Shown piece after piece: positions 1 through 64,000 of a stretch of 64,000 bases of DNA. Made by a program: the position numbers and the translations under genes. Numbering within the stretch: the first letter of the stretch is position 1; every line of letters begins with the position of its first letter. The notes under the pieces were generated by a model. The model was not told the origin of the DNA. It did no database searches and was given only the letters and a program-made list of their open reading frames with translations. This DNA is from Moraxella catarrhalis (GTDB lineage: Bacteria > Pseudomonadota > Gammaproteobacteria > Pseudomonadales > Moraxellaceae): contig NZ_LXHE01000007.1 in NCBI RefSeq assembly GCF_001656295.1, positions 1 to 64,000 of the forward strand, given 5' to 3'.

Positions 1-737
1 ATCAGACATACCCGTTATTAATATAAAAGAACACTAAATCAAAGGCTTTAAAGTGATTCTCGAGTTTTTTGGAAAAGTTACAACTTCGCCTAACTGCTCG
101 TTTTATCCTATGCCGAATACGGCAATTATTTCCTTCGATGCCCACGGTGAAAAATTTACCAATTCTTTGAGTAAAGCCTTTAAAGCCAGTGACGAAGCTA
201 TCCCAATTATCACTGGCAATAACAGCACAAGTTACACCCAAGGCTTGAGGTTTTGCGCTTAATCGTTTAACCGTTTTAAGGTCTCGCTTTCCCCATACAT
301 AGGCAACAATTTCGCCTGTTTGACGGTGGTAAGCATAGATGAGCCATTGTTTGTTGCTCTTTTTACCTACGAACATCCATAGCTCGTCTACTTCTAGTTG
401 GTCATAGTGACTTTGCTTTGGTATCAGTCGGTAGTTGCATTTTTCCAAAGTAGCTAATACTTTACCTTGGCTAATCCTTTCAACGCAAGCGATGTCTCTT
501 ATGCCACTACCTCGTACCATGAGTTGGCGTATTTTGCTTTCTTTTTGAGAGTGACATCCAAGATAACTTAACGCATGGTCGCCAATAAATTGCCGCCTGC
601 AGTCTTTGCATTGGTAGTTCTGCTTACCATAGCTTTTTTTACCGTTTTTCTTTATACTGTCCCCTAAACAGGCTGGGCAGTTGATGTATAGTGTGATTTG
701 CATTTCACTATTTTATCAATTTCTCAGCCTGTTTTTT
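1..737 (-). mobile_element. IS1-family insertion sequence, truncated by window edge
   Basis: The transposase gene fills almost all of this element. The inner boundary is placed near 737 because coding similarity of the neighbouring thioesterase stops there and the sequence turns T-rich. The far end, its terminal repeat and any target duplication lie left of base 1 and cannot be seen. The element sits inside a siderophore-type thioesterase gene and appears to have destroyed it. The exact end is uncertain by about 15 bases because the two terminal repeats cannot be compared. Confidence 0.75.
2..703 (-). CDS. IS1-family transposase, single-frame
   Basis: This 233-residue DDE transposase moves its own insertion sequence. 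The N-terminus has a zinc finger (Cys9, Cys12, Cys32, Cys35), followed by a helix-turn-helix region and a catalytic domain. Candidate acidic residues are the Asp in VDELWMFVG, the Asp in ASDNWDSF and a Glu in IEGNNCRIRHR. In classical IS1, InsA and InsB' are joined by a -1 frameshift, but here both parts lie in one uninterrupted frame, as in a known subset of the family. The stop codon ends at base 2, so the gene looks complete and possibly active. It lies within the siderophore region, and its insertion explains the broken gene next to it. Confidence 0.9.
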   Translation of the reverse strand: MQITLYINCPACLGDSIKKNGKKSYGKQNYQCKDCRRQFIGDHALSYLGCHSQKESKIRQLMVRGSGIRDIACVERISQGKVLATLEKCNYRLIPKQSHYDQLEVDELWMFVGKKSNKQWLIYAYHRQTGEIVAYVWGKRDLKTVKRLSAKPQALGVTCAVIASDNWDSFVTGFKGFTQRIGKFFTVGIEGNNCRIRHRIKRAVRRSCNFSKKLENHFKAFDLVFFYINNGYV

Positions 738-955
738 TACAGCATACTTTTTAAAGCACTACCATATTTTGAAATTTTGTTTGCCAAATAATTGGAGTCT
801 TTTAATAAAGGCTCATTCATTTTCGAGCCATGACCAGGATAGTCAATAGGCACTACATTAATTCTAGAATCTATTGTTTTTTTCCAATTAGCGTAGATAC
901 TGGCACTACTACCTGCAGGTGGCAAACAAAACAAGTTACATTGTGTATGTTGCAA
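737..955 (-). pseudogene. Type II thioesterase remnant (siderophore type), 3' end lost at IS1
   Basis: The 72 residues match the N-terminus of type II thioesterases that proofread nonribosomal peptide synthetases: LFCLPPAGSSASIY, then VVPIDYPGHGSKMNEPLL. Such enzymes are about 230-250 residues long and carry a GHSMG nucleophile motif about 20 residues further on. That motif and everything after it are missing, and the frame ends where the IS1 element begins, so the product cannot be catalytic. The gene lies downstream of the BarA/BarB-like exporter genes in the same direction. Thioesterases are also found beside such exporters in acinetobactin (basH) and anguibactin (angT) loci. It is read as a relic of a siderophore synthesis pathway. 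Confidence 0.75.
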
Positions 956-1007
956 AGCTATACCTCAAAATAGTTAAGATAAGTAAATGAAAATTATTTA
1001 AGGTTTT

Positions 1008-1073
1008 CCGCTCGTTCTGAGTCTGTCGAAGGGTAGGAAAACCATTATGGTTCGACAAGATCACCAGGAACGG
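1008..1073. repeat. REP-like imperfect palindrome
   Basis: Two arms containing CTGTCGAAGG and GGTTCGACAAG face each other across a short loop, flanked by CCG and CGG. This resembles the dispersed palindromes with a TTGTCGAA core common in gammaproteobacteria. It lies between the broken thioesterase and the stop codon of the exporter gene, which it nearly touches. It may act as a transcript end or stabiliser, or be a mobile REP. Only one copy was noticed in this window. Confidence 0.5.
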
Positions 1074-1075
1074 TT

Positions 1076-2707
1076 TCAAATTGTCCTATTACTTAGGTCA
1101 TAAATTTTATCAGTCTTCCAAATATCTGATAGGCGATGGGTAACAAAAATAACTGTGGAATTAAGTTTATTTATGTTTTTTACTACCTCAACTTCTGTGC
1201 CTTCATCAAGGGCTGAAGTCCCTTCATCTATAATTAAAATAGGGGCATTCTTTATTATAGCTCTTGCTAGTGCTACCCTTTGACGTTCGCCACCAGATAA
1301 CGCTGTTCCCTGCCTACCTACATGGTAATAGATACCGTCAGAAGAACGTTGAATCAGGTCTGTCAAAGCTACTTGCTTTGCAACATTCTCAATTTCTTCA
1401 TCTGTGGCCTGTGGCTTTCCAATACGAATATTTTCAGCCAATGTACCTGTAAAAATAATAGGTTCTTGTGGCACGTAAGCAATATGTTTGACAAGTTCAT
1501 CATAGGGAAATTCTGATAATCGAATACCACCCAAACAAATATATCCTTCTTTTGGATCATCAAAACGTAGTATTAATTCAAGTAAAGTGCTTTTACCACT
1601 GCCACTTTTACCTGTAATTTGGAGATGGGTTTGGTAGGGGATAATAAGATTGATATTGCTTAGGATTGGTGAGTGGTTTACTTGATGGATGGTAATTTCA
1701 AATTTCTTTCTATCTTCAAGTGTTTGATAGGTACTTAAAGTGTGCGATACAACTGTATTATCAGGTTCATTCAATGACGGTATATAATATAATTGGCTAT
1801 ATTCTGAGAATAAATGTTTTATGTCATTAATACTGAAAGTAGCGGTAGCCAATTGTTCAAGGGGAGCTGCCGCCCTTGTAATAAGCACGATTATAGCTAA
1901 GATTTGCGTCTCTATTCTGACACCTGCAAACCATAAATAACCAATTAAACCTGCAGTCGGGAGTACACTAGCAAATAATGAAATACCTGTTGCTAGAGCT
2001 GCTATTGAATTAATACGGCTAAAACTATCACTTTGACGTAGCCATTCATTTTTCAATGGTTGCACAGCTCCATCTATGCCTTTAGATGTTCGTAGCAACT
2101 CAATGTGTTCTACGAAATTAAGTATTGATTGATTAGTAAGCAATTCAAGTTGATTCCGATTTTTATCTACCCTTAATAAAAGAAACTGACCATACCATTG
2201 TAGAGCAAATGAGAAAAAAAGCAGACCAAATGCCCAAATTGCAACTGTTTTTTCTGTCAACCACCCTAAACTTACGATCAAAAACAACGCTAAACTTGGT
2301 GAATGAATAAACATTTGTAACTGATGGGCGGGAATGCTCATAAATTGAGGGATACTTTTTCCTGCCATACTTGCAACTTTAGTGCGGTTGGCTTGATTAA
2401 GCCATGATAGTTTGGCAGAAGCTAATGCTGTTCCCAAGCCTTGATATAAATCACCTGCGAGCCTAACACCTGTCAAGTAACCCTGCCGACTCACTAAAAC
2501 AGTAAGTAATACGGCTATAGTAGCAGACACAAGCACATTAAAAGGTGATAAATTATTCAAGATTGAAAATGACAATACCGTATAAGCAATTGCTTCTGCT
2601 AAAGCGACCAACAGCCATCCAATACTAACAACTAATAATCGCTTATGAGCAAGTGGTGGCAAAGAAATAACGATATATCGAAAAAATTTGTGTATAGAGC
2701 TAAACAT
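1076..2707 (-). CDS. ABC transporter, fused membrane and ATPase domains (BarB/YbtQ-like)
   Basis: This 543-residue half-transporter has an N-terminal six-helix type membrane domain (about residues 10-300) and a C-terminal ATPase domain. The ATPase shows Walker A GKSGSGKST, signature LSGGERQRVALARAI and Walker B ILIIDEGTSALD. It belongs to the exporter-fold group that includes YbtP/YbtQ, IrtA/IrtB and the acinetobactin exporters BarA/BarB. It overlaps the preceding half-transporter by one base (stop and start share 2707), so the two are probably co-translated and work as a heterodimer. Exporter-fold pairs at siderophore loci can either secrete siderophore or take up ferric siderophore through the inner membrane. 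Direction cannot be told from sequence. The substrate is inferred from context. Confidence 0.85.
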   Translation of the reverse strand: MFSSIHKFFRYIVISLPPLAHKRLLVVSIGWLLVALAEAIAYTVLSFSILNNLSPFNVLVSATIAVLLTVLVSRQGYLTGVRLAGDLYQGLGTALASAKLSWLNQANRTKVASMAGKSIPQFMSIPAHQLQMFIHSPSLALFLIVSLGWLTEKTVAIWAFGLLFFSFALQWYGQFLLLRVDKNRNQLELLTNQSILNFVEHIELLRTSKGIDGAVQPLKNEWLRQSDSFSRINSIAALATGISLFASVLPTAGLIGYLWFAGVRIETQILAIIVLITRAAAPLEQLATATFSINDIKHLFSEYSQLYYIPSLNEPDNTVVSHTLSTYQTLEDRKKFEITIHQVNHSPILSNINLIIPYQTHLQITGKSGSGKSTLLELILRFDDPKEGYICLGGIRLSEFPYDELVKHIAYVPQEPIIFTGTLAENIRIGKPQATDEEIENVAKQVALTDLIQRSSDGIYYHVGRQGTALSGGERQRVALARAIIKNAPILIIDEGTSALDEGTEVEVVKNINKLNSTVIFVTHRLSDIWKTDKIYDLSNRTI

Positions 2708-4347
2708 TAACAGATAACCTTTTTATTTTGCTTGATAGGCGTATAACCACCTAAATTTATGTGGTTATCTGCACTAGCTATAATTGTTTTATCATGTGTT
2801 ACTACGATTAAAGTTTTGTTGTTGGTGATAATATGAGTACGTAATTCATTCATCAATTGGTGAGCATTATCAGCATCTAATGCACTAGTTGGTTCATCTA
2901 GCAAAATAATATGGGCATTTGAAAGAAATGTTTTGGCAACACATAGACGTTGACGTTCACCGCCTGATAATAGGTGAACTGGACTATCTAATTGAACGTC
3001 AAGTCTAACTCTATTTAGAGCCAAGGTAAGCATGTCATCTGTCACTGAATCATTAACCATTTTTAAATTATCCTTAACCGTTAAAGGTATGATATCGCCA
3101 CCTTGAGGAATAAACAAAATAGCTTCTTGACGACTTTGGCTATCTATTGTCAAAAGTGGATAGTCATTAATATAGACCGTTCCCTTAGTTAGAGGTTCAA
3201 ACCCTGCTAGTACTTGTAATAGCATGGTTTTACCTGTACCACTTGGTGCAGTAATGGCAGTCATAGTTCTAGGTACGAATTGGTAACTAAGATTTTCAAA
3301 TAATATTCTGTCTTGAAAGATTAATTGACCCTGAACAATATGAACCTTGCAAGCCTTTGATAAGTCACCAATAACAGATTCTTTACCCATATCTAAAATT
3401 GGTTGATTTAAGAAATGAATTAATCGCTGAGCAGAATTTTTTGCAGTAGCAACATAGTCTAAGCCATGACCTAACTTAAGTGCAGGAGTGACAAATGCCA
3501 AGCTAAAAAACAAGGTTGCTGCCAAAGTTGAAGTGTCGTAGTCGTAAGCAACCACATAGGCAATGGCGAAAGTTGCTATAGCTTGTAACAAAGATACCGC
3601 TAGCCCAGCCATGGTTGCGACTTTACTCACCCACATGACCATATTTTGACTAAATGTCATCGTTGCATGGTCATAGTTTTTTAATGCAAATGATTGACCT
3701 TGCCAACCATTAAATATTCGATGGACACGAATACCTCGTGTGTAGTCATCCACCGCCGTGATAATATCTCCCATGACTTGCATTCGAGCTGTACCATCAC
3801 GGGCTGTTACTCTGGGCACAATAACAAGGTAATATAATGATGCAAGAATCGCTGGTAATAAAACCCATAAAGATTGCCATCCAACCATTGTTAGTAACAA
3901 GGAAATTGACAATATTGGTACGATAAAAAATGCTACCAATTCATTTGGCAAATGTGCCAATAGATGATGTAAACTATCAATGTCTTCTTTAATTAACTTT
4001 TTTAAGTCATTATTGTCTTGAATAGCTAACCTACTTGCAGGCAGTCTTACCATGTGTTCAATGATAAGTTGACGCATCGTAATTGAGAAAGTTGCCTCAG
4101 CAGAATGGGAAATATAAGATACCAATCCTGTAGATACTGCCCCTATAAACCACAATACCACACTAACTATTAACCAATAAAGATGCTTATTAGCTATCAG
4201 CTTAACAATGCTCCAGAATCCTAGTACCATAGCCACGCCACTAATGCAAGCAAATAAAACACTCAAAAATAATTTTATTCTTAATGGATATAAAATAGGC
4301 TTAATTTTCGGATTCATTAAAATTTCATATAAGTTGTTAGCTTTCAT
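2707..4347 (-). CDS. ABC transporter, fused membrane and ATPase domains (BarA/YbtP-like)
   Basis: This 546-residue half-transporter is the likely partner of the next gene. The N-terminal two thirds is membrane domain. The ATPase part shows Walker A APSGTGKT, signature LSGGERQRLCVAKTFL and Walker B IILLDEPTSALD. It lacks the N-terminal siderophore-interaction domain found in mycobacterial IrtA. Its ATG overlaps the stop of the preceding small gene by four bases, and its own stop overlaps the next start by one base, so three genes form a tightly coupled unit downstream of the TonB receptor. A role in moving a siderophore or its iron complex across the inner membrane follows from family and context, not from any substrate motif. 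Confidence 0.85.
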   Translation of the reverse strand: MKANNLYEILMNPKIKPILYPLRIKLFLSVLFACISGVAMVLGFWSIVKLIANKHLYWLIVSVVLWFIGAVSTGLVSYISHSAEATFSITMRQLIIEHMVRLPASRLAIQDNNDLKKLIKEDIDSLHHLLAHLPNELVAFFIVPILSISLLLTMVGWQSLWVLLPAILASLYYLVIVPRVTARDGTARMQVMGDIITAVDDYTRGIRVHRIFNGWQGQSFALKNYDHATMTFSQNMVMWVSKVATMAGLAVSLLQAIATFAIAYVVAYDYDTSTLAATLFFSLAFVTPALKLGHGLDYVATAKNSAQRLIHFLNQPILDMGKESVIGDLSKACKVHIVQGQLIFQDRILFENLSYQFVPRTMTAITAPSGTGKTMLLQVLAGFEPLTKGTVYINDYPLLTIDSQSRQEAILFIPQGGDIIPLTVKDNLKMVNDSVTDDMLTLALNRVRLDVQLDSPVHLLSGGERQRLCVAKTFLSNAHIILLDEPTSALDADNAHQLMNELRTHIITNNKTLIVVTHDKTIIASADNHINLGGYTPIKQNKKVIC

Positions 4348-4592
4348 AGGTCGCTATCACAGTCGAAAGAGGATTGGTTTTGTAAATCATTAACAATATC
4401 CATAATTACGCTATCAATTTGGTGAGTGTCTTTGTGATGAGGCAACATAATTAAATGTGCTTGATTACCAGATACAGCTAAATTATGTTTTTGCCAAATA
4501 TTTTTGGATGGGCAGGGGATTACCACAGATGTAATGCCCCTGTTTTTCTGTAAATGGAAGAGTCTAAAAAACTTAACTAAATCAATTAACAT
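4344..4592 (-). CDS. Small uncharacterised protein coupled to siderophore ABC genes
   Basis: The 82-residue product was not recognised. It has no signal peptide, no clear membrane segment and no metal motif, although it contains HH and several other histidines (LIMLPHHKDTHQID). The C-terminal part, GNQAHLIMLPHHKDTHQ onward, loosely recalls the last strand and helix of an alpha/beta hydrolase, so it could be the tail of a larger degraded enzyme; this is a weak guess. It begins 36 bases after the receptor stop, and its stop overlaps the following ABC gene start as ATGA. That coupling argues for translation whatever its origin. Confidence 0.55.
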   Translation of the reverse strand: MLIDLVKFFRLFHLQKNRGITSVVIPCPSKNIWQKHNLAVSGNQAHLIMLPHHKDTHQIDSVIMDIVNDLQNQSSFDCDSDL

Positions 4593-4628
4593 AGTCTATA
4601 ATTCGTTTTTTTATCACCCTAGTTTGAC

Positions 4629-6860
4629 CTAAAAATCAATCGAAGCCGAAAGCTTAAAGGTTCTTGGTGCTCCAACTGTCAGAAAGCTATCCATTTGTCC
4701 AACGCCCCAGTATTTTTTATCAGCAACATTTTCTACTACACCATTCAAGGTGACGGGATAGTTACCAATTTTGGTTTTATATCGACCACCGATATCAAAA
4801 ATGGTGCGGCTTGGAATCGCTAAGCTATTATCAGTATTGATATATTGTTTTGAGGCGTGAGAGGCATTCGCTGTTAATGTTAAACCTTCAGCCATAGGTG
4901 TGTCCCACTCAACGCCAAGTTTGGCTTGTTTTTTGGGTACGCCTACCGCAATATTGCCTTGATTAATCCCACCTGCTGTACGGCTAAGTTCAGGTTTGAG
5001 ATAAGAGAGACCACCCATTAAGCGTATGTCTTGTAGGGGTGAGCCTACAAAACTCCATTCAATACCACGATTGCGTTGTTGTCCATCTGATGAATAAATT
5101 TTAGTGGTTGGGTCGGTGTAACTGTTAGGTTTTTCAATTTCAAACGCACTCAAGGTGTTAGTAATACCATAAGTATCAAATTTTAAACCCACTTCTTTTT
5201 GTTTGGTTTTTTGTGGGGCAAATACTGTACCTGCATTTACCGCAGTAGCAGGGGCAGCACCGCCTTGGGTTAAGCCTTCCATATAGTTGGCATATAAAGA
5301 CAGATTATCATTGGCTTTATACACAATCGCAGCAGCTGGCGTTGTTGCACCTTTGTCATAAACCGTTTTTTTGCCAAAACTGCTTGACTCATCTTTGACT
5401 TGTTGATGGCGAACGCCCAAGGTTAGCTCAACCTTACCATCAAGCATAGCCATAGTATCAGCCACACCGTAGCTTGTTAATGTTAGGTCTCGATGCAAAA
5501 ATTGTGGCAATGAACTGCTCATTGCCAAAGGCTCTCCCCAATTTGGGTGATAAAGATTGGTGGTGACTTGCCAATTTTTGAGCTGGTCAGCCGTCCAGTT
5601 AGGGCGAGGAATTAGACCGTATTCATTTTGGTCATGATTATAATAGGTGGTATTTAAGACCCACTGATGACGGATATCCCCTGTAATAAAACTACCCTTA
5701 ATGCCCGCTTCGGCTGATTTTTTATCGATATCAAAAGCAAGCTGTCCCATACTGGTGGTAAAGTTACCCTTATTATCCAAAATAGTGCCAGCTGCTGCAC
5801 CATTATATTCGTAATCAGTTCTGCTTGTGCCGTATTTGGCATAGCCAGTTAAATTATTCGTTAATTGATAATCACCATTGAGCATTATGCCTTTGTCTTT
5901 ATTGGTGACATGAGACCAATCGGGTGTGATAAGTTTGTCAGATGCAGGTGATTTAGGAATGGCTTTTAAGTTACTTCTCAAGCTGATACCCCTTGCCACA
6001 CCATCAATGTGGTCTTGGGACGTATAGATATCTGCCGAGATGCTGCCTCGACTAAATTGGCCGTCCAATCCTAGAGCGGCTAATTTAGTTTGATGTTTTT
6101 GATTATCGATAGCACCTTCACCATCACGATATACGCCATTAAAACGTGCACCAAACTGGTTTTTTTCTCCAAAGCGACGAGCAATATCAACGTGTCCGCC
6201 TATATTCGCACTGTTGGTATAATCTACTGTCAAGCGATTGAGTGGTTTACTTTTTGCACGTTTAGGGGTTAGATTAATCATGCCACCGACTGAGCCTTTG
6301 GGTGGCATACCATTAAGCAAGGCAGACGGTCCTTTTAAGACTTGTACACCTTCATACATTTCAGGTGCGGTTCGATAGAAGGGTGAAATACCAATCAACC
6401 CATTAACAGTCATGTCACCAGGTTCGCTGGCAAATCCCCGAATATAGTAGTTTTCACTCCATGACCCTTTATCATTGTTACTAAAGACACTGGGGTCTGT
6501 TTTATTAATGACATCACTGATATCTTTTGCTTGGATATCAGCAACGTACTTGTCTTTATAACCAACCACATTAAAAGGGGTATCTTTAACACTTTTACTG
6601 CCTAAAAAACCAATCTCATTAGCGGTGGCTATCTGTCCCCCTTGATAGGTCGGATGTGTTGATGTAACTGTAATTGTTGGCAGTGTGACTGTTGGTAGAT
6701 TTGAGTTATCCGATGAAGCTGTAACTTCAGCAGCTTGGCTATTCATTGCTGATAAGCCGCTAACGGTCAAAACTCCCAAACAGACGGCACGTTGTGCGAT
6801 AAATAGTTTATTTAGCTTAAGATGTCTCATCGTAAGAACATGGTGTTGAAAATGTAGCAT
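4629..6860 (-). CDS. TonB-dependent siderophore receptor
   Basis: The 743-residue product is an outer-membrane ferric-siderophore receptor. It has an N-terminal signal region ending near LSAMNSQAA, a likely TonB box (TITVTST), a plug domain (DTPFNVVGY, IRGFASEPGD, LKGPSALLNGMPPKGSVGG) and a barrel ending in the C-terminal Phe of KLSASIDF. The start is set at the ATG at 6860, not the TTG 15 bases upstream, because GGAG at 6870-6873 is well spaced for it. A strong promoter and a Fur-like box lie just upstream, so it probably has its own iron-repressed transcript. Its position next to binding protein, ATPase and permease genes resembles bauA of the acinetobactin locus and fatA of the anguibactin locus. 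Ligand specificity cannot be read from sequence. Confidence 0.93.
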   Translation of the reverse strand: MLHFQHHVLTMRHLKLNKLFIAQRAVCLGVLTVSGLSAMNSQAAEVTASSDNSNLPTVTLPTITVTSTHPTYQGGQIATANEIGFLGSKSVKDTPFNVVGYKDKYVADIQAKDISDVINKTDPSVFSNNDKGSWSENYYIRGFASEPGDMTVNGLIGISPFYRTAPEMYEGVQVLKGPSALLNGMPPKGSVGGMINLTPKRAKSKPLNRLTVDYTNSANIGGHVDIARRFGEKNQFGARFNGVYRDGEGAIDNQKHQTKLAALGLDGQFSRGSISADIYTSQDHIDGVARGISLRSNLKAIPKSPASDKLITPDWSHVTNKDKGIMLNGDYQLTNNLTGYAKYGTSRTDYEYNGAAAGTILDNKGNFTTSMGQLAFDIDKKSAEAGIKGSFITGDIRHQWVLNTTYYNHDQNEYGLIPRPNWTADQLKNWQVTTNLYHPNWGEPLAMSSSLPQFLHRDLTLTSYGVADTMAMLDGKVELTLGVRHQQVKDESSSFGKKTVYDKGATTPAAAIVYKANDNLSLYANYMEGLTQGGAAPATAVNAGTVFAPQKTKQKEVGLKFDTYGITNTLSAFEIEKPNSYTDPTTKIYSSDGQQRNRGIEWSFVGSPLQDIRLMGGLSYLKPELSRTAGGINQGNIAVGVPKKQAKLGVEWDTPMAEGLTLTANASHASKQYINTDNSLAIPSRTIFDIGGRYKTKIGNYPVTLNGVVENVADKKYWGVGQMDSFLTVGAPRTFKLSASIDF

Positions 6861-6883
6861 ATATTTATACTCCAATATATATT

Positions 6884-6902
6884 GAAAATGATAATCATTA
6901 TT
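6884..6902 (-). promoter_or_regulatory. Fur box upstream of the TonB receptor
   Basis: GAAAATGATAATCATTATT matches the 19-base Fur consensus GATAATGATAATCATTATC at 17 positions by eye. It lies immediately downstream of a -10 hexamer and 24 bases upstream of the chosen receptor start, where bound Fur would block transcription when iron is plentiful. Confidence 0.85.
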
Positions 6903-6903
6903 A

Positions 6904-6931
6904 ATTATACTTTATTTTTACAGCAATTCAA
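6904..6931 (-). promoter_or_regulatory. Sigma-70 promoter of the TonB receptor gene
   Basis: Read on the minus strand, TTGAAT (6926-6931) and TATAAT (6904-6909) are separated by 16 bases. The Fur-like box starts right after the -10, which fits iron repression. Confidence 0.7.
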
Positions 6932-6983
6932 CAGTTTTTTACAAATTTTGTAAAAGTTGTGGGGATTATGCTGTTTCCTTTGT

Positions 6984-7967
6984 TTATTTGTATCCTCTTA
7001 ACACATCATCCATCATTATCTTGACAGAAGTGGGGCTAGCAGCCGTTGTGTACCAAGCGTCTGCATCGACAAATACCACACGCCCATTTTTCCAAGCTTT
7101 GGTTTGTGTGAGTAGTGGGTTGCTTACGCTATCAGCATTAATTAAAGGGCGATGTTCCATAACGGCGGTGCGGTCTATGATATACAAAATATCAGGGTCA
7201 GTTTGATTGATAAATTCGCTCGAAATAGGCTCACCGTGCAGGTTTATTTGCGTAGTCGTGCTAGCTGGTTTGACACCCAGTTCATTAAATACAAAGCCAT
7301 AACGAGAGTTTGTGCCAAAATTGCTGAAAGAACCATTGTTGTGCATAATGACCAAGGCTTTTTCAGGACGATTAGCTGTGATTTGCTTGACTTGCTGGAG
7401 TTTTGTGTCAATTTCACTTACTTTTTGCTGAGCTAAGGCTTGTTTGTCAAAAATTTTACCCAAATCTAGTAAATGGTTTTTGATGGTATTTATCTGCCCA
7501 TTACCGCTTTTATAATCAATATCATAATGCAAGGTGGGGGCTATCTTGGTGAGTTCTGGGTAGCTTTTACTGTGTAACGGTGTCATGAGAATCAAGTCAG
7601 GTTTTAGAGTGTGTACTTTTTCGATATTGGGTTGAACAATAGAACCCAAGTCTGCTATGTCGTTATTGTTTTTATATTTTTCTAAGAAATGCGGTACAAA
7701 ATCTTTCACCATACCTGCGATAGGGATATTTAACTGGTCTACAAAATCTACTTCATTCATATCCAACGCAGCGATTTGTTTTGGCAAAGTATTGATGACG
7801 GTTGTGCCTAGCTGATGTTTGATGGTAACGCTATGATAATGTGTGGTCTCTTGAGATACTGATGAATTATTTTTTGGTGTGGGGTTGTCTGGTTTCTTTT
7901 CACAACCTGTTGTGATGACACAGGTTGCCGTAATCGATAATAGAGCGAGTGTATTTAAAAGTTTCAT
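6984..7967 (-). CDS. Periplasmic ferric-siderophore-binding lipoprotein (CeuE/FatB/BauB family)
   Basis: The 327-residue product begins with a lipoprotein signal (VITTGC, acylated Cys22), so it should be anchored in a membrane facing the periplasm. The body has the two-lobed fold of class III binding proteins: IAALDMNEVDFVDQLNIPIAGM, LGSIVQPNIEKVHTLKPDLIL and FGTNSRYGFVFNELGVKPAS. The last stretch is typical of the CeuE/FatB/YclQ branch that binds catecholate or mixed-type siderophores. It follows the ATPase gene by 28 bases and precedes the receptor, so it should hand the ferric siderophore from receptor to permease. The exact ligand is unknown. Confidence 0.9.
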   Translation of the reverse strand: MKLLNTLALLSITATCVITTGCEKKPDNPTPKNNSSVSQETTHYHSVTIKHQLGTTVINTLPKQIAALDMNEVDFVDQLNIPIAGMVKDFVPHFLEKYKNNNDIADLGSIVQPNIEKVHTLKPDLILMTPLHSKSYPELTKIAPTLHYDIDYKSGNGQINTIKNHLLDLGKIFDKQALAQQKVSEIDTKLQQVKQITANRPEKALVIMHNNGSFSNFGTNSRYGFVFNELGVKPASTTTQINLHGEPISSEFINQTDPDILYIIDRTAVMEHRPLINADSVSNPLLTQTKAWKNGRVVFVDADAWYTTAASPTSVKIMMDDVLRGYK

Positions 7968-7995
7968 AAAGCGTTGTCTCCATGGTTAAAATAGT

Positions 7996-8760
7996 TTAAG
8001 TAAGTTTAAAATAGTTGCATAACAGACTGTTTTGGTGACGAATAATCTCAAACTTTAGGTCGTACAAATTTTCCAAATTCGTTTCGGTCAAAACTTGCTC
8101 GACACTCCCTTCAAAAAATATTTTTCCTTGTTTGATAGCCACAATATGGTCAGAATAATTGACCGCAAAATTAATATCGTGAATGACTAATACCACGGTT
8201 TTTTGTTGCTTATCACACAGTTGTCGCAAGGCTTGCATGATTCTGACGGCGTGATTCATGTCTAGGTTGTTTAGCGGTTCATCAAGCAAAATGATGTCTG
8301 TTTGTTGGGCAATGGTCATCGCAAGAAAAGCCATTTGCCGTTGCCCCCCACTTAGCTCATCTAAATAAGTGGTTTTAAGGTGAGATAATTGCAAAAAATC
8401 AAGGGCATGACACACAGCTTGACGGTCGTTATCAGTAAGTTTGCCTTGACTGTAGGGAAAACGCCCAAAACTTACCAATTCTTCCACAGTAAGTCGTAAA
8501 TTAAATCCGATAGACTGGCGTAGTGTGGCGACGAGTTTTGCATAGTCAGAAATTTTAATGGCATCGATGTTGTTGTTATCAATAGCTATTTGTCCACTGG
8601 TGGATTCTAATAGTTTGGCTATCATCATTAATAATGTCGATTTTCCAGCCCCATTCGGACCTATTAACGCCGTGATTTTGCCTGTCGGAAATGTTGTGGT
8701 AACAGCATCCAAAATTACATTATCACGGTATTTTTTGGTCAAATTGTTTACTTCAATCAT
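7996..8760 (-). CDS. Siderophore ABC importer ATPase (FecE/BauE-like)
   Basis: This 254-residue ATPase powers ferric-siderophore import by the two permeases encoded just upstream. It has Walker A IGPNGAGKST near residue 33, signature LSGGQRQMAFLAM, Walker B IILLDEPLNNLD and an H-loop VLVIHDINFA. Length and motifs fit the FecE/FhuC group. Its start overlaps the stop of the preceding permease by four bases, showing a tight operon. Confidence 0.92.
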   Translation of the reverse strand: MIEVNNLTKKYRDNVILDAVTTTFPTGKITALIGPNGAGKSTLLMMIAKLLESTSGQIAIDNNNIDAIKISDYAKLVATLRQSIGFNLRLTVEELVSFGRFPYSQGKLTDNDRQAVCHALDFLQLSHLKTTYLDELSGGQRQMAFLAMTIAQQTDIILLDEPLNNLDMNHAVRIMQALRQLCDKQQKTVVLVIHDINFAVNYSDHIVAIKQGKIFFEGSVEQVLTETNLENLYDLKFEIIRHQNSLLCNYFKLT

Positions 8761-9731
8761 ACCTGACTCCGATTGCGAAGGATAAATACCAAAAAATAAC
8801 TCCCACCAAACAAATTAATCAAAATACTAACCGTGGTTTTGTAGTTAAATATATGCTCTACCAAAAATTGAGAAACAATAAAAATCACCATGGCTATCCC
8901 AGTTCCTACAGGTAAAGTGAATTTATGCCGATTGACTTTGCATAAAGCATAAGCAATATTGGCAACAAAAATACCAAAAAACGCCGTCATACCGATTAGA
9001 CTGGTCGAAACAGCCACCAACACAGCGACTATCGCCAAAAAAAATCTCACTTGTTGTTGGTAATTGACACCCAGCGATATCGCTTGCTCTCGCCCTAAGC
9101 TCATCACATCCAAAATCGGCAACCGCTTTGCCAATAGGGCTAAAACCCCCACGATTAAAACGCTGGCATATACCAATGTCTCAAGCTCAGAGCGATTAAA
9201 CGAAGTGTAAGTCAGACTTTGTAGCACCGAAAACTCACCAGGACTCATTTTTAGCTCAATGAATTGAGAAAAGGTACTAATCACCATAGATAGCACCAAT
9301 CCTACCAACAAAAGCACATAAACGTCATTTTTACAAAACGGTAAAAGGTACTGGTACAATGCCCAAGAGTAGCCCAACATCAATAGCACAGAAATGATAA
9401 AGTTGCCATTTAACCCCAAAAAAGCAATCCCTTGTACCCCTACCATAAACAACAATAATACCTGCCACAGTAAATAAACCGACTCATAGCCCATCACCGC
9501 TGGTGTTAAAACACGATTTCCCACCACCGTCTGAAAAATAATCGCCGAAAATGCCAAACAGACACTACCTAAGCCAATCGTTAGCAGTCTTATCAAACGC
9601 TTAGGAATCACATAGTCGAAATCCAATCCTGAATCATAAAACACAAAAATAACTGCCAATACCGCAATACAACCAATTAATGCCCATAATTTTTTGGCAA
9701 AGCTGACAGAAAAAAGGTGAGTTATCGGCAT
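8757..9731 (-). CDS. Siderophore ABC importer permease, FecCD family (second subunit)
   Basis: This 324-residue integral membrane protein has about nine to ten hydrophobic segments, as in BtuC/FecD permeases. Recognisable stretches are VGNRVLTPAVMGYESVYLL near the N-terminal third and MSLGREQAISLGVNYQ before the region that contacts the ATPase. It resembles the FatC/CeuC/BauC branch. The start shares one base with the stop of the first permease and the end overlaps the ATPase start, so the three genes are coupled. It probably forms a heterodimeric channel with its neighbour. Confidence 0.9.
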   Translation of the reverse strand: MPITHLFSVSFAKKLWALIGCIAVLAVIFVFYDSGLDFDYVIPKRLIRLLTIGLGSVCLAFSAIIFQTVVGNRVLTPAVMGYESVYLLWQVLLLFMVGVQGIAFLGLNGNFIISVLLMLGYSWALYQYLLPFCKNDVYVLLLVGLVLSMVISTFSQFIELKMSPGEFSVLQSLTYTSFNRSELETLVYASVLIVGVLALLAKRLPILDVMSLGREQAISLGVNYQQQVRFFLAIVAVLVAVSTSLIGMTAFFGIFVANIAYALCKVNRHKFTLPVGTGIAMVIFIVSQFLVEHIFNYKTTVSILINLFGGSYFLVFILRNRSQV

Positions 9732-10666
9732 TAGCGAACCCCCCGTATCAGCAATATCAAAAACAACACGCCACCAATACTACCTGCCGTCAAAGCAATT
9801 GGCACCTCAAAAGGATAAATCAACAAACGCCCAACGATATCGCAAATCAATAAAAAACACGCCCCACTCAACGCAATGATTGGTAGCGTTTTTGCTAAAT
9901 TTTCACCATAGTTCAAAGCCACCAAATTGGGTATCACCAAACCAACAAAAGGTATCGCCCCAACTGTAATAACCGTAATGGCTGTAACAACTGAAACCAA
10001 CAAAAACCCAACGCCTACCGTTAATGAATAATTGATGCCCAAGCTTTTCGCCATATCCTCGCCCATACCCACCACGGTAAAGCGTTGTGCATACAGATAA
10101 GTCAAAATGAGTATCGGCAATACGACATAAATCATCTCATAATGCCCTTGGACAACTTTAGAAAAATCCCCCAATAACCAACTCTGCATACTTTGGATAA
10201 TATTATTTTGATAAGCATAAAACTCAGCAAATGCACTCAAGATACCGCCATACATCAGACCAATCACAGGCACTAGCACCATATTTTTGACTTTCAAACG
10301 ATTAATAAAAACAATAAACACCACACTGGCGACAAAGCAAAATAACGTCGCAAAGAGCATTTTTCCGAGTGTACCGATGCTAGGCAAGAACGTTAATGCT
10401 ATTAAAATACCCAGTTTTGAGGCATCTAACCCCCCTGTTATACTAGGTTCTACAAATTTATTGTGAACAATCTGCTGTAAGATAACGCCACTCACTGACA
10501 AACCCACCCCAGTCAAAGTTAAAGCGACAAGTCGAGGCAAGCGACTGGCAGTCAAGGTCAGCCAAGTGTGGCTAGATACATCAAATAGGGAAGTCCAAGC
10601 TATCTGTTGCACCCCAACAAATACAGAGATAATACACAACAATATAAATACTAAACTAATTTTCAT
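9731..10666 (-). CDS. Siderophore ABC importer permease, FecCD family (first subunit)
   Basis: First gene of the importer operon, encoding 311 residues with multiple membrane segments. Family stretches are LTASRLPRLVALTLTGVGLSVSGVILQQIVHNKFVEPSITGG and GAIPFVGLVIPNLVALNYG. It resembles the FatD/CeuB/BauD branch. The frame is open to 10759, but the start is set at the ATG at 10666: this gives the usual family length and leaves the Fur-like box and a -10 hexamer upstream rather than inside the gene. The ribosome site before this ATG is weak, so the start is not certain. Confidence 0.85.
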   Translation of the reverse strand: MKISLVFILLCIISVFVGVQQIAWTSLFDVSSHTWLTLTASRLPRLVALTLTGVGLSVSGVILQQIVHNKFVEPSITGGLDASKLGILIALTFLPSIGTLGKMLFATLFCFVASVVFIVFINRLKVKNMVLVPVIGLMYGGILSAFAEFYAYQNNIIQSMQSWLLGDFSKVVQGHYEMIYVVLPILILTYLYAQRFTVVGMGEDMAKSLGINYSLTVGVGFLLVSVVTAITVITVGAIPFVGLVIPNLVALNYGENLAKTLPIIALSGACFLLICDIVGRLLIYPFEVPIALTAGSIGGVLFLILLIRGVR

Positions 10667-10688
10667 TAATTTTTGGTCTGAATAAAAA

Positions 10689-10733
10689 ATTATACTATAA
10701 TAACATAAAATAATGATAATGAGAATTATTTTT
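10689..10733 (-). promoter_or_regulatory. Promoter -10 and Fur-like box of the importer operon
   Basis: On the minus strand, GATAATGAGAATTATTTTT (10715-10733, plus-strand reading) matches about 15 of 19 Fur consensus positions. TATAAT lies at 10689-10694. The box sits 50 bases upstream of the first permease start. Together these predict iron-repressed expression of the permease-ATPase-binding protein genes. Confidence 0.65.
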
Positions 10734-10862
10734 ATTAAAAATAATATCTGGTGGTGCATTAAAAAGTATGGTTTGTGTCATAATAATTACCTTTATTAAG
10801 TAATTTAGTTCAACTATCATTAGCTATTTGTACCATAACAGATAGCATCTCTGTATAAGGTT

Positions 10863-10956
10863 GTAGTTTTTACCATTTAGATGGTAGTTTTTACCTTATG
10901 TGAGTAACATGATAATTATCACAAAGTAAAGCTTTTTTACCACAAAAAAGGTAATT
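10863..10956 (+). promoter_or_regulatory. Repeat-rich promoter and operator region of the XRE regulator
   Basis: Two exact copies of GTAGTTTTTACC lie at 10863-10874 and 10884-10895, 21 bases apart, which is two helical turns. A related inverted pair, TTTTTTACC and GGTAATTTT, flanks a short A-rich loop at 10933-10956 and includes the ribosome site AAAGG. A further palindrome, GATAATTATC, lies at 10911-10920 and resembles half of a Fur box. The layout suggests autoregulation by the small HTH protein, with possible cross-talk to iron. Confidence 0.5.
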
Positions 10957-10958
10957 TT

Positions 10959-11186
10959 ATGATTATTAATCGTTTTCCAGTGATTTTGGCAGAAAAAAGA
11001 CTTCGGGTAGCTGATGTTGTTAGAGCAACAGGGATAAGCAAGACGACGTTGCATAAGTTATATAACGACGACTCAACACGGATTGATTTTGAAACCCTTG
11101 ATAAACTATGCCGTTTTTTGGAGGTGCAGGTTGGGGATTTGTTTGAATACAAGCCTGAAGATTTATCGCAAGCAAAACAGGATTAG
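10959..11186 (+). CDS. Small XRE-family (Cro/CI, YozG-like) DNA-binding regulator
   Basis: This 75-residue protein is almost entirely a helix-turn-helix domain: RVADVVRATGISKTTLHKLYNDDS followed by IDFETLDKLCRFLEVQVGDLFEY. This is the YozG-like pattern of free-standing repressors. It is the only gene here facing away from the siderophore operon and shares an upstream region of about 290 bases with it. AAAGG seven bases before the ATG serves as ribosome site. It may control the iron-uptake operon, itself or both. No toxin partner is visible beside it. Confidence 0.85.
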   Translation: MIINRFPVILAEKRLRVADVVRATGISKTTLHKLYNDDSTRIDFETLDKLCRFLEVQVGDLFEYKPEDLSQAKQD

Positions 11187-11419
11187 GCCAAAGCTCAGCT
11201 TGCAATCAATTGGTGCGTATTTTGACTTAATAATGCAGCTTGCTGCTTAAAATTGAGTTGGGGTAATTTTTCCAATATTTTAACTTATTGAAAAAGAGTC
11301 AATGGGCACATTTTAGGCACAATTTGGGCACGCAGAAATTTGCATGTGCCCAACTTATTAAAAGTGATCACACAACAATAAAGATAAGCAGTCACACAAA
11401 CCCCTGATTTTAAACAACA
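11187..11419. other. Non-coding stretch with gene-tail remnant and GGCAC repeats
   Basis: No intact gene is seen here. On the minus strand a short frame ending at 11195 reads like the tail of a coding sequence (KLPQLNFKQQAALLSQNTH) but has no start of its own. Around 11300-11352 the motif GGCAC occurs three times at about 12-base spacing, with an inverted GTGCC nearby. The stretch lies on the 3' side of tRNA-Gly, where an integrated element would carry its integrase end. It could be an old insertion scar; this is an inference. Confidence 0.35.
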
Positions 11420-11453
11420 AAAAAGCCCAAACCGTTTGATTTGGACTTTTTAG
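11420..11453 (-). terminator. Terminator after tRNA-Gly
   Basis: On the minus strand AAAGTCCAAATC and GGTTTGGGCTTT form a stem with a four-base loop, followed by a T run. It directly follows the tRNA-Gly gene. Confidence 0.75.
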
Positions 11454-11457
11454 AATT

Positions 11458-11533
<76 letters not shown>

Positions 11534-11545
11534 TTTGTGTGGCAT

Positions 11546-11573
11546 ATTATATCGCAATTTTATTAGGTGTCAA
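11546..11573 (-). promoter_or_regulatory. Sigma-70 promoter of tRNA-Gly
   Basis: On the minus strand TTGACA (11568-11573) and TATAAT (11546-11551) are separated by 16 bases. The -10 ends 12 bases before the tRNA 5' end. Confidence 0.85.
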
Positions 11574-11589
11574 GCATTTTCAGAATTTT

Positions 11590-13032
11590 TTATGCATTTA
11601 ATTTGAGCACTTTGACATTATCATACCCTTGAGATAGCAGCTGCCCTGCCTGCAACCGACTCATCACGCCTTGTTGGCAATACAAAAGATAGGTTTTGGT
11701 GTTATCAAGTTTGGCAAACTGCAAGCCCAGCTTATAAAATGGCAAACAAATCACTGGCGCATCGACAGTGAGCGGTGCATCACAAGCCTCATCAGGCGCG
11801 CGAATATCTAGCACCACCTCGCCTGACCGAATATGATCAACCACTTTGGGCATGATTGGCGCATCACTCATATCCAAGCGGCGAATATCAAGAACCTGCG
11901 CACTTTGGATGGCGTGATTTAAAATTTCAAAATCAAACCGTGATTCTTGCTCCAAAATCTTAAATTCGGAAGCTTTAGCAGTCGGTGACTTTGAGATGAC
12001 ACCGCAGTATTCAGGCATTGACTTGGCAATGTTTGCAGTGCCAATTTTTTCTGCGGTTTTTACAATGGCTTCTTTATCTTCGGTAATTAATGGACGCAAA
12101 ATCAGCGCAGATGACGCTTGATCAATCAAGCGCAGATTGGTCAGTGTTTGGCTCGCTACCTGACCCAATGCCTCGCCTGTGACCAGTGCTTGGATTTTCA
12201 TTTGCTGGGCGATCTGACTGGCAGCTTTTACCATCATACGCTTTAAAATGACGCCCATCTGACCATCATCAACAGTCTTTAAGATCTCAGCAACAATGGG
12301 CTCAAAATTCACCGTCACAAAATTCACCTTGTGCGACAAAGAATAGCGAGACCACAGATGATACGCCATCTGCTTGACACCCAACTCATGTGCCTGACCG
12401 CCCAAATTAAAAAAACAATAATGGACGCGGCTACCACGGCGCATGAACATATAGCTTGAGACACCCGAATCAAAGCCACCTGAAATCAGCGACAAGACAT
12501 CTTCTTGGGTGCCCATCGGAAATCCGCCAAGACCTTTAAAACGCCCTTTGACCAAAAACACTTTGTCATTTTCAATCTCAATAGCGACGGTAACCTCAGG
12601 ATTTTTAAGCTTGACATAAGCACTATCTATACGCTGATTTAAGCCGCCGCCGATATAGCTTGCCGCCTCCATCGAGTCAAATTCGGTCTTGCCGCGCCGC
12701 TTCACGCGCACACAAAAGGACTTGTCGATCAGTTTATCTTTATAATCTAAATAGACATATTCAAAAATATCATGCAGATTTTGGTACTTTTTTTCATCAA
12801 CTTCCAAAAAATGATGAATGCCTGAAATGCACTGAAGCGCCTCACGAATCTGCAGATGCTTATCTTGAGTTGTCTTGACTTCAATAAAGTCCCAATGGCG
12901 AGTCACCACCACTTTTTCATCAAAGTGGCGCAGCGCTGATTTGATGTTATAAAATAAAATTTTGACAAAACGCTTGCGAACCGAGTCGCTTTTCATGATG
13001 ATTTCAGGAAAAAGCTTGATGATAAATTTCAT
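11590..13032 (-). CDS. thiI: tRNA 4-thiouridine synthetase ThiI
   Basis: This 480-residue enzyme adds sulfur to uridine 8 of tRNA; in many bacteria it also supplies sulfur for the thiamine thiazole. Domains in order are a ferredoxin-like and THUMP region (about 1-165), the ATP-pyrophosphatase with PP-loop SGGFDSG near residue 183, and a C-terminal rhodanese domain (about 395-480). The rhodanese loop has the persulfide cysteine in [15 protein letters not shown]. The long form with rhodanese is the enterobacterial type. It stands alone, downstream of an intergenic region, and ends just upstream of the tRNA-Gly promoter. Confidence 0.95.
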
Positions 13033-13149
13033 AACGATGCTGACTGATAAAAATCGGCTATTTTACACCATTTTTATCATTTATGATATTTACAAAAACA
13101 AAAAAATCACACCCTATGCAGAGCGTGATTTTATCAATCAAGCAATTAA

Positions 13150-14331
13150 TTATTCACGTTCAATCGCCAAAGCAAGCCCCATACCGCCGCCCACGCATAA
13201 AGTAGCAACACCCTTGGATTTGTTACTTGCGATCATCTCATGAATCAAAGTCACCAAAATACGGCAGCCTGAAGCGCCAATCGGATGACCGATGGCGATG
13301 GCACCGCCATTGACGTTGACGCGCTCGTTTGGTAGCTTAAGCTGGCTTGACACGCCAAGCGCCTGTGCAGCAAAGGCTTCATTGGCTTCGTATAAGTCAA
13401 CATCATCAACCGCCCAGCCAGCTTTATCCAGCGTTTTTTGGACAGCTGACACCGGACCCAGACCCATAACTTCAGGCTCAATACCAGTGGCTGCATACGA
13501 GACGACCTTGGCAAGTATCGGCAAACCAAGCTCCTTGGCTCGGCTTTGTTTCATAAGCATGACCGCCGCCGCACCATCATTAATGCCCGAAGCGCTGCCA
13601 GCCGTCACCGTGCCGTCTTTTTTAAAGGCGGTGCGCAGCTTAGCAAGTCCCTCCAAAGTGGTATTAGGCTTGATGTACTCATCTTGATCTACGATAATCG
13701 GGTCGCCTTTACGCTGTGGTACACTCACGGCAGTGATTTGACTGTCAAATTTACCGGCGGCTTGAGCGGCGGCAGCTTTTTGCTGAGATGCCAACGCAAA
13801 TTCATCTTGAGCATCACGAGTGATCTGTAGCCGTTCAGCGATATTTTCAGCGGTAATGCCCATGTGATAGCCATGATACACATCGGTCAAGCCATCAGCG
13901 ATCATGCTGTCAGTGAGCGAGCCATTACCCATCTTGATGCCATCTCTTAAATGCACAAAATGTGGGCTTTGGCTCATCGACTCCTGACCCCCAGCGATCA
14001 CAATATCAGCATCGCCGCACAAAATCGCCTGCACGCCCATTTGCACCGCCTTAAGTCCAGAGCCGCACACAACATTCACTGTCGTTGCTGGGATTTGTAC
14101 TGGCAACTGGGCAAACATCGCTGCTTGGCGTGCTGGGTTTTGACCCACGCCTGTGGTGAGCACATTTCCCATGATCACTTCGCTCACCGCCTCAGGTGAC
14201 ACGCCTGTTTCGGCTAATAAATCGCCGATCACAGCCGCCCCAAGCTTAGGCGCAGGCAAGCTTGATAACGACCCCAAAAAAGACCCCACTGCCGTACGCT
14301 TGGCAGCCACAATCACTACGGAATCTGTCAT
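13150..14331 (-). CDS. atoB: Acetyl-CoA C-acetyltransferase (thiolase)
   Basis: This 393-residue thiolase interconverts acetoacetyl-CoA and two acetyl-CoA. The acyl-accepting cysteine is in VNVVCGSGLKAV (near residue 90), the catalytic histidine in GGAIAIGHPIGASG and the second cysteine in TLCVGGGMGLA. It is the last gene of an atoE-atoD-atoA-atoB run on the minus strand and has a good ribosome site (AGGGG). In this setting it should cleave acetoacetyl-CoA made by the CoA-transferase during acetoacetate or butyrate use. Confidence 0.94.
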   Translation of the reverse strand: MTDSVVIVAAKRTAVGSFLGSLSSLPAPKLGAAVIGDLLAETGVSPEAVSEVIMGNVLTTGVGQNPARQAAMFAQLPVQIPATTVNVVCGSGLKAVQMGVQAILCGDADIVIAGGQESMSQSPHFVHLRDGIKMGNGSLTDSMIADGLTDVYHGYHMGITAENIAERLQITRDAQDEFALASQQKAAAAQAAGKFDSQITAVSVPQRKGDPIIVDQDEYIKPNTTLEGLAKLRTAFKKDGTVTAGSASGINDGAAAVMLMKQSRAKELGLPILAKVVSYAATGIEPEVMGLGPVSAVQKTLDKAGWAVDDVDLYEANEAFAAQALGVSSQLKLPNERVNVNGGAIAIGHPIGASGCRILVTLIHEMIASNKSKGVATLCVGGGMGLALAIERE

Positions 14332-14377
14332 AATTATCCCCTTATCATTCCATAAATTATGATATAAATTTCATCAA

Positions 14378-15007
14378 TCATTGAGCGATCGTCACACCAG
14401 TTTTGCTTTGTAATTCATCAAAGCTTACACCATCTGCCAGCTCAACCAATTTAAGACCACTGTCAGTGACATCCAAGACCGCCAAATCTGTGATGATGCG
14501 ATGCACCACCTTTTGACCAGTTAATGGTAAATCGCAAGCCTGCTTGATCTTAAATGAGCCATCTTTGGCGGTATGCTCCATCAGCACAATGACACGCTGC
14601 ACGCCAGCGACCAAATCCATAGCGCCGCCCATGCCCTTGACCATCTTACCAGGGATCATCCAGTTTGCCAAATCGCCCTGCTCGCTGACTTCCATCGCCC
14701 CTAGGATTGCCAAGTTCACCTTACCACCACGAATCATCGCAAACGACTGCGAGCTGCCAAAAAAACTTGCGCCAGTCTGTACGGTGACGGTCTGCTTACC
14801 TGCGTTAATCAAATCGACATCGATTTCATCTTCGGTAGGAAAGGCGCCGATGCCAAGCAAGCCATTTTCAGATTGTAGCATCACATTGACGCCCTCTGGG
14901 ATATAATTGGCAACCAAAGTTGGCAACCCAATGCCAAGATTGACATAAAAACCATCTTGCAACTCTTGGGCAGCTCGCTGCGCCATTTGTTCACGATTCC
15001 ACGCCAT
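14378..15007 (-). CDS. atoA: 3-oxoacid CoA-transferase subunit B (AtoA/ScoB type)
   Basis: This 209-residue beta subunit moves CoA between acyl-CoA and acetoacetate. The catalytic glutamate lies in the family motif SENGLLG, preceded by [13 protein letters not shown] and followed by [22 protein letters not shown] just upstream gives a strong ribosome site. It lies 29 bases after the alpha-subunit gene, as expected for a heteromeric enzyme, and before the thiolase gene. Confidence 0.93.
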
Positions 15008-15036
15008 GACTATTCTCCTTTATGATAATACTGTAA

Positions 15037-15738
15037 TTATGCGCTGCGAGTGGTGCGCTGCTCGATGCGTTTTTCTGGATTGGCATTGACAATGATGCGA
15101 TGTACATAAATCCCAGGCAAGTGTACGCTGTCTGGATCAATCTCACCGATTTCTACCAACTCTTCGACTTCTACCACAGTGATTTTGCCTGCAGTGGCGA
15201 CGTCAGGATTGAAGTTACGCGCGGTTTTTCGAAATACCAAATTGCCCGCTTTATCCGCTTTCCATGCCTTGACCAGTGCCACATCAGCGACCAGTGAGCG
15301 CTCCATGACATAGTCTTCGCTATCAAACTGTCTGACTTCCTTACCCTCAGCGACCTGTGTACCTACACCCGTTTTGGTAAAAAACGCAGGAATGCCCGCC
15401 CCGCCTGCGCGCAGCTTTTCTGCCAAAGTACCTTGCGGCGTCAGCTCAACCTCCAGCTCGCCTGATAAAAATTGTCGCTCAAACTCTTTATTTTCACCCA
15501 CATAAGAGGCGATCATTTTTTTGACTTGACGAGTTTGTAATAATAATCCCAACCCAAAATCATCGACACCAGCATTATTGCTAATGCAGGTCAAGCCCTT
15601 GACGCCTGTGTCGCGCAGTGCCACAATCAGCTGCTCTGGAATGCCGCATAAGCCAAATCCGCCGACCGCGACTGTTTGATCATCCTTAACAATATCTGCC
15701 AACGCTGATGTGGCGTCTTGATATACTTTATTACTCAT
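15037..15738 (-). CDS. atoD: 3-oxoacid CoA-transferase subunit A (AtoD/ScoA type)
   Basis: This 233-residue alpha subunit of the CoA-transferase carries the family stretch [18 protein letters not shown], which binds CoA, and [14 protein letters not shown]. The frame is open upstream, but AGGGAG at 15745-15750 is best spaced for the ATG at 15738; the adjacent ATG at 15741 is a near alternative. It forms the enzyme with the next gene and follows the transporter gene by about 50 bases. Confidence 0.92.
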
Positions 15739-15790
15739 CATTTGCTCCCTAAAATAAAGCCAGAATTGACCCAATTAATTAACAGTTACA

Positions 15791-17131
15791 TTATCCAAAA
15801 ATAATAAATAATCCACAAATTAAAATGCCCGAATAACCCAGCGCCATCAAGCAATAGCCCATGATCGCACGCGCATCAAGACCGACAATGCCAAGCAATG
15901 GCAGCGCCCAAAATGGCTGAATCATGTTTGTCCAAGCATCTCCCCAAGCGATCGCCATCGCTGTCGTCACTGGCGACACCCCAAGCTCAGCGCCAGCTGG
16001 TAGCATGATCGGACCTTGAACCGCCCACTGTCCGCCACCTGATGGCACAAAGACATTGACCAATCCTGCACTCAAAAATGCCAAAATCGGAAAAGTGGTT
16101 TCATTAGATATCGCCACAAAGGCATTGCTGATCTGCCCTGCCAACGAGCTGCCGCCCTCGCTTGCCCCCATCATCAAACCCATGATACCGCCATAAAATG
16201 GGAATAACAAGACAATCCCAGCGATGCCGCGGGCACTGTCTTCGATGGCGCGGCTGTAGCGCTCAGGCGTCCCATGCGCAAATAGCCCTGCAAACAAAAA
16301 CAGTCCAATGACAATATTTAGCGCCAAATTAAATCCATTGGCGGCAAAATGTCCAAATAAATACACCGCTGCAATGCCCACGATGATGAGCGCAATGAAC
16401 CGATTATCATCAAGTTTTTGGGCAGGTGTATCACGCAAAGGCACCTCAGGCGCTGGTTCTTGGAGCTTGGCAGGATCTGCGATGATGGGCGTTTTTGGCA
16501 GCATCAGCATATTAATGATGGGCAAGCCAATAAATAACCCCGCCACGATGGCAAGGTTCAATGGTGAAAACAGTGTTTGGCTGACTGGAATAGCAGCAGT
16601 GATGGTCTCACCAGACAGTCTGACCAAGTCAGCACCTTCCGTCGCCAATGCCAGCGGAATGGAGCCTGATAAGCCACCATGCCAAATCAAAAATCCTGAA
16701 TAGGCGGACGCCACCAACAGCGGATAATCCACACCTTTGACTTGGCGCGCCAAAGATTTGGCAAACACCGCGCCAACAATCAGCCCAAAGCCCCAATTTA
16801 TCCAGCAGCCCATCAGTGCCACCACCGTCACTGTGATAATCGCTTGCTTGGGACTTTTGACTTTGGCAGCGATGCCATCTAGCAGCCGACCAATCACAGG
16901 CACCTTGGCAAGCACATGCCCTGTCACCAAAATCAGCGCCATTTGCATTGAAAATCCGAGCAATGACCAAAGCCCATCACCCCAAAACTTGGCAGCTTCA
17001 AATACGGTTTGATTGGTAAAAATCAGCGCAGCGACATAGACCGCCAAGGTAAGTATGATGCAAAAGACAAATGGCGATGGCAGATAGCTTTTCACCATTT
17101 TGACTGATAGGTCAGTGAGTATGCGAAACAT
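15791..17131 (-). CDS. atoE: Short-chain fatty acid transporter AtoE
   Basis: This 446-residue inner-membrane permease of the AtoE family has about twelve hydrophobic segments. Recognisable stretches are NWGFGLIVGAVFAKSLARQ, the conserved VFVPSGGGQWAVQGPI and WGDAWTNMIQPFWALPLLGI. The frame is open to 17224, but AAAGGAT upstream supports the ATG at 17131, giving the usual start MFRILTDLSVKMVKSYLP. As first gene of the operon it should bring acetoacetate or butyrate into the cell for the CoA-transferase and thiolase. Confidence 0.92.
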   Translation of the reverse strand: MFRILTDLSVKMVKSYLPSPFVFCIILTLAVYVAALIFTNQTVFEAAKFWGDGLWSLLGFSMQMALILVTGHVLAKVPVIGRLLDGIAAKVKSPKQAIITVTVVALMGCWINWGFGLIVGAVFAKSLARQVKGVDYPLLVASAYSGFLIWHGGLSGSIPLALATEGADLVRLSGETITAAIPVSQTLFSPLNLAIVAGLFIGLPIINMLMLPKTPIIADPAKLQEPAPEVPLRDTPAQKLDDNRFIALIIVGIAAVYLFGHFAANGFNLALNIVIGLFLFAGLFAHGTPERYSRAIEDSARGIAGIVLLFPFYGGIMGLMMGASEGGSSLAGQISNAFVAISNETTFPILAFLSAGLVNVFVPSGGGQWAVQGPIMLPAGAELGVSPVTTAMAIAWGDAWTNMIQPFWALPLLGIVGLDARAIMGYCLMALGYSGILICGLFIIFG

Positions 17132-17378
17132 GATCAGATCCTTTGATAATAGCCAATAAACTTTGAAAATCCCTGGATTTATTCGCCAAACGGCAATTAA
17201 TGAACGCCGATGTCTAAAATTCAAACCTAACTGTATCGCAATTCACATCCTTTGACAAGCATGCACTTAAAAAAATTTCTCACAAAATTTGTCAAGTCAT
17301 CCATTGATACCATCTAAGATCGGTTTGTGTTAAGCTAAAGATTAGGATTTTTAAATCAAACCGTGTAACCAAGGAAAG

Positions 17379-17864
17379 ATGATGACAAGCGTCTATGACT
17401 TTAGCGCAACTGATCTGACAGGTCAGCAAGTGAATTTGAGTAGTTTTAAGGGCAAGGTTTTATTGATTGTCAATACTGCAAGCCAGTGCGGATTTACCCC
17501 TCAGTTTGCAGGTCTACAGGTGCTGCACGATCGCTATCATGCCCAAGGGCTTGTCATTATTGGCTTTGCTTGCAATCAGTTTGGTAATCAAGAACCCAAC
17601 ACTGGTACGGCGATTGGCGAGTTTTGCCAGCGGCATTATGGCGCTCAGTTTTTGATGATGGATCAAATCAAAGTCAATGGTGACAATGCCCATCCGTTAT
17701 TTCAGTGGCTAAAGTCTCAGCAAGGCGGTGTGTTTGGTGATGCCATCAAATGGAATTTTACCAAATTTCTCATTGGACGAGATGGTCAAGTCATCAAGCG
17801 CTATGCACCCATTACCAAACCTGAAAGCTTGACCGCCGACATCGAAAAAGCGCTAAAAATATGA
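17379..17864 (+). CDS. Glutathione peroxidase family, cysteine type (BtuE-like)
   Basis: This 161-residue peroxidase reduces hydroperoxides with thiol donors. The active cysteine is Cys37 in NTASQCGFTPQF (cysteine, not selenocysteine). The other tetrad members are the Gln in FACNQFGNQEP and Trp-Asn in KWNFTKFLI. AAGGAAAG precedes two adjacent ATGs at 17379 and 17382; either may be used. The single-domain, signal-less form acts in the cytoplasm. Many bacterial members use thioredoxin rather than glutathione, so the donor is not settled. It is divergent from atoE. Confidence 0.92.
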   Translation: MMTSVYDFSATDLTGQQVNLSSFKGKVLLIVNTASQCGFTPQFAGLQVLHDRYHAQGLVIIGFACNQFGNQEPNTGTAIGEFCQRHYGAQFLMMDQIKVNGDNAHPLFQWLKSQQGGVFGDAIKWNFTKFLIGRDGQVIKRYAPITKPESLTADIEKALKI

Positions 17865-17948
17865 CCAAATGATGAAAAAATAACCCATTAAATATCAATA
17901 ACTTATAAAATTTATCCAAAATATCAGGTAATTTCACCCAAAAAGCAT

Positions 17949-17976
17949 TTGACACTGCTGTGAAATTCTATATAAT
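17949..17976 (+). promoter_or_regulatory. Promoter of the tRNA-Val/tRNA-Asp transcript
   Basis: TTGACA (17949-17954) and TATAAT (17971-17976) with a 16-base spacer form a full-consensus promoter. It lies about 135 bases before tRNA-Val, leaving a leader with an inverted repeat (TTTCTTAAG to CTGTTTAAAGAAA, near 18067-18101) that probably serves processing. Confidence 0.8.
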
Positions 17977-18111
17977 ACGCACCACAACGAACGAACACAG
18001 TGAGACATCACTCACTAAGTCGTTTAAGAACTTAAAATGTTGATACCTTGACACCGTATCGAATCTTTTTCTTAAGCACAGTAAACTGTTTAAAGAAAAA
18101 AACACATTTTA

Positions 18112-18187
18112 GGGTGGTTAGCTCAGTTGGTAGAGCATCTGCCTTACAAGCAGAGGGTCAGCGGTTCGATCCCGTTACCACCCACCA
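18112..18187 (+). tRNA. tRNA-Val (TAC)
   Basis: The acceptor stem is GGGTGGT/ACCACCC, the T arm is GGTTCGATC, and the anticodon loop CTTACAA gives anticodon TAC. CCA is encoded. It is four bases from tRNA-Asp and shares its transcript. Confidence 0.97.
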
Positions 18188-18191
18188 TATT

Positions 18192-18268
18192 GCAGCGGTA
18201 GTTCAGTTGGTTAGAATACCGGCCTGTCACGCCGGGGGTCGCGGGTTCGAGTCCCGTCCGCTGCGCCA
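18192..18268 (+). tRNA. tRNA-Asp (GTC)
   Basis: The acceptor stem is GCAGCGG/CCGCTGC, the T arm is GGGTTCGAGTCCC, and the anticodon loop CTGTCAC gives anticodon GTC. CCA is encoded. It follows tRNA-Val directly. Confidence 0.97.
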
Positions 18269-18303
18269 TTTTTAGTGTAGCTTTTATAAGCTTTTCACTT
18301 TCT

Positions 18304-18334
18304 CCCCAAGTCTCCCCTGGCTTGGGGATTTTTT
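18304..18334 (+). terminator. Terminator after tRNA-Asp
   Basis: CCCCAAG and CTTGGGG form a stem with a ten-base loop, followed by ATTTTTTC. It closes the tRNA-Val/Asp transcript. Confidence 0.85.
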
Positions 18335-18431
18335 CTTTGATGGCAAATATTTGTCGGTATGGTCAGCACACCCAAATACTATCGACACCAAGCCAAATTC
18401 AGATGCCTAATAAAGGCAGTTGTGCTAAACT

Positions 18432-20003
18432 ATGATGATTTTACCAGCTATTTTAATTCGCCAGTATCATTCGAGCCAAACAACTATGTCAAGCCCAATC
18501 ATATTTCATCCAAAAACAGTTCACCCAAAAACCAACAACCAAAACACACCACTGCCCAGCGAACCTTATCACCACAAAGCCAATCACAACCAAAACCGCA
18601 GTATCGCCCAAAGCGGTGCGGTGGCAACATCCACATCAAATGGTACACCAAAAATTGGTTTTGTATCACTCGGCTGCCCTAAGGCATTGGTGGACAGTGA
18701 GCGCATCATCACAGAGCTGACTTATGAGGGTTATCAAGTTGCCAATGATTATGATGGTGCAGATTTGGTCGTGGTGAATACCTGCGGATTTATTGAGTCA
18801 GCGGTACAAGAATCTTTGGACGCCATTGGTGAAGCGATTAATAAAAATGGCAAAGTGATTGTTACAGGTTGCTTGGGTAAAGATGCCGAAAAAATTCGTA
18901 CCATGCACCCTGCCGTTTTGGCGGTTACAGGTGCTCACGCTTATGAAGAGGTCATTTCTGCGGTCAATCATCATGTACCAAAACCCGCCAAATCAAAAGA
19001 ATACGACCCAAAGATTGATTTGATTAATGGTGCAGGCATCAAACTTACGCCCAAACACTATGCCTATGTGAAAATTTCTGAAGGGTGTAATCATCGCTGC
19101 ACTTTTTGTATTATCCCATCGCTGCGTGGCGACTTGGTCAGCCGCCCAATAGATGGCGTCATGAAAGAAGCGGTTGCACTTAAAAAATCAGGCGTCAAAG
19201 AACTTTTGGTCATCTCTCAAGATACCTCAGCTTATGGCGTGGATTTAAAATATAAAACTGTATTTTGGGAAGGCTGGCCGCTTAAGTCTAAATTTTATGA
19301 TATGTGTGAGGCGATGTCAAAATTAGGCATTTGGGTACGCCTGCATTATGTGTATCCATACCCACATGTGGATGCAGTCGTTCAAATCATGGCAGACAGC
19401 ATAGCGGCTTCTGGTGGCACGGGAGGCTTACTGCCTTATTTGGACATTCCATTTCAGCATGCCAGCCCCAGCGTCCTAAAGGCTATGAAACGCCCTGCCA
19501 TGAGCGAGAACACCCTTGAGCGCATCCAAGCATGGCGCGCCATTTGCCCAGATATCGTGATTCGCTCAACTTTCGTGGTCGGCTTTCCTGGTGAAACCGA
19601 AGAAGATTTTGAATATCTGCTTGACTGGCTGACCAAGGCTCGCTTGGATCGTGTGGGCTGCTTTACTTATTCAGAAGTCGAAGGCGCGGTCGCCAATGAT
19701 CTGCCCAATCCTGTACCCGAAGAGATCAAGCAAGCACGCTATGAGCGCCTAATGGCACTTCAGCAAAAGATCAGTGCAGAAAAACTTGCTGAAAAAGTCG
19801 GTAAAACGTTGGTCGTTTTGGTAGATGAGATCGACACCGAAGAAAATATCGCCATCTGCCGAAGCTATGCTGATGCGCCCGAAATTGACGGTCATGTCTA
19901 TGTGGACAATATCGACGCCACAGTCAAGGCAGGTGATATGCTGACAGTCGTGATTGATGAAGCAAGTGACTATGATTTGTTTGCAAGCTTTGGGCCGGCA
20001 TAA
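18432..20003 (+). CDS. rimO: Ribosomal protein S12 methylthiotransferase RimO
   Basis: This radical-SAM enzyme adds a methylthio group to an aspartate of ribosomal protein S12. After the N-terminus comes the UPF0004 domain ([17 protein letters not shown], near residue 75), the radical-SAM cluster motif [18 protein letters not shown] (near 220) and a C-terminal TRAM domain. The open frame gives 523 residues against about 440 usually. The extra ~70 residues before the first domain are rich in Asn, His, Pro and Thr and look disordered. No convincing ribosome site was found, and an ATG at 18486 is another candidate start. No rimO partner gene is adjacent. Confidence 0.93.
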
Positions 20004-20139
20004 GCGTACAAACACCCAAAATCTATCGGGCATCAGCCCATTTAAACTTATGAGACATCAAGTCTGGCAGTGTCGATAATTTGCTTGCCAGACTTAATCA
20101 GTGACGCCAGACTTGATCGCTGGTCTTACCCTGCTCTCT

Positions 20140-21387
20140 TTATCGATATACTTGATCCACACCCATATCGATCGCCGCAAACAATCGATCAATCTCATCA
20201 AAGGTCGTATAATGCAGGCAGCCCATTCTAAGCACTGATCCTGTTGGGCTTAGCGCTTCTGCTAGGGCTTGGGCATAAAAATTACCATAGCCAAGCGCAA
20301 TGTTTTGCTTGCCCAAAAATCGACTGAGCGCTGTACCACTTTGAATATTGCCATCTTTGATGATATTGAACGCAAAAGTCGGCGTTCGCCCTTCTGCGCT
20401 TGGCTTACCATACAGCTTCAAAAATGGGCGTTGACCAAATTTATCCAAAATATATTGGCTTTGCTGATTCTCATAGGCGCTCACCAAGTCATAACTGTTT
20501 GCTTTGCTGTCAGGGGTGAGTTCATCAGCTCCCGATAGACTCGCCCAATAACGCATCATGGCGATAAATCCCGCTTGCGACTCAAAAGACTGCGTGCCTT
20601 GTTCGTATGACATGGGCGGCTTATTGGCGGCAGGCGCTACTTTATACGGAGTTAATGCTTGTAAAATCTCACGGCGCGCAAACATCAAGCCCAAATGCGG
20701 ACCCCCAATTTTATAAGCCGATGCAAATAATAAATCAGCCCCCAGTGCTTTGACATCAATGGGCATGTGCACCGCCGCATGTACAGCATCGATACTAAGC
20801 CAAGCACCTACCGACTGGACGGTTTTTGATAGCTGCTTGATATCAATGATCGTACCAATCAAATTAGACGCCAAGCCAACCGCCACCAAACGAGTGCGCT
20901 CATCAATCATGGACTTAGCCGCCTGATAATCGATATCATCTTGATTGGCGTTCAAAGGGATCATCCGAACTTCAACACCACGCTCCATCGCTGCCAGCTG
21001 CCATGCAGAGACTTGAGAGTAATGATCTAAGCTGCTGACAACCACATTATCGCCCACCTGCCAAGTGGCAGCAACCACACGAGATATCATGAACATCAAA
21101 CTGGTTGCATTTTGTCCAAACACGATCTCATCGGCATCGGCACCCAGCCAAATCGCCGCCTGTGTTCTTGCTTGTTGATTCATCGACATCGTCTGCACGC
21201 CGGCATGATGATGGCTACCCATATTACTATTACCATGCCTAAGGTAATCCATCATCGCTTGAGTGACGCAGTCAGGCACCTGAGAGCCGCCAGGTCCATC
21301 AAAATAGATGGGCAAATCCCCATTTTCGTTGGCATAATTGAATGCCGCAAACTGACGGCGAATGTCAGACAATCGATCTTGAAGCAT
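20140..21387 (-). CDS. PLP-dependent cysteine desulfurase-like protein (class V aminotransferase)
   Basis: This 415-residue fold-type I PLP enzyme resembles the cysteine desulfurase-like subfamily beside SufS. Motifs are YFDGPGGSQVPDCV near the N-terminus, FGQNATSLMFMISR, SSLDHYSQVSAWQ, the cofactor aspartate and histidine in SIDAVHAAVHMP, and the PLP lysine in FASAYKIGGPHLGL (near residue 229). The members of this subfamily are poorly characterised, and this one need not be a desulfurase. It lies 58 bases downstream of a 2-oxoglutarate/Fe oxygenase gene in the same direction, so the pair may modify an amino acid together. Confidence 0.8.
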   Translation of the reverse strand: MLQDRLSDIRRQFAAFNYANENGDLPIYFDGPGGSQVPDCVTQAMMDYLRHGNSNMGSHHHAGVQTMSMNQQARTQAAIWLGADADEIVFGQNATSLMFMISRVVAATWQVGDNVVVSSLDHYSQVSAWQLAAMERGVEVRMIPLNANQDDIDYQAAKSMIDERTRLVAVGLASNLIGTIIDIKQLSKTVQSVGAWLSIDAVHAAVHMPIDVKALGADLLFASAYKIGGPHLGLMFARREILQALTPYKVAPAANKPPMSYEQGTQSFESQAGFIAMMRYWASLSGADELTPDSKANSYDLVSAYENQQSQYILDKFGQRPFLKLYGKPSAEGRTPTFAFNIIKDGNIQSGTALSRFLGKQNIALGYGNFYAQALAEALSPTGSVLRMGCLHYTTFDEIDRLFAAIDMGVDQVYR

Positions 21388-21445
21388 AAATTTTCCCTAA
21401 GACAACACATAAGATAAGACAACAGAACGCTGTATAAACCAGTGA

Positions 21446-22105
21446 TCAATCAGATGAGAGATTTGGATTATTTGCAGTCAACACAAGCAAATCCCAATAA
21501 CCAACCTGATCTTGATCGCCCACAGCCACAGCAGACGCACTGTGCCAAAGCGTACGATCATTGACGATGCAATATTCGCCAGCCTTAGGCGTTAAGGTGC
21601 TGACAGGCTTTGGCGACTGTTTATCGCGCCAAATCATCAGCTCGCCGCCTGATTGATTGTATCTTTGAATGGTGAAAACGCCCACATAGTCAAAGCCATC
21701 TTGATGAATCCCTTCAGGCGCCGACTCAGCAGGAGCGCTGTCTTGTTTGGCGATGATGCGCATTTGATGAATTTCAATTTGGCACACACTTGGCAACTCA
21801 CACGCATCAACAAAACTTTGGTAAATCTGTGCCATACCTTGACTGTGAAGCGCTTGATCGCTTAAATTATCGTAGACGCGCACCACATCCCCTTGGAATT
21901 CATTAATATCACCTGATTGTACGAAGGCTTCGGCAGGCAGCACAGAAACTCTACCATGATCAAAGCAGATTTTGGAGTATCGACGCAGGCGATATTCGCC
22001 ATCTTTATAGCGGCTGGGTGTTAATTCGTCAAAAGATGGGCGAAGGCTGATTACAGAGTCAGGCTGCAGTGCGCCAAGATGCATCAGCAGGGTTTGAGTT
22101 GGCAT
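21446..22105 (-). CDS. 2-oxoglutarate/Fe(II)-dependent oxygenase (PF10014-type)
   Basis: This 219-residue protein resembles the family that includes bacterial L-isoleucine 4-hydroxylase and BsmA-type proteins. The iron ligands are read as His and Asp in EGIHQDGFDYVGVF and a distal His in DRTLWHSASAV; RVYDNLSD and GGELMIWRDK are further family stretches. Such enzymes hydroxylate free amino acids with 2-oxoglutarate and oxygen. It is the first gene of a pair with the PLP enzyme, and no exporter or synthetase is attached. The substrate is unknown. Confidence 0.75.
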   Translation of the reverse strand: MPTQTLLMHLGALQPDSVISLRPSFDELTPSRYKDGEYRLRRYSKICFDHGRVSVLPAEAFVQSGDINEFQGDVVRVYDNLSDQALHSQGMAQIYQSFVDACELPSVCQIEIHQMRIIAKQDSAPAESAPEGIHQDGFDYVGVFTIQRYNQSGGELMIWRDKQSPKPVSTLTPKAGEYCIVNDRTLWHSASAVAVGDQDQVGYWDLLVLTANNPNLSSD

Positions 22106-22385
22106 GATAAACTTCCTTGATTTGCCTAGTGGGAATGCTCAAGCAAAGATTATCACAACTTTATTTTATCTTCAACCAAAAAATAAGTTATCAATTCAGC
22201 GATTGTCGCCCTTAAAATATTTGTGATTTTTTAGACTTATCAAAGCCTTAAAAATTTGCTAAAATTTATCTTTTTAACTTTCTTTGATCATGTGATTGGA
22301 TTCGTCAGGGATTTGGATAATGATCTAAACCTTTTGATAACATCATTTCACTTTATATTTTTAATTATTTTAGCAAAGGTGCATT

Positions 22386-23135
22386 ATGGCAGGTCATAGT
22401 AAATGGGCAAATATCAAACATCGCAAGGCTAAGCAAGACGCGGCAAAAGGCAAAATTTTTACCAAAATTATCCGTGAAATCGTTTCAGCCGCCAAATCAG
22501 GTGATCCAGACCCTGCCAACAACCCTCGCCTGCGTGCCGTACTAGAAAAAGCCAATGCCGCCAACATGACCAAAGATGTCATCAAGCGTGCGATTGAGCG
22601 TGGTGCTGGGGGTGGTGATAATGACAATATGGAAGAGATTACCTATGAAGGTTATGGTATTGGTGGCGTAGCGGTCATTGTTGAAACCATGACTGATAAT
22701 GTCAATCGTACTGTCGGCGAGGTGCGTCACGCCTTTAGTAAAAATGGTGGCAATCTTGGCACGAGTGGCTCAGTGGCATATTTATTTAGTAAGCGCGGCG
22801 AAATTGTGTTTCATGATTTAAGCTTAGAAGACAGCGTGATGGAAGCAGCGTTAGAAGCTGGCGCTGACGATATCGAAAATGATGGCGAAAGCTTATTAGT
22901 CATCACATCACCAGCAGAATTTGGTGCGGTCGTCGATGCGCTGACAGCTGCTGGACTCACCCCTGATAGTATGGAAGTGACCATGTCGCCTTCTACCACA
23001 GCCGATATTGATAACATTGACGATGCCCAAAAAGTACTTAAAATGATCGATATGCTAGAAGATTTGGACGATGTTCAAGAAGTCTATACCAATGTTAATT
23101 TTAGTGATGATGTCATGGCACAGCTTAATGCTTGA
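22386..23135 (+). CDS. yebC: YebC/PmpR-family regulatory protein
   Basis: The 249-residue product begins with the strongly conserved [18 protein letters not shown] and carries RAIERGAGG and [14 protein letters not shown]. Family members act as DNA-binding regulators and, in recent work, in translation of proline-rich stretches. The length is standard. A clear hairpin terminator follows, so it is a single-gene transcript. Confidence 0.95.
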
Positions 23136-23141
23136 TGATCG

Positions 23142-23173
23142 ACAAGATTGGCTTAGCCAATCTTGTTTTTTAT
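23142..23173 (+). terminator. Terminator after yebC
   Basis: ACAAGATTGGC and GCCAATCTTGT pair with a very short loop and are followed by a T run. Confidence 0.9.
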
Positions 23174-23247
23174 TACCAAAACCATGAGTGATTCACCACA
23201 AGTCTAAGCTTAACTGTATTAAATTTGTAGAATAACAAGGAAATTGT

Positions 23248-24792
23248 ATGCTCACCCCTTATGTTCGTGCCATCTTACAAGCCACCGTTTATGATGTTGC
23301 CATTCATACCCCCCTTGAACCTGCCGCCAAACTTTCCAAAAAATTTGATAACCACATTCGTCTAAAACGAGAAGATTTACAGCCTGTTTTTAGTTTTAAA
23401 TTACGAGGTGCTTATAATAAAATCAGCCAATTATCCGACGCCCAAAAACAAAAAGGCATCATTTGTGCATCGGCAGGTAACCATGCCCAAGGTGTGGCAT
23501 ATTCTGCCAACCGTTTGGGTATTAATAATTTAATTATCATGCCAACCACGACGCCCGACATCAAAGTTCAGGCAGTCAAATCCTTTGGCGGTACGGTGCA
23601 TTTGCATGGCGACAGTTTTGATGAAGCCAACCGCTTTGCGATGCACAAAGCCGAAACTGACGGCATGACTTATATCGCGCCTTATGATGATGAACTGGTG
23701 ATTGCAGGACAAGGAACTATTGGGCTTGAGCTGACACAGCAGTGGCGCGAGATAGATTATGTGTTTGTGGCGTGCGGTGGCGGCGGGCTGGTCGCTGGCG
23801 TGGCGGCGTTTTTGGGGGAAGTGGCGCCGCACATTAAGGTGGTGGCGGTCGAACCCAAAGGCGCTGCTTGCCTAAAAGCTGCTTTGGCATCTGATGAGCG
23901 TGTACGCTTGCCACAAGTATCGTTATTTGCTGATGGTGTGGCGGTCGCCCAAATTGGCGAGCTGCCTTATCAAATTGCCAAATTATCAAAATCTGATGGC
24001 TCAGGCACTGTGATTGAGCCTGAAGTGGTGACTTGTACTAACGATGAAATCTGTGCCGCCATCAAAGATATTTTTGAAGAAAATCGCTCCATCGTTGAGA
24101 CGGCGGGCGCACTGTCTGTGGCAGGCATGAAAAAATTCATCCAAACCAACGGCATCACTGACAAAAACTGCGTCGCCATCATCTCGGGTGCAAATATGAA
24201 CTTTGATCGCTTGCGCTACATCGCTGAGCGCACCGAAATTGGTGAACAAAAAGAAGCGATTTTTGCGGTGGCTGTGCCTGAGCGCACTGGGGCATTTTTG
24301 GATTTTTGTCGCACGCTCCAAGGGCGTAACATCACCGAGTTTAATTATCGTGTCGATGCTGCTCACCCAGAAGCTGCGGCGCATGTGTTTGTGGGCGTGG
24401 GGCTCAAAGAGGGTCAAAAAGAGCGCGCCACCATCATGGGCTTATTAAACGATGCTGGTTACGATGCTCACGACTTGACTGATGATGAAGCTGCCAAAAC
24501 CCACATTCGCTATCTCATCGGTGGTCATGCGCGCATCGAAGACGAGCAGCTGTTTCGCGTGGTTTTCCCTGAGCGTCCGGGTGCGCTGTTAAACTTTTTG
24601 GAAAAATTAGGACAAGATTTTAACATCACTTTATTCCACTATCGCAATCATGGCGCTGCCGAAGGTCGAATTTTGGTGGGTTTACAAGCCTCTAAGGGTA
24701 GCAGTCGTCAAATTTTGGATGCGCTCACCGACATCGGCTACGAGTGCCAAAGCCTGACCGACAATGTGGGCTATCGGCTGTTTTTGAAGTGA
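23248..24792 (+). CDS. ilvA: Threonine ammonia-lyase, biosynthetic (IlvA)
   Basis: This 514-residue enzyme turns threonine into 2-oxobutanoate, the first step of isoleucine synthesis. The PLP lysine is in FSFKLRGAYNKI (near residue 56) and the phosphate-binding loop is CGGGGLVAG. Two ACT-like regulatory repeats occupy about 330-514 (FAVAVPERTGAFLDFC and FRVVFPERPGALLNF), the arrangement of the isoleucine-inhibited biosynthetic form. Its stop overlaps the start of the next small gene, so the two are coupled. Confidence 0.95.
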   Translation: MLTPYVRAILQATVYDVAIHTPLEPAAKLSKKFDNHIRLKREDLQPVFSFKLRGAYNKISQLSDAQKQKGIICASAGNHAQGVAYSANRLGINNLIIMPTTTPDIKVQAVKSFGGTVHLHGDSFDEANRFAMHKAETDGMTYIAPYDDELVIAGQGTIGLELTQQWREIDYVFVACGGGGLVAGVAAFLGEVAPHIKVVAVEPKGAACLKAALASDERVRLPQVSLFADGVAVAQIGELPYQIAKLSKSDGSGTVIEPEVVTCTNDEICAAIKDIFEENRSIVETAGALSVAGMKKFIQTNGITDKNCVAIISGANMNFDRLRYIAERTEIGEQKEAIFAVAVPERTGAFLDFCRTLQGRNITEFNYRVDAAHPEAAAHVFVGVGLKEGQKERATIMGLLNDAGYDAHDLTDDEAAKTHIRYLIGGHARIEDEQLFRVVFPERPGALLNFLEKLGQDFNITLFHYRNHGAAEGRILVGLQASKGSSRQILDALTDIGYECQSLTDNVGYRLFLK

Positions 24793-25175
24793 TGGACATT
24801 ACTATCCTACCCCATTGGTCATTTGGCAACACTCCTCAGATGGCGGATGCGCTATTAAAGCTTGTGTTAGATGGCAAAAAAACCGCTACTTGTACGGCTT
24901 TAGATTGGCACTTAGCAGAGCCACTACCGCCTGTGGGCAGCCTACAAGTCATCACCGATGGGCAAAATATACCTGTTTGCATTATCCAAAATACTGCGCA
25001 GTTTATCATTCGCTTTAACGAAGTGGATGAAGCTCTTGCTAAAAAAGAAGGTGAAGGTGATTTATCCTTGGCGTATTGGCGAGCAGAGCATCAACGATTT
25101 TTTGAGCGATTTGATATCTTTGATGATACAATGTGGCTAATTTTTGAAGAATTTACTGTGGTTGAGATTTTATAA
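24792..25175 (+). CDS. ASCH-domain protein
   Basis: The 127-residue protein consists of one ASCH domain, a fold suspected or shown to bind RNA or modified nucleosides. Typical stretches are WSFGNTPQMADALLKLVLDGKKTATC, PPVGSLQVITDGQNIPVCII and KKEGEGDLSLAYWRAEHQRFF. The ATG at 24792 shares one base with the ilvA stop (TGATG), which supports this start over a more upstream one inside ilvA. Its role is unknown, and the link to ilvA may be only translational. Confidence 0.85.
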   Translation: MDITILPHWSFGNTPQMADALLKLVLDGKKTATCTALDWHLAEPLPPVGSLQVITDGQNIPVCIIQNTAQFIIRFNEVDEALAKKEGEGDLSLAYWRAEHQRFFERFDIFDDTMWLIFEEFTVVEIL

Positions 25176-25231
25176 CTTGGGTCACCAAGCTCATCATTGT
25201 AAGCTGTCAGTGAAGCTTATATAGAGCAAAC

Positions 25232-25405
25232 ATGACAAGTTGGCGGTATGACAGCTGCAGCATTAACGATCTAAACTCAGACGCTCACTGTCCATCAATC
25301 CCACCCATCAAGGCAAAGGCTGCACAAACAAGCTTTGCCCAAAAGCTGGATGTAGAAAACTTCAAAAAAGTCTATGGCAATGACAAGCTTAAAATATCGC
25401 TATAA
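25232..25405 (+). CDS. Possible small protein or degraded gene before hslR
   Basis: This stretch of about 245 bases between the ASCH gene and hslR holds one 57-residue frame, ending QTSFAQKLDVENFKKVYGND and a few more residues. The second half reads like real protein and the first half does not. The ribosome site is poor. It may be a gene relic or chance; no family was recognised. Confidence 0.2.
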   Translation: MTSWRYDSCSINDLNSDAHCPSIPPIKAKAAQTSFAQKLDVENFKKVYGNDKLKISL

Positions 25406-25420
25406 ATTGGTAATACACCC

Positions 25421-25822
25421 ATGACAGAACACGCTTTAACTCGAGTACGAGCCGATAAATGGCTATGGGCGGCACGATTTTTTCGCACCAGAAGCCTTGC
25501 CAAAGAAGCCATCGAATCTGGCAAAGTGCATATGAACGGTGCCAAAATCAAAGTCAGCAAAGAGCTGCAAGTCGGCGATACGCTCACCGTTCGCCAAGGA
25601 CATGCCACACGCCTTGAAGAAAAAACAATCATCGTCAAGGCATTGTCCGAAAATCGGGGTAATGCCACCCTTGCAGCGACGCTATATGAAGAAACTGACG
25701 AAAGTAAAACTCAGCGTGCTTTTATGGCTGAACAACGAAAGCTAATGAATTTGGCGCGTCCAGACAGCCGACCTGATAAAAAGCAGCGCCGAGAATTAAA
25801 TAAATTCAAACACCATTGGTAA
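25421..25822 (+). CDS. hslR: Heat shock protein Hsp15, S4-domain RNA-binding
   Basis: The 133-residue product has an N-terminal S4 domain (RADKWLWAARFFRTRSLAKEAIESGKVHMNG) followed by a basic tail (RPDKKQRRELNKFKHHW). Hsp15 binds 50S subunits carrying a stalled nascent chain and helps recycle them. The size matches the family. Its stop overlaps the start of the next gene (TAATG), so it heads a short operon. Confidence 0.93.
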   Translation: MTEHALTRVRADKWLWAARFFRTRSLAKEAIESGKVHMNGAKIKVSKELQVGDTLTVRQGHATRLEEKTIIVKALSENRGNATLAATLYEETDESKTQRAFMAEQRKLMNLARPDSRPDKKQRRELNKFKHHW

Positions 25823-26304
25823 TGATTATGACCACACCACGATCGATTCTATTTGTTTGTTTGGGTAATATCTGTCGAAGCCCATCCGCTGAAGCTGTGA
25901 TGCGTGCCAAACTGACCAAGTTTTTGCCTGATGTTTATTTGGATTCAGCAGGCACGGCGGGCTATCACATCGGCAATCCCCCCGATCCACGCGCCATTGC
26001 CATTGGTCAGTCGCTTGGTTTTGATTTGGGTAAGCTGCGTGCACGCCAAGTTTCTTTGGAAGATTTTTATGAATTTGAGCTCATTTTTGCGATGGATGAG
26101 ACCAATTTATCAGACTTACAAACCCTTCAAAAAACTGCCATCATGCATGCTGACGATCGAGCGGTGGCACAGCTTGATTTATTTGATCTTAACGGTCAGT
26201 CGGTCGCCGACCCTTATTATGGCGATGAGCAAGACTTTAAGCAAATGTACGACCATCTTCAGCACATTGCCGATCAGCATATCGCTAAATGGCAGCTTGA
26301 TTGA
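25822..26304 (+). CDS. Low-molecular-weight protein tyrosine phosphatase
   Basis: This 160-residue phosphatase has the P-loop VCLGNICRSPSAEAV (CX5R) near the N-terminus and the general-acid aspartate in VADPYYGDEQDF. Free-standing members act on protein phosphotyrosine; some regulate capsule or exopolysaccharide kinases, but no such kinase is near. Coupling to hslR through TAATG favours the ATG at 25822; another ATG at 25828 is possible. Confidence 0.9.
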   Translation: MIMTTPRSILFVCLGNICRSPSAEAVMRAKLTKFLPDVYLDSAGTAGYHIGNPPDPRAIAIGQSLGFDLGKLRARQVSLEDFYEFELIFAMDETNLSDLQTLQKTAIMHADDRAVAQLDLFDLNGQSVADPYYGDEQDFKQMYDHLQHIADQHIAKWQLD

Positions 26305-26353
26305 TCACGCTTCGCCTGCGACTGATTGACTTGCCAAGCCTGCTACCGCTATA

Positions 26354-27430
26354 ATGCAATCCATTTCCCACCATTTGACACATGACATGCTTGATACTTA
26401 CCAAAATTACGATCTGTCTTCGATGAATACCATGGCGCTGTCTTCGGTTGCAGATTCAGCGGTGGTGATTCACGATAAAGCCGCGTTGCCAACACTTAAG
26501 CTGGATCATACTTGGTTTGTGCTATCAGGTGGCAGTAATGTTTTGTTGCCAAGCAGGCTTCATGCTACCGTGGTTTTGCCTCGCATGATGGGCAGGCGTG
26601 TACTGTTTGAAGATGACAAAGAAATCATCTTACAGGTGCAAGCAGGTGAAAATTTTCATGATTTGGTGACCGATTGCGTGCATAAAGGCTGGTATGGGCT
26701 TGAAAATCTTGCCCTAATTCCAGGGCTTGTCGGTGCTGCACCTGTGCAAAATATCGGTGCTTATGGTGTACAACTTGAAGATGTGTTGGTTAGCGTACAA
26801 GTTTATGAATGGGCAAGCAAGCAGTTTAAACAACTGCCGAAGCAAGACTGCGCTTTTAGCTATCGTCACAGCATTTTTAAAGATGAACCAAATCGCTACT
26901 TAATTTGTGCGGTGACACTGCGATTACATAAAAACCCAACACGCATTCTAAGTAGCTATGGCGATTTGCACACATATGCAAAACAGCTGGCAAACAATGA
27001 AGGCCGGACTGCCATCACCACCACAGATGTGTATCATGCAGTCATCGCCATCCGCCAAAGCAAACTACCCGACCCAAAAGTTTTGGCCAACTGTGGCTCT
27101 TTTTTTCAAAACCCGATCATCTCAACAGAGCATTATCAAAAACTGTGCGTGGATTATCCAACTTTACCATGTTATCCTGTCACAAATGCTTCGGTTAAAG
27201 TGCCTGCAGGATGGCTAATTGACCAAGCCGGGCTCAAAGGTCAAGGCGTCCCGCCAATATTGACCCACGCCAAACAAGCGCTTGTTTTGACCAATCATGC
27301 ACCGCTTAGCGCCACCCAAGAAGACATCAAAGCTGCAGCCGATGTCATTATCGCCGCAGTTTATCAAAAATTTGGCATCACCTTAGTGCGTGAACCTGTC
27401 TGGATCAATGCTGATGGCAGCTACAACTAA
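26354..27430 (+). CDS. murB: UDP-N-acetylenolpyruvoylglucosamine reductase (MurB)
   Basis: This 358-residue FAD enzyme reduces enolpyruvyl-UDP-GlcNAc to UDP-MurNAc in peptidoglycan synthesis. It shows the FAD-binding LSGGSNVLL, GLENLALIPGLVGAAPVQNIGAYG, the Ser proton donor in NCGSFFQNP and the C-terminal Glu in LVREPVW, the Escherichia-type arrangement. Its start is about 50 bases after the phosphatase gene; a second ATG at 26387 is possible. Its 3' end overlaps the next gene. Confidence 0.95.
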   Translation: MQSISHHLTHDMLDTYQNYDLSSMNTMALSSVADSAVVIHDKAALPTLKLDHTWFVLSGGSNVLLPSRLHATVVLPRMMGRRVLFEDDKEIILQVQAGENFHDLVTDCVHKGWYGLENLALIPGLVGAAPVQNIGAYGVQLEDVLVSVQVYEWASKQFKQLPKQDCAFSYRHSIFKDEPNRYLICAVTLRLHKNPTRILSSYGDLHTYAKQLANNEGRTAITTTDVYHAVIAIRQSKLPDPKVLANCGSFFQNPIISTEHYQKLCVDYPTLPCYPVTNASVKVPAGWLIDQAGLKGQGVPPILTHAKQALVLTNHAPLSATQEDIKAAADVIIAAVYQKFGITLVREPVWINADGSYN

Positions 27431-28175
27431 CAGACCAAAAAAGCCAGCTTCCGCCCTACGGCGTATGGCATCAAAAGTCTTAAAAGTCGTCGTACTGGGC
27501 AGCGCTGTGATTATCATCGGTGCAGCAAGCGCTTTGACGCCTATTTTTGCTAATATTGGCGGCGGTCTGCTCAATCTGTATTCTGCCCTCACCCTACCTG
27601 CCGTTCAAGATGATGCCAAAAGTATCGTCGTGCTCGGTGGAGGATTGACCAAAAATCCAACTGGCGCAATCAGCTTAAACCACTTCACCCAAAGCCGTGC
27701 AGATGCCACCATTCTCCTACATGAGACGCATCCTTTGAGCATTATTACCAGTGGGGCTGAGTCACCATGGCTGCGCGACTATTTGATTGAGCACATCGGC
27801 AAGGCTAAGGCAGTGATCATTAATGAAAACGCCAGTATGAATACTTGCGAAAATGCCGTTTTTACTGCCAAATTACTCAGCTATCATGAGCTACCAACGA
27901 CGGTGTATTTGGTGACAGATCGCTACCATATGGCTCGAGCGCGTCGCCAATTTGCCAAAGCGGGCATCGCTACCATACCTGCGCCTGCACCTCTTGCCAT
28001 CAGTACCAGTTGGCAAAATCCTAAAGACAATTTGATCCATACGCGCCGCACCATCTATGAACTGGCAGCGCTGGCACGAGACATTGCCATTCCCCAAACC
28101 AATTGTCGTACCACAGATGAGATCAGCATCGAAGAGATCAGCACCCCTCGCCGTCAGCCGAAATTATTTTTATAG
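27408..28175 (+). CDS. YdcF-like membrane protein (DUF218)
   Basis: The 255-residue product has one N-terminal membrane segment (VLKVVVLGSAVIIIGAAS) and a DUF218 domain: IVVLGGGLTKN, SMNTCENAVFTAKLL, VTDRYHMARARRQF. Relatives include SanA and ElyC, linked to envelope integrity and lipid carrier metabolism in Escherichia coli. It overlaps the end of murB by about 20 bases in another frame, so it is co-transcribed with a peptidoglycan gene, which fits an envelope role. The start could also be the ATG at 27414. Confidence 0.8.
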   Translation: MLMAATTNRPKKPASALRRMASKVLKVVVLGSAVIIIGAASALTPIFANIGGGLLNLYSALTLPAVQDDAKSIVVLGGGLTKNPTGAISLNHFTQSRADATILLHETHPLSIITSGAESPWLRDYLIEHIGKAKAVIINENASMNTCENAVFTAKLLSYHELPTTVYLVTDRYHMARARRQFAKAGIATIPAPAPLAISTSWQNPKDNLIHTRRTIYELAALARDIAIPQTNCRTTDEISIEEISTPRRQPKLFL

Positions 28176-28292
28176 CCGTTTTTTATAGCTGCTTGGATTG
28201 ATTTGTCATAAAAATCTTAGCATGATGACAGCCTACAATTCGCAATCGGCGCTCAAATATGACAAAATTGTGCCAATTTTTATAAAAAATCC

Positions 28293-28320
28293 TTGCATTT
28301 GTAAAAAATTCGTCTATAAT
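28293..28320 (+). promoter_or_regulatory. Promoter of the tandem tRNA-Ser genes
   Basis: TTGCAT (28293-28298) and TATAAT (28315-28320) are separated by 16 bases. The -10 ends ten bases before the first tRNA-Ser. Confidence 0.75.
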
Positions 28321-28330
28321 ACGACGCATT

Positions 28331-28421
28331 GGAAGCTTGGCAGAGCGGTTGAATGCACCGGTCTTGAAAACCGGCGTGGGTTCATAGCCCACCGAGAGTT
28401 CGAATCTCTCAGCTTCCGCCA
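28331..28421 (+). tRNA. tRNA-Ser (TGA), copy 1
   Basis: This 91-base class II tRNA has a long variable arm (GTGGGTTCATAGCCCAC). The acceptor stem is GGAAGCT/AGCTTCC, the anticodon loop CTTGAAA gives TGA, and CCA is encoded. Confidence 0.97.
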
Positions 28422-28445
28422 TTTTTTTATTAATATACCGCTTAT

Positions 28446-28536
28446 GGAAGCTTGGCAGAGCGGTTGAATGCACCGGTCTTGAAAACCGGCGTGGGTTCAT
28501 AGCCCACCGAGAGTTCGAATCTCTCAGCTTCCGCCA
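28446..28536 (+). tRNA. tRNA-Ser (TGA), copy 2
   Basis: Identical over all 91 bases to the copy 115 bases upstream, with different flanking bases. Only 24 bases separate the two, so they share the upstream promoter and the downstream terminator. Confidence 0.97.
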
Positions 28537-28541
28537 TTATT

Positions 28542-28578
28542 AAAAACCGCCTATCTTATAGATTAGGCGGTTTTTTTG
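28542..28578 (+). terminator. Terminator after tRNA-Ser copies
   Basis: AAAACCGCCTA and TAGGCGGTTTT pair across a ten-base loop and are followed by T residues. Confidence 0.9.
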
Positions 28579-28736
28579 ATTTTGCGTATTTTAGCTTATT
28601 TAACTTAATTAAATATACAAAAGCTTGTTTGGCATCATTTGCCAATTAATCAAGATTTTTTATGGAAAATTTGCTAAAATCATGGGCTTATTTAATCAGA
28701 ATTTTTTTATTTTTATAATTTATCCATAGGCAATCG

Positions 28737-30464
28737 ATGAATATTCAAGCAATTTTAAACGATAAAATTAAAGAGGCAATGATCGCAGCTGGTGCAGGCA
28801 GCGAGGTTGAGGCTTTGGTGCGTCAATCCAATAAAGCACAATTTGGGGATTATCAAGCCAATGGCATCATGGGTGCCGCCAAAAAACTGGGTATGAATCC
28901 ACGAGAGTTTGCCCAAACGGTGCTTGATCATTTAAGCATTGACGATATCGCCGAAAAACTTGAGATTGCAGGCCCTGGGTTTATTAATATTTTCTTAAAA
29001 AATGAGTGGATATCTAAACATGCCAATCAAGCCAATATCAGTAGCACTTTGGGCGTAACCGCTACCCAAAATGATACCGTGGTGGTTGACTACTCCTCCC
29101 CAAATGTCGCCAAAGAAATGCATGTCGGTCATCTGCGTTCAACCATCATCGGTGATAGCGTCGTACGCACGCTTGAATTTTTAGGTAATACCGTTATCCG
29201 TGCTAACCATGTGGGTGATTGGGGTACGCAGTTTGGCATGCTCATCGCTTATCTTGAAAAGATACAAAATGATGATGTCAAGGATTTGGATTTATCTGAT
29301 TTAGAAGCCTTTTATCGTGCAGCAAAACACGCCTATGACAGCGATGAAGCGTTTGCCGAAAAGTCTCGTAATTATGTGGTCAAACTCCAAAGTGGTGATG
29401 AGTATTGCTTAACAATGTGGCGAAAGCTTGTAGACATCACCATGGCACAATGTCAGCACACTTATGACCGCCTAAATGTTACCTTAACGCGTGATGATAC
29501 CATGGGTGAGAGCCTATATAATCCGATGCTGCCCAAAATCGTTCAAACACTCAAAGACAAAGGCTTAGCGGTCGAAGATGATGGTGCTGCGGTGGTCTTT
29601 TTGGATGAATTTAAAAATAAAGCAGGCGACCCAATGGGCGTCATCATCCAAAAAAAGGATGGTGGCTATCTTTACACAACCACCGACATCGCCGCAGCAG
29701 CTTACCGCTATCACACACTTCATGCCGACCGTGTCATTTTGTTTACCGATGCACGCCAAACCCTACATGCACAGCAGGCATGGCTCATCACACGCAAGGC
29801 AGGATTTGTACCTGATGAATTTATCATGGAGCATTTTACCTTTGGTATGATGCTTGGCAAGGATGGCAAACCTTTTAAAACACGCACAGGTGGCACGGTT
29901 AAGCTTGCCGATTTGCTTGATGAAGCAATCGAGCGTGCAACCACCCTAATCGAGCAAAAAAATCCCGATCTTAGTGCTGAAGAAAAGCACGCTGTCGTTG
30001 AGGCGGTTGCCATTGGTGCGGTTAAATATTCCGACCTGTCTAAAAATCGCAACACCGATTATGTATTTGATTGGGATAATATGCTGTCATTTGAGGGCAA
30101 TACTGCACCCTATATGCAATATGCCTATACACGCATTCGCTCGATTTTTGCGCGTGCAGGGCTTGATATGGCAGATATTGGCGGTGAGATTGTGATTCAT
30201 GAAGATAAAGAGCGAGCCTTGGCGGTCAAATTACTTCAATTTGAAGAGGTGCTATTATTGGTTGCCAAAGATGGTATGCCACATCTATTGTGTCAATACC
30301 TATTTGAATTGGCGGGCATTTTCTCAAGTTTTTATGAAGCCTGCCCAATCCTAAGCTCTGATGATAAGACCAAGACCTCTCGCCTACTGCTTGCAGCACT
30401 GACCGCCAAAACCTTAAAACAAGGTCTTGATTTGCTCGGCATTAAGACCGTAGAAAAAATGTAA
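28737..30464 (+). CDS. argS: Arginyl-tRNA synthetase
   Basis: This 575-residue class I synthetase charges tRNA-Arg. The N-terminal Arg-specific domain is followed by the HIGH-type motif [21 protein letters not shown] (near residue 120), the KMSK-region replacement [11 protein letters not shown] and a C-terminal anticodon-binding helical domain. Length and motifs match bacterial ArgRS. It is monocistronic, about 200 bases after the tRNA-Ser pair. Confidence 0.96.
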
Positions 30465-30473
30465 ATCACTTTT

Positions 30474-30502
30474 TTCATCCCCTGATATCTTCAGGGGATG
30501 AT
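30474..30502 (+). terminator. Hairpin after argS
   Basis: CATCCCCTGA and TTCAGGGGATG form a strong stem just after the stop. The T tract after it is poor, so termination is likely but not certain. Confidence 0.45.
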
Positions 30503-30608
30503 CTTTAGAATGAACCCCTATAGCGCTCATGATTGCTTGCTGCCTTTACTGTTTTGGCGATATTTTGTGCTACAATCTTGATCAATCGGTTAACATCCAA
30601 GGTGTGAT

Positions 30609-31307
30609 ATGTATAGCGTACATCATGAGCCGCATTTTAGTAATCGCAACAATTGGCTGCGCGCAACTGTACTTGGCGCCAATGACGGCTTGATCAGCAC
30701 TGCAAGCTTATTGATGGGCGTGGCAGCAGCAGGAACACAAAGCCAAACTTTGATTATGGCTGGCATGGCATCGCTCATCGCTGGTGCCATCAGTATGGCG
30801 GCGGGTGAATATGTATCGGTTTCCTCACAGTCGGATACCGAGCAAGCAGACCTACTCAAAGAGCAGCATGAGCTCACCCATAATCCCGAAAGAGAGCTTA
30901 TGGAGCTCACCGAGATTTATAAGCGGCGCGGTCTTGATGCCAAGCTTGCTAAGGAAGTTGCGATCGCCTTGACGGAGCATAACGCACTTGAGGCGCACGC
31001 TCGTGATGAAATTAGGCTCAATGATGATACCGCAGCCAATCCGCTCCAAGCAGCCATCGCATCTGGCTTATCTTTTATCGCTGGGGCGGTATTACCTGTC
31101 TTGTGCGTGTATCTTGCCTCGCATGAGGTGCTGATCGGTGCCTTATGGGCGACGACGCTGATTGGACTGGCAGCACTGGGATATTTATCAGCACGCCTCG
31201 GCGGTGCCAAGCCCTTACCTGCTGCCATTCGCATTATCATCTGGGGCGTGATAGCCTTGGCAGCCACTCAGCTTATCGGTCAGCTTTTTGATGTGACTAT
31301 GGCTTGA
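30609..31307 (+). CDS. VIT1/CCC1-family iron/manganese transporter
   Basis: The 232-residue protein has the five-helix pattern of the vacuolar iron transporter family. The first helix carries LGANDGLISTASLLMGV and the second IAGAISMAAGEYVSVSSQSDTE, with conserved small and Met residues. A cytoplasmic acidic region with LTEIYKRRGLD and EHNALEAHARDE could bind metal. Bacterial members export or sequester Fe(II)/Mn(II). No Fur-like box was seen before it. In an organism with much iron import it would serve detoxification; that role is inferred. Confidence 0.88.
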   Translation: MYSVHHEPHFSNRNNWLRATVLGANDGLISTASLLMGVAAAGTQSQTLIMAGMASLIAGAISMAAGEYVSVSSQSDTEQADLLKEQHELTHNPERELMELTEIYKRRGLDAKLAKEVAIALTEHNALEAHARDEIRLNDDTAANPLQAAIASGLSFIAGAVLPVLCVYLASHEVLIGALWATTLIGLAALGYLSARLGGAKPLPAAIRIIIWGVIALAATQLIGQLFDVTMA

Positions 31308-31399
31308 TGAGCCTATAAATTTGGCATGAGCTAACATTGATCAACATCAGTCATGATGTTTATGCTTAATGTATCTGCGTTGGCAAAATCATGATTGAT

Positions 31400-31837
31400 T
31401 TAAAATCTACTGCGCTTAGCATCCTTAAACCAATCAAAGCCAAGCATCGCCAAAACCACAGGAATCATAAAATACAGCACCTGAAACTTACCCAAGCCTA
31501 TTAGTGATAAAACAGGCGCAGGACAAATACCCACCAAGCCCCAACCGACACCGAATATGGCAGCGCCAACGATGAGCGCTTTATCAATGTGCGCGGCGGT
31601 GGGTAAATCAAACTTGGCATCATGATATGTCCGTGAATGATGCACGGCAAGCTGAAAAGGAATGATGGCAACACCAATCGCCCCCAGTATGACTAATGCC
31701 AAGCTTGGATTCCACTCACCAAAAATATCCAAAAATCCAATCACTTTGGCTGGATTTGCCATACCTGACAACAATAGCCCTGCCCCAAATACCATCCCAA
31801 AAATCAGTGCACAGATATTTTTTATTTTAGTCGTCAT
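31400..31837 (-). CDS. YeeE/YedE-family membrane protein (PmpB-like, second half)
   Basis: The 145-residue membrane protein starts ICALIFGMVFGAGLLLSGMANPAKVIGFLDIFGEWNPSLA, the signature of the second half of YeeE/YedE sulfur-compound transporters. It has four hydrophobic segments and a conserved Cys in GLVGICPAPVLSLIGL. It follows the first-half gene by one base, so the two halves probably make one transporter for thiosulfate or another sulfur species. A divergent BigR-like repressor points to sulfide or persulfide control. Confidence 0.85.
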   Translation of the reverse strand: MTTKIKNICALIFGMVFGAGLLLSGMANPAKVIGFLDIFGEWNPSLALVILGAIGVAIIPFQLAVHHSRTYHDAKFDLPTAAHIDKALIVGAAIFGVGWGLVGICPAPVLSLIGLGKFQVLYFMIPVVLAMLGFDWFKDAKRSRF

Positions 31838-31838
31838 A

Positions 31839-32252
31839 TCAGCCTCGGAAATATCGCATCATAGCAACCGTTAAAATTCCCGTCAGCAAGAAAGTCGCAG
31901 TCGCAGCCATAGAGCGGCGCGACATCCGAGCCATGCCACAGATACCATGCCCGCTCGTACAGCCTGAGCCTAATCGTGTACCAACTCCAACGAATATACC
32001 TGCAACGCCCAGCAGCCAAGCAGGTGCAGTCAGCCTAATCTCACCCAGATCCACCAAACCAAACGCTCGAGACATCAAGGCGGCAGCCAAAGCAATACCG
32101 ATCAAGAAGAACAAAGCAGCAGAGGCTTTGGTTTTAGGTAAAGTCGCCATCATGCCACTAATGCCCACGATTCTACCTGTGCTATAAAGATAACCGACGG
32201 TGGCAATGCCGATCAACACACCGCCTATCAGCGCCGATACATAATCATTCAT
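31839..32252 (-). CDS. YeeE/YedE-family membrane protein (PmpA-like, first half)
   Basis: The 137-residue membrane protein contains GRIVGISGMMATL and the cysteine motif GVGTRLGSGCTSGHGICGMARMSRRS, typical of YeeE/YedE proteins, whose cysteines relay the sulfur substrate. It is the first gene of the pair and lies 127 bases from the divergent ArsR-type gene across an AT-rich operator-like region. Confidence 0.88.
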   Translation of the reverse strand: MNDYVSALIGGVLIGIATVGYLYSTGRIVGISGMMATLPKTKASAALFFLIGIALAAALMSRAFGLVDLGEIRLTAPAWLLGVAGIFVGVGTRLGSGCTSGHGICGMARMSRRSMAATATFLLTGILTVAMMRYFRG

Positions 32253-32274
32253 TTGATTCTCACTGTTTTATAAT

Positions 32275-32311
32275 TTATATTATTATAATATATATTTTTA
32301 TATATTAATAG
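32275..32311. promoter_or_regulatory. AT-rich candidate operator between pmpA-like gene and regulator
   Basis: The divergent region holds overlapping palindromic A/T runs, including TATTATAATA and a TATATTTTTATATA stretch, similar in character to operators of BigR/SqrR repressors. One bound dimer could control both directions. Assignment rests on position and symmetry only. Confidence 0.4.
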
Positions 32312-32379
32312 AAATTTTTTGCTGATTATGCTAGGATGGGCAAGATTTTTTATGGAAAAAATATGAAAGAGAGACTGCT

Positions 32380-32673
32380 TTGAGCGACATAAATTTTACA
32401 CAGCTGCCTAAGGCTGTATCTGTACTAAAGCTGCTTGCCAACCCCGATAGATTAAAGATCGTTTGCGCGCTTGAAAGGCAGGCTTTGAATGTCGGTGAAA
32501 TCGCGGCGCTGACCAATATCTTGCAGCCCACCTTATCACAGCAACTGGGCATTTTGCGTCAAAGCGGGCTACTTAGTACCAAAAAACAAGGCAAATTTGT
32601 CTATTATCAGCTTGCAGATGATAAAGTCATGCGCCTTATCGGTTCTTTGCATGAGCTGTATTGTCAGCTTTAA
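32380..32673 (+). CDS. ArsR-family persulfide-sensing repressor (BigR/SqrR-like)
   Basis: The 97-residue protein has a winged helix (NVGEIAALTNILQPTLSQQLGILRQSGLL, then KFVYYQLAD). Cys29 in RLKIVCALE and Cys95 in HELYCQL fit the two cysteines that form the tetrasulfide sensor in BigR and SqrR; the metal ligands of classical ArsR are missing. The start is a TTG preceded by GAGAG; the ATG a few codons upstream runs into a stop. It should repress the divergent sulfur transporter genes until persulfides rise. No sulfide:quinone reductase or persulfide dioxygenase is adjacent. Confidence 0.85.
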   Translation: MSDINFTQLPKAVSVLKLLANPDRLKIVCALERQALNVGEIAALTNILQPTLSQQLGILRQSGLLSTKKQGKFVYYQLADDKVMRLIGSLHELYCQL

Positions 32674-32766
32674 TACCATCAAATAAAATCAACGATAGCG
32701 TTATAAATTGATCATCTTATCTGATTGATTTGGTTGATTGTTTAATTATTTTGAATTGTCTTAGTT

Positions 32767-33456
32767 ATGAATAACTCCCAAGCTTTTATCAAGGGTTGCC
32801 AATCGGGACTACCTGTTGCTTTAGGCTATATTCCGGTGGCGATTGCTTTTGGTATGGCGACAACGGCTGCCGGCTTCCCAACTTGGATCATCATTGCGAT
32901 GAGCGTATTCATCTATGCCGGCGCCAGTCAGTTTTTATTATTCGCCTCGATCATGAGCGGCGCAAGCGTGCTTGCCGTGGTAGGCTTATGTGCTTTACTT
33001 GACAGTCGTCACCTGCTGTACGCACCCTTGATGAAGCGTCATCTCAGATCAAGTGATGACATGATTTGGATTGCCCCGCTGATCACAGACGAAGTCTTTG
33101 CCACCGCCATGGCAAAATTAAAAGGTATTGACAATCAAAAGCCTTGGCTGATTGGACTGGCTGTCGTATCGTGGGTGTCTTGGTGGGGCGGTACCATCCT
33201 AGGTGTTTTTGGCGGCAAATTATTGGCAGACTATCCGGTGATGAGTGCCACGATGAATTTTGCTTTTGTGGCGTTATTTGTTTCATTATCCACACACGCC
33301 TATGTCAGCGAACCTAGATTTCGCCCTGCTTTGATCATTGCAGCAGTCATTGCAGCGCTGTGTGTGTCTGCTGATCATAGCGAAATTGCACTGCTTGTGG
33401 CAGGATTTGGTGGCGTTCTAGCGCATTTTTTATTAGTTAAATTATTGAATTATTAA
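32767..33456 (+). CDS. azlC: AzlC-family branched-chain amino acid exporter subunit
   Basis: The 229-residue membrane protein carries the AzlC signature: GLPVALGYIPVAIAFG at the start, then YAGASQFL and LLDSRHLLYAPLM. AzlC and AzlD form a two-part permease, known for exporting branched-chain amino acids and analogues. The small partner gene follows eight bases later. Confidence 0.9.
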   Translation: MNNSQAFIKGCQSGLPVALGYIPVAIAFGMATTAAGFPTWIIIAMSVFIYAGASQFLLFASIMSGASVLAVVGLCALLDSRHLLYAPLMKRHLRSSDDMIWIAPLITDEVFATAMAKLKGIDNQKPWLIGLAVVSWVSWWGGTILGVFGGKLLADYPVMSATMNFAFVALFVSLSTHAYVSEPRFRPALIIAAVIAALCVSADHSEIALLVAGFGGVLAHFLLVKLLNY

Positions 33457-33464
33457 GTCAAACT

Positions 33465-33827
33465 ATGCTCAATGAATCTGGGTTTTATACGCTGCTGATA
33501 GCGGTTGTCTGTATGGCGATCTTGACCGCCCTTTCACGATCTTTACCATTTTTACTGCCTGATGATTCCGCCATCATTCGCTTTTTTACGGCTGAGAACT
33601 CGCCTTTTGCCCCCTTGGGCGGCGCGATTATCATTGGGATGACTGTGGTGCTTGCCATGCCATTTTTTACAGAGTCTGCGAATAATAGCCCGCTCATTGC
33701 CAGCATCTTGGGTATCGTGATGACCGTAATCGCCACCATCAAAGGCATCAATACTGGTATGAGCGTTATCATCGGTATGGCGGGATTTTTGGTGGGTGTG
33801 GGCATCGAAAAGTGGCTATTTTTATGA
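33465..33827 (+). CDS. azlD: AzlD-family branched-chain amino acid exporter subunit
   Basis: The 120-residue protein has four hydrophobic segments and the AzlD stretch TALSRSLPFLL. It is the expected small partner of AzlC, in the same transcript. The end matches the usual short AzlD form. Confidence 0.87.
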   Translation: MLNESGFYTLLIAVVCMAILTALSRSLPFLLPDDSAIIRFFTAENSPFAPLGGAIIIGMTVVLAMPFFTESANNSPLIASILGIVMTVIATIKGINTGMSVIIGMAGFLVGVGIEKWLFL

Positions 33828-33895
33828 TAAAAGCCACGATTTAACAAATACAAGTTAAACAAATATTAGCCAAACTAAGCGTATGCTGGTGATTT

Positions 33896-34717
33896 TTACC
33901 AATAATTTTCTACGGCAATATTACCGACACCACGACGATTCATGCTAAGCCCCTGCGCTTTGAGTGCTTCTTTGGTATCCTCAACCATTTGTGGATTACC
34001 ACACAGCATGGCATGCGATTGGGTGTCGAGTGCTACCCCTGTTGTCTTGGCAAGCTCACCATGATCAATTAAGCTTGGAATACGCTCAGATAAACAGCCA
34101 GCGACTTTTTCACGCGTTACGATAGGCACATAATAAAAACGAGCAGGATTATCCACCAACCCCCCAAAGCGTGTTGCCAATGAATGAATTTTGTCTTGAT
34201 ACGCCAATTCACTTTGGGTTCGTGCACTGTATACAAGCACAATGTCATCATAGTGTTCCCAAGCATACAAATCCTGCAGAATGGATAAAAATGGTGCAAG
34301 CCCTGTCCCAGTTGCCAATAACCATAATGTTTTTGGCGTCGGTTCTTGATAGCGTGATAGCGTCAAAAACCCAAATGGTATTGTATTAAGATACAACTGA
34401 TCGCCTGCTTGTAAGTATTGAAGCTGTGATGTAAACTCCCCATCAGCCACCACCACCGAAAAAAACTCAAGTGTCTCATCATACGGAGACGATACCACAG
34501 AATACGCACGAAAAATTGGACTGGCACTCTCAGATTTAAGCGTATCTTGACGCTTATCTTGATAATAAATCAGCTCATCTGCACATAATCCCAGCCGAAC
34601 AAATTGCCCTGCCTCAAACCGAAAACCCTCAGGTCTGGTTGTCGTAAAACTAAATAAATTGGGCGACCAAACTGTCTTTGATAGCACCGTCAATGTCACT
34701 GCTTTGTCATCACTCAT
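33896..34717 (-). CDS. fpr: Ferredoxin/flavodoxin-NADP+ reductase
   Basis: The 273-residue FAD enzyme moves electrons between NADPH and ferredoxin or flavodoxin. The FAD site is FRAYSVVSSPYDETLEFFSV, the NADP site begins LLATGTGLAPFLSIL, and the protein ends in Trp (VENYW), matching the bacterial Fpr group whose C-terminal aromatic residue stacks near the flavin. It is convergent with azlD. Such enzymes often serve oxidative-stress defence and Fe-S repair. Confidence 0.93.
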   Translation of the reverse strand: MSDDKAVTLTVLSKTVWSPNLFSFTTTRPEGFRFEAGQFVRLGLCADELIYYQDKRQDTLKSESASPIFRAYSVVSSPYDETLEFFSVVVADGEFTSQLQYLQAGDQLYLNTIPFGFLTLSRYQEPTPKTLWLLATGTGLAPFLSILQDLYAWEHYDDIVLVYSARTQSELAYQDKIHSLATRFGGLVDNPARFYYVPIVTREKVAGCLSERIPSLIDHGELAKTTGVALDTQSHAMLCGNPQMVEDTKEALKAQGLSMNRRGVGNIAVENYW

Positions 34718-34968
34718 GATGTTCTCTTCACCATTATCATCTTAATCACCAATGTCATCTTAACAGACATTGGACTTTTATTGTGTATTTTGACTGATAA
34801 TTTAGCTTTAGTCAAATCATCAGTCACGCATCAAATCCAAAAAACTGCCTTGATTGCCTTTAAAATTATCACTTGAAATATTAATAAATATTCTTATATA
34901 ATAAATATAAATTAAATACTATCAATTTTTTTCATACAAGTTTTATCACAACCAAAAGGAAAATTATT

Positions 34969-35718
34969 ATGGCTTTTAAAGACATGACAGGACAAAAAGT
35001 CCCAAATGCTGTATTTCATACACGCCAAGATGATCAATGGGTTGATGTGAACACTGATGAGCTTTTTAGTGGTAAAAAAGTCGTGGTTTTTTCATTACCA
35101 GGTGCCTTTACGCCGACTTGTTCATCAACACATTTGCCGCGTTATAATGAATTGGCAGATGAATTTAAAAAATTGGGCATTGATGATATTTTGTGCGTAT
35201 CGGTGAATGATACCTTTGTGATGAATGCTTGGGCAGACGACCAAGAAAGCGACAAGATAACTTTAATCCCAGATGGTAATGGTGAGTTTACCGAAGGCAT
35301 GAATCGTTTGGTTGGCAAAGAAGATTTGGGCTTTGGTAAGCGTTCATGGCGTTATTCGATGCTTGTTGATGATGGCGTGATTGTCAAAATCTTTGATGAG
35401 CCCGAAAAAGATGGCGATCCGTTTGAGGTTTCAGATGCTGACACCATGATCAAATTTTTAAATCCAGACTGGGAAGAGAAGCCATCTGTAACCATTATTA
35501 CCAAGCCTGGTTGTGATTTTTGTGCCAAGGCTAAAGAGGCTTTAAAATCTCATGGCGTTGCATATGAAGAAGTTGTACTTGGTCGAGATGCCAGCATGAC
35601 AAGTGTTCGTGCCATCACTGGTCATGAGACAGTGCCACAAGTCTTTGTTGGTGGCAAACGCATCGGCGGTTCAGAAGAGCTTGAAACTTATTTGGCAAGT
35701 GATGACTGTGCCGTTTAA
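34969..35718 (+). CDS. Peroxiredoxin-glutaredoxin fusion (hybrid Prx5)
   Basis: The 249-residue protein joins a Prx5-type peroxidase (about 1-160) to a glutaredoxin (about 170-249). The peroxidatic cysteine lies in LPGAFTPTCSSTHLPRY (near residue 49), and the glutaredoxin redox pair is CDFC in TKPGCDFCAKAKEAL with the cis-Pro in HETVPQVFVGG. The fusion lets glutathione reduce the peroxidase directly, as in the Haemophilus and Neisseria enzymes. AAAGGA provides the ribosome site. A terminator follows. Confidence 0.95.
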   Translation: MAFKDMTGQKVPNAVFHTRQDDQWVDVNTDELFSGKKVVVFSLPGAFTPTCSSTHLPRYNELADEFKKLGIDDILCVSVNDTFVMNAWADDQESDKITLIPDGNGEFTEGMNRLVGKEDLGFGKRSWRYSMLVDDGVIVKIFDEPEKDGDPFEVSDADTMIKFLNPDWEEKPSVTIITKPGCDFCAKAKEALKSHGVAYEEVVLGRDASMTSVRAITGHETVPQVFVGGKRIGGSEELETYLASDDCAV

Positions 35719-35735
35719 TTTTCTGACGATACGAT

Positions 35736-35765
35736 AAAAAGAGCTTATGATTAAGCTCTTTTTTA
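35736..35765 (+). terminator. Terminator after the peroxiredoxin-glutaredoxin gene
   Basis: AAAAAGAGCTTA and TAAGCTCTTTTTT pair with a short loop and a T run. Confidence 0.9.
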
Positions 35766-35810
35766 TTGTCAAGGTTTAACTTCAGTGATATGTCAAGATT
35801 TGGCATAAAT

Positions 35811-35842
35811 GTAAATCAGCACTCATTTGGGTGCTGATTTAC
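35811..35842 (-). terminator. Hairpin at the end of the nuo operon
   Basis: GTAAATCAGCAC and GTGCTGATTTAC form a perfect 12-base stem around an eight-base loop, 20 bases past the nuoN stop on the minus strand. The following T run is short. It probably ends the nuo transcript. Confidence 0.6.
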
Positions 35843-35861
35843 TGATAAATCGTAATCTTTA

Positions 35862-37340
35862 TTACAGCATCACTGCTCGGGCAGCCATTTGCATCATTGC
35901 TTCTGGTAGTACACCAAAGACAACGATCAGCGCAGTGATAATCATCACCATGACTCCACCTGCCTTAACGCCCCAATGTTGGTGTGCATCAAACTCAAGA
36001 TTGACTTTGGGTTTTTGGTACAGATTGACCAAAATACGCAAATAATAATACAAACCGATGGCACTACCCAAAATAATCATGCCAGCTGCCCAAAAGCGCA
36101 CGCCTTGTACAGCTGCAAAGAACATGGTAAATTTGGTAATAAATCCTGCCGTCAGCGGAATACCTGCCAATGATAGTAGCATCACAGTCAGCACCGCCGT
36201 TAGAACGGGACGACGCCAAAATAATCCTTGATAAAAACGCAGGTCATCCGCTTCACCACTGATCGAAGTGCGTCCACGCTCACGATATGGACTTGACATA
36301 AGGGTGATTACCCCAAACGCTCCAATAGATGTCAGTGCATAAACTGCCATATACATACTCACCAAAGGTAAGCTGCCCGCTCCGATCGATAAAAGTGCAA
36401 TCAAAGCATAGCCAATGTGCGCAATCGAAGAATACGCAAGCATACGCTTAATGTTATTTTGGCTGATTGCAAGCAAGTTACCCATTAAAATAGACAAAAC
36501 AATGACAACAATCAAAATCGTGTCAAAAGCTGACATGGCGGTGGACATACTGCCCACAAAGAATCTGAGTGCAAGCGCCATCATAGCTACTTTACTTACA
36601 CTTGCCAAAAAAGCAGCGATCGGTGCTGGCGCGCCTTCATAGACATCTGATACCCATGAATGAAATGGCGCTGCTGATAATTTAAATGCCACAGCTGCCA
36701 ACATCATCACCGCTCCAACCACACTCAAGCTAGACAGATTGCCAACCAAAAGATTTCTTGCCAAATCTTTGAAGAATAAAGCACCTGTATCAGCAAAGAT
36801 CAGCGCCATCCCCATGAGTAACGTCACGGAAGCTGTGGCAGACATGATCAGATATTTTAAACCTGACTCAAGCGATCTAGAGCGCAAGAAAGTGTATGCT
36901 AACATGCCATACATCGGCACAGACAGTAGCTCAAGCGACATAAAAAATGCCGCCAAATGCTCTGCGCCTGTCATCAGCATCGCCCCTAAGGTAGAGATTA
37001 GCATGAGCAAATACAGCTCATCTTTATGATCTTTTAATGTCTCAAAATAGCCATAAGCCAATGTACAACAAGCCAGCGCTGCGATCAAAATCACGCCCAT
37101 ATTAAAAATCGCAAAGCCATCAAAGACAAACAGCCCACCAAAAGATGCACCTGCAGGCACCAAGCCTAACGCTTGAGCGACAACTGCCAGTAAGGCAATG
37201 TTCAGACCTGCAACGCTGAGCGTTGCTGTCCAAAAATGAGAGCGCTTGACAGCAATGGCAATCATCACGATGAGTGCAGTGAGCGCCACCACCACAGCAG
37301 GCAGTATCGATAAAATAGATTCAAAAATCATAGGATTCAT
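35862..37340 (-). CDS. nuoN: NADH-quinone oxidoreductase subunit N
   Basis: This 492-residue antiporter-like membrane subunit of complex I is one of three that pump protons. It has about 14 helices, with the lysine-bearing LAAVAFKLSAAPFHSWVSDVYEGAPAP and NNIKRMLAYSSIAHIGYALIALL. Length is normal. It is the last gene of the operon, two bases after nuoM. Confidence 0.95.
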   Translation of the reverse strand: MNPMIFESILSILPAVVVALTALIVMIAIAVKRSHFWTATLSVAGLNIALLAVVAQALGLVPAGASFGGLFVFDGFAIFNMGVILIAALACCTLAYGYFETLKDHKDELYLLMLISTLGAMLMTGAEHLAAFFMSLELLSVPMYGMLAYTFLRSRSLESGLKYLIMSATASVTLLMGMALIFADTGALFFKDLARNLLVGNLSSLSVVGAVMMLAAVAFKLSAAPFHSWVSDVYEGAPAPIAAFLASVSKVAMMALALRFFVGSMSTAMSAFDTILIVVIVLSILMGNLLAISQNNIKRMLAYSSIAHIGYALIALLSIGAGSLPLVSMYMAVYALTSIGAFGVITLMSSPYRERGRTSISGEADDLRFYQGLFWRRPVLTAVLTVMLLSLAGIPLTAGFITKFTMFFAAVQGVRFWAAGMIILGSAIGLYYYLRILVNLYQKPKVNLEFDAHQHWGVKAGGVMVMIITALIVVFGVLPEAMMQMAARAVML

Positions 37341-37342
37341 GA

Positions 37343-39100
37343 TTATTCTCCCTGCTTGGTTTGGTGGTCTTGGTGGTGCTCATGACCTGCGTGATCATGA
37401 TCGTGATGATGGTCAAACCCTTCATGATGATGCATACCAGCATCATACCGTTGACCATGCAGCTCATGGTGATGGGTGTGCATGTAATCGCCCATATTCC
37501 CTTCAATTAGGCGAATGCCATGCTTAGGCTCAGTCGCCATGGTCACATCATGGGCATAAGCACTTGCGATCCACTGCATCGATCCTTCGGATTTATCCAT
37601 AACAGGCTGAGGATACAAGCCAAGCCACACCAATCCAATCGCCAAAGAAAGCAGCAGCGCCAATTCACGCTTGCCCAAATCTTTTAGCGTGCCATGATTT
37701 TGCTTCACCAAATCAAGCGTGGTATTTTGACCGAATAATGCACGATAAATCATAATCAAAGAATACAAACCTGCCATCACAAGGCTTGCTGTAGCAAGCG
37801 TAACAAAGATCGGATGTTTGGCAAAAGAACCAATCAAAATCAAAATCTCACCGATAAAGTTACCCGTACCTGGTATGCCTAACAATGCCGCGCTAAAGAA
37901 CATGAGCAGCGGTGCAATATAGCGAAATTGACCCCACATACCGCCCATCAAAGTCATGTCACGCGTATGCAGGCGCTCGTATAATTGACCCGCCATGATG
38001 AATAGCGCCGCACTTGAAAGACCATGCGCAATCATCTGCACCATTAGTCCTTGTAATGAAATCAGACTGCCGTCATAAATTGCCAAAACAACAAAGCCCA
38101 TGTGCGATACGCTGGTATAAGCCAATAGACGCTTAATATCCGTCTGCGCAAATGCCAAAAATGCGCCATAAAATACACCAATCATACCCAAAGTGATCGC
38201 CACCGGCGCAAATTCTGCTGAAGCATTTGGGAACAGTGGAATCACAAAGCGCAACAAGCCAAACGCCGCAGTCTTAATCAAAATCCCAGCCAAGTCTACC
38301 GAGCCTGCCGTAGGCGCCTGGGCGTGCGCATCTGGCAGCCAGCCATGCAAAGGGAAGACTGGTAGCTTAACAGCAAAACCAATAAAGAAGCAAAGCATGA
38401 TGATGTATTCCCAACCACCCAGATCTACACCCAAGAGGTCATGATAATCAAAACTTAGCACCCCAGTTTGGCTAAAATGAATGATGACCAGCAATAAAAT
38501 GCCAATCAGCATAATCAAGCCTGAGGCTTGTGTGTAAATAAAGAATTTGGTTGCTGCGTATTCTTTGGTCTTACCACCTGTGGCATTATGTCCCCAAAGT
38601 GCAATCAAAAAATAAATTGGCAGTAGCATCAATTCCCAAAAGAAGAAAAATAAAAACAAATCAATGGCTAAAAATACGCCAATCACGCCGCCTAGTGACC
38701 ACAGCAGATTAAGATGAAAAAATCCGACACGGCGCTGAATTTCGCCCCACGAACAGCCCACCGCCATGATACCCAAAAACGCCGTCAGAGCAATCATCAG
38801 CAAAGACAAGCCGTCCATAGCCAAATGAAATTTAATGCCAAAACTTGGAATCCATGGCAGGATAAACTGCGCCGCCCAAGGTAAGGTCTCGCCACTGACA
38901 GGCGCATCTGTCACCAGTAGCGTATTAAAATTTCCTTGCTGCCAAAGCACCAAGGTCAAAATAAAAGTAATGATCATGCCGATCAGCGCAATCCAGCGCG
39001 GCAGTCGATCACTGACTTTTTCAATTAACCAGCACAGTAAGCCTGCAATAAATGGAATTGCGATCAATGCTGGCAGTATCCAGTTTTGTTCTAATGCCAT
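37343..39100 (-). CDS. nuoM: NADH-quinone oxidoreductase subunit M, histidine-rich tail
   Basis: This proton-pumping membrane subunit contains FFFFWELMLLPIYFLIALWG, FAVKLPVFPLHGWLPDAHAQAPTAGSV and TDIKRLLAYTSVSHMGFV. At 585 residues it is longer than the roughly 510-residue usual form. The excess is a C-terminal tail after the last helix, whose final 45 residues hold 17 histidines, with HTHHH, MHHH, DHHHDHDH and HEHH clusters. Such a tail would be able to bind Zn, Ni, Cu or Fe. No other nuo product here shows it. The frame is clean and the next gene begins two bases later, so the tail is not a frameshift artefact. Confidence 0.95.
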   Translation of the reverse strand: MALEQNWILPALIAIPFIAGLLCWLIEKVSDRLPRWIALIGMIITFILTLVLWQQGNFNTLLVTDAPVSGETLPWAAQFILPWIPSFGIKFHLAMDGLSLLMIALTAFLGIMAVGCSWGEIQRRVGFFHLNLLWSLGGVIGVFLAIDLFLFFFFWELMLLPIYFLIALWGHNATGGKTKEYAATKFFIYTQASGLIMLIGILLLVIIHFSQTGVLSFDYHDLLGVDLGGWEYIIMLCFFIGFAVKLPVFPLHGWLPDAHAQAPTAGSVDLAGILIKTAAFGLLRFVIPLFPNASAEFAPVAITLGMIGVFYGAFLAFAQTDIKRLLAYTSVSHMGFVVLAIYDGSLISLQGLMVQMIAHGLSSAALFIMAGQLYERLHTRDMTLMGGMWGQFRYIAPLLMFFSAALLGIPGTGNFIGEILILIGSFAKHPIFVTLATASLVMAGLYSLIMIYRALFGQNTTLDLVKQNHGTLKDLGKRELALLLSLAIGLVWLGLYPQPVMDKSEGSMQWIASAYAHDVTMATEPKHGIRLIEGNMGDYMHTHHHELHGQRYDAGMHHHEGFDHHHDHDHAGHEHHQDHQTKQGE

Positions 39101-39101
39101 G

Positions 39102-40973
39102 TTACACCACCACCATCAATGCTAAGATTAAAATAACCGCCAGACCTGCACCAAAGCCGATGGCATGAGTGCGCAAAAGCCCAGTTTGGGTTTTTGTTGT
39201 TAATTTATTACCCAATGATGCACCCAGAGGTAAGATATTAATTAGGCGATCAATCGGATCGGATTTCAAGATCTTGGTGATGCCCAAAAATGGCTTAACA
39301 AAAACAATGTCATACAAAGCATCAAAACCCAAACCATGATAACACCAATGATACAGCGCACCGCCTAGACGAGTTTGTTTGAAACTGTTAAGCAGTCTGC
39401 CTTGATTGAGCGCATATAACACCACGCCTAGCGCCAAACCTGCCGCCATAAATGCCATCGCGATATATTCAGCCGTATGTTTGGCATCTGCATTACCTGC
39501 TTGCTCAAGCAGCTGACCTGCGCCCAGCGGCAGCACATCATTCAATGGCGGAATGATCATCGCACCGATACCCGTTGAGAGCACCAATAACACAGACAAA
39601 GGTAGCCAATAAGAGATGCCTGAGAGTTTTTCGGCATGGGTTTTTTCTTCACCAAAAAAGGTGATCCATATCAAGCGGAAAGTATAAACAGAAGTCAAAA
39701 ACGCGCCAAAGACACCTGCCCAAAATAAAGTCTGATAGCCACCGGCATAAGCTTCCCAAAGGATCGCCTCTTTAGAATAAAAGCCGACAGTCACCCAAGG
39801 CAGCGCTACCAGTGCGCCGCCACCGACGACAAAGCAGGCAAACACCAAAGGAATTTTCTTTGCCAGTCCGCCCATCTTAAAGATGTTTTGCTCGTGATGT
39901 ACTGATAAAATCACCGCGCCAGAAGCTAAGAACAGCAGCGCCTTAAAAAACGCATGCGTCATCAGATGGAAAATCGCAGCTTGCCATGCACCAACGCCCA
40001 AAGCAATAAACATATATCCCAGCTGACTCATGGTTGAATAAGCCAAAATACGCTTGATGTCTGTTTGTGCCAACGCACAAAATCCAGCCACCAACATTGA
40101 GATAGCGCCAACGCCACCCACCCAATATAGTAAAATTTCAGGCGTTAAGATAAACACAGGATGCATGCGAGCGATCAAATACACCCCTGCTGTTACCATG
40201 GTCGCAGCGTGAATGAGTGCAGATACAGGTGTAGGACCTGCCATCGCATCGGCAAGCCAAGTGTGTAATGGGATTTGAGCTGATTTACCCCAAGCACCAC
40301 CAACAAGCATCATCGCAGCCAGCACTAAGTTTGGGTTATTGACACCAAACATCTCAGGGGCACGCATGATAATATCGCTGATCGTTAGCGTGCCAAACTC
40401 ACGGAATAATATAAACAGACCAATCGCCAAGAAGACATCACCAACGCGCGTCACTGTAAATGCTTTAATGGCGGCGCGTCCATTGGCACGCTCATGGAAA
40501 TAAAATCCAATCAAAAGATACGAACAAATACCTACGCCTTCCCAGCCAAGATAAAGTAGCAATAAATTATCCGCCTGTACCAGCAATAACATACTTGCAA
40601 CGAATAAATTCAGATAACTAAAAAATCTGGCAAATCCAGCCTCGCCGTTCATGTACCAAGAAGCGAACAGATGAATTAAAAAGCCAACGCCAGTGATGAT
40701 GCCTGTCATAGTCAGAGTCAAGCCATCAAACAACAAGCCAAATGCCGGCGCAAATTCACCCACTTTTAGCCATGTCCACAAAGGAATATTAACCACCTGT
40801 CCTGAATAGTTTTGTAAATAATCCATAGATGCCATGGCAGCTGCAATGGCTGACAGCAGCATCGAGCCGACGCCCACGATGGTCGCCGCCATCTGAGAAA
40901 GGCGGTCGCGCAAGCTAGCTAAAATTAAAAATCCAATGAGTGGGCAAATAAAAGTCCACATCAGCATACTCAT
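39102..40973 (-). CDS. nuoL: NADH-quinone oxidoreductase subunit L
   Basis: This 623-residue subunit is the distal proton pump of complex I. It includes LLYLGWEGVGICSYLLIGFYF, GAWGKSAQIPLHTWLADAMAGPTPVSALIHAATMVTAG and the long lateral helix near the C-terminus. Length and motifs are standard. It ends one base before nuoM. Confidence 0.96.
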   Translation of the reverse strand: MSMLMWTFICPLIGFLILASLRDRLSQMAATIVGVGSMLLSAIAAAMASMDYLQNYSGQVVNIPLWTWLKVGEFAPAFGLLFDGLTLTMTGIITGVGFLIHLFASWYMNGEAGFARFFSYLNLFVASMLLLVQADNLLLLYLGWEGVGICSYLLIGFYFHERANGRAAIKAFTVTRVGDVFLAIGLFILFREFGTLTISDIIMRAPEMFGVNNPNLVLAAMMLVGGAWGKSAQIPLHTWLADAMAGPTPVSALIHAATMVTAGVYLIARMHPVFILTPEILLYWVGGVGAISMLVAGFCALAQTDIKRILAYSTMSQLGYMFIALGVGAWQAAIFHLMTHAFFKALLFLASGAVILSVHHEQNIFKMGGLAKKIPLVFACFVVGGGALVALPWVTVGFYSKEAILWEAYAGGYQTLFWAGVFGAFLTSVYTFRLIWITFFGEEKTHAEKLSGISYWLPLSVLLVLSTGIGAMIIPPLNDVLPLGAGQLLEQAGNADAKHTAEYIAMAFMAAGLALGVVLYALNQGRLLNSFKQTRLGGALYHWCYHGLGFDALYDIVFVKPFLGITKILKSDPIDRLINILPLGASLGNKLTTKTQTGLLRTHAIGFGAGLAVILILALMVVV

Positions 40974-40976
40974 ATC

Positions 40977-41342
40977 TTACCCCTTTAACTTATTGGCTTG
41001 ATTGACATCGAGATTTCTAAAGCGGTGATAGAATTGGAGCAAAATCGCAAGTCCAATCGCCGCCTCAGCTGCCGCCAGTGTCAGCACAAAAATAAACATG
41101 ATTTGACCATCAGCACTGCCCCACATATTGCCGCCGACTACAAATGCTAAGGCAGCAGAGTTCATCATAATCTCAAGACTCATCAACATAAATAAAATGT
41201 TTCGACGAGCCATCACACCCGCCAAACCGATGGCAAAAAGTAATGCCGATAAAATCAGCGCATGTGAAGCAGGGATGCCCAAGCCTGCCAATGCCACGCC
41301 CGCTTGAGCGCTTGCTTCATTAACTGCTGCTATGGTCATCAA
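40977..41342 (-). CDS. nuoK: NADH-quinone oxidoreductase subunit K
   Basis: The 121-residue subunit has three helices with the glutamates used in proton transfer ([14 protein letters not shown] and [13 protein letters not shown]). It is slightly longer than the usual 100 residues at the N-terminus, where another ATG may be the true start. It overlaps nuoJ by four bases. Confidence 0.95.
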
Positions 41343-41980
41343 AAACCCCCTTTGCGCTTTGTATGGTCTGTAAATACGGGACCATCTGGCTGATGATTGG
41401 CTACATGAGCACCATCTTCTGACTCTTGGTAGTGGCTAAAATTCTCATCATCAAGCGCTTTTTTGCCCAAATGGTATGCCGCAACCAACGCTCCAAGTAA
41501 TAAAAATGCCGCTACTTCTACCAATAACACGTATTGGGTAAATAAGCTGATACCAACCTGCTTGGGATCAATGGTATTGCCGGATAAGGACACTGCTGCA
41601 GTTGGGGAGCTCAAAATAAATGCCGTCAGCACTCCACCAATAATCAGTGTCAAGCACACAGGTGTCGCCCAAGCGCTTGAGCTAAGCCAAGTTTTTTCTT
41701 CGCTCATGTCCGTGCCCAGATTGAGCATCATGATTACAAAGACAAACAGCACCAAAATCGCGCCAGCATAAACAATGACTTCAAGAACGCCTGCAAAAGG
41801 CGCACCCAAAATAAAGAAAATTCCTGCCACCGCTAAAAGCGATACAATCATCGATAAAATGGCATGGACAGGATTGGCGTGTGTCACCACCCTAAAACTG
41901 GCAAATACAGCCACTGCTGCCAGCGCATAAAAGCCAACCACATTGGCATCGCTGAGCCATTGTAATAATACATTCATCAT
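41339..41980 (-). CDS. nuoJ: NADH-quinone oxidoreductase subunit J
   Basis: The 213-residue five-helix subunit shows [23 protein letters not shown] and [19 protein letters not shown]. The C-terminus is a hydrophilic tail of about 45 residues. Its start overlaps nuoI and its stop overlaps nuoK. Confidence 0.95.
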
Positions 41981-42525
41981 GGTAATAAACTCCGCACATC
42001 AACCGGTGCCGCTTCATTTTGATGCGACCCTTTGGGTTGATTTTCGGTCGCCATCCCTGTTACTCGATAATAGTTATAATCAGGATATTTGCCGGGACCG
42101 GAGATAAGCAAATGCTCTTTTTCATACACCAGATTTTGGCGGTTATACTCACCAAGCTCAAAATCAGGTGTCAGCTGAATGGCGGTCGTCGGACAAGCTT
42201 CTTCACACATGCCACAAAACACACAGCGACTAAAATTAATTCGGAAAAATTCAGGATACCAGCGTCCATCTTCGCGCTCTGCTTTTTGTAAGCTGATACA
42301 GCCTACCGGACAGGCAACTGCGCATAAGTTACACGCCACACAGCGCTCATCGCCATCAGGATCACGCGTCAAGATAATCCGTCCACGAAAACGCGGTGGT
42401 ACTGGTACCGGCTGTTCAGGGTATAAAATCGTGTCGCGTGGTCTGAGCGCATGGGTATTGACCATCCACATTGAACGGACGATACTAGCGATGCCAACTG
42501 CCGTATTTTTTAGAGTTGCAAGCAT
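41977..42525 (-). CDS. nuoI: NADH-quinone oxidoreductase subunit I
   Basis: The 182-residue peripheral subunit carries two 4Fe-4S clusters: [15 protein letters not shown] and [15 protein letters not shown]. These pass electrons toward NuoB. An N-terminal amphipathic helix holds it to the membrane arm. It follows nuoH by 12 bases. Confidence 0.96.
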
Positions 42526-42537
42526 GATATCACATCC

Positions 42538-43572
42538 TTATTGTACGGAAAGTATGACGGCAGCCGTCACAAGCAAATTCACCAATGTTACCGGCAGACA
42601 AACTTTCCAGCCAAAATTCATCACCTGATCATAGCGTGGACGCATCAAAGAACCACGAGCCAAAACAAACAAGGTCATAAAAAATAACGTTTTGAGCATA
42701 AACCAAATCACCGGTGGGATAAAAGGTATCTCAAGCCCAAAAGGCGCAAGCCAACCCCCAAAGAACAAGCAAGTCATTAGTGCTGAAATGACGACCACAT
42801 TGACATACTCACCAATAAAGAACATGCCAAACTTCATGCCAGAATATTCCACATGATAACCTTCGGCAAGTTCTTGTTCTGCTTCTGGCTGGTCAAAAGG
42901 ATGCCGATGCGTCACTGCGACCCCTGCAACCACAAAGGTCAAGAAACCAAAAAACTGAGGGATCACATTCCAAACCACGGTTTGGGCTTCGACAATCTCA
43001 CGCAGGTTAAATGACCCTGCCATTGCCACTACGCCCATTAAGGATAGTCCAAGAAAAACTTCATAACTGATGGTTTGGGCAGATGATCGAAGACCACCAA
43101 GCAATGAAAATTTATTGGCAGAAGCCCATCCACCAAACATCACTGCATACACCGCCAAGCCTGCCATGGCAAAGAAAAATAAAATACCAATATTCCAATC
43201 TGCCGCCCCTAAGGTTGGTGACAATGGAATGATGGCAAAACTTGCCAAAGCGGTAAACATGGCAATGGCAGGTGCCAATGTAAAGATCTTTTTATCGGCA
43301 AACTCAGGCGTCCAATCTTCTTTAAAGAAAATTTTTAACATATCCGCCACCAGCTGCAGCGACCCTTGCCAGCCGACACGGTTTGGACCATAGCGGTCTT
43401 GCCAAAGCGCAAGCATACGGCGCTCATAGACGATCATTAAAGCAGCAACCATCACCAAGCCAAGAAAAATGACCAGTGCCTGCACCACCAAAAATACCAA
43501 TGACCAAACATCAAAGCTCATCGTATTGGTTAAAAATGAAGGTATCTCTGGGATAATACGAATCGTCATCAC
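42538..43572 (-). CDS. nuoH: NADH-quinone oxidoreductase subunit H
   Basis: The 344-residue membrane subunit forms the quinone entry site. Conserved stretches are [34 protein letters not shown] and [26 protein letters not shown]. It overlaps nuoG by four bases. Confidence 0.96.
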
Positions 43573-46500
43573 ACGCTCTCCATGACTGGGGTGACGCGCA
43601 CCGGTGTTTCACTCGCCTTAAATAAAGGATTGCGATATGTCTTTGAAAGATTTTTTAGGCTCGACACATAGCTTGGCTCAAAAATCTCTGCCACTGAGTC
43701 TGCTCGCTTAATTTTTGTTGGCACTCTAGGGCTCAGCGGCACGACGCCTGCGCCATAGCCAATGCATCCATCAGGAATGTATTCACTGATAATAACAGGT
43801 AGGACAATTTCCCCATAGACCGAATCGATCGCTAACAAATCCCCTGTGCGGACTTGCCAAAGATCAACGTCTTCTTTATTAACATACCAACCAGTCGGTT
43901 TTATTTGATTGGCGACAATTGGGCTACGGCTTGCCATCGCACTGGCACTAAATAGATTATGAATTGGGACAAGCCGCACCACGCCGTTAAAGACACTGGT
44001 ATTTGGGACATCTTGGATCATTGAGCGCGACGAAGTATAGCTTTGGGTGGTTTTGGGCAAATGATCAAACAAGCGCACGCCCACATCGCCACCTTTGAGT
44101 TTACCGCCCACTTTATCTTGATATTTATTCCATGCCTGCGGCGAGTTCCAGCCTGCTGCCCAAGCAAATGGAATGCTGGCAGGATTGGTTTGAGTACCAA
44201 CATAACCTTCCATAGAAAATGTCAAAGCGGTATCAAGATCTTTTGGCTGCATCGGCTCATGAACTGATAAAGGTGCGCGCAGTGCTGTACGACCAGAGTA
44301 GCGACGTGGCTCACGCGCGATCTTCAGACCCATAATCCGATAGTCCGCTGCTGGTGCAGCCTCTTGAATCAGTGCCAAATCATCGTGATGTGCCACGATG
44401 TCAGCAATCACTTCATCCAGATGTGCCGCACTGGCAGTCTTACCAGACTCATAAGCCAACGCATACAGCCATCTCCAGCCTTCTTTGATGTCACTGGTCG
44501 GCTCATAATATTTTTTATCATAAACTTGGAAGAAACGCTGTGCTCGACCTTCTGCCGAGACCAAAGTACCATCTGCTTCTGCAAAGCTGGCAGAAGATAG
44601 CACCATGGCAGCTTGGTCATGCCATGGATAGCTTTGATGATCTATAACGATCACCGTTTTATCTGCGATTTTCTCCAGTACATTAATGCCAACGCTTTGG
44701 CTTAGATCGTTTTCAAGCACAATCAGCACATCAAAATCTTCTGCCAAAACCTCTTCGATTGATCTGCCTCCAAGCAGCGACAAGCCGACACTATTAGCGG
44801 CAGGCAGTGCCAAATAAATCGCTGCAATCGGTGCAAAATGCTCATCAAGTGCCTTAGGCTGCGGCTGGCTGATTTGCGCTTGCTCGACCTTATCGGTTTG
44901 AGTGTCGGGATGTTCAGGCTTAGCTGCCAGCTGCGGGTCGTGACTTGGCATGTCTGCTGCATGAGCTTGCTCATATGCCGCCAATTCATCAGCGTTAGTT
45001 TTTTTGATGGCGCGGCGTTTATTGCTTAAAGCTTGAGAAACAAAGCCGGCGGCGTCAATAACCTGCGGTGATTGTAATGAAGTACCAGAGATAATCAGCG
45101 GCTGATTGGCAGAGACCAAATCCACAGCGATTTGATAAGCAAGCTCAAGCATCTGAGCGTCTGCAGCGATTTGGGGCTTTTGAAGATTATCCAAATGCAC
45201 ATCAAAGCTTTCGATAATTTCACCCACCAAATAGCCCAATCTTGCCACATCTTCGATGGTTGCCACGACAGAGACTTTGGCAATATCGTCCAGTTTGGTA
45301 TCGACCACATCAACCACATAAATGGGGCTATACTCAGTTTGCCCGATACGCTTAACTGGTTCAGCAAGCCAATGATCTGTGCGCAAGGCAGTTGCCATGG
45401 CTTTGGCTTGATTTTTTGCTGCTTGGCGTACGGACAATGCCACACGGGCTGACGTTTGAGTGATGTCTTCACCCAAAATAAATACCGCGTCCGCCTGCTC
45501 AATTTGAGCCACAGAAGGATTATAAATATCTTGGTTACGCAAAAGCTGAACCGCCTGATCCGTCAAAGACTGCATCGCCATCGCCTGACCGGTGCTATAT
45601 CGCGCATCACCCACCAGTTTTTTGAGTGCAAAATTATTTTCAAGACTGGTGTGGACACTACCGATGCCGATGACTTTTTTGTCTTGAATGATTTCAAGGA
45701 CACGATCAAGTGCAGCATCGGCGCTCAGCTCAACTCTCCCTGACGGAGTGTTTTGATAAGGGCGGATGGGTCGATCCGCTCGGTTGACATAGCCATAGCC
45801 AAAGCGTCCGCGATCGCACAAAAAGTAACCATTCACGTCATGATTATAGCGGTTCTCGATACGACGGAGCTCGCCGTAGCGCTCGCCTGCTGAGATGTTA
45901 CAGCCGGTGGAGCAGCCATGACAGACACTGGGCGCATACTGCATATCCCACTTGCGATTATAGCGATCAGAATGGGTCTTATCAGTGAATACACCTGTTG
46001 GGCAAACTTCAGTTAAGTTACCACTAAACTCACTTTCAAATTGACCGTCTGCTTCACGACCAAAATAGACGCGATTATTTGACGCATACACGCCCATATC
46101 TTCACCGCCGGCATAGTCTTTATAAAAACGTACGCAGCGATAGCAAGCGATACAGCGGTTCATTTCATGATTGATAAATGGACCTAAATCTTGGTTATGA
46201 TGCGTTCGCTTGGTGAAGCGATAGCGGCGCTCACGATGCCCTGACATATAGGTCATGTCTTGCAAGTGGCAATGACCCCCTTCTTCACAAGTTGGGCAAT
46301 CATGGGGGTGGTTGGTCATCAAATATTCAACAATGCGCTTACGAAATCCTTTGGCTTCTTCATCATTGACAGAGATGTACATATCATTGGTGGGCGCAAC
46401 CATGCAGCTCATCACCAATCGTCCACGCCCTGCTTCATAATCTTCAGCACTGTTGTATTGCTTGACTGCACACTGACGGCACGATCCCACAGAACCCAAA

Positions 46501-46616
46501 GCAGGATGATAACAAAAATAAGGAATATCAATGCCAAGCGACAAACAAGCTTGTAATAGGTTATCGGTGCTATCAACCTCGACCGTCTTACCATCAATAT
46601 GAATGACTGCCATCAC
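43569..46616 (-). CDS. nuoG: NADH-quinone oxidoreductase subunit G
   Basis: This large Fe-S subunit has an N-terminal 2Fe-2S site ([15 protein letters not shown]), a His-ligated cluster ([17 protein letters not shown]), [10 protein letters not shown] and the extra N7 cluster site CHGCSTGC. The molybdopterin-type body follows. At 1015 residues it is longer than the usual 890-910, with a polar insert near residues 560-630 rich in Gln, Pro, Ala and Glu ([19 protein letters not shown]). It overlaps nuoF and nuoH. Confidence 0.95.
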
Positions 46617-48040
46617 TCGCTCCCCACTGCATCCACCGAGATTTCGGCTGAATTAATCTTATTGTCAAATTCATGACGGAAATATTTTAATGCACTCATC
46701 AAAGGCTCCATCGCCCCTGGCGCGTGCGCACAAAATGTCTTACCAATCCACAAATCGCGCGTCAGCTCAGACAGTTTATCGATATCTTCAGGTCTGCCTT
46801 CGCCTTTATCGATAGCATCTAGCATCTTCACGCCCCAAGGCAAGCCATCACGGCATGGCGTACACCAGCCGCAGCTTTCACGCTGAAAGAACTGTTGCAG
46901 ATTTTTTGATAAACTCACCATATCCTGGGTTTCGTCCACCACCATCATCAGGCAGGTACCAAGGCGTGAGCCTGCTTTCATGATCGGTTCAAAATCCATC
47001 ACCAAATCCAAATGCTCATCGCTTGCGGTCAAAAAGTCCGTACTGGCGCCACCTGGTAGCCATGCTTTGAGCTTCAGCCCCTCTTGCATACCACCTGCCA
47101 ATTCAATCAGCTCTCTTGCGGTGTAGCCAAAAGGCACTTCCCAAAGCCCTGCATCCTTGACTCGTCCTGATACACCCATGATTTTGGTGCCCGGGGTGTC
47201 AGACTTGCCTTTGGCTTTTGGTAGATTTAAATACCAATCCACGCCATTGATCATAATCGCTGACATATTATTGAGCGTCTCAACATTATTGACGACTGTG
47301 GGTCTGCCCCACGCTCCCGAGACTTGGGGAAATGGCGGCTTGGTGCGCGGGTTGGCACGGCGACCTTCTAGGCAATTGATGAGTGCTGTCTCTTCACCGC
47401 AAATATACCGCCCCGCTCCTGTGTGCACATGCAGCTCAAAATTAAACTGGCTGCCTAAAATGCCCTCACCCATCAAGCCATGCTCATGCAGCTCTTTGAT
47501 CGCGGCTTCAAGTCGCTTGGCTGCCAAGATGTATTCGCCACGAATAAAGATATAACCCACCGACGCACCGATGGCATAGGCACTGATCAGCATCCCCTCA
47601 ATCAGCTGAAATGGCAAGCGCTCCATCAATAGGCGGTCTTTGAATGTGCCAGGTTCCATCTCGTCAGCATTACAAATCAAATACCGCACACCTCCATCTG
47701 GTGGCGTCATAAACGTCCATTTCAAGCCTGCGTTAAATCCTGCCCCGCCGCGGCCGCGCACATTGGCATTTTTGATCATCTCGCCCACTTCTTTGGAGGT
47801 TTTACTTAGGGCAATTTTTAGACCGTCAAAACCTTTTAATGCCAAATAATCAGCCAGCTTTAAGACAGCATCTTGATGAAATAAACGCCAAGTTAAGGGA
47901 TGAGTCTCACAAGTCGGCTCTTGACCTTCTGCTAAGCCCACGCCATAGATCGGTATGCGCTGACGATTGAGCTGACTTGGGGCAAGCCCCTCTTTGCGCG
48001 CCTGTATCTGCTCTGCCACGCTCATCATGTTGGTTGTCAT
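46613..48040 (-). CDS. nuoF: NADH-quinone oxidoreductase subunit F
   Basis: The 475-residue subunit oxidises NADH with FMN. It shows the nucleotide-binding GRGGAGFNAGLKWTFM, IFIRGEYILA, and the 4Fe-4S ligands in ESCGWCTPCRDG with a later Cys in KTFCAHAPGA. It overlaps nuoE by four bases. Confidence 0.96.
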   Translation of the reverse strand: MTTNMMSVAEQIQARKEGLAPSQLNRQRIPIYGVGLAEGQEPTCETHPLTWRLFHQDAVLKLADYLALKGFDGLKIALSKTSKEVGEMIKNANVRGRGGAGFNAGLKWTFMTPPDGGVRYLICNADEMEPGTFKDRLLMERLPFQLIEGMLISAYAIGASVGYIFIRGEYILAAKRLEAAIKELHEHGLMGEGILGSQFNFELHVHTGAGRYICGEETALINCLEGRRANPRTKPPFPQVSGAWGRPTVVNNVETLNNMSAIMINGVDWYLNLPKAKGKSDTPGTKIMGVSGRVKDAGLWEVPFGYTARELIELAGGMQEGLKLKAWLPGGASTDFLTASDEHLDLVMDFEPIMKAGSRLGTCLMMVVDETQDMVSLSKNLQQFFQRESCGWCTPCRDGLPWGVKMLDAIDKGEGRPEDIDKLSELTRDLWIGKTFCAHAPGAMEPLMSALKYFRHEFDNKINSAEISVDAVGSE

Positions 48041-48546
48041 AGATATTGCTCCAATAACAATGGCACATCCTGTGGTGTGACCGACCCATAAGTATCTTCA
48101 TCAATCAAAATACTGGTGCCTTTATCGCAATTACCCAAGCAGCAGATCGGCAGCAAGGTAAATCTGCCATCAGGGGTTGTCTGCCCAAACTCAATACCCA
48201 AGGTGCGTTTAAATTCGTCCGACAAAGCCTCATAACCCGTCAAGTAACAAGCGATCGAATCACAAATCAAAATCACATGGCGACCCACTGGGCTGCGATA
48301 AATGCGATTAAAAAATGTCGCCACCCCCTCAACATCTGCCACACTGATACCAAGCATATTGGCAATGGCGGCCACTTGGGCATCATTGACCCAGCCATGG
48401 CGTTTTTGCACCAGTTTTAGGGCATCAAGCACCGCTGCACGTGGCTGTGGATAATGATGAATGTGATGATGAATGCCGTCAATTTCTTCAGCAAGCAAAA
48501 TACTATAAATATCAACCGTTGGGGCTTTATCAGTTAGGATTTTCAT
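48037..48546 (-). CDS. nuoE: NADH-quinone oxidoreductase subunit E
   Basis: The 169-residue thioredoxin-like subunit holds a 2Fe-2S cluster through CDSIAC and CCLGNCDKG. It follows a 200-base AT-rich gap and the small membrane-protein gene rather than nuoCD directly, which is unusual for the operon. Confidence 0.95.
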   Translation of the reverse strand: MKILTDKAPTVDIYSILLAEEIDGIHHHIHHYPQPRAAVLDALKLVQKRHGWVNDAQVAAIANMLGISVADVEGVATFFNRIYRSPVGRHVILICDSIACYLTGYEALSDEFKRTLGIEFGQTTPDGRFTLLPICCLGNCDKGTSILIDEDTYGSVTPQDVPLLLEQYL

Positions 48547-48614
48547 TTTCGTACCATGTTAATTTTGGTAAATTAGTGCTTTATAAATTTTTTTAAAAAA
48601 TAAAACTTAACCCC

Positions 48615-48726
48615 ACTCTCAACGCTTTGTAACATATTGATTTTAAAAGGCTTAAAATTTAATACCTTTTTAACTAAAAGCTGTAAGTCTAGTATTTACA
48701 AGACTTTAGAAAAAAGAGTTGAGAGT
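48615..48726. repeat. Inverted repeat in the gap before nuoE
   Basis: ACTCTCAAC at 48615-48623 and GTTGAGAGT at 48718-48726 bound about 110 AT-rich bases with no gene, and similarity continues a few bases inward (CTTT on one arm, AAAG on the other). A second pair, AAGTCT and AGACTT, lies inside. It may be a small mobile-element relic or an RNA structure that separates expression of the two halves of the operon. Confidence 0.4.
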
Positions 48727-48749
48727 CAGGTATTTTAATTAAAAATCAT

Positions 48750-48923
48750 CTAAATATTCTTTTTTAAAAAAAGCCAAGTCATTACACCTGATATAAGCGT
48801 TAAAGGAATTAAAGTGTACTGAATATAAACACCCACATAATTAAATTCAGTAACAACAACACCTAACAAACATACTGAAATTAAGAAAGTTATTCCAAAA
48901 AATTTAAATAGAGCCTTTCTCAT
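48750..48923 (-). CDS. Small two-helix membrane protein in the nuo operon
   Basis: The 57-residue product was not recognised. It has a basic start (MRKALFKFFG), a first hydrophobic segment (ITFLISVCLLGVVV), a second (YTLIPLTLISGVMTWLF) and a basic end (LKKNI), the plan of a two-helix inner-membrane peptide. The ATG lies four bases after the nuoCD stop; a longer frame reaching into nuoCD is less likely. The gene sits between nuoCD and nuoE in the operon direction. It could be an accessory complex I subunit or an unrelated insertion. Confidence 0.55.
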   Translation of the reverse strand: MRKALFKFFGITFLISVCLLGVVVTEFNYVGVYIQYTLIPLTLISGVMTWLFLKKNI

Positions 48924-48927
48924 ATAT

Positions 48928-50685
48928 CTACCTATCACAATCTGCCATGACAATATCAATACTCGCCAAATAAATAATCGCATCGGACACCAACGAGCCG
49001 TTAATCACGCTAGGCATCTGCTGCAAATGAGCAAAAGTCGGCGTGCGGATACGTGTACGATAGCTCATGGTTGAGTTATCAGAAGTGACATAGTAGCTGT
49101 TTAGCCCCTTGACGCCTTCTACCATACACGCCGACTCCCCTGCTGGCATGACAGGCCCCCACGACACAGAAACAAAGTGGTTGATGAGCGTTTCGATGTC
49201 TTGTAAGGTACGCTCTTTTGGCGGTGGCACGGCCAAGGGATGCTCTGCTTTATGGGCTCCGCTTGGCATATTATTTAGACACTGCTCAATGATACGCAAA
49301 CTTTGGCGAATCTCTTCTATCTTCACCAAACAGCGGTCATAAGCATCGCCGTTATAAAACACGGGAATCTCAAAGTCAAAGTTTTCATAACCCAAATATG
49401 GACGAGCCTTACGTAAATCAAAGTCAATGCCCGTCGCTCGCAGTCCTGCCCCTGTTACGCCCCACGCCAGAGCATGTTTGGCATCATATTGGGCGACATT
49501 TTGCGTGCGTCCTTTTAGCACGCTATTGGTCATGGTTGCCTTGACATATTCATCTATCCGTTTTGGCATCCAGTCCAAAAACTCACGCACAAGCCTATCC
49601 CAGCCATTGGGTAAATCATGTGCCGTACCGCCTATCCGAAACCACGCAGGGTGCATGCGATAGCCTGTTACCGCTTCTATGACATCATACGCCTTTTGAC
49701 GGTCAGCAAACATATAAAACACAGGGGTCATGCCACCAGCGTCTTGGATAAATGTACCCCAATAAAGCAGGTTATTGGTAATCCTAAAAAACTCACTCAT
49801 CATGATGCGAATAACATTGGCACGCTCAGGGGTGCTAATGCCTGCCAGTTTCTCCACCGCCATGATATAAGGCAACTCATTCATCACCCCACCCAAATAA
49901 TCAATGCGGTCGGTATAAGGAATGAACGAATGCCAAGTCTGACGCTCCGCCATCTTCTCCGCCCCACGGTGATGATAGCCAATGTCAGGGATACAATCCA
50001 CAATCTCCTCACCATCAAGCTGCAACACCAAACGAAACGCCCCGTGTGCGGACGGGTGGTTAGGTCCAATGTTTAAAAACATAAAATCCTCATCACGCCC
50101 AGAGCGTTTCATGCCCCACTCTTCTGGCACAAAGCGTAAGTTCTCTTGCTCAAACTCTTGTTTGGCGGTGTTTAAAAAATAGGGCGTAAATTCGGTGGCT
50201 CGTGCGTGATATTCTTTGCGTAATGGGTGTCCCTCCCAATATTTGGGCAATAAAATGCGTGTCAGATGCGGATGCCCATCAAACACCACCCCAAACATGT
50301 CCCACACTTCTCGCTCATACCAGTTGGCATTGGGATAAATCTTGGTCGCAGATGGGACATGCTCACCTTCTTTTAAAGCAACCTTAATGCGAATGTCTGA
50401 ATTTCGCTCCAAGCTCATCAGATGATAAAACACCGTAAAATCACTGTCAGGCAAGCCATGGCGGTACTGACGCAAACGCTCATCAATGGCGGACAAATCC
50501 ACAAGCATGACAAAGGGCTTGGGCAATGTGCGTAAAAACAGCAAAACATCAAGCACCGCCCTTTTATCTACCCAAACGGTCGGAATGCCGTCTGCCGTTT
50601 CTTGGATAACAAGATTTGTAAACTTAGCGTTTAGCTCGTTTAAAATGTCAAAATCGTGAATGTGGTGAATGCTCATAATTTCCAA
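48928..50685 (-). CDS. nuoCD: NADH-quinone oxidoreductase fused subunit C/D
   Basis: This 585-residue fusion of NuoC (about 1-190) and NuoD (about 195-585) forms the quinone-reducing junction. It shows [23 protein letters not shown] in the C part, and [14 protein letters not shown] and [15 protein letters not shown] in the D part. The fusion is common in gammaproteobacteria. PhzF-like and GFA-like genes precede it where nuoB is expected. Confidence 0.96.
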
Positions 50686-50760
50686 CTTTGGCTTGCAACT
50701 GCTTGCTGTTTGGGTTTGGGCGGTTGCCCATTTTTATTTATTTAAATGTGGTTTAATTGC

Positions 50761-51543
50761 TTAAACATAAATTTCGGATTTGGCAAATAATACCGCTTGA
50801 CCGCCAAGCAATAATCTATCGCCTGTCATCCTGCCATACAAAATGCCCGTGCGTTCACTTGCCTGAAAACCAATCAACTCATCTTTACCAATCTTATCTG
50901 ACCAATAAGGGAAAATATGGCAATGAGCCGAACCACAAACAGGGTCTTCACTAATGCCAATTTTTGCTCCAAATGAGCGAGATACGCAGTCAAACTCTGC
51001 CCCCTTTGTGGTAAAATGACATAACACGCCGTCTAATTGAGCGATTTTTTCATCATTGACTTCATAGTTTTTGACTATATTTTCATCATCAAACACACAC
51101 AATAAATCACGCCCTAAATAGACTTCTTTTGGCATTACGCCCAAAATCTCACCAATTTTAGCGACATTATCCACTTTTTTTAATTCAAAAATAGGTAAAT
51201 CCATAAATAGTTTATCGCCAATTTTTTGTACGATTAATAATCCGCTCATCGTGTGAAATTTTAAAACTTCTGGGCAATTTTCTAAGGCAGTATACAAGGC
51301 GAAAGCCGTTGCCAATGTGGCGTGTCCGCACAAGCTCACTTCTACTTTTGGGGTAAACCAACGTAACTCAAATTCATCATTTTTTGACGCAACAAAAGCG
51401 GTTTCGGATAAATTATTTTCTTTGGCAATATTTAACAATACATCATCAAGCCATTTATCCAAAAGACAAACGCTGGCAGGATTACCTTTAAATACCTCAT
51501 TGGTAAATGCGTCAATGGTAAATTGACGAATGGATTGTGTCAT
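50761..51543 (-). CDS. PhzF-family isomerase/epimerase-like protein
   Basis: The 260-residue protein has the PhzF fold pattern: FTIDAFTNEVFKGNPASVCLL at the start, a catalytic Glu in NNLSETAFV (near residue 46), SLCGHATLATAFALY and DPVCGSAHCHIFPYWSDKIG. PhzF converts a phenazine intermediate, but most members have unknown substrates. No phenazine genes are near. It lies inside the nuo operon between the GFA-like gene and nuoCD, with AAGG as ribosome site. It seems more AT-rich than nuo genes around it, which hints at transfer. Confidence 0.87.
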   Translation of the reverse strand: MTQSIRQFTIDAFTNEVFKGNPASVCLLDKWLDDVLLNIAKENNLSETAFVASKNDEFELRWFTPKVEVSLCGHATLATAFALYTALENCPEVLKFHTMSGLLIVQKIGDKLFMDLPIFELKKVDNVAKIGEILGVMPKEVYLGRDLLCVFDDENIVKNYEVNDEKIAQLDGVLCHFTTKGAEFDCVSRSFGAKIGISEDPVCGSAHCHIFPYWSDKIGKDELIGFQASERTGILYGRMTGDRLLLGGQAVLFAKSEIYV

Positions 51544-51657
51544 TTTTATGCCTTAAATTAAATACAAATGTCGTTTATCACACTTGCCTAAACTGCTTCA
51601 TTTTATTATCTACCAACGCATAGACAATATGAATTTTTACGACTTTAAATAACTCTA

Positions 51658-52053
51658 TTACTCGCCTGTTACCATGGCAATAAATTCAGCTTCTGTTAAT
51701 TTTGGCGTGTTATTAGCAAGCTCATAATAGCCCGCTTTTTTATCAATAAAGATTTGTGATTTCAATTTAAAATCCACCTCATCAAACAATCCTGCCGAAA
51801 CATAATAATTATCCGTGCCAAACTGATGAAAATACAGATGACTGCCACAAGTTTTGCAAAATGCTCGCTCACCCCATTCAGCACTCTGATAAGTGCTGAT
51901 GTGGTCGGTATCATTGGTTTTTATGCTCTGCACCATTACCGTAAAACCTGCCGAACCGCCCCATTTACGGCAGTTATTGCAATGGCAAGCGTGAATTTCT
52001 TGATTGTCCGCTGTTTCAATGGTAACGGCTTTACATAAACATTGAGCTTTCAT
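51658..52053 (-). CDS. GFA-family zinc protein (glutathione-dependent formaldehyde-activating-like)
   Basis: The 131-residue protein has the cysteine pattern of the GFA/CENP-V fold: CLCKAVTIE at the start, HACHCNNCRKWGG and AFCKTCGSHLYF. These bind structural and catalytic zinc. The founding member is linked to formaldehyde-glutathione chemistry, but most relatives are uncharacterised. It lies in the nuo operon 44 bases after nuoB. Confidence 0.85.
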   Translation of the reverse strand: MKAQCLCKAVTIETADNQEIHACHCNNCRKWGGSAGFTVMVQSIKTNDTDHISTYQSAEWGERAFCKTCGSHLYFHQFGTDNYYVSAGLFDEVDFKLKSQIFIDKKAGYYELANNTPKLTEAEFIAMVTGE

Positions 52054-52097
52054 GGATTTTCCTTTTTGGATTAACAGTTAATGTTTAAAATTATGAT

Positions 52098-52766
52098 TTA
52101 AAACGCATCATCTTGACTTCTAAGATTTTTAACCGCAATCCGCTCATCATTTTTTCTATCCCGTTCAGGAGTCATAATAGGCTGATAGATGTTTTGGTCA
52201 AGATGAATGCCCAGCGGACGGCGTTCCTCTTGGATTGAGTTTTGTAGGAGCATTAATGCCTGAATCAGAGCCTCGGGGCGTGGCGGACAACCAGGAATAT
52301 ACACGTCCACAGGTAAGATTTTATCCACGCCTTGTACAACTGAATAAATGTCATACATGCCGCCTGAGTTAGCACACGCCCCCATGGAAATGACCCATTT
52401 GGGTTCTAGCATTTGCTCATACAATCGCAGTATGACAGGTGCCATCTTGACAAAACAAGTCCCCGCCACAATCATCACATCAGCTTGGCGAGGGGAGGCA
52501 CGAATGACCTCCGCCCCAAAACGAGACAAATCATGCACGCCTGTCAAGGTCGTGGCGTACTCCACATAACAACAGCTTGTGCCAAAGTTAAAGGGCCATA
52601 AGGAGTTTTTGCGACCCCAGTTAGCAAGATTGTGTGTCAAATCGGACAATCTGCCCAAAAAAACATTTTTATCCACCTCGGCTTGGGTGATATCATCAAT
52701 GATTTCACGGCTTTGTTGTGGGTATTGCTTGGTATTTTGGTTTGGTTTGGTGAGAGTATATTTCAT
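52098..52766 (-). CDS. nuoB: NADH-quinone oxidoreductase subunit B
   Basis: The 222-residue subunit holds the N2 cluster that reduces quinone. Ligands are in [21 protein letters not shown] and [10 protein letters not shown]. Length is normal. A 52-residue membrane-protein gene lies between it and nuoA. Confidence 0.96.
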
Positions 52767-52895
52767 CGTCTTAATCTTGCTGGTTAATAAACTGGCGTTA
52801 TTTTAGATTTGGTTTTGGATTTATCCAAATGACTGTTTTAGGGTTGCAAATCAGATTTTAACTTTTGATTTATCATCGCCATCTGCTCCACTGTC

Positions 52896-53054
52896 TTAAT
52901 GATCAGAATTGTTTTTTATTTTCTTGATACCAAAAATCAAACAAATAATCACCCCACCCATGAATGCAAAATTATCAGAAACAATCGCTGCCATCACAAA
53001 ACTCATGGCAAGCATGGCAAATGTCCAATCAATTTTATACCCTTTTATTATCAT
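52896..53054 (-). CDS. Tiny membrane protein between nuoA and nuoB
   Basis: This 52-residue frame starts at an ATG preceded by AAGGAAGG, one of the best ribosome sites in the window. It encodes MIIKGYKIDWTFAMLAMSFV and continues with MAAIV, SDNFAFMGGVIICLIFG and a basic end (IKKIKNNSDH): two hydrophobic segments with a short loop. It is in the operon direction, 65 bases after nuoA. No family was recognised. Its size, plan and place resemble the small protein between nuoCD and nuoE, although the sequences do not align clearly. Confidence 0.55.
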   Translation of the reverse strand: MIIKGYKIDWTFAMLAMSFVMAAIVSDNFAFMGGVIICLIFGIKKIKNNSDH

Positions 53055-53119
53055 AAGCCTTCCTTATCACTTAAAAATCACCCATACCAACAAACACTGT
53101 CAATCAATTGGCGGTGCTA

Positions 53120-53719
53120 TTATGAATTAAAATCTTGGGTGGTTACCCGACCTGTGGTATTAATGTGGTCAATGTTTGCCATATGTGCTTTGTTTTTTTC
53201 AATGTCATTAGAAACATTGATGCGTCCTGAAGATTGGGCAGGGACTTTTCCTGTGGGGTCGGTGTGCAGTTCATCAATGCCATGAAAAGCGGTAATGGCG
53301 GTCAAATCAAAGTCGGCGGGACGGCTTAGGATGCGTTTTTTCTTAATGCGTTTATCGGCAGGCGCCCAGTTCATCGCACCCAAACGCAGCTCATAGATCA
53401 GACCGACAAACAAAATGGCAATGAAGATCGCCGCCGCGGTAAATCCATACCAATTCACTTCGCGCACACTGACTGCATAAGCATATAAAAACAATGCTTC
53501 TAAATCAAAAATGACAAAGAAAATGGCGACCAAATAGAATTTAGCAGATAAGCGAATGCGCGCCGAACCAGCAGACACCACCCCTGCTTCAAAGGTTTCT
53601 TGCTTTTGAGACCCTGATGAACGCCCGCCAAGAAGACGTGGCACTACCAACATAAAAACAACCAGACCTACGGCGGCTAGCAAAAATGCAATCGCTGACC
53701 AATTGGCTAACATAATCAC
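53120..53719 (-). CDS. nuoA: NADH-quinone oxidoreductase subunit A, long C-terminus
   Basis: This three-helix subunit near the quinone channel shows QETFEAGVVSAGSARIRLSAKFYLVAIFFVIFDLEALFLYAYA. The first gene of the operon, it encodes 199 residues against roughly 120-150 usually. The excess is a hydrophilic tail (RIKKKRILSRPADFDLTA and on). A -10 hexamer lies upstream. Confidence 0.94.
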   Translation of the reverse strand: MIMLANWSAIAFLLAAVGLVVFMLVVPRLLGGRSSGSQKQETFEAGVVSAGSARIRLSAKFYLVAIFFVIFDLEALFLYAYAVSVREVNWYGFTAAAIFIAILFVGLIYELRLGAMNWAPADKRIKKKRILSRPADFDLTAITAFHGIDELHTDPTGKVPAQSSGRINVSNDIEKNKAHMANIDHINTTGRVTTQDFNS

Positions 53720-53752
53720 CTCTATGTGATCTCAATTTTGTAAAATGGTGGT

Positions 53753-53758
53753 ATTATA
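53753..53758 (-). promoter_or_regulatory. Candidate -10 of the nuo operon promoter
   Basis: TATAAT on the minus strand lies 34 bases before the nuoA start. A convincing -35 was not found. Confidence 0.5.
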
Positions 53759-53892
53759 ACACACTTTACAAAATTACATCATTTTAGCAATGAATTTATC
53801 CCAAGAAATTATTTCAAATTATTATGGTATGATTTTGTTAGCAAGTACTATGTAAAAAATTCATCCAAACATTCTAAAGTAGCGTGATTGGA

Positions 53893-54105
53893 CTAAACCG
53901 CCTGCGCGTCAAAACCCGCCTCTTCGATCGCCTCAATGATCGCTTCGGCATCACAGGCTGACTCATCAAATGCCACCACTGCCAAGCCATCTTCAAGGCT
54001 AACAGAGATCGCCTCCACGCCAGCCACCGCTTGCAAAGCTTTTTGGACGCTGCTGACACAGCCGCTACAAGTCATACCCTCGATCTTAATCTCAATTTTT
54101 TTCAT
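53893..54105 (-). CDS. Heavy-metal-associated domain protein, copper chaperone-like (CopZ-like)
   Basis: The 70-residue protein is a single HMA domain with the Cu(I)-binding motif GMTCSGCVSSV near residue 10 and the usual fold to IEEAGFDAQ. Free-standing domains of this kind carry copper to P-type ATPases or sensors. No copper ATPase or CueR-type gene is adjacent. A DUF305 lipoprotein, a family also often found with copper genes, lies about 140 bases upstream of it (higher coordinates... the gene ending at 54244) but as a separate unit. Confidence 0.9.
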   Translation of the reverse strand: MKKIEIKIEGMTCSGCVSSVQKALQAVAGVEAISVSLEDGLAVVAFDESACDAEAIIEAIEEAGFDAQAV

Positions 54106-54243
54106 AACGCATCCTTATCCTGTACTAAAAAGTCATCAGAGTATAACACAGTTGTCATATAGTTGTCATATAAGCCTTAAGCAAAATAAAAACCCAAGCG
54201 TCTATTTTTTCGCTTGAGTTTAAAAATTTCAGTCTTATAAAAT

Positions 54244-54924
54244 TCAGTCAGCATCATGCAGCCAATTTTGCAGGGCTTTTAATTCGGTAGTTTGAGTGAT
54301 GATAATATCTTCTGCCAAGACGGCGACTTCTGCATCTAGCCCCATCTCGAGCGCTTGCTCAGCCATATGAATGGCTTGTAGCTGATGCATCTGCATCAGA
54401 TGAATAAACGCTTTATCCGCCGTTTGGGAGTTGGCGGCTGTTATCAGCGTTTGGGTATAATAAGATTCATAGCCATTAAAAGCCAAATGTGGTGACTGCT
54501 CAGTCCGCTCATGTGTTAGCGCATCATTAGCAAGCCACTGCCTCATCCATGCCATTTGTGCTTGTTGTATGTCTATGCTGCGCTGAGCGATATTTAGCGC
54601 TTGCTCATCTGACCCAAATTTAAGCTGAACATACGCCATCATGACGACAGCTTGCTGATGATTGAGCATGGTGCTGACAAATTGATGGTTAATGTCCGTA
54701 CTAAGGCTTTGGTTTTGGATGGTCTGCCCTAACTCTTGGATGATTTGAACATAGCTTTGGTGGTAGTCATCGCTAAATTTTGTGGGCTGCGGCTGCTTGA
54801 TGGCACCAGATGACTCATCAGTTTGGCTACAGCCAGCGAGACCACCTGCCATCACAGAGCTAATGAATAGATACTGCACAGCTTTGATCACAGTCTGCTT
54901 ACATTTTGATCGCTGATTGATCAT
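54244..54924 (-). CDS. DUF305-type lipoprotein
   Basis: The 226-residue product begins with a lipoprotein signal ending LAGC (Cys32). The body fits the helical DUF305 pattern: FVSTMLNHQQAVVMMAYVQL, IDIQQAQMAWMRQWL and later HLMQMHQLQAIHMAEQALEMG, with the recurrent H, M and Q residues. The start is the ATG at 54924 preceded by GAGG; a GTG 15 bases earlier is less likely. Function is unknown. Families like this are often seen with copper-handling genes, and a CopZ-like gene follows, so a metal-linked envelope role is a reasonable inference. Confidence 0.65.
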   Translation of the reverse strand: MINQRSKCKQTVIKAVQYLFISSVMAGGLAGCSQTDESSGAIKQPQPTKFSDDYHQSYVQIIQELGQTIQNQSLSTDINHQFVSTMLNHQQAVVMMAYVQLKFGSDEQALNIAQRSIDIQQAQMAWMRQWLANDALTHERTEQSPHLAFNGYESYYTQTLITAANSQTADKAFIHLMQMHQLQAIHMAEQALEMGLDAEVAVLAEDIIITQTTELKALQNWLHDAD

Positions 54925-55005
54925 AGTGATACACCTCACCGCCGATCCAAGATCGCTATGAGCATCAGGCGCATCGCAAGTGCCTGATGCTCATGGTCAC
55001 ACAGA

Positions 55006-55674
55006 TTACTGGCTGATGACATCGACACCGTTTGGCGGTGTAAAATTAAACTGCGCTGCCGCCAATTTTTTATTCAAAGAAATGTTGCTAAAGCGAATGG
55101 TGGTGGTCTGACCGATAGCATCGTGAAGCACCATCATCACAGGACGACCGTCACTAAAGCTCAAAGACAAGCTTTTAAAATTGGCGCTGCTTGATTTGGG
55201 CGTCAATACGAAGTAATTTTTATTGGCATTGGGCTGGCTGACATTAAAGTTTTGGCTGATTTGGCTAGGATCGCCTGACAGCAGCAGCGCTGGAGCTTCG
55301 CCCACTTGATTGCTGACCGACTGGCGGGTGGCTTGCTGCAAATCTTTATCATAAATCCACACGGTGCTGCCATTAGCCACAATCAGCTGCTCGGCTGGTG
55401 ATTTGGTTTCCCAGCGGAACTGGTTCTGGCGCTGAACACTCATAGAGCCTGTAAAATTGGTGGTCTTATTGCCTGCTTTTGTGGTTTGGCTAAAATTCGC
55501 TGTCATTGAGCGAATGCCCACAAGCTGATTATTTAAATTTTTGGCGGCGGTTTGCTGAGAAGCTGCCGCAGCGTGAGCGGTGGTTGCCAGTGCCATAGGT
55601 GCTGTGGCAGCCGTCACCGTTGCCGCTGCTATAAGTGCTTTGATCGCCATGGCTTTGATGGTTGAAGTCGTCAT
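55006..55674 (-). CDS. lolA: Outer-membrane lipoprotein carrier LolA
   Basis: The 222-residue periplasmic chaperone carries lipoproteins from LolCDE to LolB. It has a signal peptide ending near TTAHA, then LVGIRSMTANFSQTTKAGNKTT, GSMSVQRQNQFRWETKSPAEQLIVANGSTVWIYDKDLQQ and FSDGRPVMMVLHDAIGQTT, all LolA-type. It stands alone with about 345 bases of AT-rich DNA upstream in which no gene was found. Confidence 0.92.
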   Translation of the reverse strand: MTTSTIKAMAIKALIAAATVTAATAPMALATTAHAAAASQQTAAKNLNNQLVGIRSMTANFSQTTKAGNKTTNFTGSMSVQRQNQFRWETKSPAEQLIVANGSTVWIYDKDLQQATRQSVSNQVGEAPALLLSGDPSQISQNFNVSQPNANKNYFVLTPKSSSANFKSLSLSFSDGRPVMMVLHDAIGQTTTIRFSNISLNKKLAAAQFNFTPPNGVDVISQ

Positions 55675-55975
55675 AATTTTCCCTCATAAATTAAATGACA
55701 AAATATGCGTCATTGATCTAAAATTTTAAGTCGCTCATGAATGTTTGATGCATTTTGCCAAATTACCGTGTTGCAATCTACATAAAAAATGCAAAGGAAC
55801 GCACCTGATTGTTACTGCCTACTGGAAAATTGGCAGATTTGAGCACAAAAGTTGCCCAAAACCATGAAAAATGCTGTATTTGTAACAAAGTATGACATTC
55901 TGATGGCATCATTTTGACAAAATTGATTTAAATTACTCAAAGTTCGTGCAAAAATTTTGTCATTTTAAGCAAAAT

Positions 55976-56002
55976 CCTGCCAAAATTTGTGATTTTGACA
56001 GG
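55976..56002 (-). terminator. Hairpin after pdxH
   Basis: CCTGCCAAAAT and ATTTTGACAGG pair with one mismatch around a five-base loop, 19 bases past the pdxH stop. The T run is short (ATTTTG). The rest of the gap 55675-56020 holds no gene that could be seen. Confidence 0.5.
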
Positions 56003-56020
56003 CTAAAATATCAAACTGGC

Positions 56021-56656
56021 TTATGGTAAAAGACGCTGAATTTCCCAAGACTCACCGTGTTTGGTGTATGTCATGCGATCGTGCATACGCCCAAGACGCC
56101 CCTGCCAAAACTCAGCGCGCTCAACGATCATCTCATACCCACCCCAAAAGCTTGGGTGCGGTACAGATTCGCCAAAACGCTGATCAAGTTCTACAAACTT
56201 ATCTTCCATGGTTTGGCGGCTATCCACCACGCCACTTTGGGGCTGACTCACCCAAGCACCCAACTGGCTTTCGCGTGGACGCTTGGCAAAATAAGCCGCA
56301 GATTTTTCGCTAGAAATCTTTTTCATTTGACCGCCCAAACGGACTTGGCGCTCAAGCCCTTGCCAAAAAAACAGTACTTCAGCATTGGGATTATCGGCAA
56401 GATCCTGACCCTTGGCACTGTCATAATTGGTATAAAACACCACGCCTTGATCGGTCAGCTCACGCATCAGCACAATACGAACACTTGGGCGACCATCTGC
56501 GCCACAAGTTGCCAAGCTCATCGCATAAGGCTCGGGCAGCTTGGCATCGACCGCTTCATCAAACCATGCTCGAAACAAATCAAAAGGGTTATTTGGCAGC
56601 TCTGCATCAGCCAAAATATATTTTTCGTAGGATTGTCTATGATCTGTCAAATCCAC
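56021..56656 (-). CDS. pdxH: Pyridoxamine 5'-phosphate oxidase
   Basis: The 211-residue FMN enzyme makes pyridoxal phosphate. Motifs are MSLATCGADGRPSVRIVLMRELTDQGVVFYTNYDSAKGQDL, FFWQGLERQVRLGG and the C-terminal signature FWQGRLGRMHDRMTY, ending QRLLP. A GTG at 56656 is chosen because AGGAG lies seven bases before it; a TTG further upstream would put that site inside the gene. Confidence 0.93.
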   Translation of the reverse strand: MDLTDHRQSYEKYILADAELPNNPFDLFRAWFDEAVDAKLPEPYAMSLATCGADGRPSVRIVLMRELTDQGVVFYTNYDSAKGQDLADNPNAEVLFFWQGLERQVRLGGQMKKISSEKSAAYFAKRPRESQLGAWVSQPQSGVVDSRQTMEDKFVELDQRFGESVPHPSFWGGYEMIVERAEFWQGRLGRMHDRMTYTKHGESWEIQRLLP

Positions 56657-56710
56657 AATCGGTCTCCTAAGATACAATAAAGTGACACATCGTCACAATT
56701 TAATCAGTTA

Positions 56711-58066
56711 TTAAGCCAGGACGCGCTTGACTTCTGCGGCTAATTTTTCTGCTAAGGCTTGGCAGCTGCTTTCGTCTTGGTGCTCAACCATCACACGGAT
56801 GACAGGCTCGGTGCCTGATTTGCGGATCAGCAAGCGACCTTGATCCAAAAGTGATTTTTCTGCTTCATCGAAGATGGCTTTGAGTTCTTCATTGGCATAC
56901 GGGTCGCTCATTTGAGATAGGCGCACATTGATCAGCTTTTGGGGAAATGGCGTGTATCCTTGGATCAATTCGCTGAGCGCCTTGCCTGTTTCTGCCATGC
57001 AGCTGAGCACCTGTAAGCCTGCCACAATCGCATCCCCTGTACGGCTTTTATCCAAACATAAAATATGCCCCGATGGCTCACCGCCGATAGACCAACCCCG
57101 CTCTTCTAAGTCTTGCATGACATAGCGATCACCCACTTTGGCACGATGAAAATCTATCCCCTGATCAGCCAAAGCCAGCTCAAGCGCCACATTACTCATC
57201 AAAGTGCCGACCACGCCTGCAGGCTTAAGATGCTTGGCAAGTATATATAAGATCCCATCCCCATCCACGATATTGCCTTGCTCATCGGTCATGATAATGC
57301 GATCGCCATCGCCATCTAATGCGATGCCCACATCTGCGCCATGCTCACGCACTGCTGCCTGAATGACCTCAGGATGAGTTGAGCCACAATGATCATTGAT
57401 ATTGACGCCATCAGGGGTATTATGAATGGCGATGACTTGTGCGCCAAGCTCTTTGAGTACTCGAGGTGCTGCGCTGTAGCCTGCGCCATTGGCACAATCG
57501 ACGACGATTTTTAGATGGGATAAATTAAAATGATAAGGGAAACTGCCTTTACAATATTCGATATATCTGCCTTTGGCATCGGCGACACGGTGATTTTTGC
57601 CGATGGCGTCTGATTTAATGCCTGCTAGGCGCGCCATGCGGGCATTAGTATCTCCGACCAAGTTATCTAGCTCGACATTGATGGCATTTTGCATATCGTC
57701 AGAGATTTTTTTGCCTTCATGGCTGAAGAATTTCACACCATTATCTTGGTACGGATTATGCGACGCTGAGATCACCACGCCCATGTCGGCATGGAAACTT
57801 TTGACCAAATGCGCAATCGCAGGCGTGGGCAACGGTCCAAGCATATAAACATCAACGCCCGCCGCATTAAAGCCCGCCTGCAGCGCCGCTTCGATGACAT
57901 AGCCTGACAGACGCGTATCCTTTCCGATCAATACGCTTGGGCGCTTATTTGGTGATTTTTCAACTAAAACTCGCCCCGCACCAAAACCCAAGCGCAGCAA
58001 AAAATCTGGGGTAATTGGAAAAACTCCAAACTCTCCTCGAATACCATCTGTACCAAAATAGCTCAT
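56711..58066 (-). CDS. glmM: Phosphoglucosamine mutase
   Basis: The 451-residue enzyme converts glucosamine-6-phosphate to glucosamine-1-phosphate for peptidoglycan and lipopolysaccharide. Motifs are [12 protein letters not shown] at the start, the phosphoserine loop [14 protein letters not shown], the metal loop [11 protein letters not shown], sugar-binding GGEPSGHI and the phosphate site [13 protein letters not shown]. Among adjacent TTG/ATG/ATG candidates, the last ATG is best spaced after AAGGA. It follows no other gene in its direction and leads into pdxH after 54 bases. Confidence 0.95.
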
Positions 58067-58325
58067 CATCAATCCTTATCACAATGTATTATATGCTTAC
58101 CTAACGCAGTCTTAGCGCCGCTTGTCTTTATGATGAATTATACAGCCATCATCCATAAAATTATAGCACATTCAAAAAGAAAATGAATTATGACAACTGG
58201 GTGAATTTATCGTCTATTTGACAAATAAGATCACAAAACAAGCGCTAGCAAATTGACCCAAAGTCATGTATGCTTTATACATTGAATACTGAGTCATTTT
58301 TTGATAACTGTTTTAGGATAATGAT

Positions 58326-59216
58326 ATGACAATCGCCAATATTAATCAGCTAGATCAATTGCCCAAATCTATAAAAACTGGCAAACCTGTACTACATTTT
58401 GTGCATGCCAACGGTGTCCCTACGCCGACTTATCAGCCGATGCTTGATAAACTTGCCGAACACTTTACCATCGTGTCAATCGATAAATTAGGCACACATC
58501 CTAGCTATCCAGTCGATAATCACTGGCAAAGTCTGACGCGCCAAGTGGGCGATAGCATCGATGATGCCTGCCGCGAGCATGGCGTGCCAACATTGGTGGC
58601 AGTTGGGCACTCGGTGGGTGCGATGACGACCATGCAGACGTTACTTGCCAATCCCAAGCCGATCAGTCAAGCGATTTTATTAGATCCATCTTTGATCACC
58701 ACGCGTAATGCGCTGTCTTATCATCTTGCCAAATTGATTGATCGGCAAATTGGGCGCATCCCCAAATTTCGCTATCGGCTGATTGACAGATTATCGCCTG
58801 CCCATAAATCCAAACGCCGTAAAGATACCTATGACAGCCGAGAAGATGCGTATCAATCTTTACGACAAAAAGCACTGTTTGCCCCTTTTGATGAGCGCAG
58901 TTTTAATAATTACATTCAATACGGCTTTGAGCCGACCGCTGATGGTAAATATACGCTAAGCATTCCAAAGTCTGTGGAAGTGTCGATTTTTCGCACCATT
59001 CCTTCATTGTATTGGTTAAAATCGATCTCAGCGACCAAGCCGATGACTTTGATTGCAGGTCAAGACAGCCATTTCACCAAAATCGGCTCATACCAAGATG
59101 CTTATAAAAAGTTTGACATTCCTGTGTGCTATGTGGCAGGCTCGCACATGTTTCCACTTGAGCACCCTGAGCAGACCGCCGAAGATATCCTAAACACCAT
59201 CATCGAACAGCTGTAA
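58326..59216 (+). CDS. Alpha/beta hydrolase
   Basis: The 296-residue cytoplasmic hydrolase shows HFVHANGVPTPTYQPML, the nucleophile elbow VAVGHSVGAMTTMQ and a C-terminal catalytic His in VAGSHMFPLEHPEQ, with Asp in AGQDSHFTK as acid candidate. Substrate is not apparent. It lies three bases before a membrane-protease gene, so the two are co-transcribed. Confidence 0.85.
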   Translation: MTIANINQLDQLPKSIKTGKPVLHFVHANGVPTPTYQPMLDKLAEHFTIVSIDKLGTHPSYPVDNHWQSLTRQVGDSIDDACREHGVPTLVAVGHSVGAMTTMQTLLANPKPISQAILLDPSLITTRNALSYHLAKLIDRQIGRIPKFRYRLIDRLSPAHKSKRRKDTYDSREDAYQSLRQKALFAPFDERSFNNYIQYGFEPTADGKYTLSIPKSVEVSIFRTIPSLYWLKSISATKPMTLIAGQDSHFTKIGSYQDAYKKFDIPVCYVAGSHMFPLEHPEQTAEDILNTIIEQL

Positions 59217-59219
59217 ATC

Positions 59220-59987
59220 ATGCCCAGCTCTCAGCCGCTGCTAAGATACACGCCAATCACAGCCATATTTTTGATCGTTGCTGTGGTTGGCAGTATTTTT
59301 GTTTTTCAAAATGGGTGGTATTTTTTACTCAAAATGATTGCCGATTCGTCGGTGGCGTCTTTTACCGCTGACAATACCTTGACCATCATGTCACTGGTGC
59401 TGACGGCGGTGTCGTTGGCATGGCTGATTTTGATTTGGCAATACTTGCGCATCAGGCAATTGACCAATGACCAAACTCAAGCTGTCAAACTTTGGTGGCA
59501 TTATTTTGGCTTTGAGCCGATGCGTCTCAGGTCATTTTTGGGGGCACTTGCAGTACTCATGGCAAGCATCGCATTATCAAGCTGGGTGGTCGCACAGCTG
59601 AGCGATTGGCTCAAGCCTGCTCCATCAATGGACGCAGCGCAGCTGGTGGATCAAAGCACGCCGATGTGGCTATTTGCGCTGCTTGTGCTCATCTGCGCAC
59701 CTGTCTATGAAGAGCTCATTTGCCGCGGTCTATTTTGGCGCTTGGGCGAAGATATTTTTAGCCCCTTATTCACGCATCCGCAATCCATTCAAATCGCCAT
59801 CAGTCTATTATCCAGTGGTATTTTTTCGATATTACATTTTCAATATAACTATATCGATCTGATCATGATGGTGGCAATTTCGCTGGCTTTATGCTACGCG
59901 CGCATCCGCACTCAGTCAGTTTTTGCCCCCATGTTACTGCACAGCGTCAATAACAGCTTGGTGCTGCTATTGATGATTTTTACTTAG
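59220..59987 (+). CDS. CPBP-family intramembrane metalloprotease
   Basis: The 255-residue membrane protein has about seven helices and the CPBP/CAAX-protease motifs: EELICRGLFWRLGE (paired glutamates and Arg), then FSILHFQYNY and LHSVNNSLVLLL with the His residues that would bind zinc. Such proteases act on prenylated or membrane proteins in some organisms; bacterial roles vary. It is coupled to the upstream hydrolase. Confidence 0.87.
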   Translation: MPSSQPLLRYTPITAIFLIVAVVGSIFVFQNGWYFLLKMIADSSVASFTADNTLTIMSLVLTAVSLAWLILIWQYLRIRQLTNDQTQAVKLWWHYFGFEPMRLRSFLGALAVLMASIALSSWVVAQLSDWLKPAPSMDAAQLVDQSTPMWLFALLVLICAPVYEELICRGLFWRLGEDIFSPLFTHPQSIQIAISLLSSGIFSILHFQYNYIDLIMMVAISLALCYARIRTQSVFAPMLLHSVNNSLVLLLMIFT

Positions 59988-60026
59988 CGGATTTTTGATA
60001 GTTTAAATTATGGATTGATACTATTA

Positions 60027-60989
60027 TTAATCATTTTGGGACAAAACTCGCTCACCTGCCTGATAAATCTCATCAAGCGTGAGCGAAGATTTACCGCTTA
60101 AGTCCTGACGCCAGCGCCGCGCGCCGCTCAATCCTTGAAACAACCCCAAATAATGACGCGTCAACGTCGCAAGATTTGCACCTTCATCAGCGCGCTGCTT
60201 GAGATATGCCATAAGATTTTCGAAAACCTGACGGCGACTTGGCGGCTGACTGCCCCACAGGTGATGACATTCTGCCATCAGATACGGATTATGATAAAAC
60301 GCGCGCCCCACCATCACGCCATCAACCTGCGTCAAATGCTCGCGAATGGCAGCCAAATGATCAATACCGCCATTAATCTCAATGATCAGCTCAGGAAAAT
60401 CTTGCTTGAGCCGATATACGTCTTCGTATCTCAGGGGTGGGATTTCGCGGTTTTGTTTGGGAGAAAGCCCTTGTAGCCAAGCGATGCGCGCATGAGCAAT
60501 AAAATGAGTGCAGCCTGCTTCAGCCACGGTCTCTACAAAATCGCACATAAACTCATAACTGTCAAAATGATCGATACCGATACGATGTTTGACAGTGACA
60601 GGCTTATCCGTGTGATTTTTCATGGCGCGCACCATGTCAGCCACCGTCTTCGGTTCTGCCATCAGGCAGGCGCCAATTTTATTATGCTGAACCCTATCCG
60701 AAGGGCAGCCGACATTGATATTATATTCATCATAAGCGCCGATTTGCTCAGCGACAGCCACCGCTTTTGCCATCTCGTCAGGATTTGAGCCGCCCAGCTG
60801 CAAGACCACAGGGTTTTCACTGCCATGGCATCTAAGCACATGAGCGGCATCACCTTTTAAGATCGCGCTTGTACTGATCATTTCGGTGTACAGATGTATA
60901 TAAGGATTAAAAAGCCTGGCAAATGCCCGAAAATCCATGGTGGTATAATCAATCATTGGGGCAAGGCTGATGCGTTTATTGGTCATCAT
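60027..60989 (-). CDS. dusA: tRNA-dihydrouridine synthase A
   Basis: The 320-residue FMN enzyme reduces uridines 20/20a in the tRNA D-loop. The catalytic Cys lies in NINVGCPSDRVQ, the DusA-type stretch GLSPKQNREIPPL is present, and FMN contacts are in VKHRIGID and INGGID. Its start overlaps the tatD-like stop by four bases. Confidence 0.95.
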   Translation of the reverse strand: MMTNKRISLAPMIDYTTMDFRAFARLFNPYIHLYTEMISTSAILKGDAAHVLRCHGSENPVVLQLGGSNPDEMAKAVAVAEQIGAYDEYNINVGCPSDRVQHNKIGACLMAEPKTVADMVRAMKNHTDKPVTVKHRIGIDHFDSYEFMCDFVETVAEAGCTHFIAHARIAWLQGLSPKQNREIPPLRYEDVYRLKQDFPELIIEINGGIDHLAAIREHLTQVDGVMVGRAFYHNPYLMAECHHLWGSQPPSRRQVFENLMAYLKQRADEGANLATLTRHYLGLFQGLSGARRWRQDLSGKSSLTLDEIYQAGERVLSQND

Positions 60990-61798
60990 AAGCTAAATGA
61001 TTGGATAATGGTTTTGTATTGATTGACCAAATTCACAAAATTAGCGCTTGTAATTCGACCAATCTCTTCGGCAGGTTTTTGATAAACTTTGGATAAGGCT
61101 TCAGCCACATAAGGCACAAAAGTCGGCTCATTATCTCGTCCGCGCTTCGGTACAGGTGCCAAATATGGGCTATCCGTCTCAATCAGCACCCTATCTAAAG
61201 GCAGCTTAGCGGCGACATCTCTGAGCGCTTGTGATTTATTAAAACTGACAATCCCAGACAGCGAAATATACAGCCCCATGTCCAAGGCGCGCTTAGCAAA
61301 GGCATAATCTTCGGTAAAGCAGTGGATAATCCCATGCTCGCAGCGCTCAGCTGTCAGTACATCAAGTGTATCATCATAGGCACTGCGCGTGTGCACGATG
61401 ATGGGTTTTTTGGCGATTTTACCAGCGTGGATATGCGCAGCAAAACTGTGTTTTTGGGCAGATTGTTTATCGCTATCCCAATAGTAATCAAGCCCCGTCT
61501 CACCAAATGCCCAAACTTTTTCATCATCAAGCGACAGCAGCGCATCAGCAGTGATGCCAGCCAGCATACCTTCATCTTGACAAGGATGAATCCCCACACT
61601 CATGCCAATATCAGGCATCATCTGAGCCGATGAGCGATCCACCCAAGCGTGAATATCATCATATTCAGACAACTGGCACATGATTGCCATGGTACGCCTC
61701 ACGCCTGCTTGGTACATGGCTTTGAGCAGATTTTCAGGTCTGTTATCATAATGGTCAAGCTTTAGATAAGTCAAATGTGCATGACTGTCTGTATACAT
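60986..61798 (-). CDS. TatD-family metal-dependent hydrolase
   Basis: The 270-residue hydrolase has the metal ligands of the family: DSHAHLTYL at the start, GETGLDYYWD, IIVHTRSAYDD, IIHCFTED and IETDSPYLAPVP. Members act as deoxyribonucleases or D-aminoacyl-tRNA deacylases. It leads a two-gene unit with dusA. Confidence 0.92.
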   Translation of the reverse strand: MYTDSHAHLTYLKLDHYDNRPENLLKAMYQAGVRRTMAIMCQLSEYDDIHAWVDRSSAQMMPDIGMSVGIHPCQDEGMLAGITADALLSLDDEKVWAFGETGLDYYWDSDKQSAQKHSFAAHIHAGKIAKKPIIVHTRSAYDDTLDVLTAERCEHGIIHCFTEDYAFAKRALDMGLYISLSGIVSFNKSQALRDVAAKLPLDRVLIETDSPYLAPVPKRGRDNEPTFVPYVAEALSKVYQKPAEEIGRITSANFVNLVNQYKTIIQSFSL

Positions 61799-61867
61799 GA
61801 TTTGCCCTTGATAAGTATTGGTTAATCACTTTGGTAACCTAAGTGATGTAAATTGGGGCGTATTTTA

Positions 61868-63508
61868 TCATGTCTCGGGATTTTTTTCATGCTTTGGGGT
61901 TTTTTGGTCATGATTTTGATGTACCGTAATGGATTGTGATGGTAAAGCATGTTCAATATGATAACTTTCTAAAAATTTTAATATCTCCAAAATCAGTACC
62001 GATTGTTTGGCATAAAAATCTTGAGCACCATCAGCATCAATATAAGCACGCATCTCAATCACATAACACTCTTGACGCAACTGCTTAATCCAAACTTGAT
62101 TCCATTCATGGTTGGTCAGCCGATGCGTTGCCAAAAATTCTTGTAAATTGGTTATCATTCGCTCAATTTCTGCTAAATCAGCGGTACGCTTGATGAATAA
62201 ATCATGCAAAAAATAAAACATATCCCTTGCAGTAAAGTTTTCAATCTGTAGCGATGAAAATTCACCATTTGGCACAGTCACAACTGTTCGGTTTAGGGTG
62301 CGGATACGAGTTGAGCGAATACCAATATCAATCACCGTACCTTCATAAGTACCAAATTTACAATAATCCCCCACATACACAGGGCGGTCGGCAACCACCA
62401 CAACCGAACCGATGAGATTTTCAAGCGTTTTTTGAGCACCAAAAGCCAGTGCCAGACCGCCGACACCTAGGGCTGCAATCCCTGTGGTCAAATCAAATCC
62501 AAGATTGCCAAAAATTAAAATCACTGCCAAAATAATCATCAAGGCTTTGGCAATTTTTCTGAGTAGGTTTAAAATAGAAACCTGTTCAGGTCGACCTCGT
62601 TTTAATGAATTTGCCTCAGCACGGCGAAATACGCTGTCAAGCAGACGAAGCATCAGCCAAGCAGTCGCACCCCAAGCGACAATATCCTTAATCCGACCAA
62701 ATGAACTTCGCAATGTCAAAGGCACGCCAACACTAATCATAATTATCGGTAAGATTAACGATAAAACCACCAAAGACAACGGCATAATCACACTGGGCAT
62801 AATGCGAAAAGGTTTTTTGGTGAGTGTGGTGTACAGCCACTTACTCACCCAATACAGCACCCACACCACCAAATTGATCGCCAAATATAGCCCAATCACC
62901 AAGATGCCAAGAGACACCAATTCAAGCCAATGCTTGGTTTGGCTATGCGTGCCTGGCTGCGATAATTTGAGCCGCTCTGACAGGGTTTGGGCGTGGATGG
63001 TCTTTTCGGGTAATGCCGCCAAAGTCTGCGATGACACTTGCCAAAACACCATGCCATCCTCGCTTACACGCCGATTGAGCAAAATATCGATATTGTCGTT
63101 CATCAGCCGAAGCTCGCCGACTTTATCAATATCGCTTGGCAGGTTATCAGACAGATCGCCCTCGCTGACGCCACTAATTTGCAGGTCTTGATACAGCTTA
63201 CCGCCTGCATCCAGTGCGATCACCAAATGCTCAACAACTTCATAGTTGGGCGTTTTGGTGCTTGCCAAATATCGTCCGTCCAAATAGTTGGCGGCAAGCT
63301 CGTAGTCTTCTGACGCGATCGCTCGCAAAAGCCCCTGCACCGCCCCTCGTGGCGTTTCACGCCCGAAGCTGTCCACGGGAATCTCGGCGGATTTTTCTTG
63401 AGTGTTTGATAATAGCTTGGCAGTCGTGGCATGGCTTGGCGTTGGTATTATTACCATTAACAGAACCATCACCATGCCTGACAGCACCATACCGATTTTT
63501 TTAGCCAT
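61868..63508 (-). CDS. MscS-family mechanosensitive channel
   Basis: This channel protein of about 546 residues has a signal segment (MVLSGMVMVLLMVIIPTPSHA), a periplasmic domain of about 150 residues (PRGAVQGLLRAIASEDYELAANYL) and several membrane helices. It then has the MscS pore and beta domain: GVGGLALAFGAQKTLENLIGSVVVVADRPVYVGDYCKFGTYEGTVIDIGIRSTRIRT. It opens under membrane tension to release solutes. The ATG at 63508 is chosen, but no good ribosome site marks it, and earlier GTG starts are possible. Confidence 0.9.
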   Translation of the reverse strand: MAKKIGMVLSGMVMVLLMVIIPTPSHATTAKLLSNTQEKSAEIPVDSFGRETPRGAVQGLLRAIASEDYELAANYLDGRYLASTKTPNYEVVEHLVIALDAGGKLYQDLQISGVSEGDLSDNLPSDIDKVGELRLMNDNIDILLNRRVSEDGMVFWQVSSQTLAALPEKTIHAQTLSERLKLSQPGTHSQTKHWLELVSLGILVIGLYLAINLVVWVLYWVSKWLYTTLTKKPFRIMPSVIMPLSLVVLSLILPIIMISVGVPLTLRSSFGRIKDIVAWGATAWLMLRLLDSVFRRAEANSLKRGRPEQVSILNLLRKIAKALMIILAVILIFGNLGFDLTTGIAALGVGGLALAFGAQKTLENLIGSVVVVADRPVYVGDYCKFGTYEGTVIDIGIRSTRIRTLNRTVVTVPNGEFSSLQIENFTARDMFYFLHDLFIKRTADLAEIERMITNLQEFLATHRLTNHEWNQVWIKQLRQECYVIEMRAYIDADGAQDFYAKQSVLILEILKFLESYHIEHALPSQSITVHQNHDQKTPKHEKNPET

Positions 63509-63714
63509 CTTTTGCACAATCACTCACCATAGCTTCATTGACAGACTTAGATTTTTACTAATCATAAAGCATTATAATTTAAATAGTCATGAAAAACCAT
63601 GACCAAAAATAAACCTAATTTTCATTAAATATCATTTAATCATTTATTATTTTAATTTTAATAATTAATATTACAATACTACCAAATGGCAAGCAATAAC
63701 TAAGCAATAATAAT

Positions 63715-63742
63715 GGCAGATAATGAAAACTCATCATCTGCC
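63715..63742 (-). terminator. Hairpin between the TbpB-like gene and the channel gene
   Basis: GGCAGATAATGA and TCATCATCTGCC form a stem with one mismatch in the otherwise gene-free, very AT-rich gap 63524-63844. It lies past the end of the TbpB-like gene and may end its transcript, although the T run is poor. Confidence 0.4.
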
Positions 63743-63844
63743 ATCGTTGCTATCAATCATTGGCATGGCTTGGGCGTATCATCTTAATCATTCATATTTG
63801 ATTAAGTATCCACCCCATCAGCCAAACCAAACATTGTGTTTAAA

Positions 63845-64000
63845 TTACTGCTTAACTTCTTGTTTTCTTGCACCAAAAACCACAGATGCACTACTGTCTT
63901 TGTCTTGACTTCCAACATCATTGCTCTTATAGGTAAATGAGCCACCAAGTTCATTAGCCTGTGGACCATAAAATCCACCTGTAACTACAGCATCTTTAAC
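63845..64000 (-). CDS. TbpB-like surface lipoprotein, C-terminal end only
   Basis: Only the last 51 codons are in the window; the gene continues past 64000. They carry the ending of transferrin-binding protein B and related Slam-dependent lipoproteins: VVTGGFYGPQANELGGSFTY, a polar linker, then SASVVFGARKQEVKQ. In Moraxella and Neisseria such surface proteins strip iron from host transferrin, lactoferrin or haemoglobin, or bind complement factors. Which one this is cannot be told from the tail. It shares direction with the channel gene but is 337 bases upstream, so not an operon. Confidence 0.8.
   Translation of the reverse strand, partial: VKDAVVTGGFYGPQANELGGSFTYKSNDVGSQDKDSSASVVFGARKQEVKQ

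Follow-up and report, generated by a model that had tools for sequence, protein, structure and literature searches.

Bacterial complex I is commonly seen as a bare, conserved machine, and the nuo locus of Moraxella catarrhalis raises the question of why one of its proton-pumping subunits, NuoM, ends in a run of histidines. The locus lies in the stretch of DNA analysed here (the window, 64,000 nucleotides of contig NZ_LXHE01000007.1). We asked whether the tail is real and peculiar to this lineage, whether it is under selection, and what it could do.

NuoM and its added C-terminal tail

The 585-residue product of the open reading frame placed between nuoL and nuoN is NuoM (NDH-1 subunit M; Table 1). 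Its residues 7-517 matched positions 1-506 of the 509 of the NCBIfam NuoM equivalog profile NF004498 (869.3 bits, cut-off 614), the Proton_antipo_M family PF00361 scored 227 bits, and E. coli NuoM (PDB 3rko chain M) was aligned with E=1.2e-196. In an AlphaFold2 model (35 sequences, pLDDT 81, pTM 0.81), 14 transmembrane helices, counted from secondary structure and including broken helices, were followed by a C-terminal helix, as in E. coli NuoM, which is likewise a 14-helix antiporter-like subunit with a C-terminal helix. The aligned core stops at residues 517-520, residue 505 of the 509 of E. coli NuoM pairing with residue 520 of the window's protein. The E. coli protein ends four residues past the aligned part, whereas the window's NuoM adds about 65 residues that are His-rich and, with pLDDT below 50 throughout residues 518-585, predicted to be disordered. 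Other NuoM proteins examined stop inside the C-terminal helix or soon beyond it.

Table 1. Positions in the window of nuoM, the parts of its 3' end and the adjacent nuo genes
Feature	Position	Strand	Basis or remark
nuoM, whole gene	37343..39100	minus	585 aa + stop; NCBIfam NF004498, PF00361, 3rko_M
C-terminal helix after TMH14, residues 498-521	37538..37609	minus	AlphaFold2 helix; E. coli NuoM alignment
Added tail, residues 518-585, predicted disordered	37346..37549	minus	pLDDT < 50; past residue 517, where the NCBIfam match stops
Conserved tail segment, residues 527-541, HGIRLIEGNMGDYMH in the window	37478..37522	minus	recognised by eye; 6 of 14 tail-clade species, both main branches
His-rich end, residues 541-585, 17/45 His	37346..37480	minus	count; mixed CAC/CAT codons
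Shine-Dalgarno-like GGGAGA for nuoN, within the final tail codons	37347..37352	minus	read from sequence
nuoN	35862..37340	minus	start 2 bases past nuoM stop; no His tail
nuoL	39102..40973	minus	no His tail

A first-pass annotation had reported 17 histidines in the last 45 residues, with the clusters HTHHH, MHHH, DHHHDHDH and HEHH, and all of them were found in the translated reading frame; the extension that it put at about 70 residues measured 65-68, from the end of the NCBIfam match and from the E. coli alignment. These clusters are far over background: such a composition has a binomial chance of 3e-16 at the His frequency of the NuoM core (2.5%), and the runner-up 45-residue stretch in the window, among open reading frames of at least 100 residues with an ATG start, contains 8 His.

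No His tail was observed on the two adjoining subunits: in 18 rows per subunit (16 from Moraxella), the last 45 residues contained 0-2 His in NuoL and 0-3 in NuoN (several NuoN rows end at the locus edge). The window's NuoN scored above TIGR01770 and slightly below NF004439 (511 versus 531 bits). Besides the window, GGAG or GGGGAG lies within the final nuoM codons of G092, G071, G067, G025 and G036, and 3' of the nuoM stop codon in G058, G106, G089, G078 and G063; the Shine-Dalgarno-like site of nuoN may explain the recurrent ...GE ending of the tail. Elsewhere in the window, two adjoining tRNA genes of equal score were observed on the plus strand (28331-28418 and 28446-28533).

Distribution, origin and loss of the tail

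A search for the NuoM family gave matches in 143 of 149 genomes, a few of them weak matches to other antiporter-like proteins. The C-terminal end was examined in 70 of the 143 (30 + 40 loci), and none of the 52 from other genera is His-rich (0-4 His after TMH14; three viewed with a 110-residue window had 2, 4 and 6). Similarly, among 80 named loci taken from 172 relatives, the 70 non-Moraxella ones showed no His-rich NuoM end, with a maximum of 5 His in 53 residues (one, L097, ends at a contig edge). In a class sample, a C-terminal NuoM query matched 207 of 369 genomes and, among the matches listed, only the window's stop-free match extends beyond query position 84 (NuoM residue 523). Complete ends were obtained for 33 of the 34 class genomes examined, which were chosen as best-scoring or for their long frames (G005 belongs both to this set and to the 52); they run 6-27 residues past the match with 0-2 His, and none has a tail. 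Within the limits of this sampling, the His-rich NuoM tail thus occurs in Moraxella only, and a rare independent case elsewhere is possible. The first-pass annotation had considered that such a tail might prove widespread and variable; it is variable, differing among Moraxella species, and in the ends examined it occurs in Moraxella only. Some Psychrobacter NuoM frames (L043, a metagenome-assembled genome, and L124-L129) reach 579-618 residues and have no C-terminal tail; that of L043 has an insertion between the TMH13 and TMH14 regions.

Within the genus, NuoM was recovered from 18 of 22 genomes. Ten proteins have 9-21 His after residue 506 (the window 19, G092 15, G058 21, G025 11, G106 21, G036 9, G089 21, G078 (M. 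bovoculi) 21, G075 (M. oblonga) 16 and G100 15), three have tails that belong to the same clade but are His-poor (G071 5, G045 5, G063 (M. oculi) 4), M. cuniculi (G067) has no tail and no His, and four have unrelated His-poor ends (G010, G081 and G086 none, G097 3, with nine masked residues). Three draft genomes, G094, G103 and G109 (93, 86 and 63% complete), gave no Proton_antipo_M match, complex I being apparently lost or absent from the assembly. G052, listed as 100% complete, gave no match to NuoM, PF00361, rpoB, the DsbD_2 protein described below or Zur, and was treated as unreadable rather than as lacking complex I.

In the NuoM tree, the window and 13 genomes (all but G010, G081, G086 and G097) form a clade (support 97/90). 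Because its four His-poor members (G071, G067, G045 and G063) are scattered, each adjoining a rich relative, the His run has disappeared or decayed on about four occasions, and this repeated loss argues against an essential role of the tail in pumping. A HGIRLIDGNMADYMH-like segment is common to the window, G092, G071, G025, G036 and G075, and its occurrence in both main branches shows, as judged by this segment, that their tails are of common origin. Faster evolution specific to NuoM after tail loss was rejected: in each pair compared (G071/G092, G045/G100, G063/G058, G067/window; some are non-sisters in the NuoL and NuoN trees), the end branch of the tail-poor member is the longer one for all three subunits, NuoM, NuoL and NuoN.

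The rpoB tree (rpoB was obtained from 24 of 28 genomes) nests G010, G081 and G086 in the second main branch (98/94), unlike the NuoM tree, and the NuoL tree likewise places G010 and G097 there. These four species may have lost or replaced a tailed NuoM, in which case the tail is possibly as old as the genus. In the nuo loci of G010 and G097 (L155 and L157), NuoN is divergent (57-60% to the window's, on long branches) and NuoL is normal (about 75%); a replacement of the nuoM-nuoN end is possible in these two. In the explanation that we favour, the tail arose either inside Moraxella or at the root of the genus.

Selection on the tail and other His-rich proteins of the genome

The His codons of the window's tail are 7 CAC and 12 CAT. 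A search for tandem repeats gave one weak 2.5-copy repeat inside the tail (score 33, 21 bases, 37357-37377) and none that spans it. In the nine pairs of species computed, pN/pS of the tail was 0.24-0.46. Between G106 and G089, pS was 0.34 and pN 0.08 (Fisher p 0.0015; core pN 0.007), between G025 and G036 0.49 and 0.12 (p 0.0004; core pN 0.031), and between the window and G092 0.80 and 0.33 (p 1.4e-6; core pN 0.077). The protein sequence of the tail is under purifying selection, looser than that on the pump core. The mixed codons, the lack of a spanning repeat and the pN/pS values exclude slippage or a simple-repeat artefact, and the tail is therefore a selected protein sequence. A chance extension of the frame was also rejected, as pN/pS is below 1, the nuoM stop lies 2 bases before nuoN, and the nuoN ribosome-binding site is in the final codons in the window and five relatives.

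Whether histidine itself is selected was addressed at aligned His codons. In the two closest pairs (G106-G089 and G025-G036), 9 of 12 changes were synonymous (p 0.00015 for an expectation of 2/9, 0.004 for 1/3), and in four pairs 20 of 40 (p 0.0001 and 0.02, respectively), values to be read with an aligner biased to His-His columns and a pS close to saturation in wide pairs. Between the window and G092, 12 aligned His sites were replaced and 8 kept. Pairs that include the His-poor tail of G071 gave pN/pS of 0.38 and 0.46, similar to the 0.41 of window-G092, so that this ratio cannot separate a His-rich tail from a decayed one. Selection on His as such therefore appears to rest on the close pairs; the tail looks kept by selection in most Moraxella species examined.

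NuoM is not the only protein of this genome with such a stretch. Three His-codon patterns searched in the genome gave 7, 40 and 39 matches, versus 1, 12 and 7 for the reversed patterns. Sixty-one loci were examined from these matches, the majority of which are short or unlikely frames; 19 matches of the 40- and 39-match patterns gave no new locus, some being already covered. Among the proteins found in credible frames is a Fur-family regulator (PF01475) with a His-rich N-terminus (L170, G000:C11:51737-52237), adjoined by an ABC ATPase whose C-terminus is His-rich; we read the former as Zur-like and the latter as ZnuC-like. A TonB receptor with the His-rich loop HTHDDHAHDHDHEH (L200:502-2913, G000:C21:165298-167709) is ZnuD-like, with 638 bits for NCBIfam ZnuD, under the cut-off of 950. 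The receptor of G010 is 97% identical to it, other matches in the genus being at 42-55%, which suggests a recent transfer. A small lipoprotein-like protein with a long His/Asp/Glu run (L195:1213-1809, G000:C18, about 18164-18760) has no Pfam match at 0.001, a protein with a signal peptide ends in HHHHHAH, and a DsbD_2 (PF13386) membrane protein has a tail with 22 His in 54 residues (L204:1435-2283, G000:C1, about 34277-35125). By inference only, zinc would be favoured over nickel or iron as the metal of the NuoM tail, because similar His stretches occur on these zinc-handler-like proteins.

The same observations are what would be expected if Moraxella envelope proteins easily gained His-rich disordered ends, the NuoM tail being tolerated under weak selection on solubility or composition. 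His-rich stretches occur on several unrelated proteins; of 20 Moraxella DsbD_2 tails (L294-L316; G106, whose frame is interrupted by a stop, was set apart), 19 have 12-28 His, including those of species where NuoM has no tail, and two Psychrobacter tails have 13 and 7; and at four points of the NuoM tree the His run has decayed or disappeared, with large indels between species. We nevertheless hold this explanation doubtful: the tail pN/pS values in nine pairs and the excess of synonymous changes among the His codons of the close pairs speak against it, and NuoL and NuoN have no such tail.

Co-variation with the other His-rich proteins was limited. The His count of NuoM was not associated with that of DsbD_2 (rho 0.21, p 0.41; 18 species, the stop-cut G106 included). 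With the Zur N-terminal His count, rho was 0.68 (p 0.002; 18 species, counted partly upstream of the start) and 0.55 (p 0.018) after a hand recount, relatedness being ignored in both. The ZnuD-like receptor was present in 9 of 10 rich-tail species and in 6 of 8 others (G052 left out), that is, no association. M. cuniculi, a single lineage, combines the loss of the NuoM tail with the poorest DsbD_2 tail examined (3 His in 33) and no ZnuD-like match at 1e-60; apart from this case, a link between the tail and ZnuD was rejected, and such a match was also absent from G036, G097 and G103.

Position of the tail and its putative role

According to three structural reports, both the TMH2-3 beta-hairpin of ND4 and the TMH14-15 insertion of ND5 are periplasmic in Paracoccus complex I (PMC11522691), beta-hairpin elements connect the antiporter-like subunits on the periplasmic side (PMC7419157), and NuoL, NuoM and NuoN, with fourteen helices each, are alike in orientation (PMC3046159). 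Our NuoM model has a confident core with a beta-hairpin (residues 77-95) between TMH2 and TMH3. Since twelve helices were counted from this hairpin to TMH14, the C-terminus falls on the hairpin side, and the tail is likely periplasmic, on the evidence of homologues, fold and literature. The ND5 insertion of Paracoccus denitrificans is comparable in position, being flexible, partly disordered and periplasmic after TMH14 of an antiporter-like subunit; it differs in being internal and on NuoL/ND5, and the likeness is one of position and flexibility (PMC11522691).

HHH and HxHxH clusters are a common metal-binding form. We tentatively favour, at a probability of roughly 45%, that the tail is a tethered, dispensable, periplasmic buffer for zinc or another metal. 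Fused after TMH14 and the C-terminal helix, the disordered tail would reach out into the periplasm alongside the membrane arm, and its His/Asp/Glu/Gly clusters would bind labile zinc (or copper or nickel) weakly and at many sites. Such a buffer would complement the zinc uptake system, and perhaps shield the proton-exit face from free metal. It seems improbable that loading with zinc or copper alters the shape of the tail, or the contacts that it makes at the C-terminal helix and the beta-hairpin belt, and thereby tunes or protects pumping; if it did, respiration on mucosal surfaces from which hosts withhold zinc would be coupled to the metal supply of the periplasm.

Two other roles were considered. 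The imidazoles could act as a proton antenna or local pH buffer that catches and spreads pumped protons at the exit face, or protects the pump at mildly acid pH. The computed charge of the tail indeed goes from -7.4 at pH 7.5 to +7.8 at pH 5.5 (standard pKa assumed), and a periplasmic place on a proton-pumping subunit would suit this role. We consider it unlikely, as any His/Asp/Glu-rich peptide has such a swing, the tail is dispensable in sister species, and HHH and HxHxH are typical of metal binding. Alternatively, the HGIRLIDGNMADYMH segment could be the working part, docking a neighbour subunit, an assembly factor or a supercomplex partner, with the His run as an accessory. This segment is the best-kept part of the tail in six species of both main branches and is retained in the His-poor G071. 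However, about 7 residues of the segment are missing, in the alignment, from G058, G106, G089, G078 and G100, which still have 15-21 His, and there is no known partner; docking thus appears quite unlikely.

The proposed metal buffer has partial parallels in other systems. PA4063 of Pseudomonas aeruginosa, a protein of periplasmic zinc trafficking, is reported to have His-rich loops that are disordered in the apoprotein and contribute to zinc binding (PMC8561739). PA4063 resembles the NuoM tail in its periplasmic, His-rich, disordered parts, and differs in being a folded protein of its own, expressed when zinc is deficient and standing outside the respiratory enzymes. The first-pass annotation knew of no metal-binding tail on complex I. 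This holds for the NuoM tail itself, found in Moraxella only among the ends examined, and a search of the open literature for His-rich NuoM, Moraxella nuoM or His-rich NADH-quinone oxidoreductase found nothing relevant; it does not hold for His-rich elements of complex I at large, which have a precedent in NDUFB3 (B12) of mammalian mitochondria. As reported, NDUFB3 carries a short alternating-His run with a species-variable number of HxH, zinc is bound by an HxH peptide from a different METTL9 target, and less once the peptide is methylated, and METTL9 activity increases complex I respiration (PMC7873184). This is the nearest precedent, as a works-like comparison only: the NDUFB3 run is N-terminal, on a supernumerary (accessory) subunit and methylated by METTL9, whereas the Moraxella run lies on the NuoM/ND4 chain itself. 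By analogy, NDUFB3 suggests that respiration can be affected by His-rich elements of complex I.

In conclusion, these analyses establish the tail itself, its range in the genomes sampled, its common origin, its purifying selection and its predicted disorder. A lineage-specific, selected tail of metal-binding type on a pumping subunit has a parallel in the methylated His run that mammalian NDUFB3 carries, and the presence of tailed and tail-less NuoM within one genus, including sister pairs, makes Moraxella a natural comparison for asking whether metals act on complex I from the periplasm.
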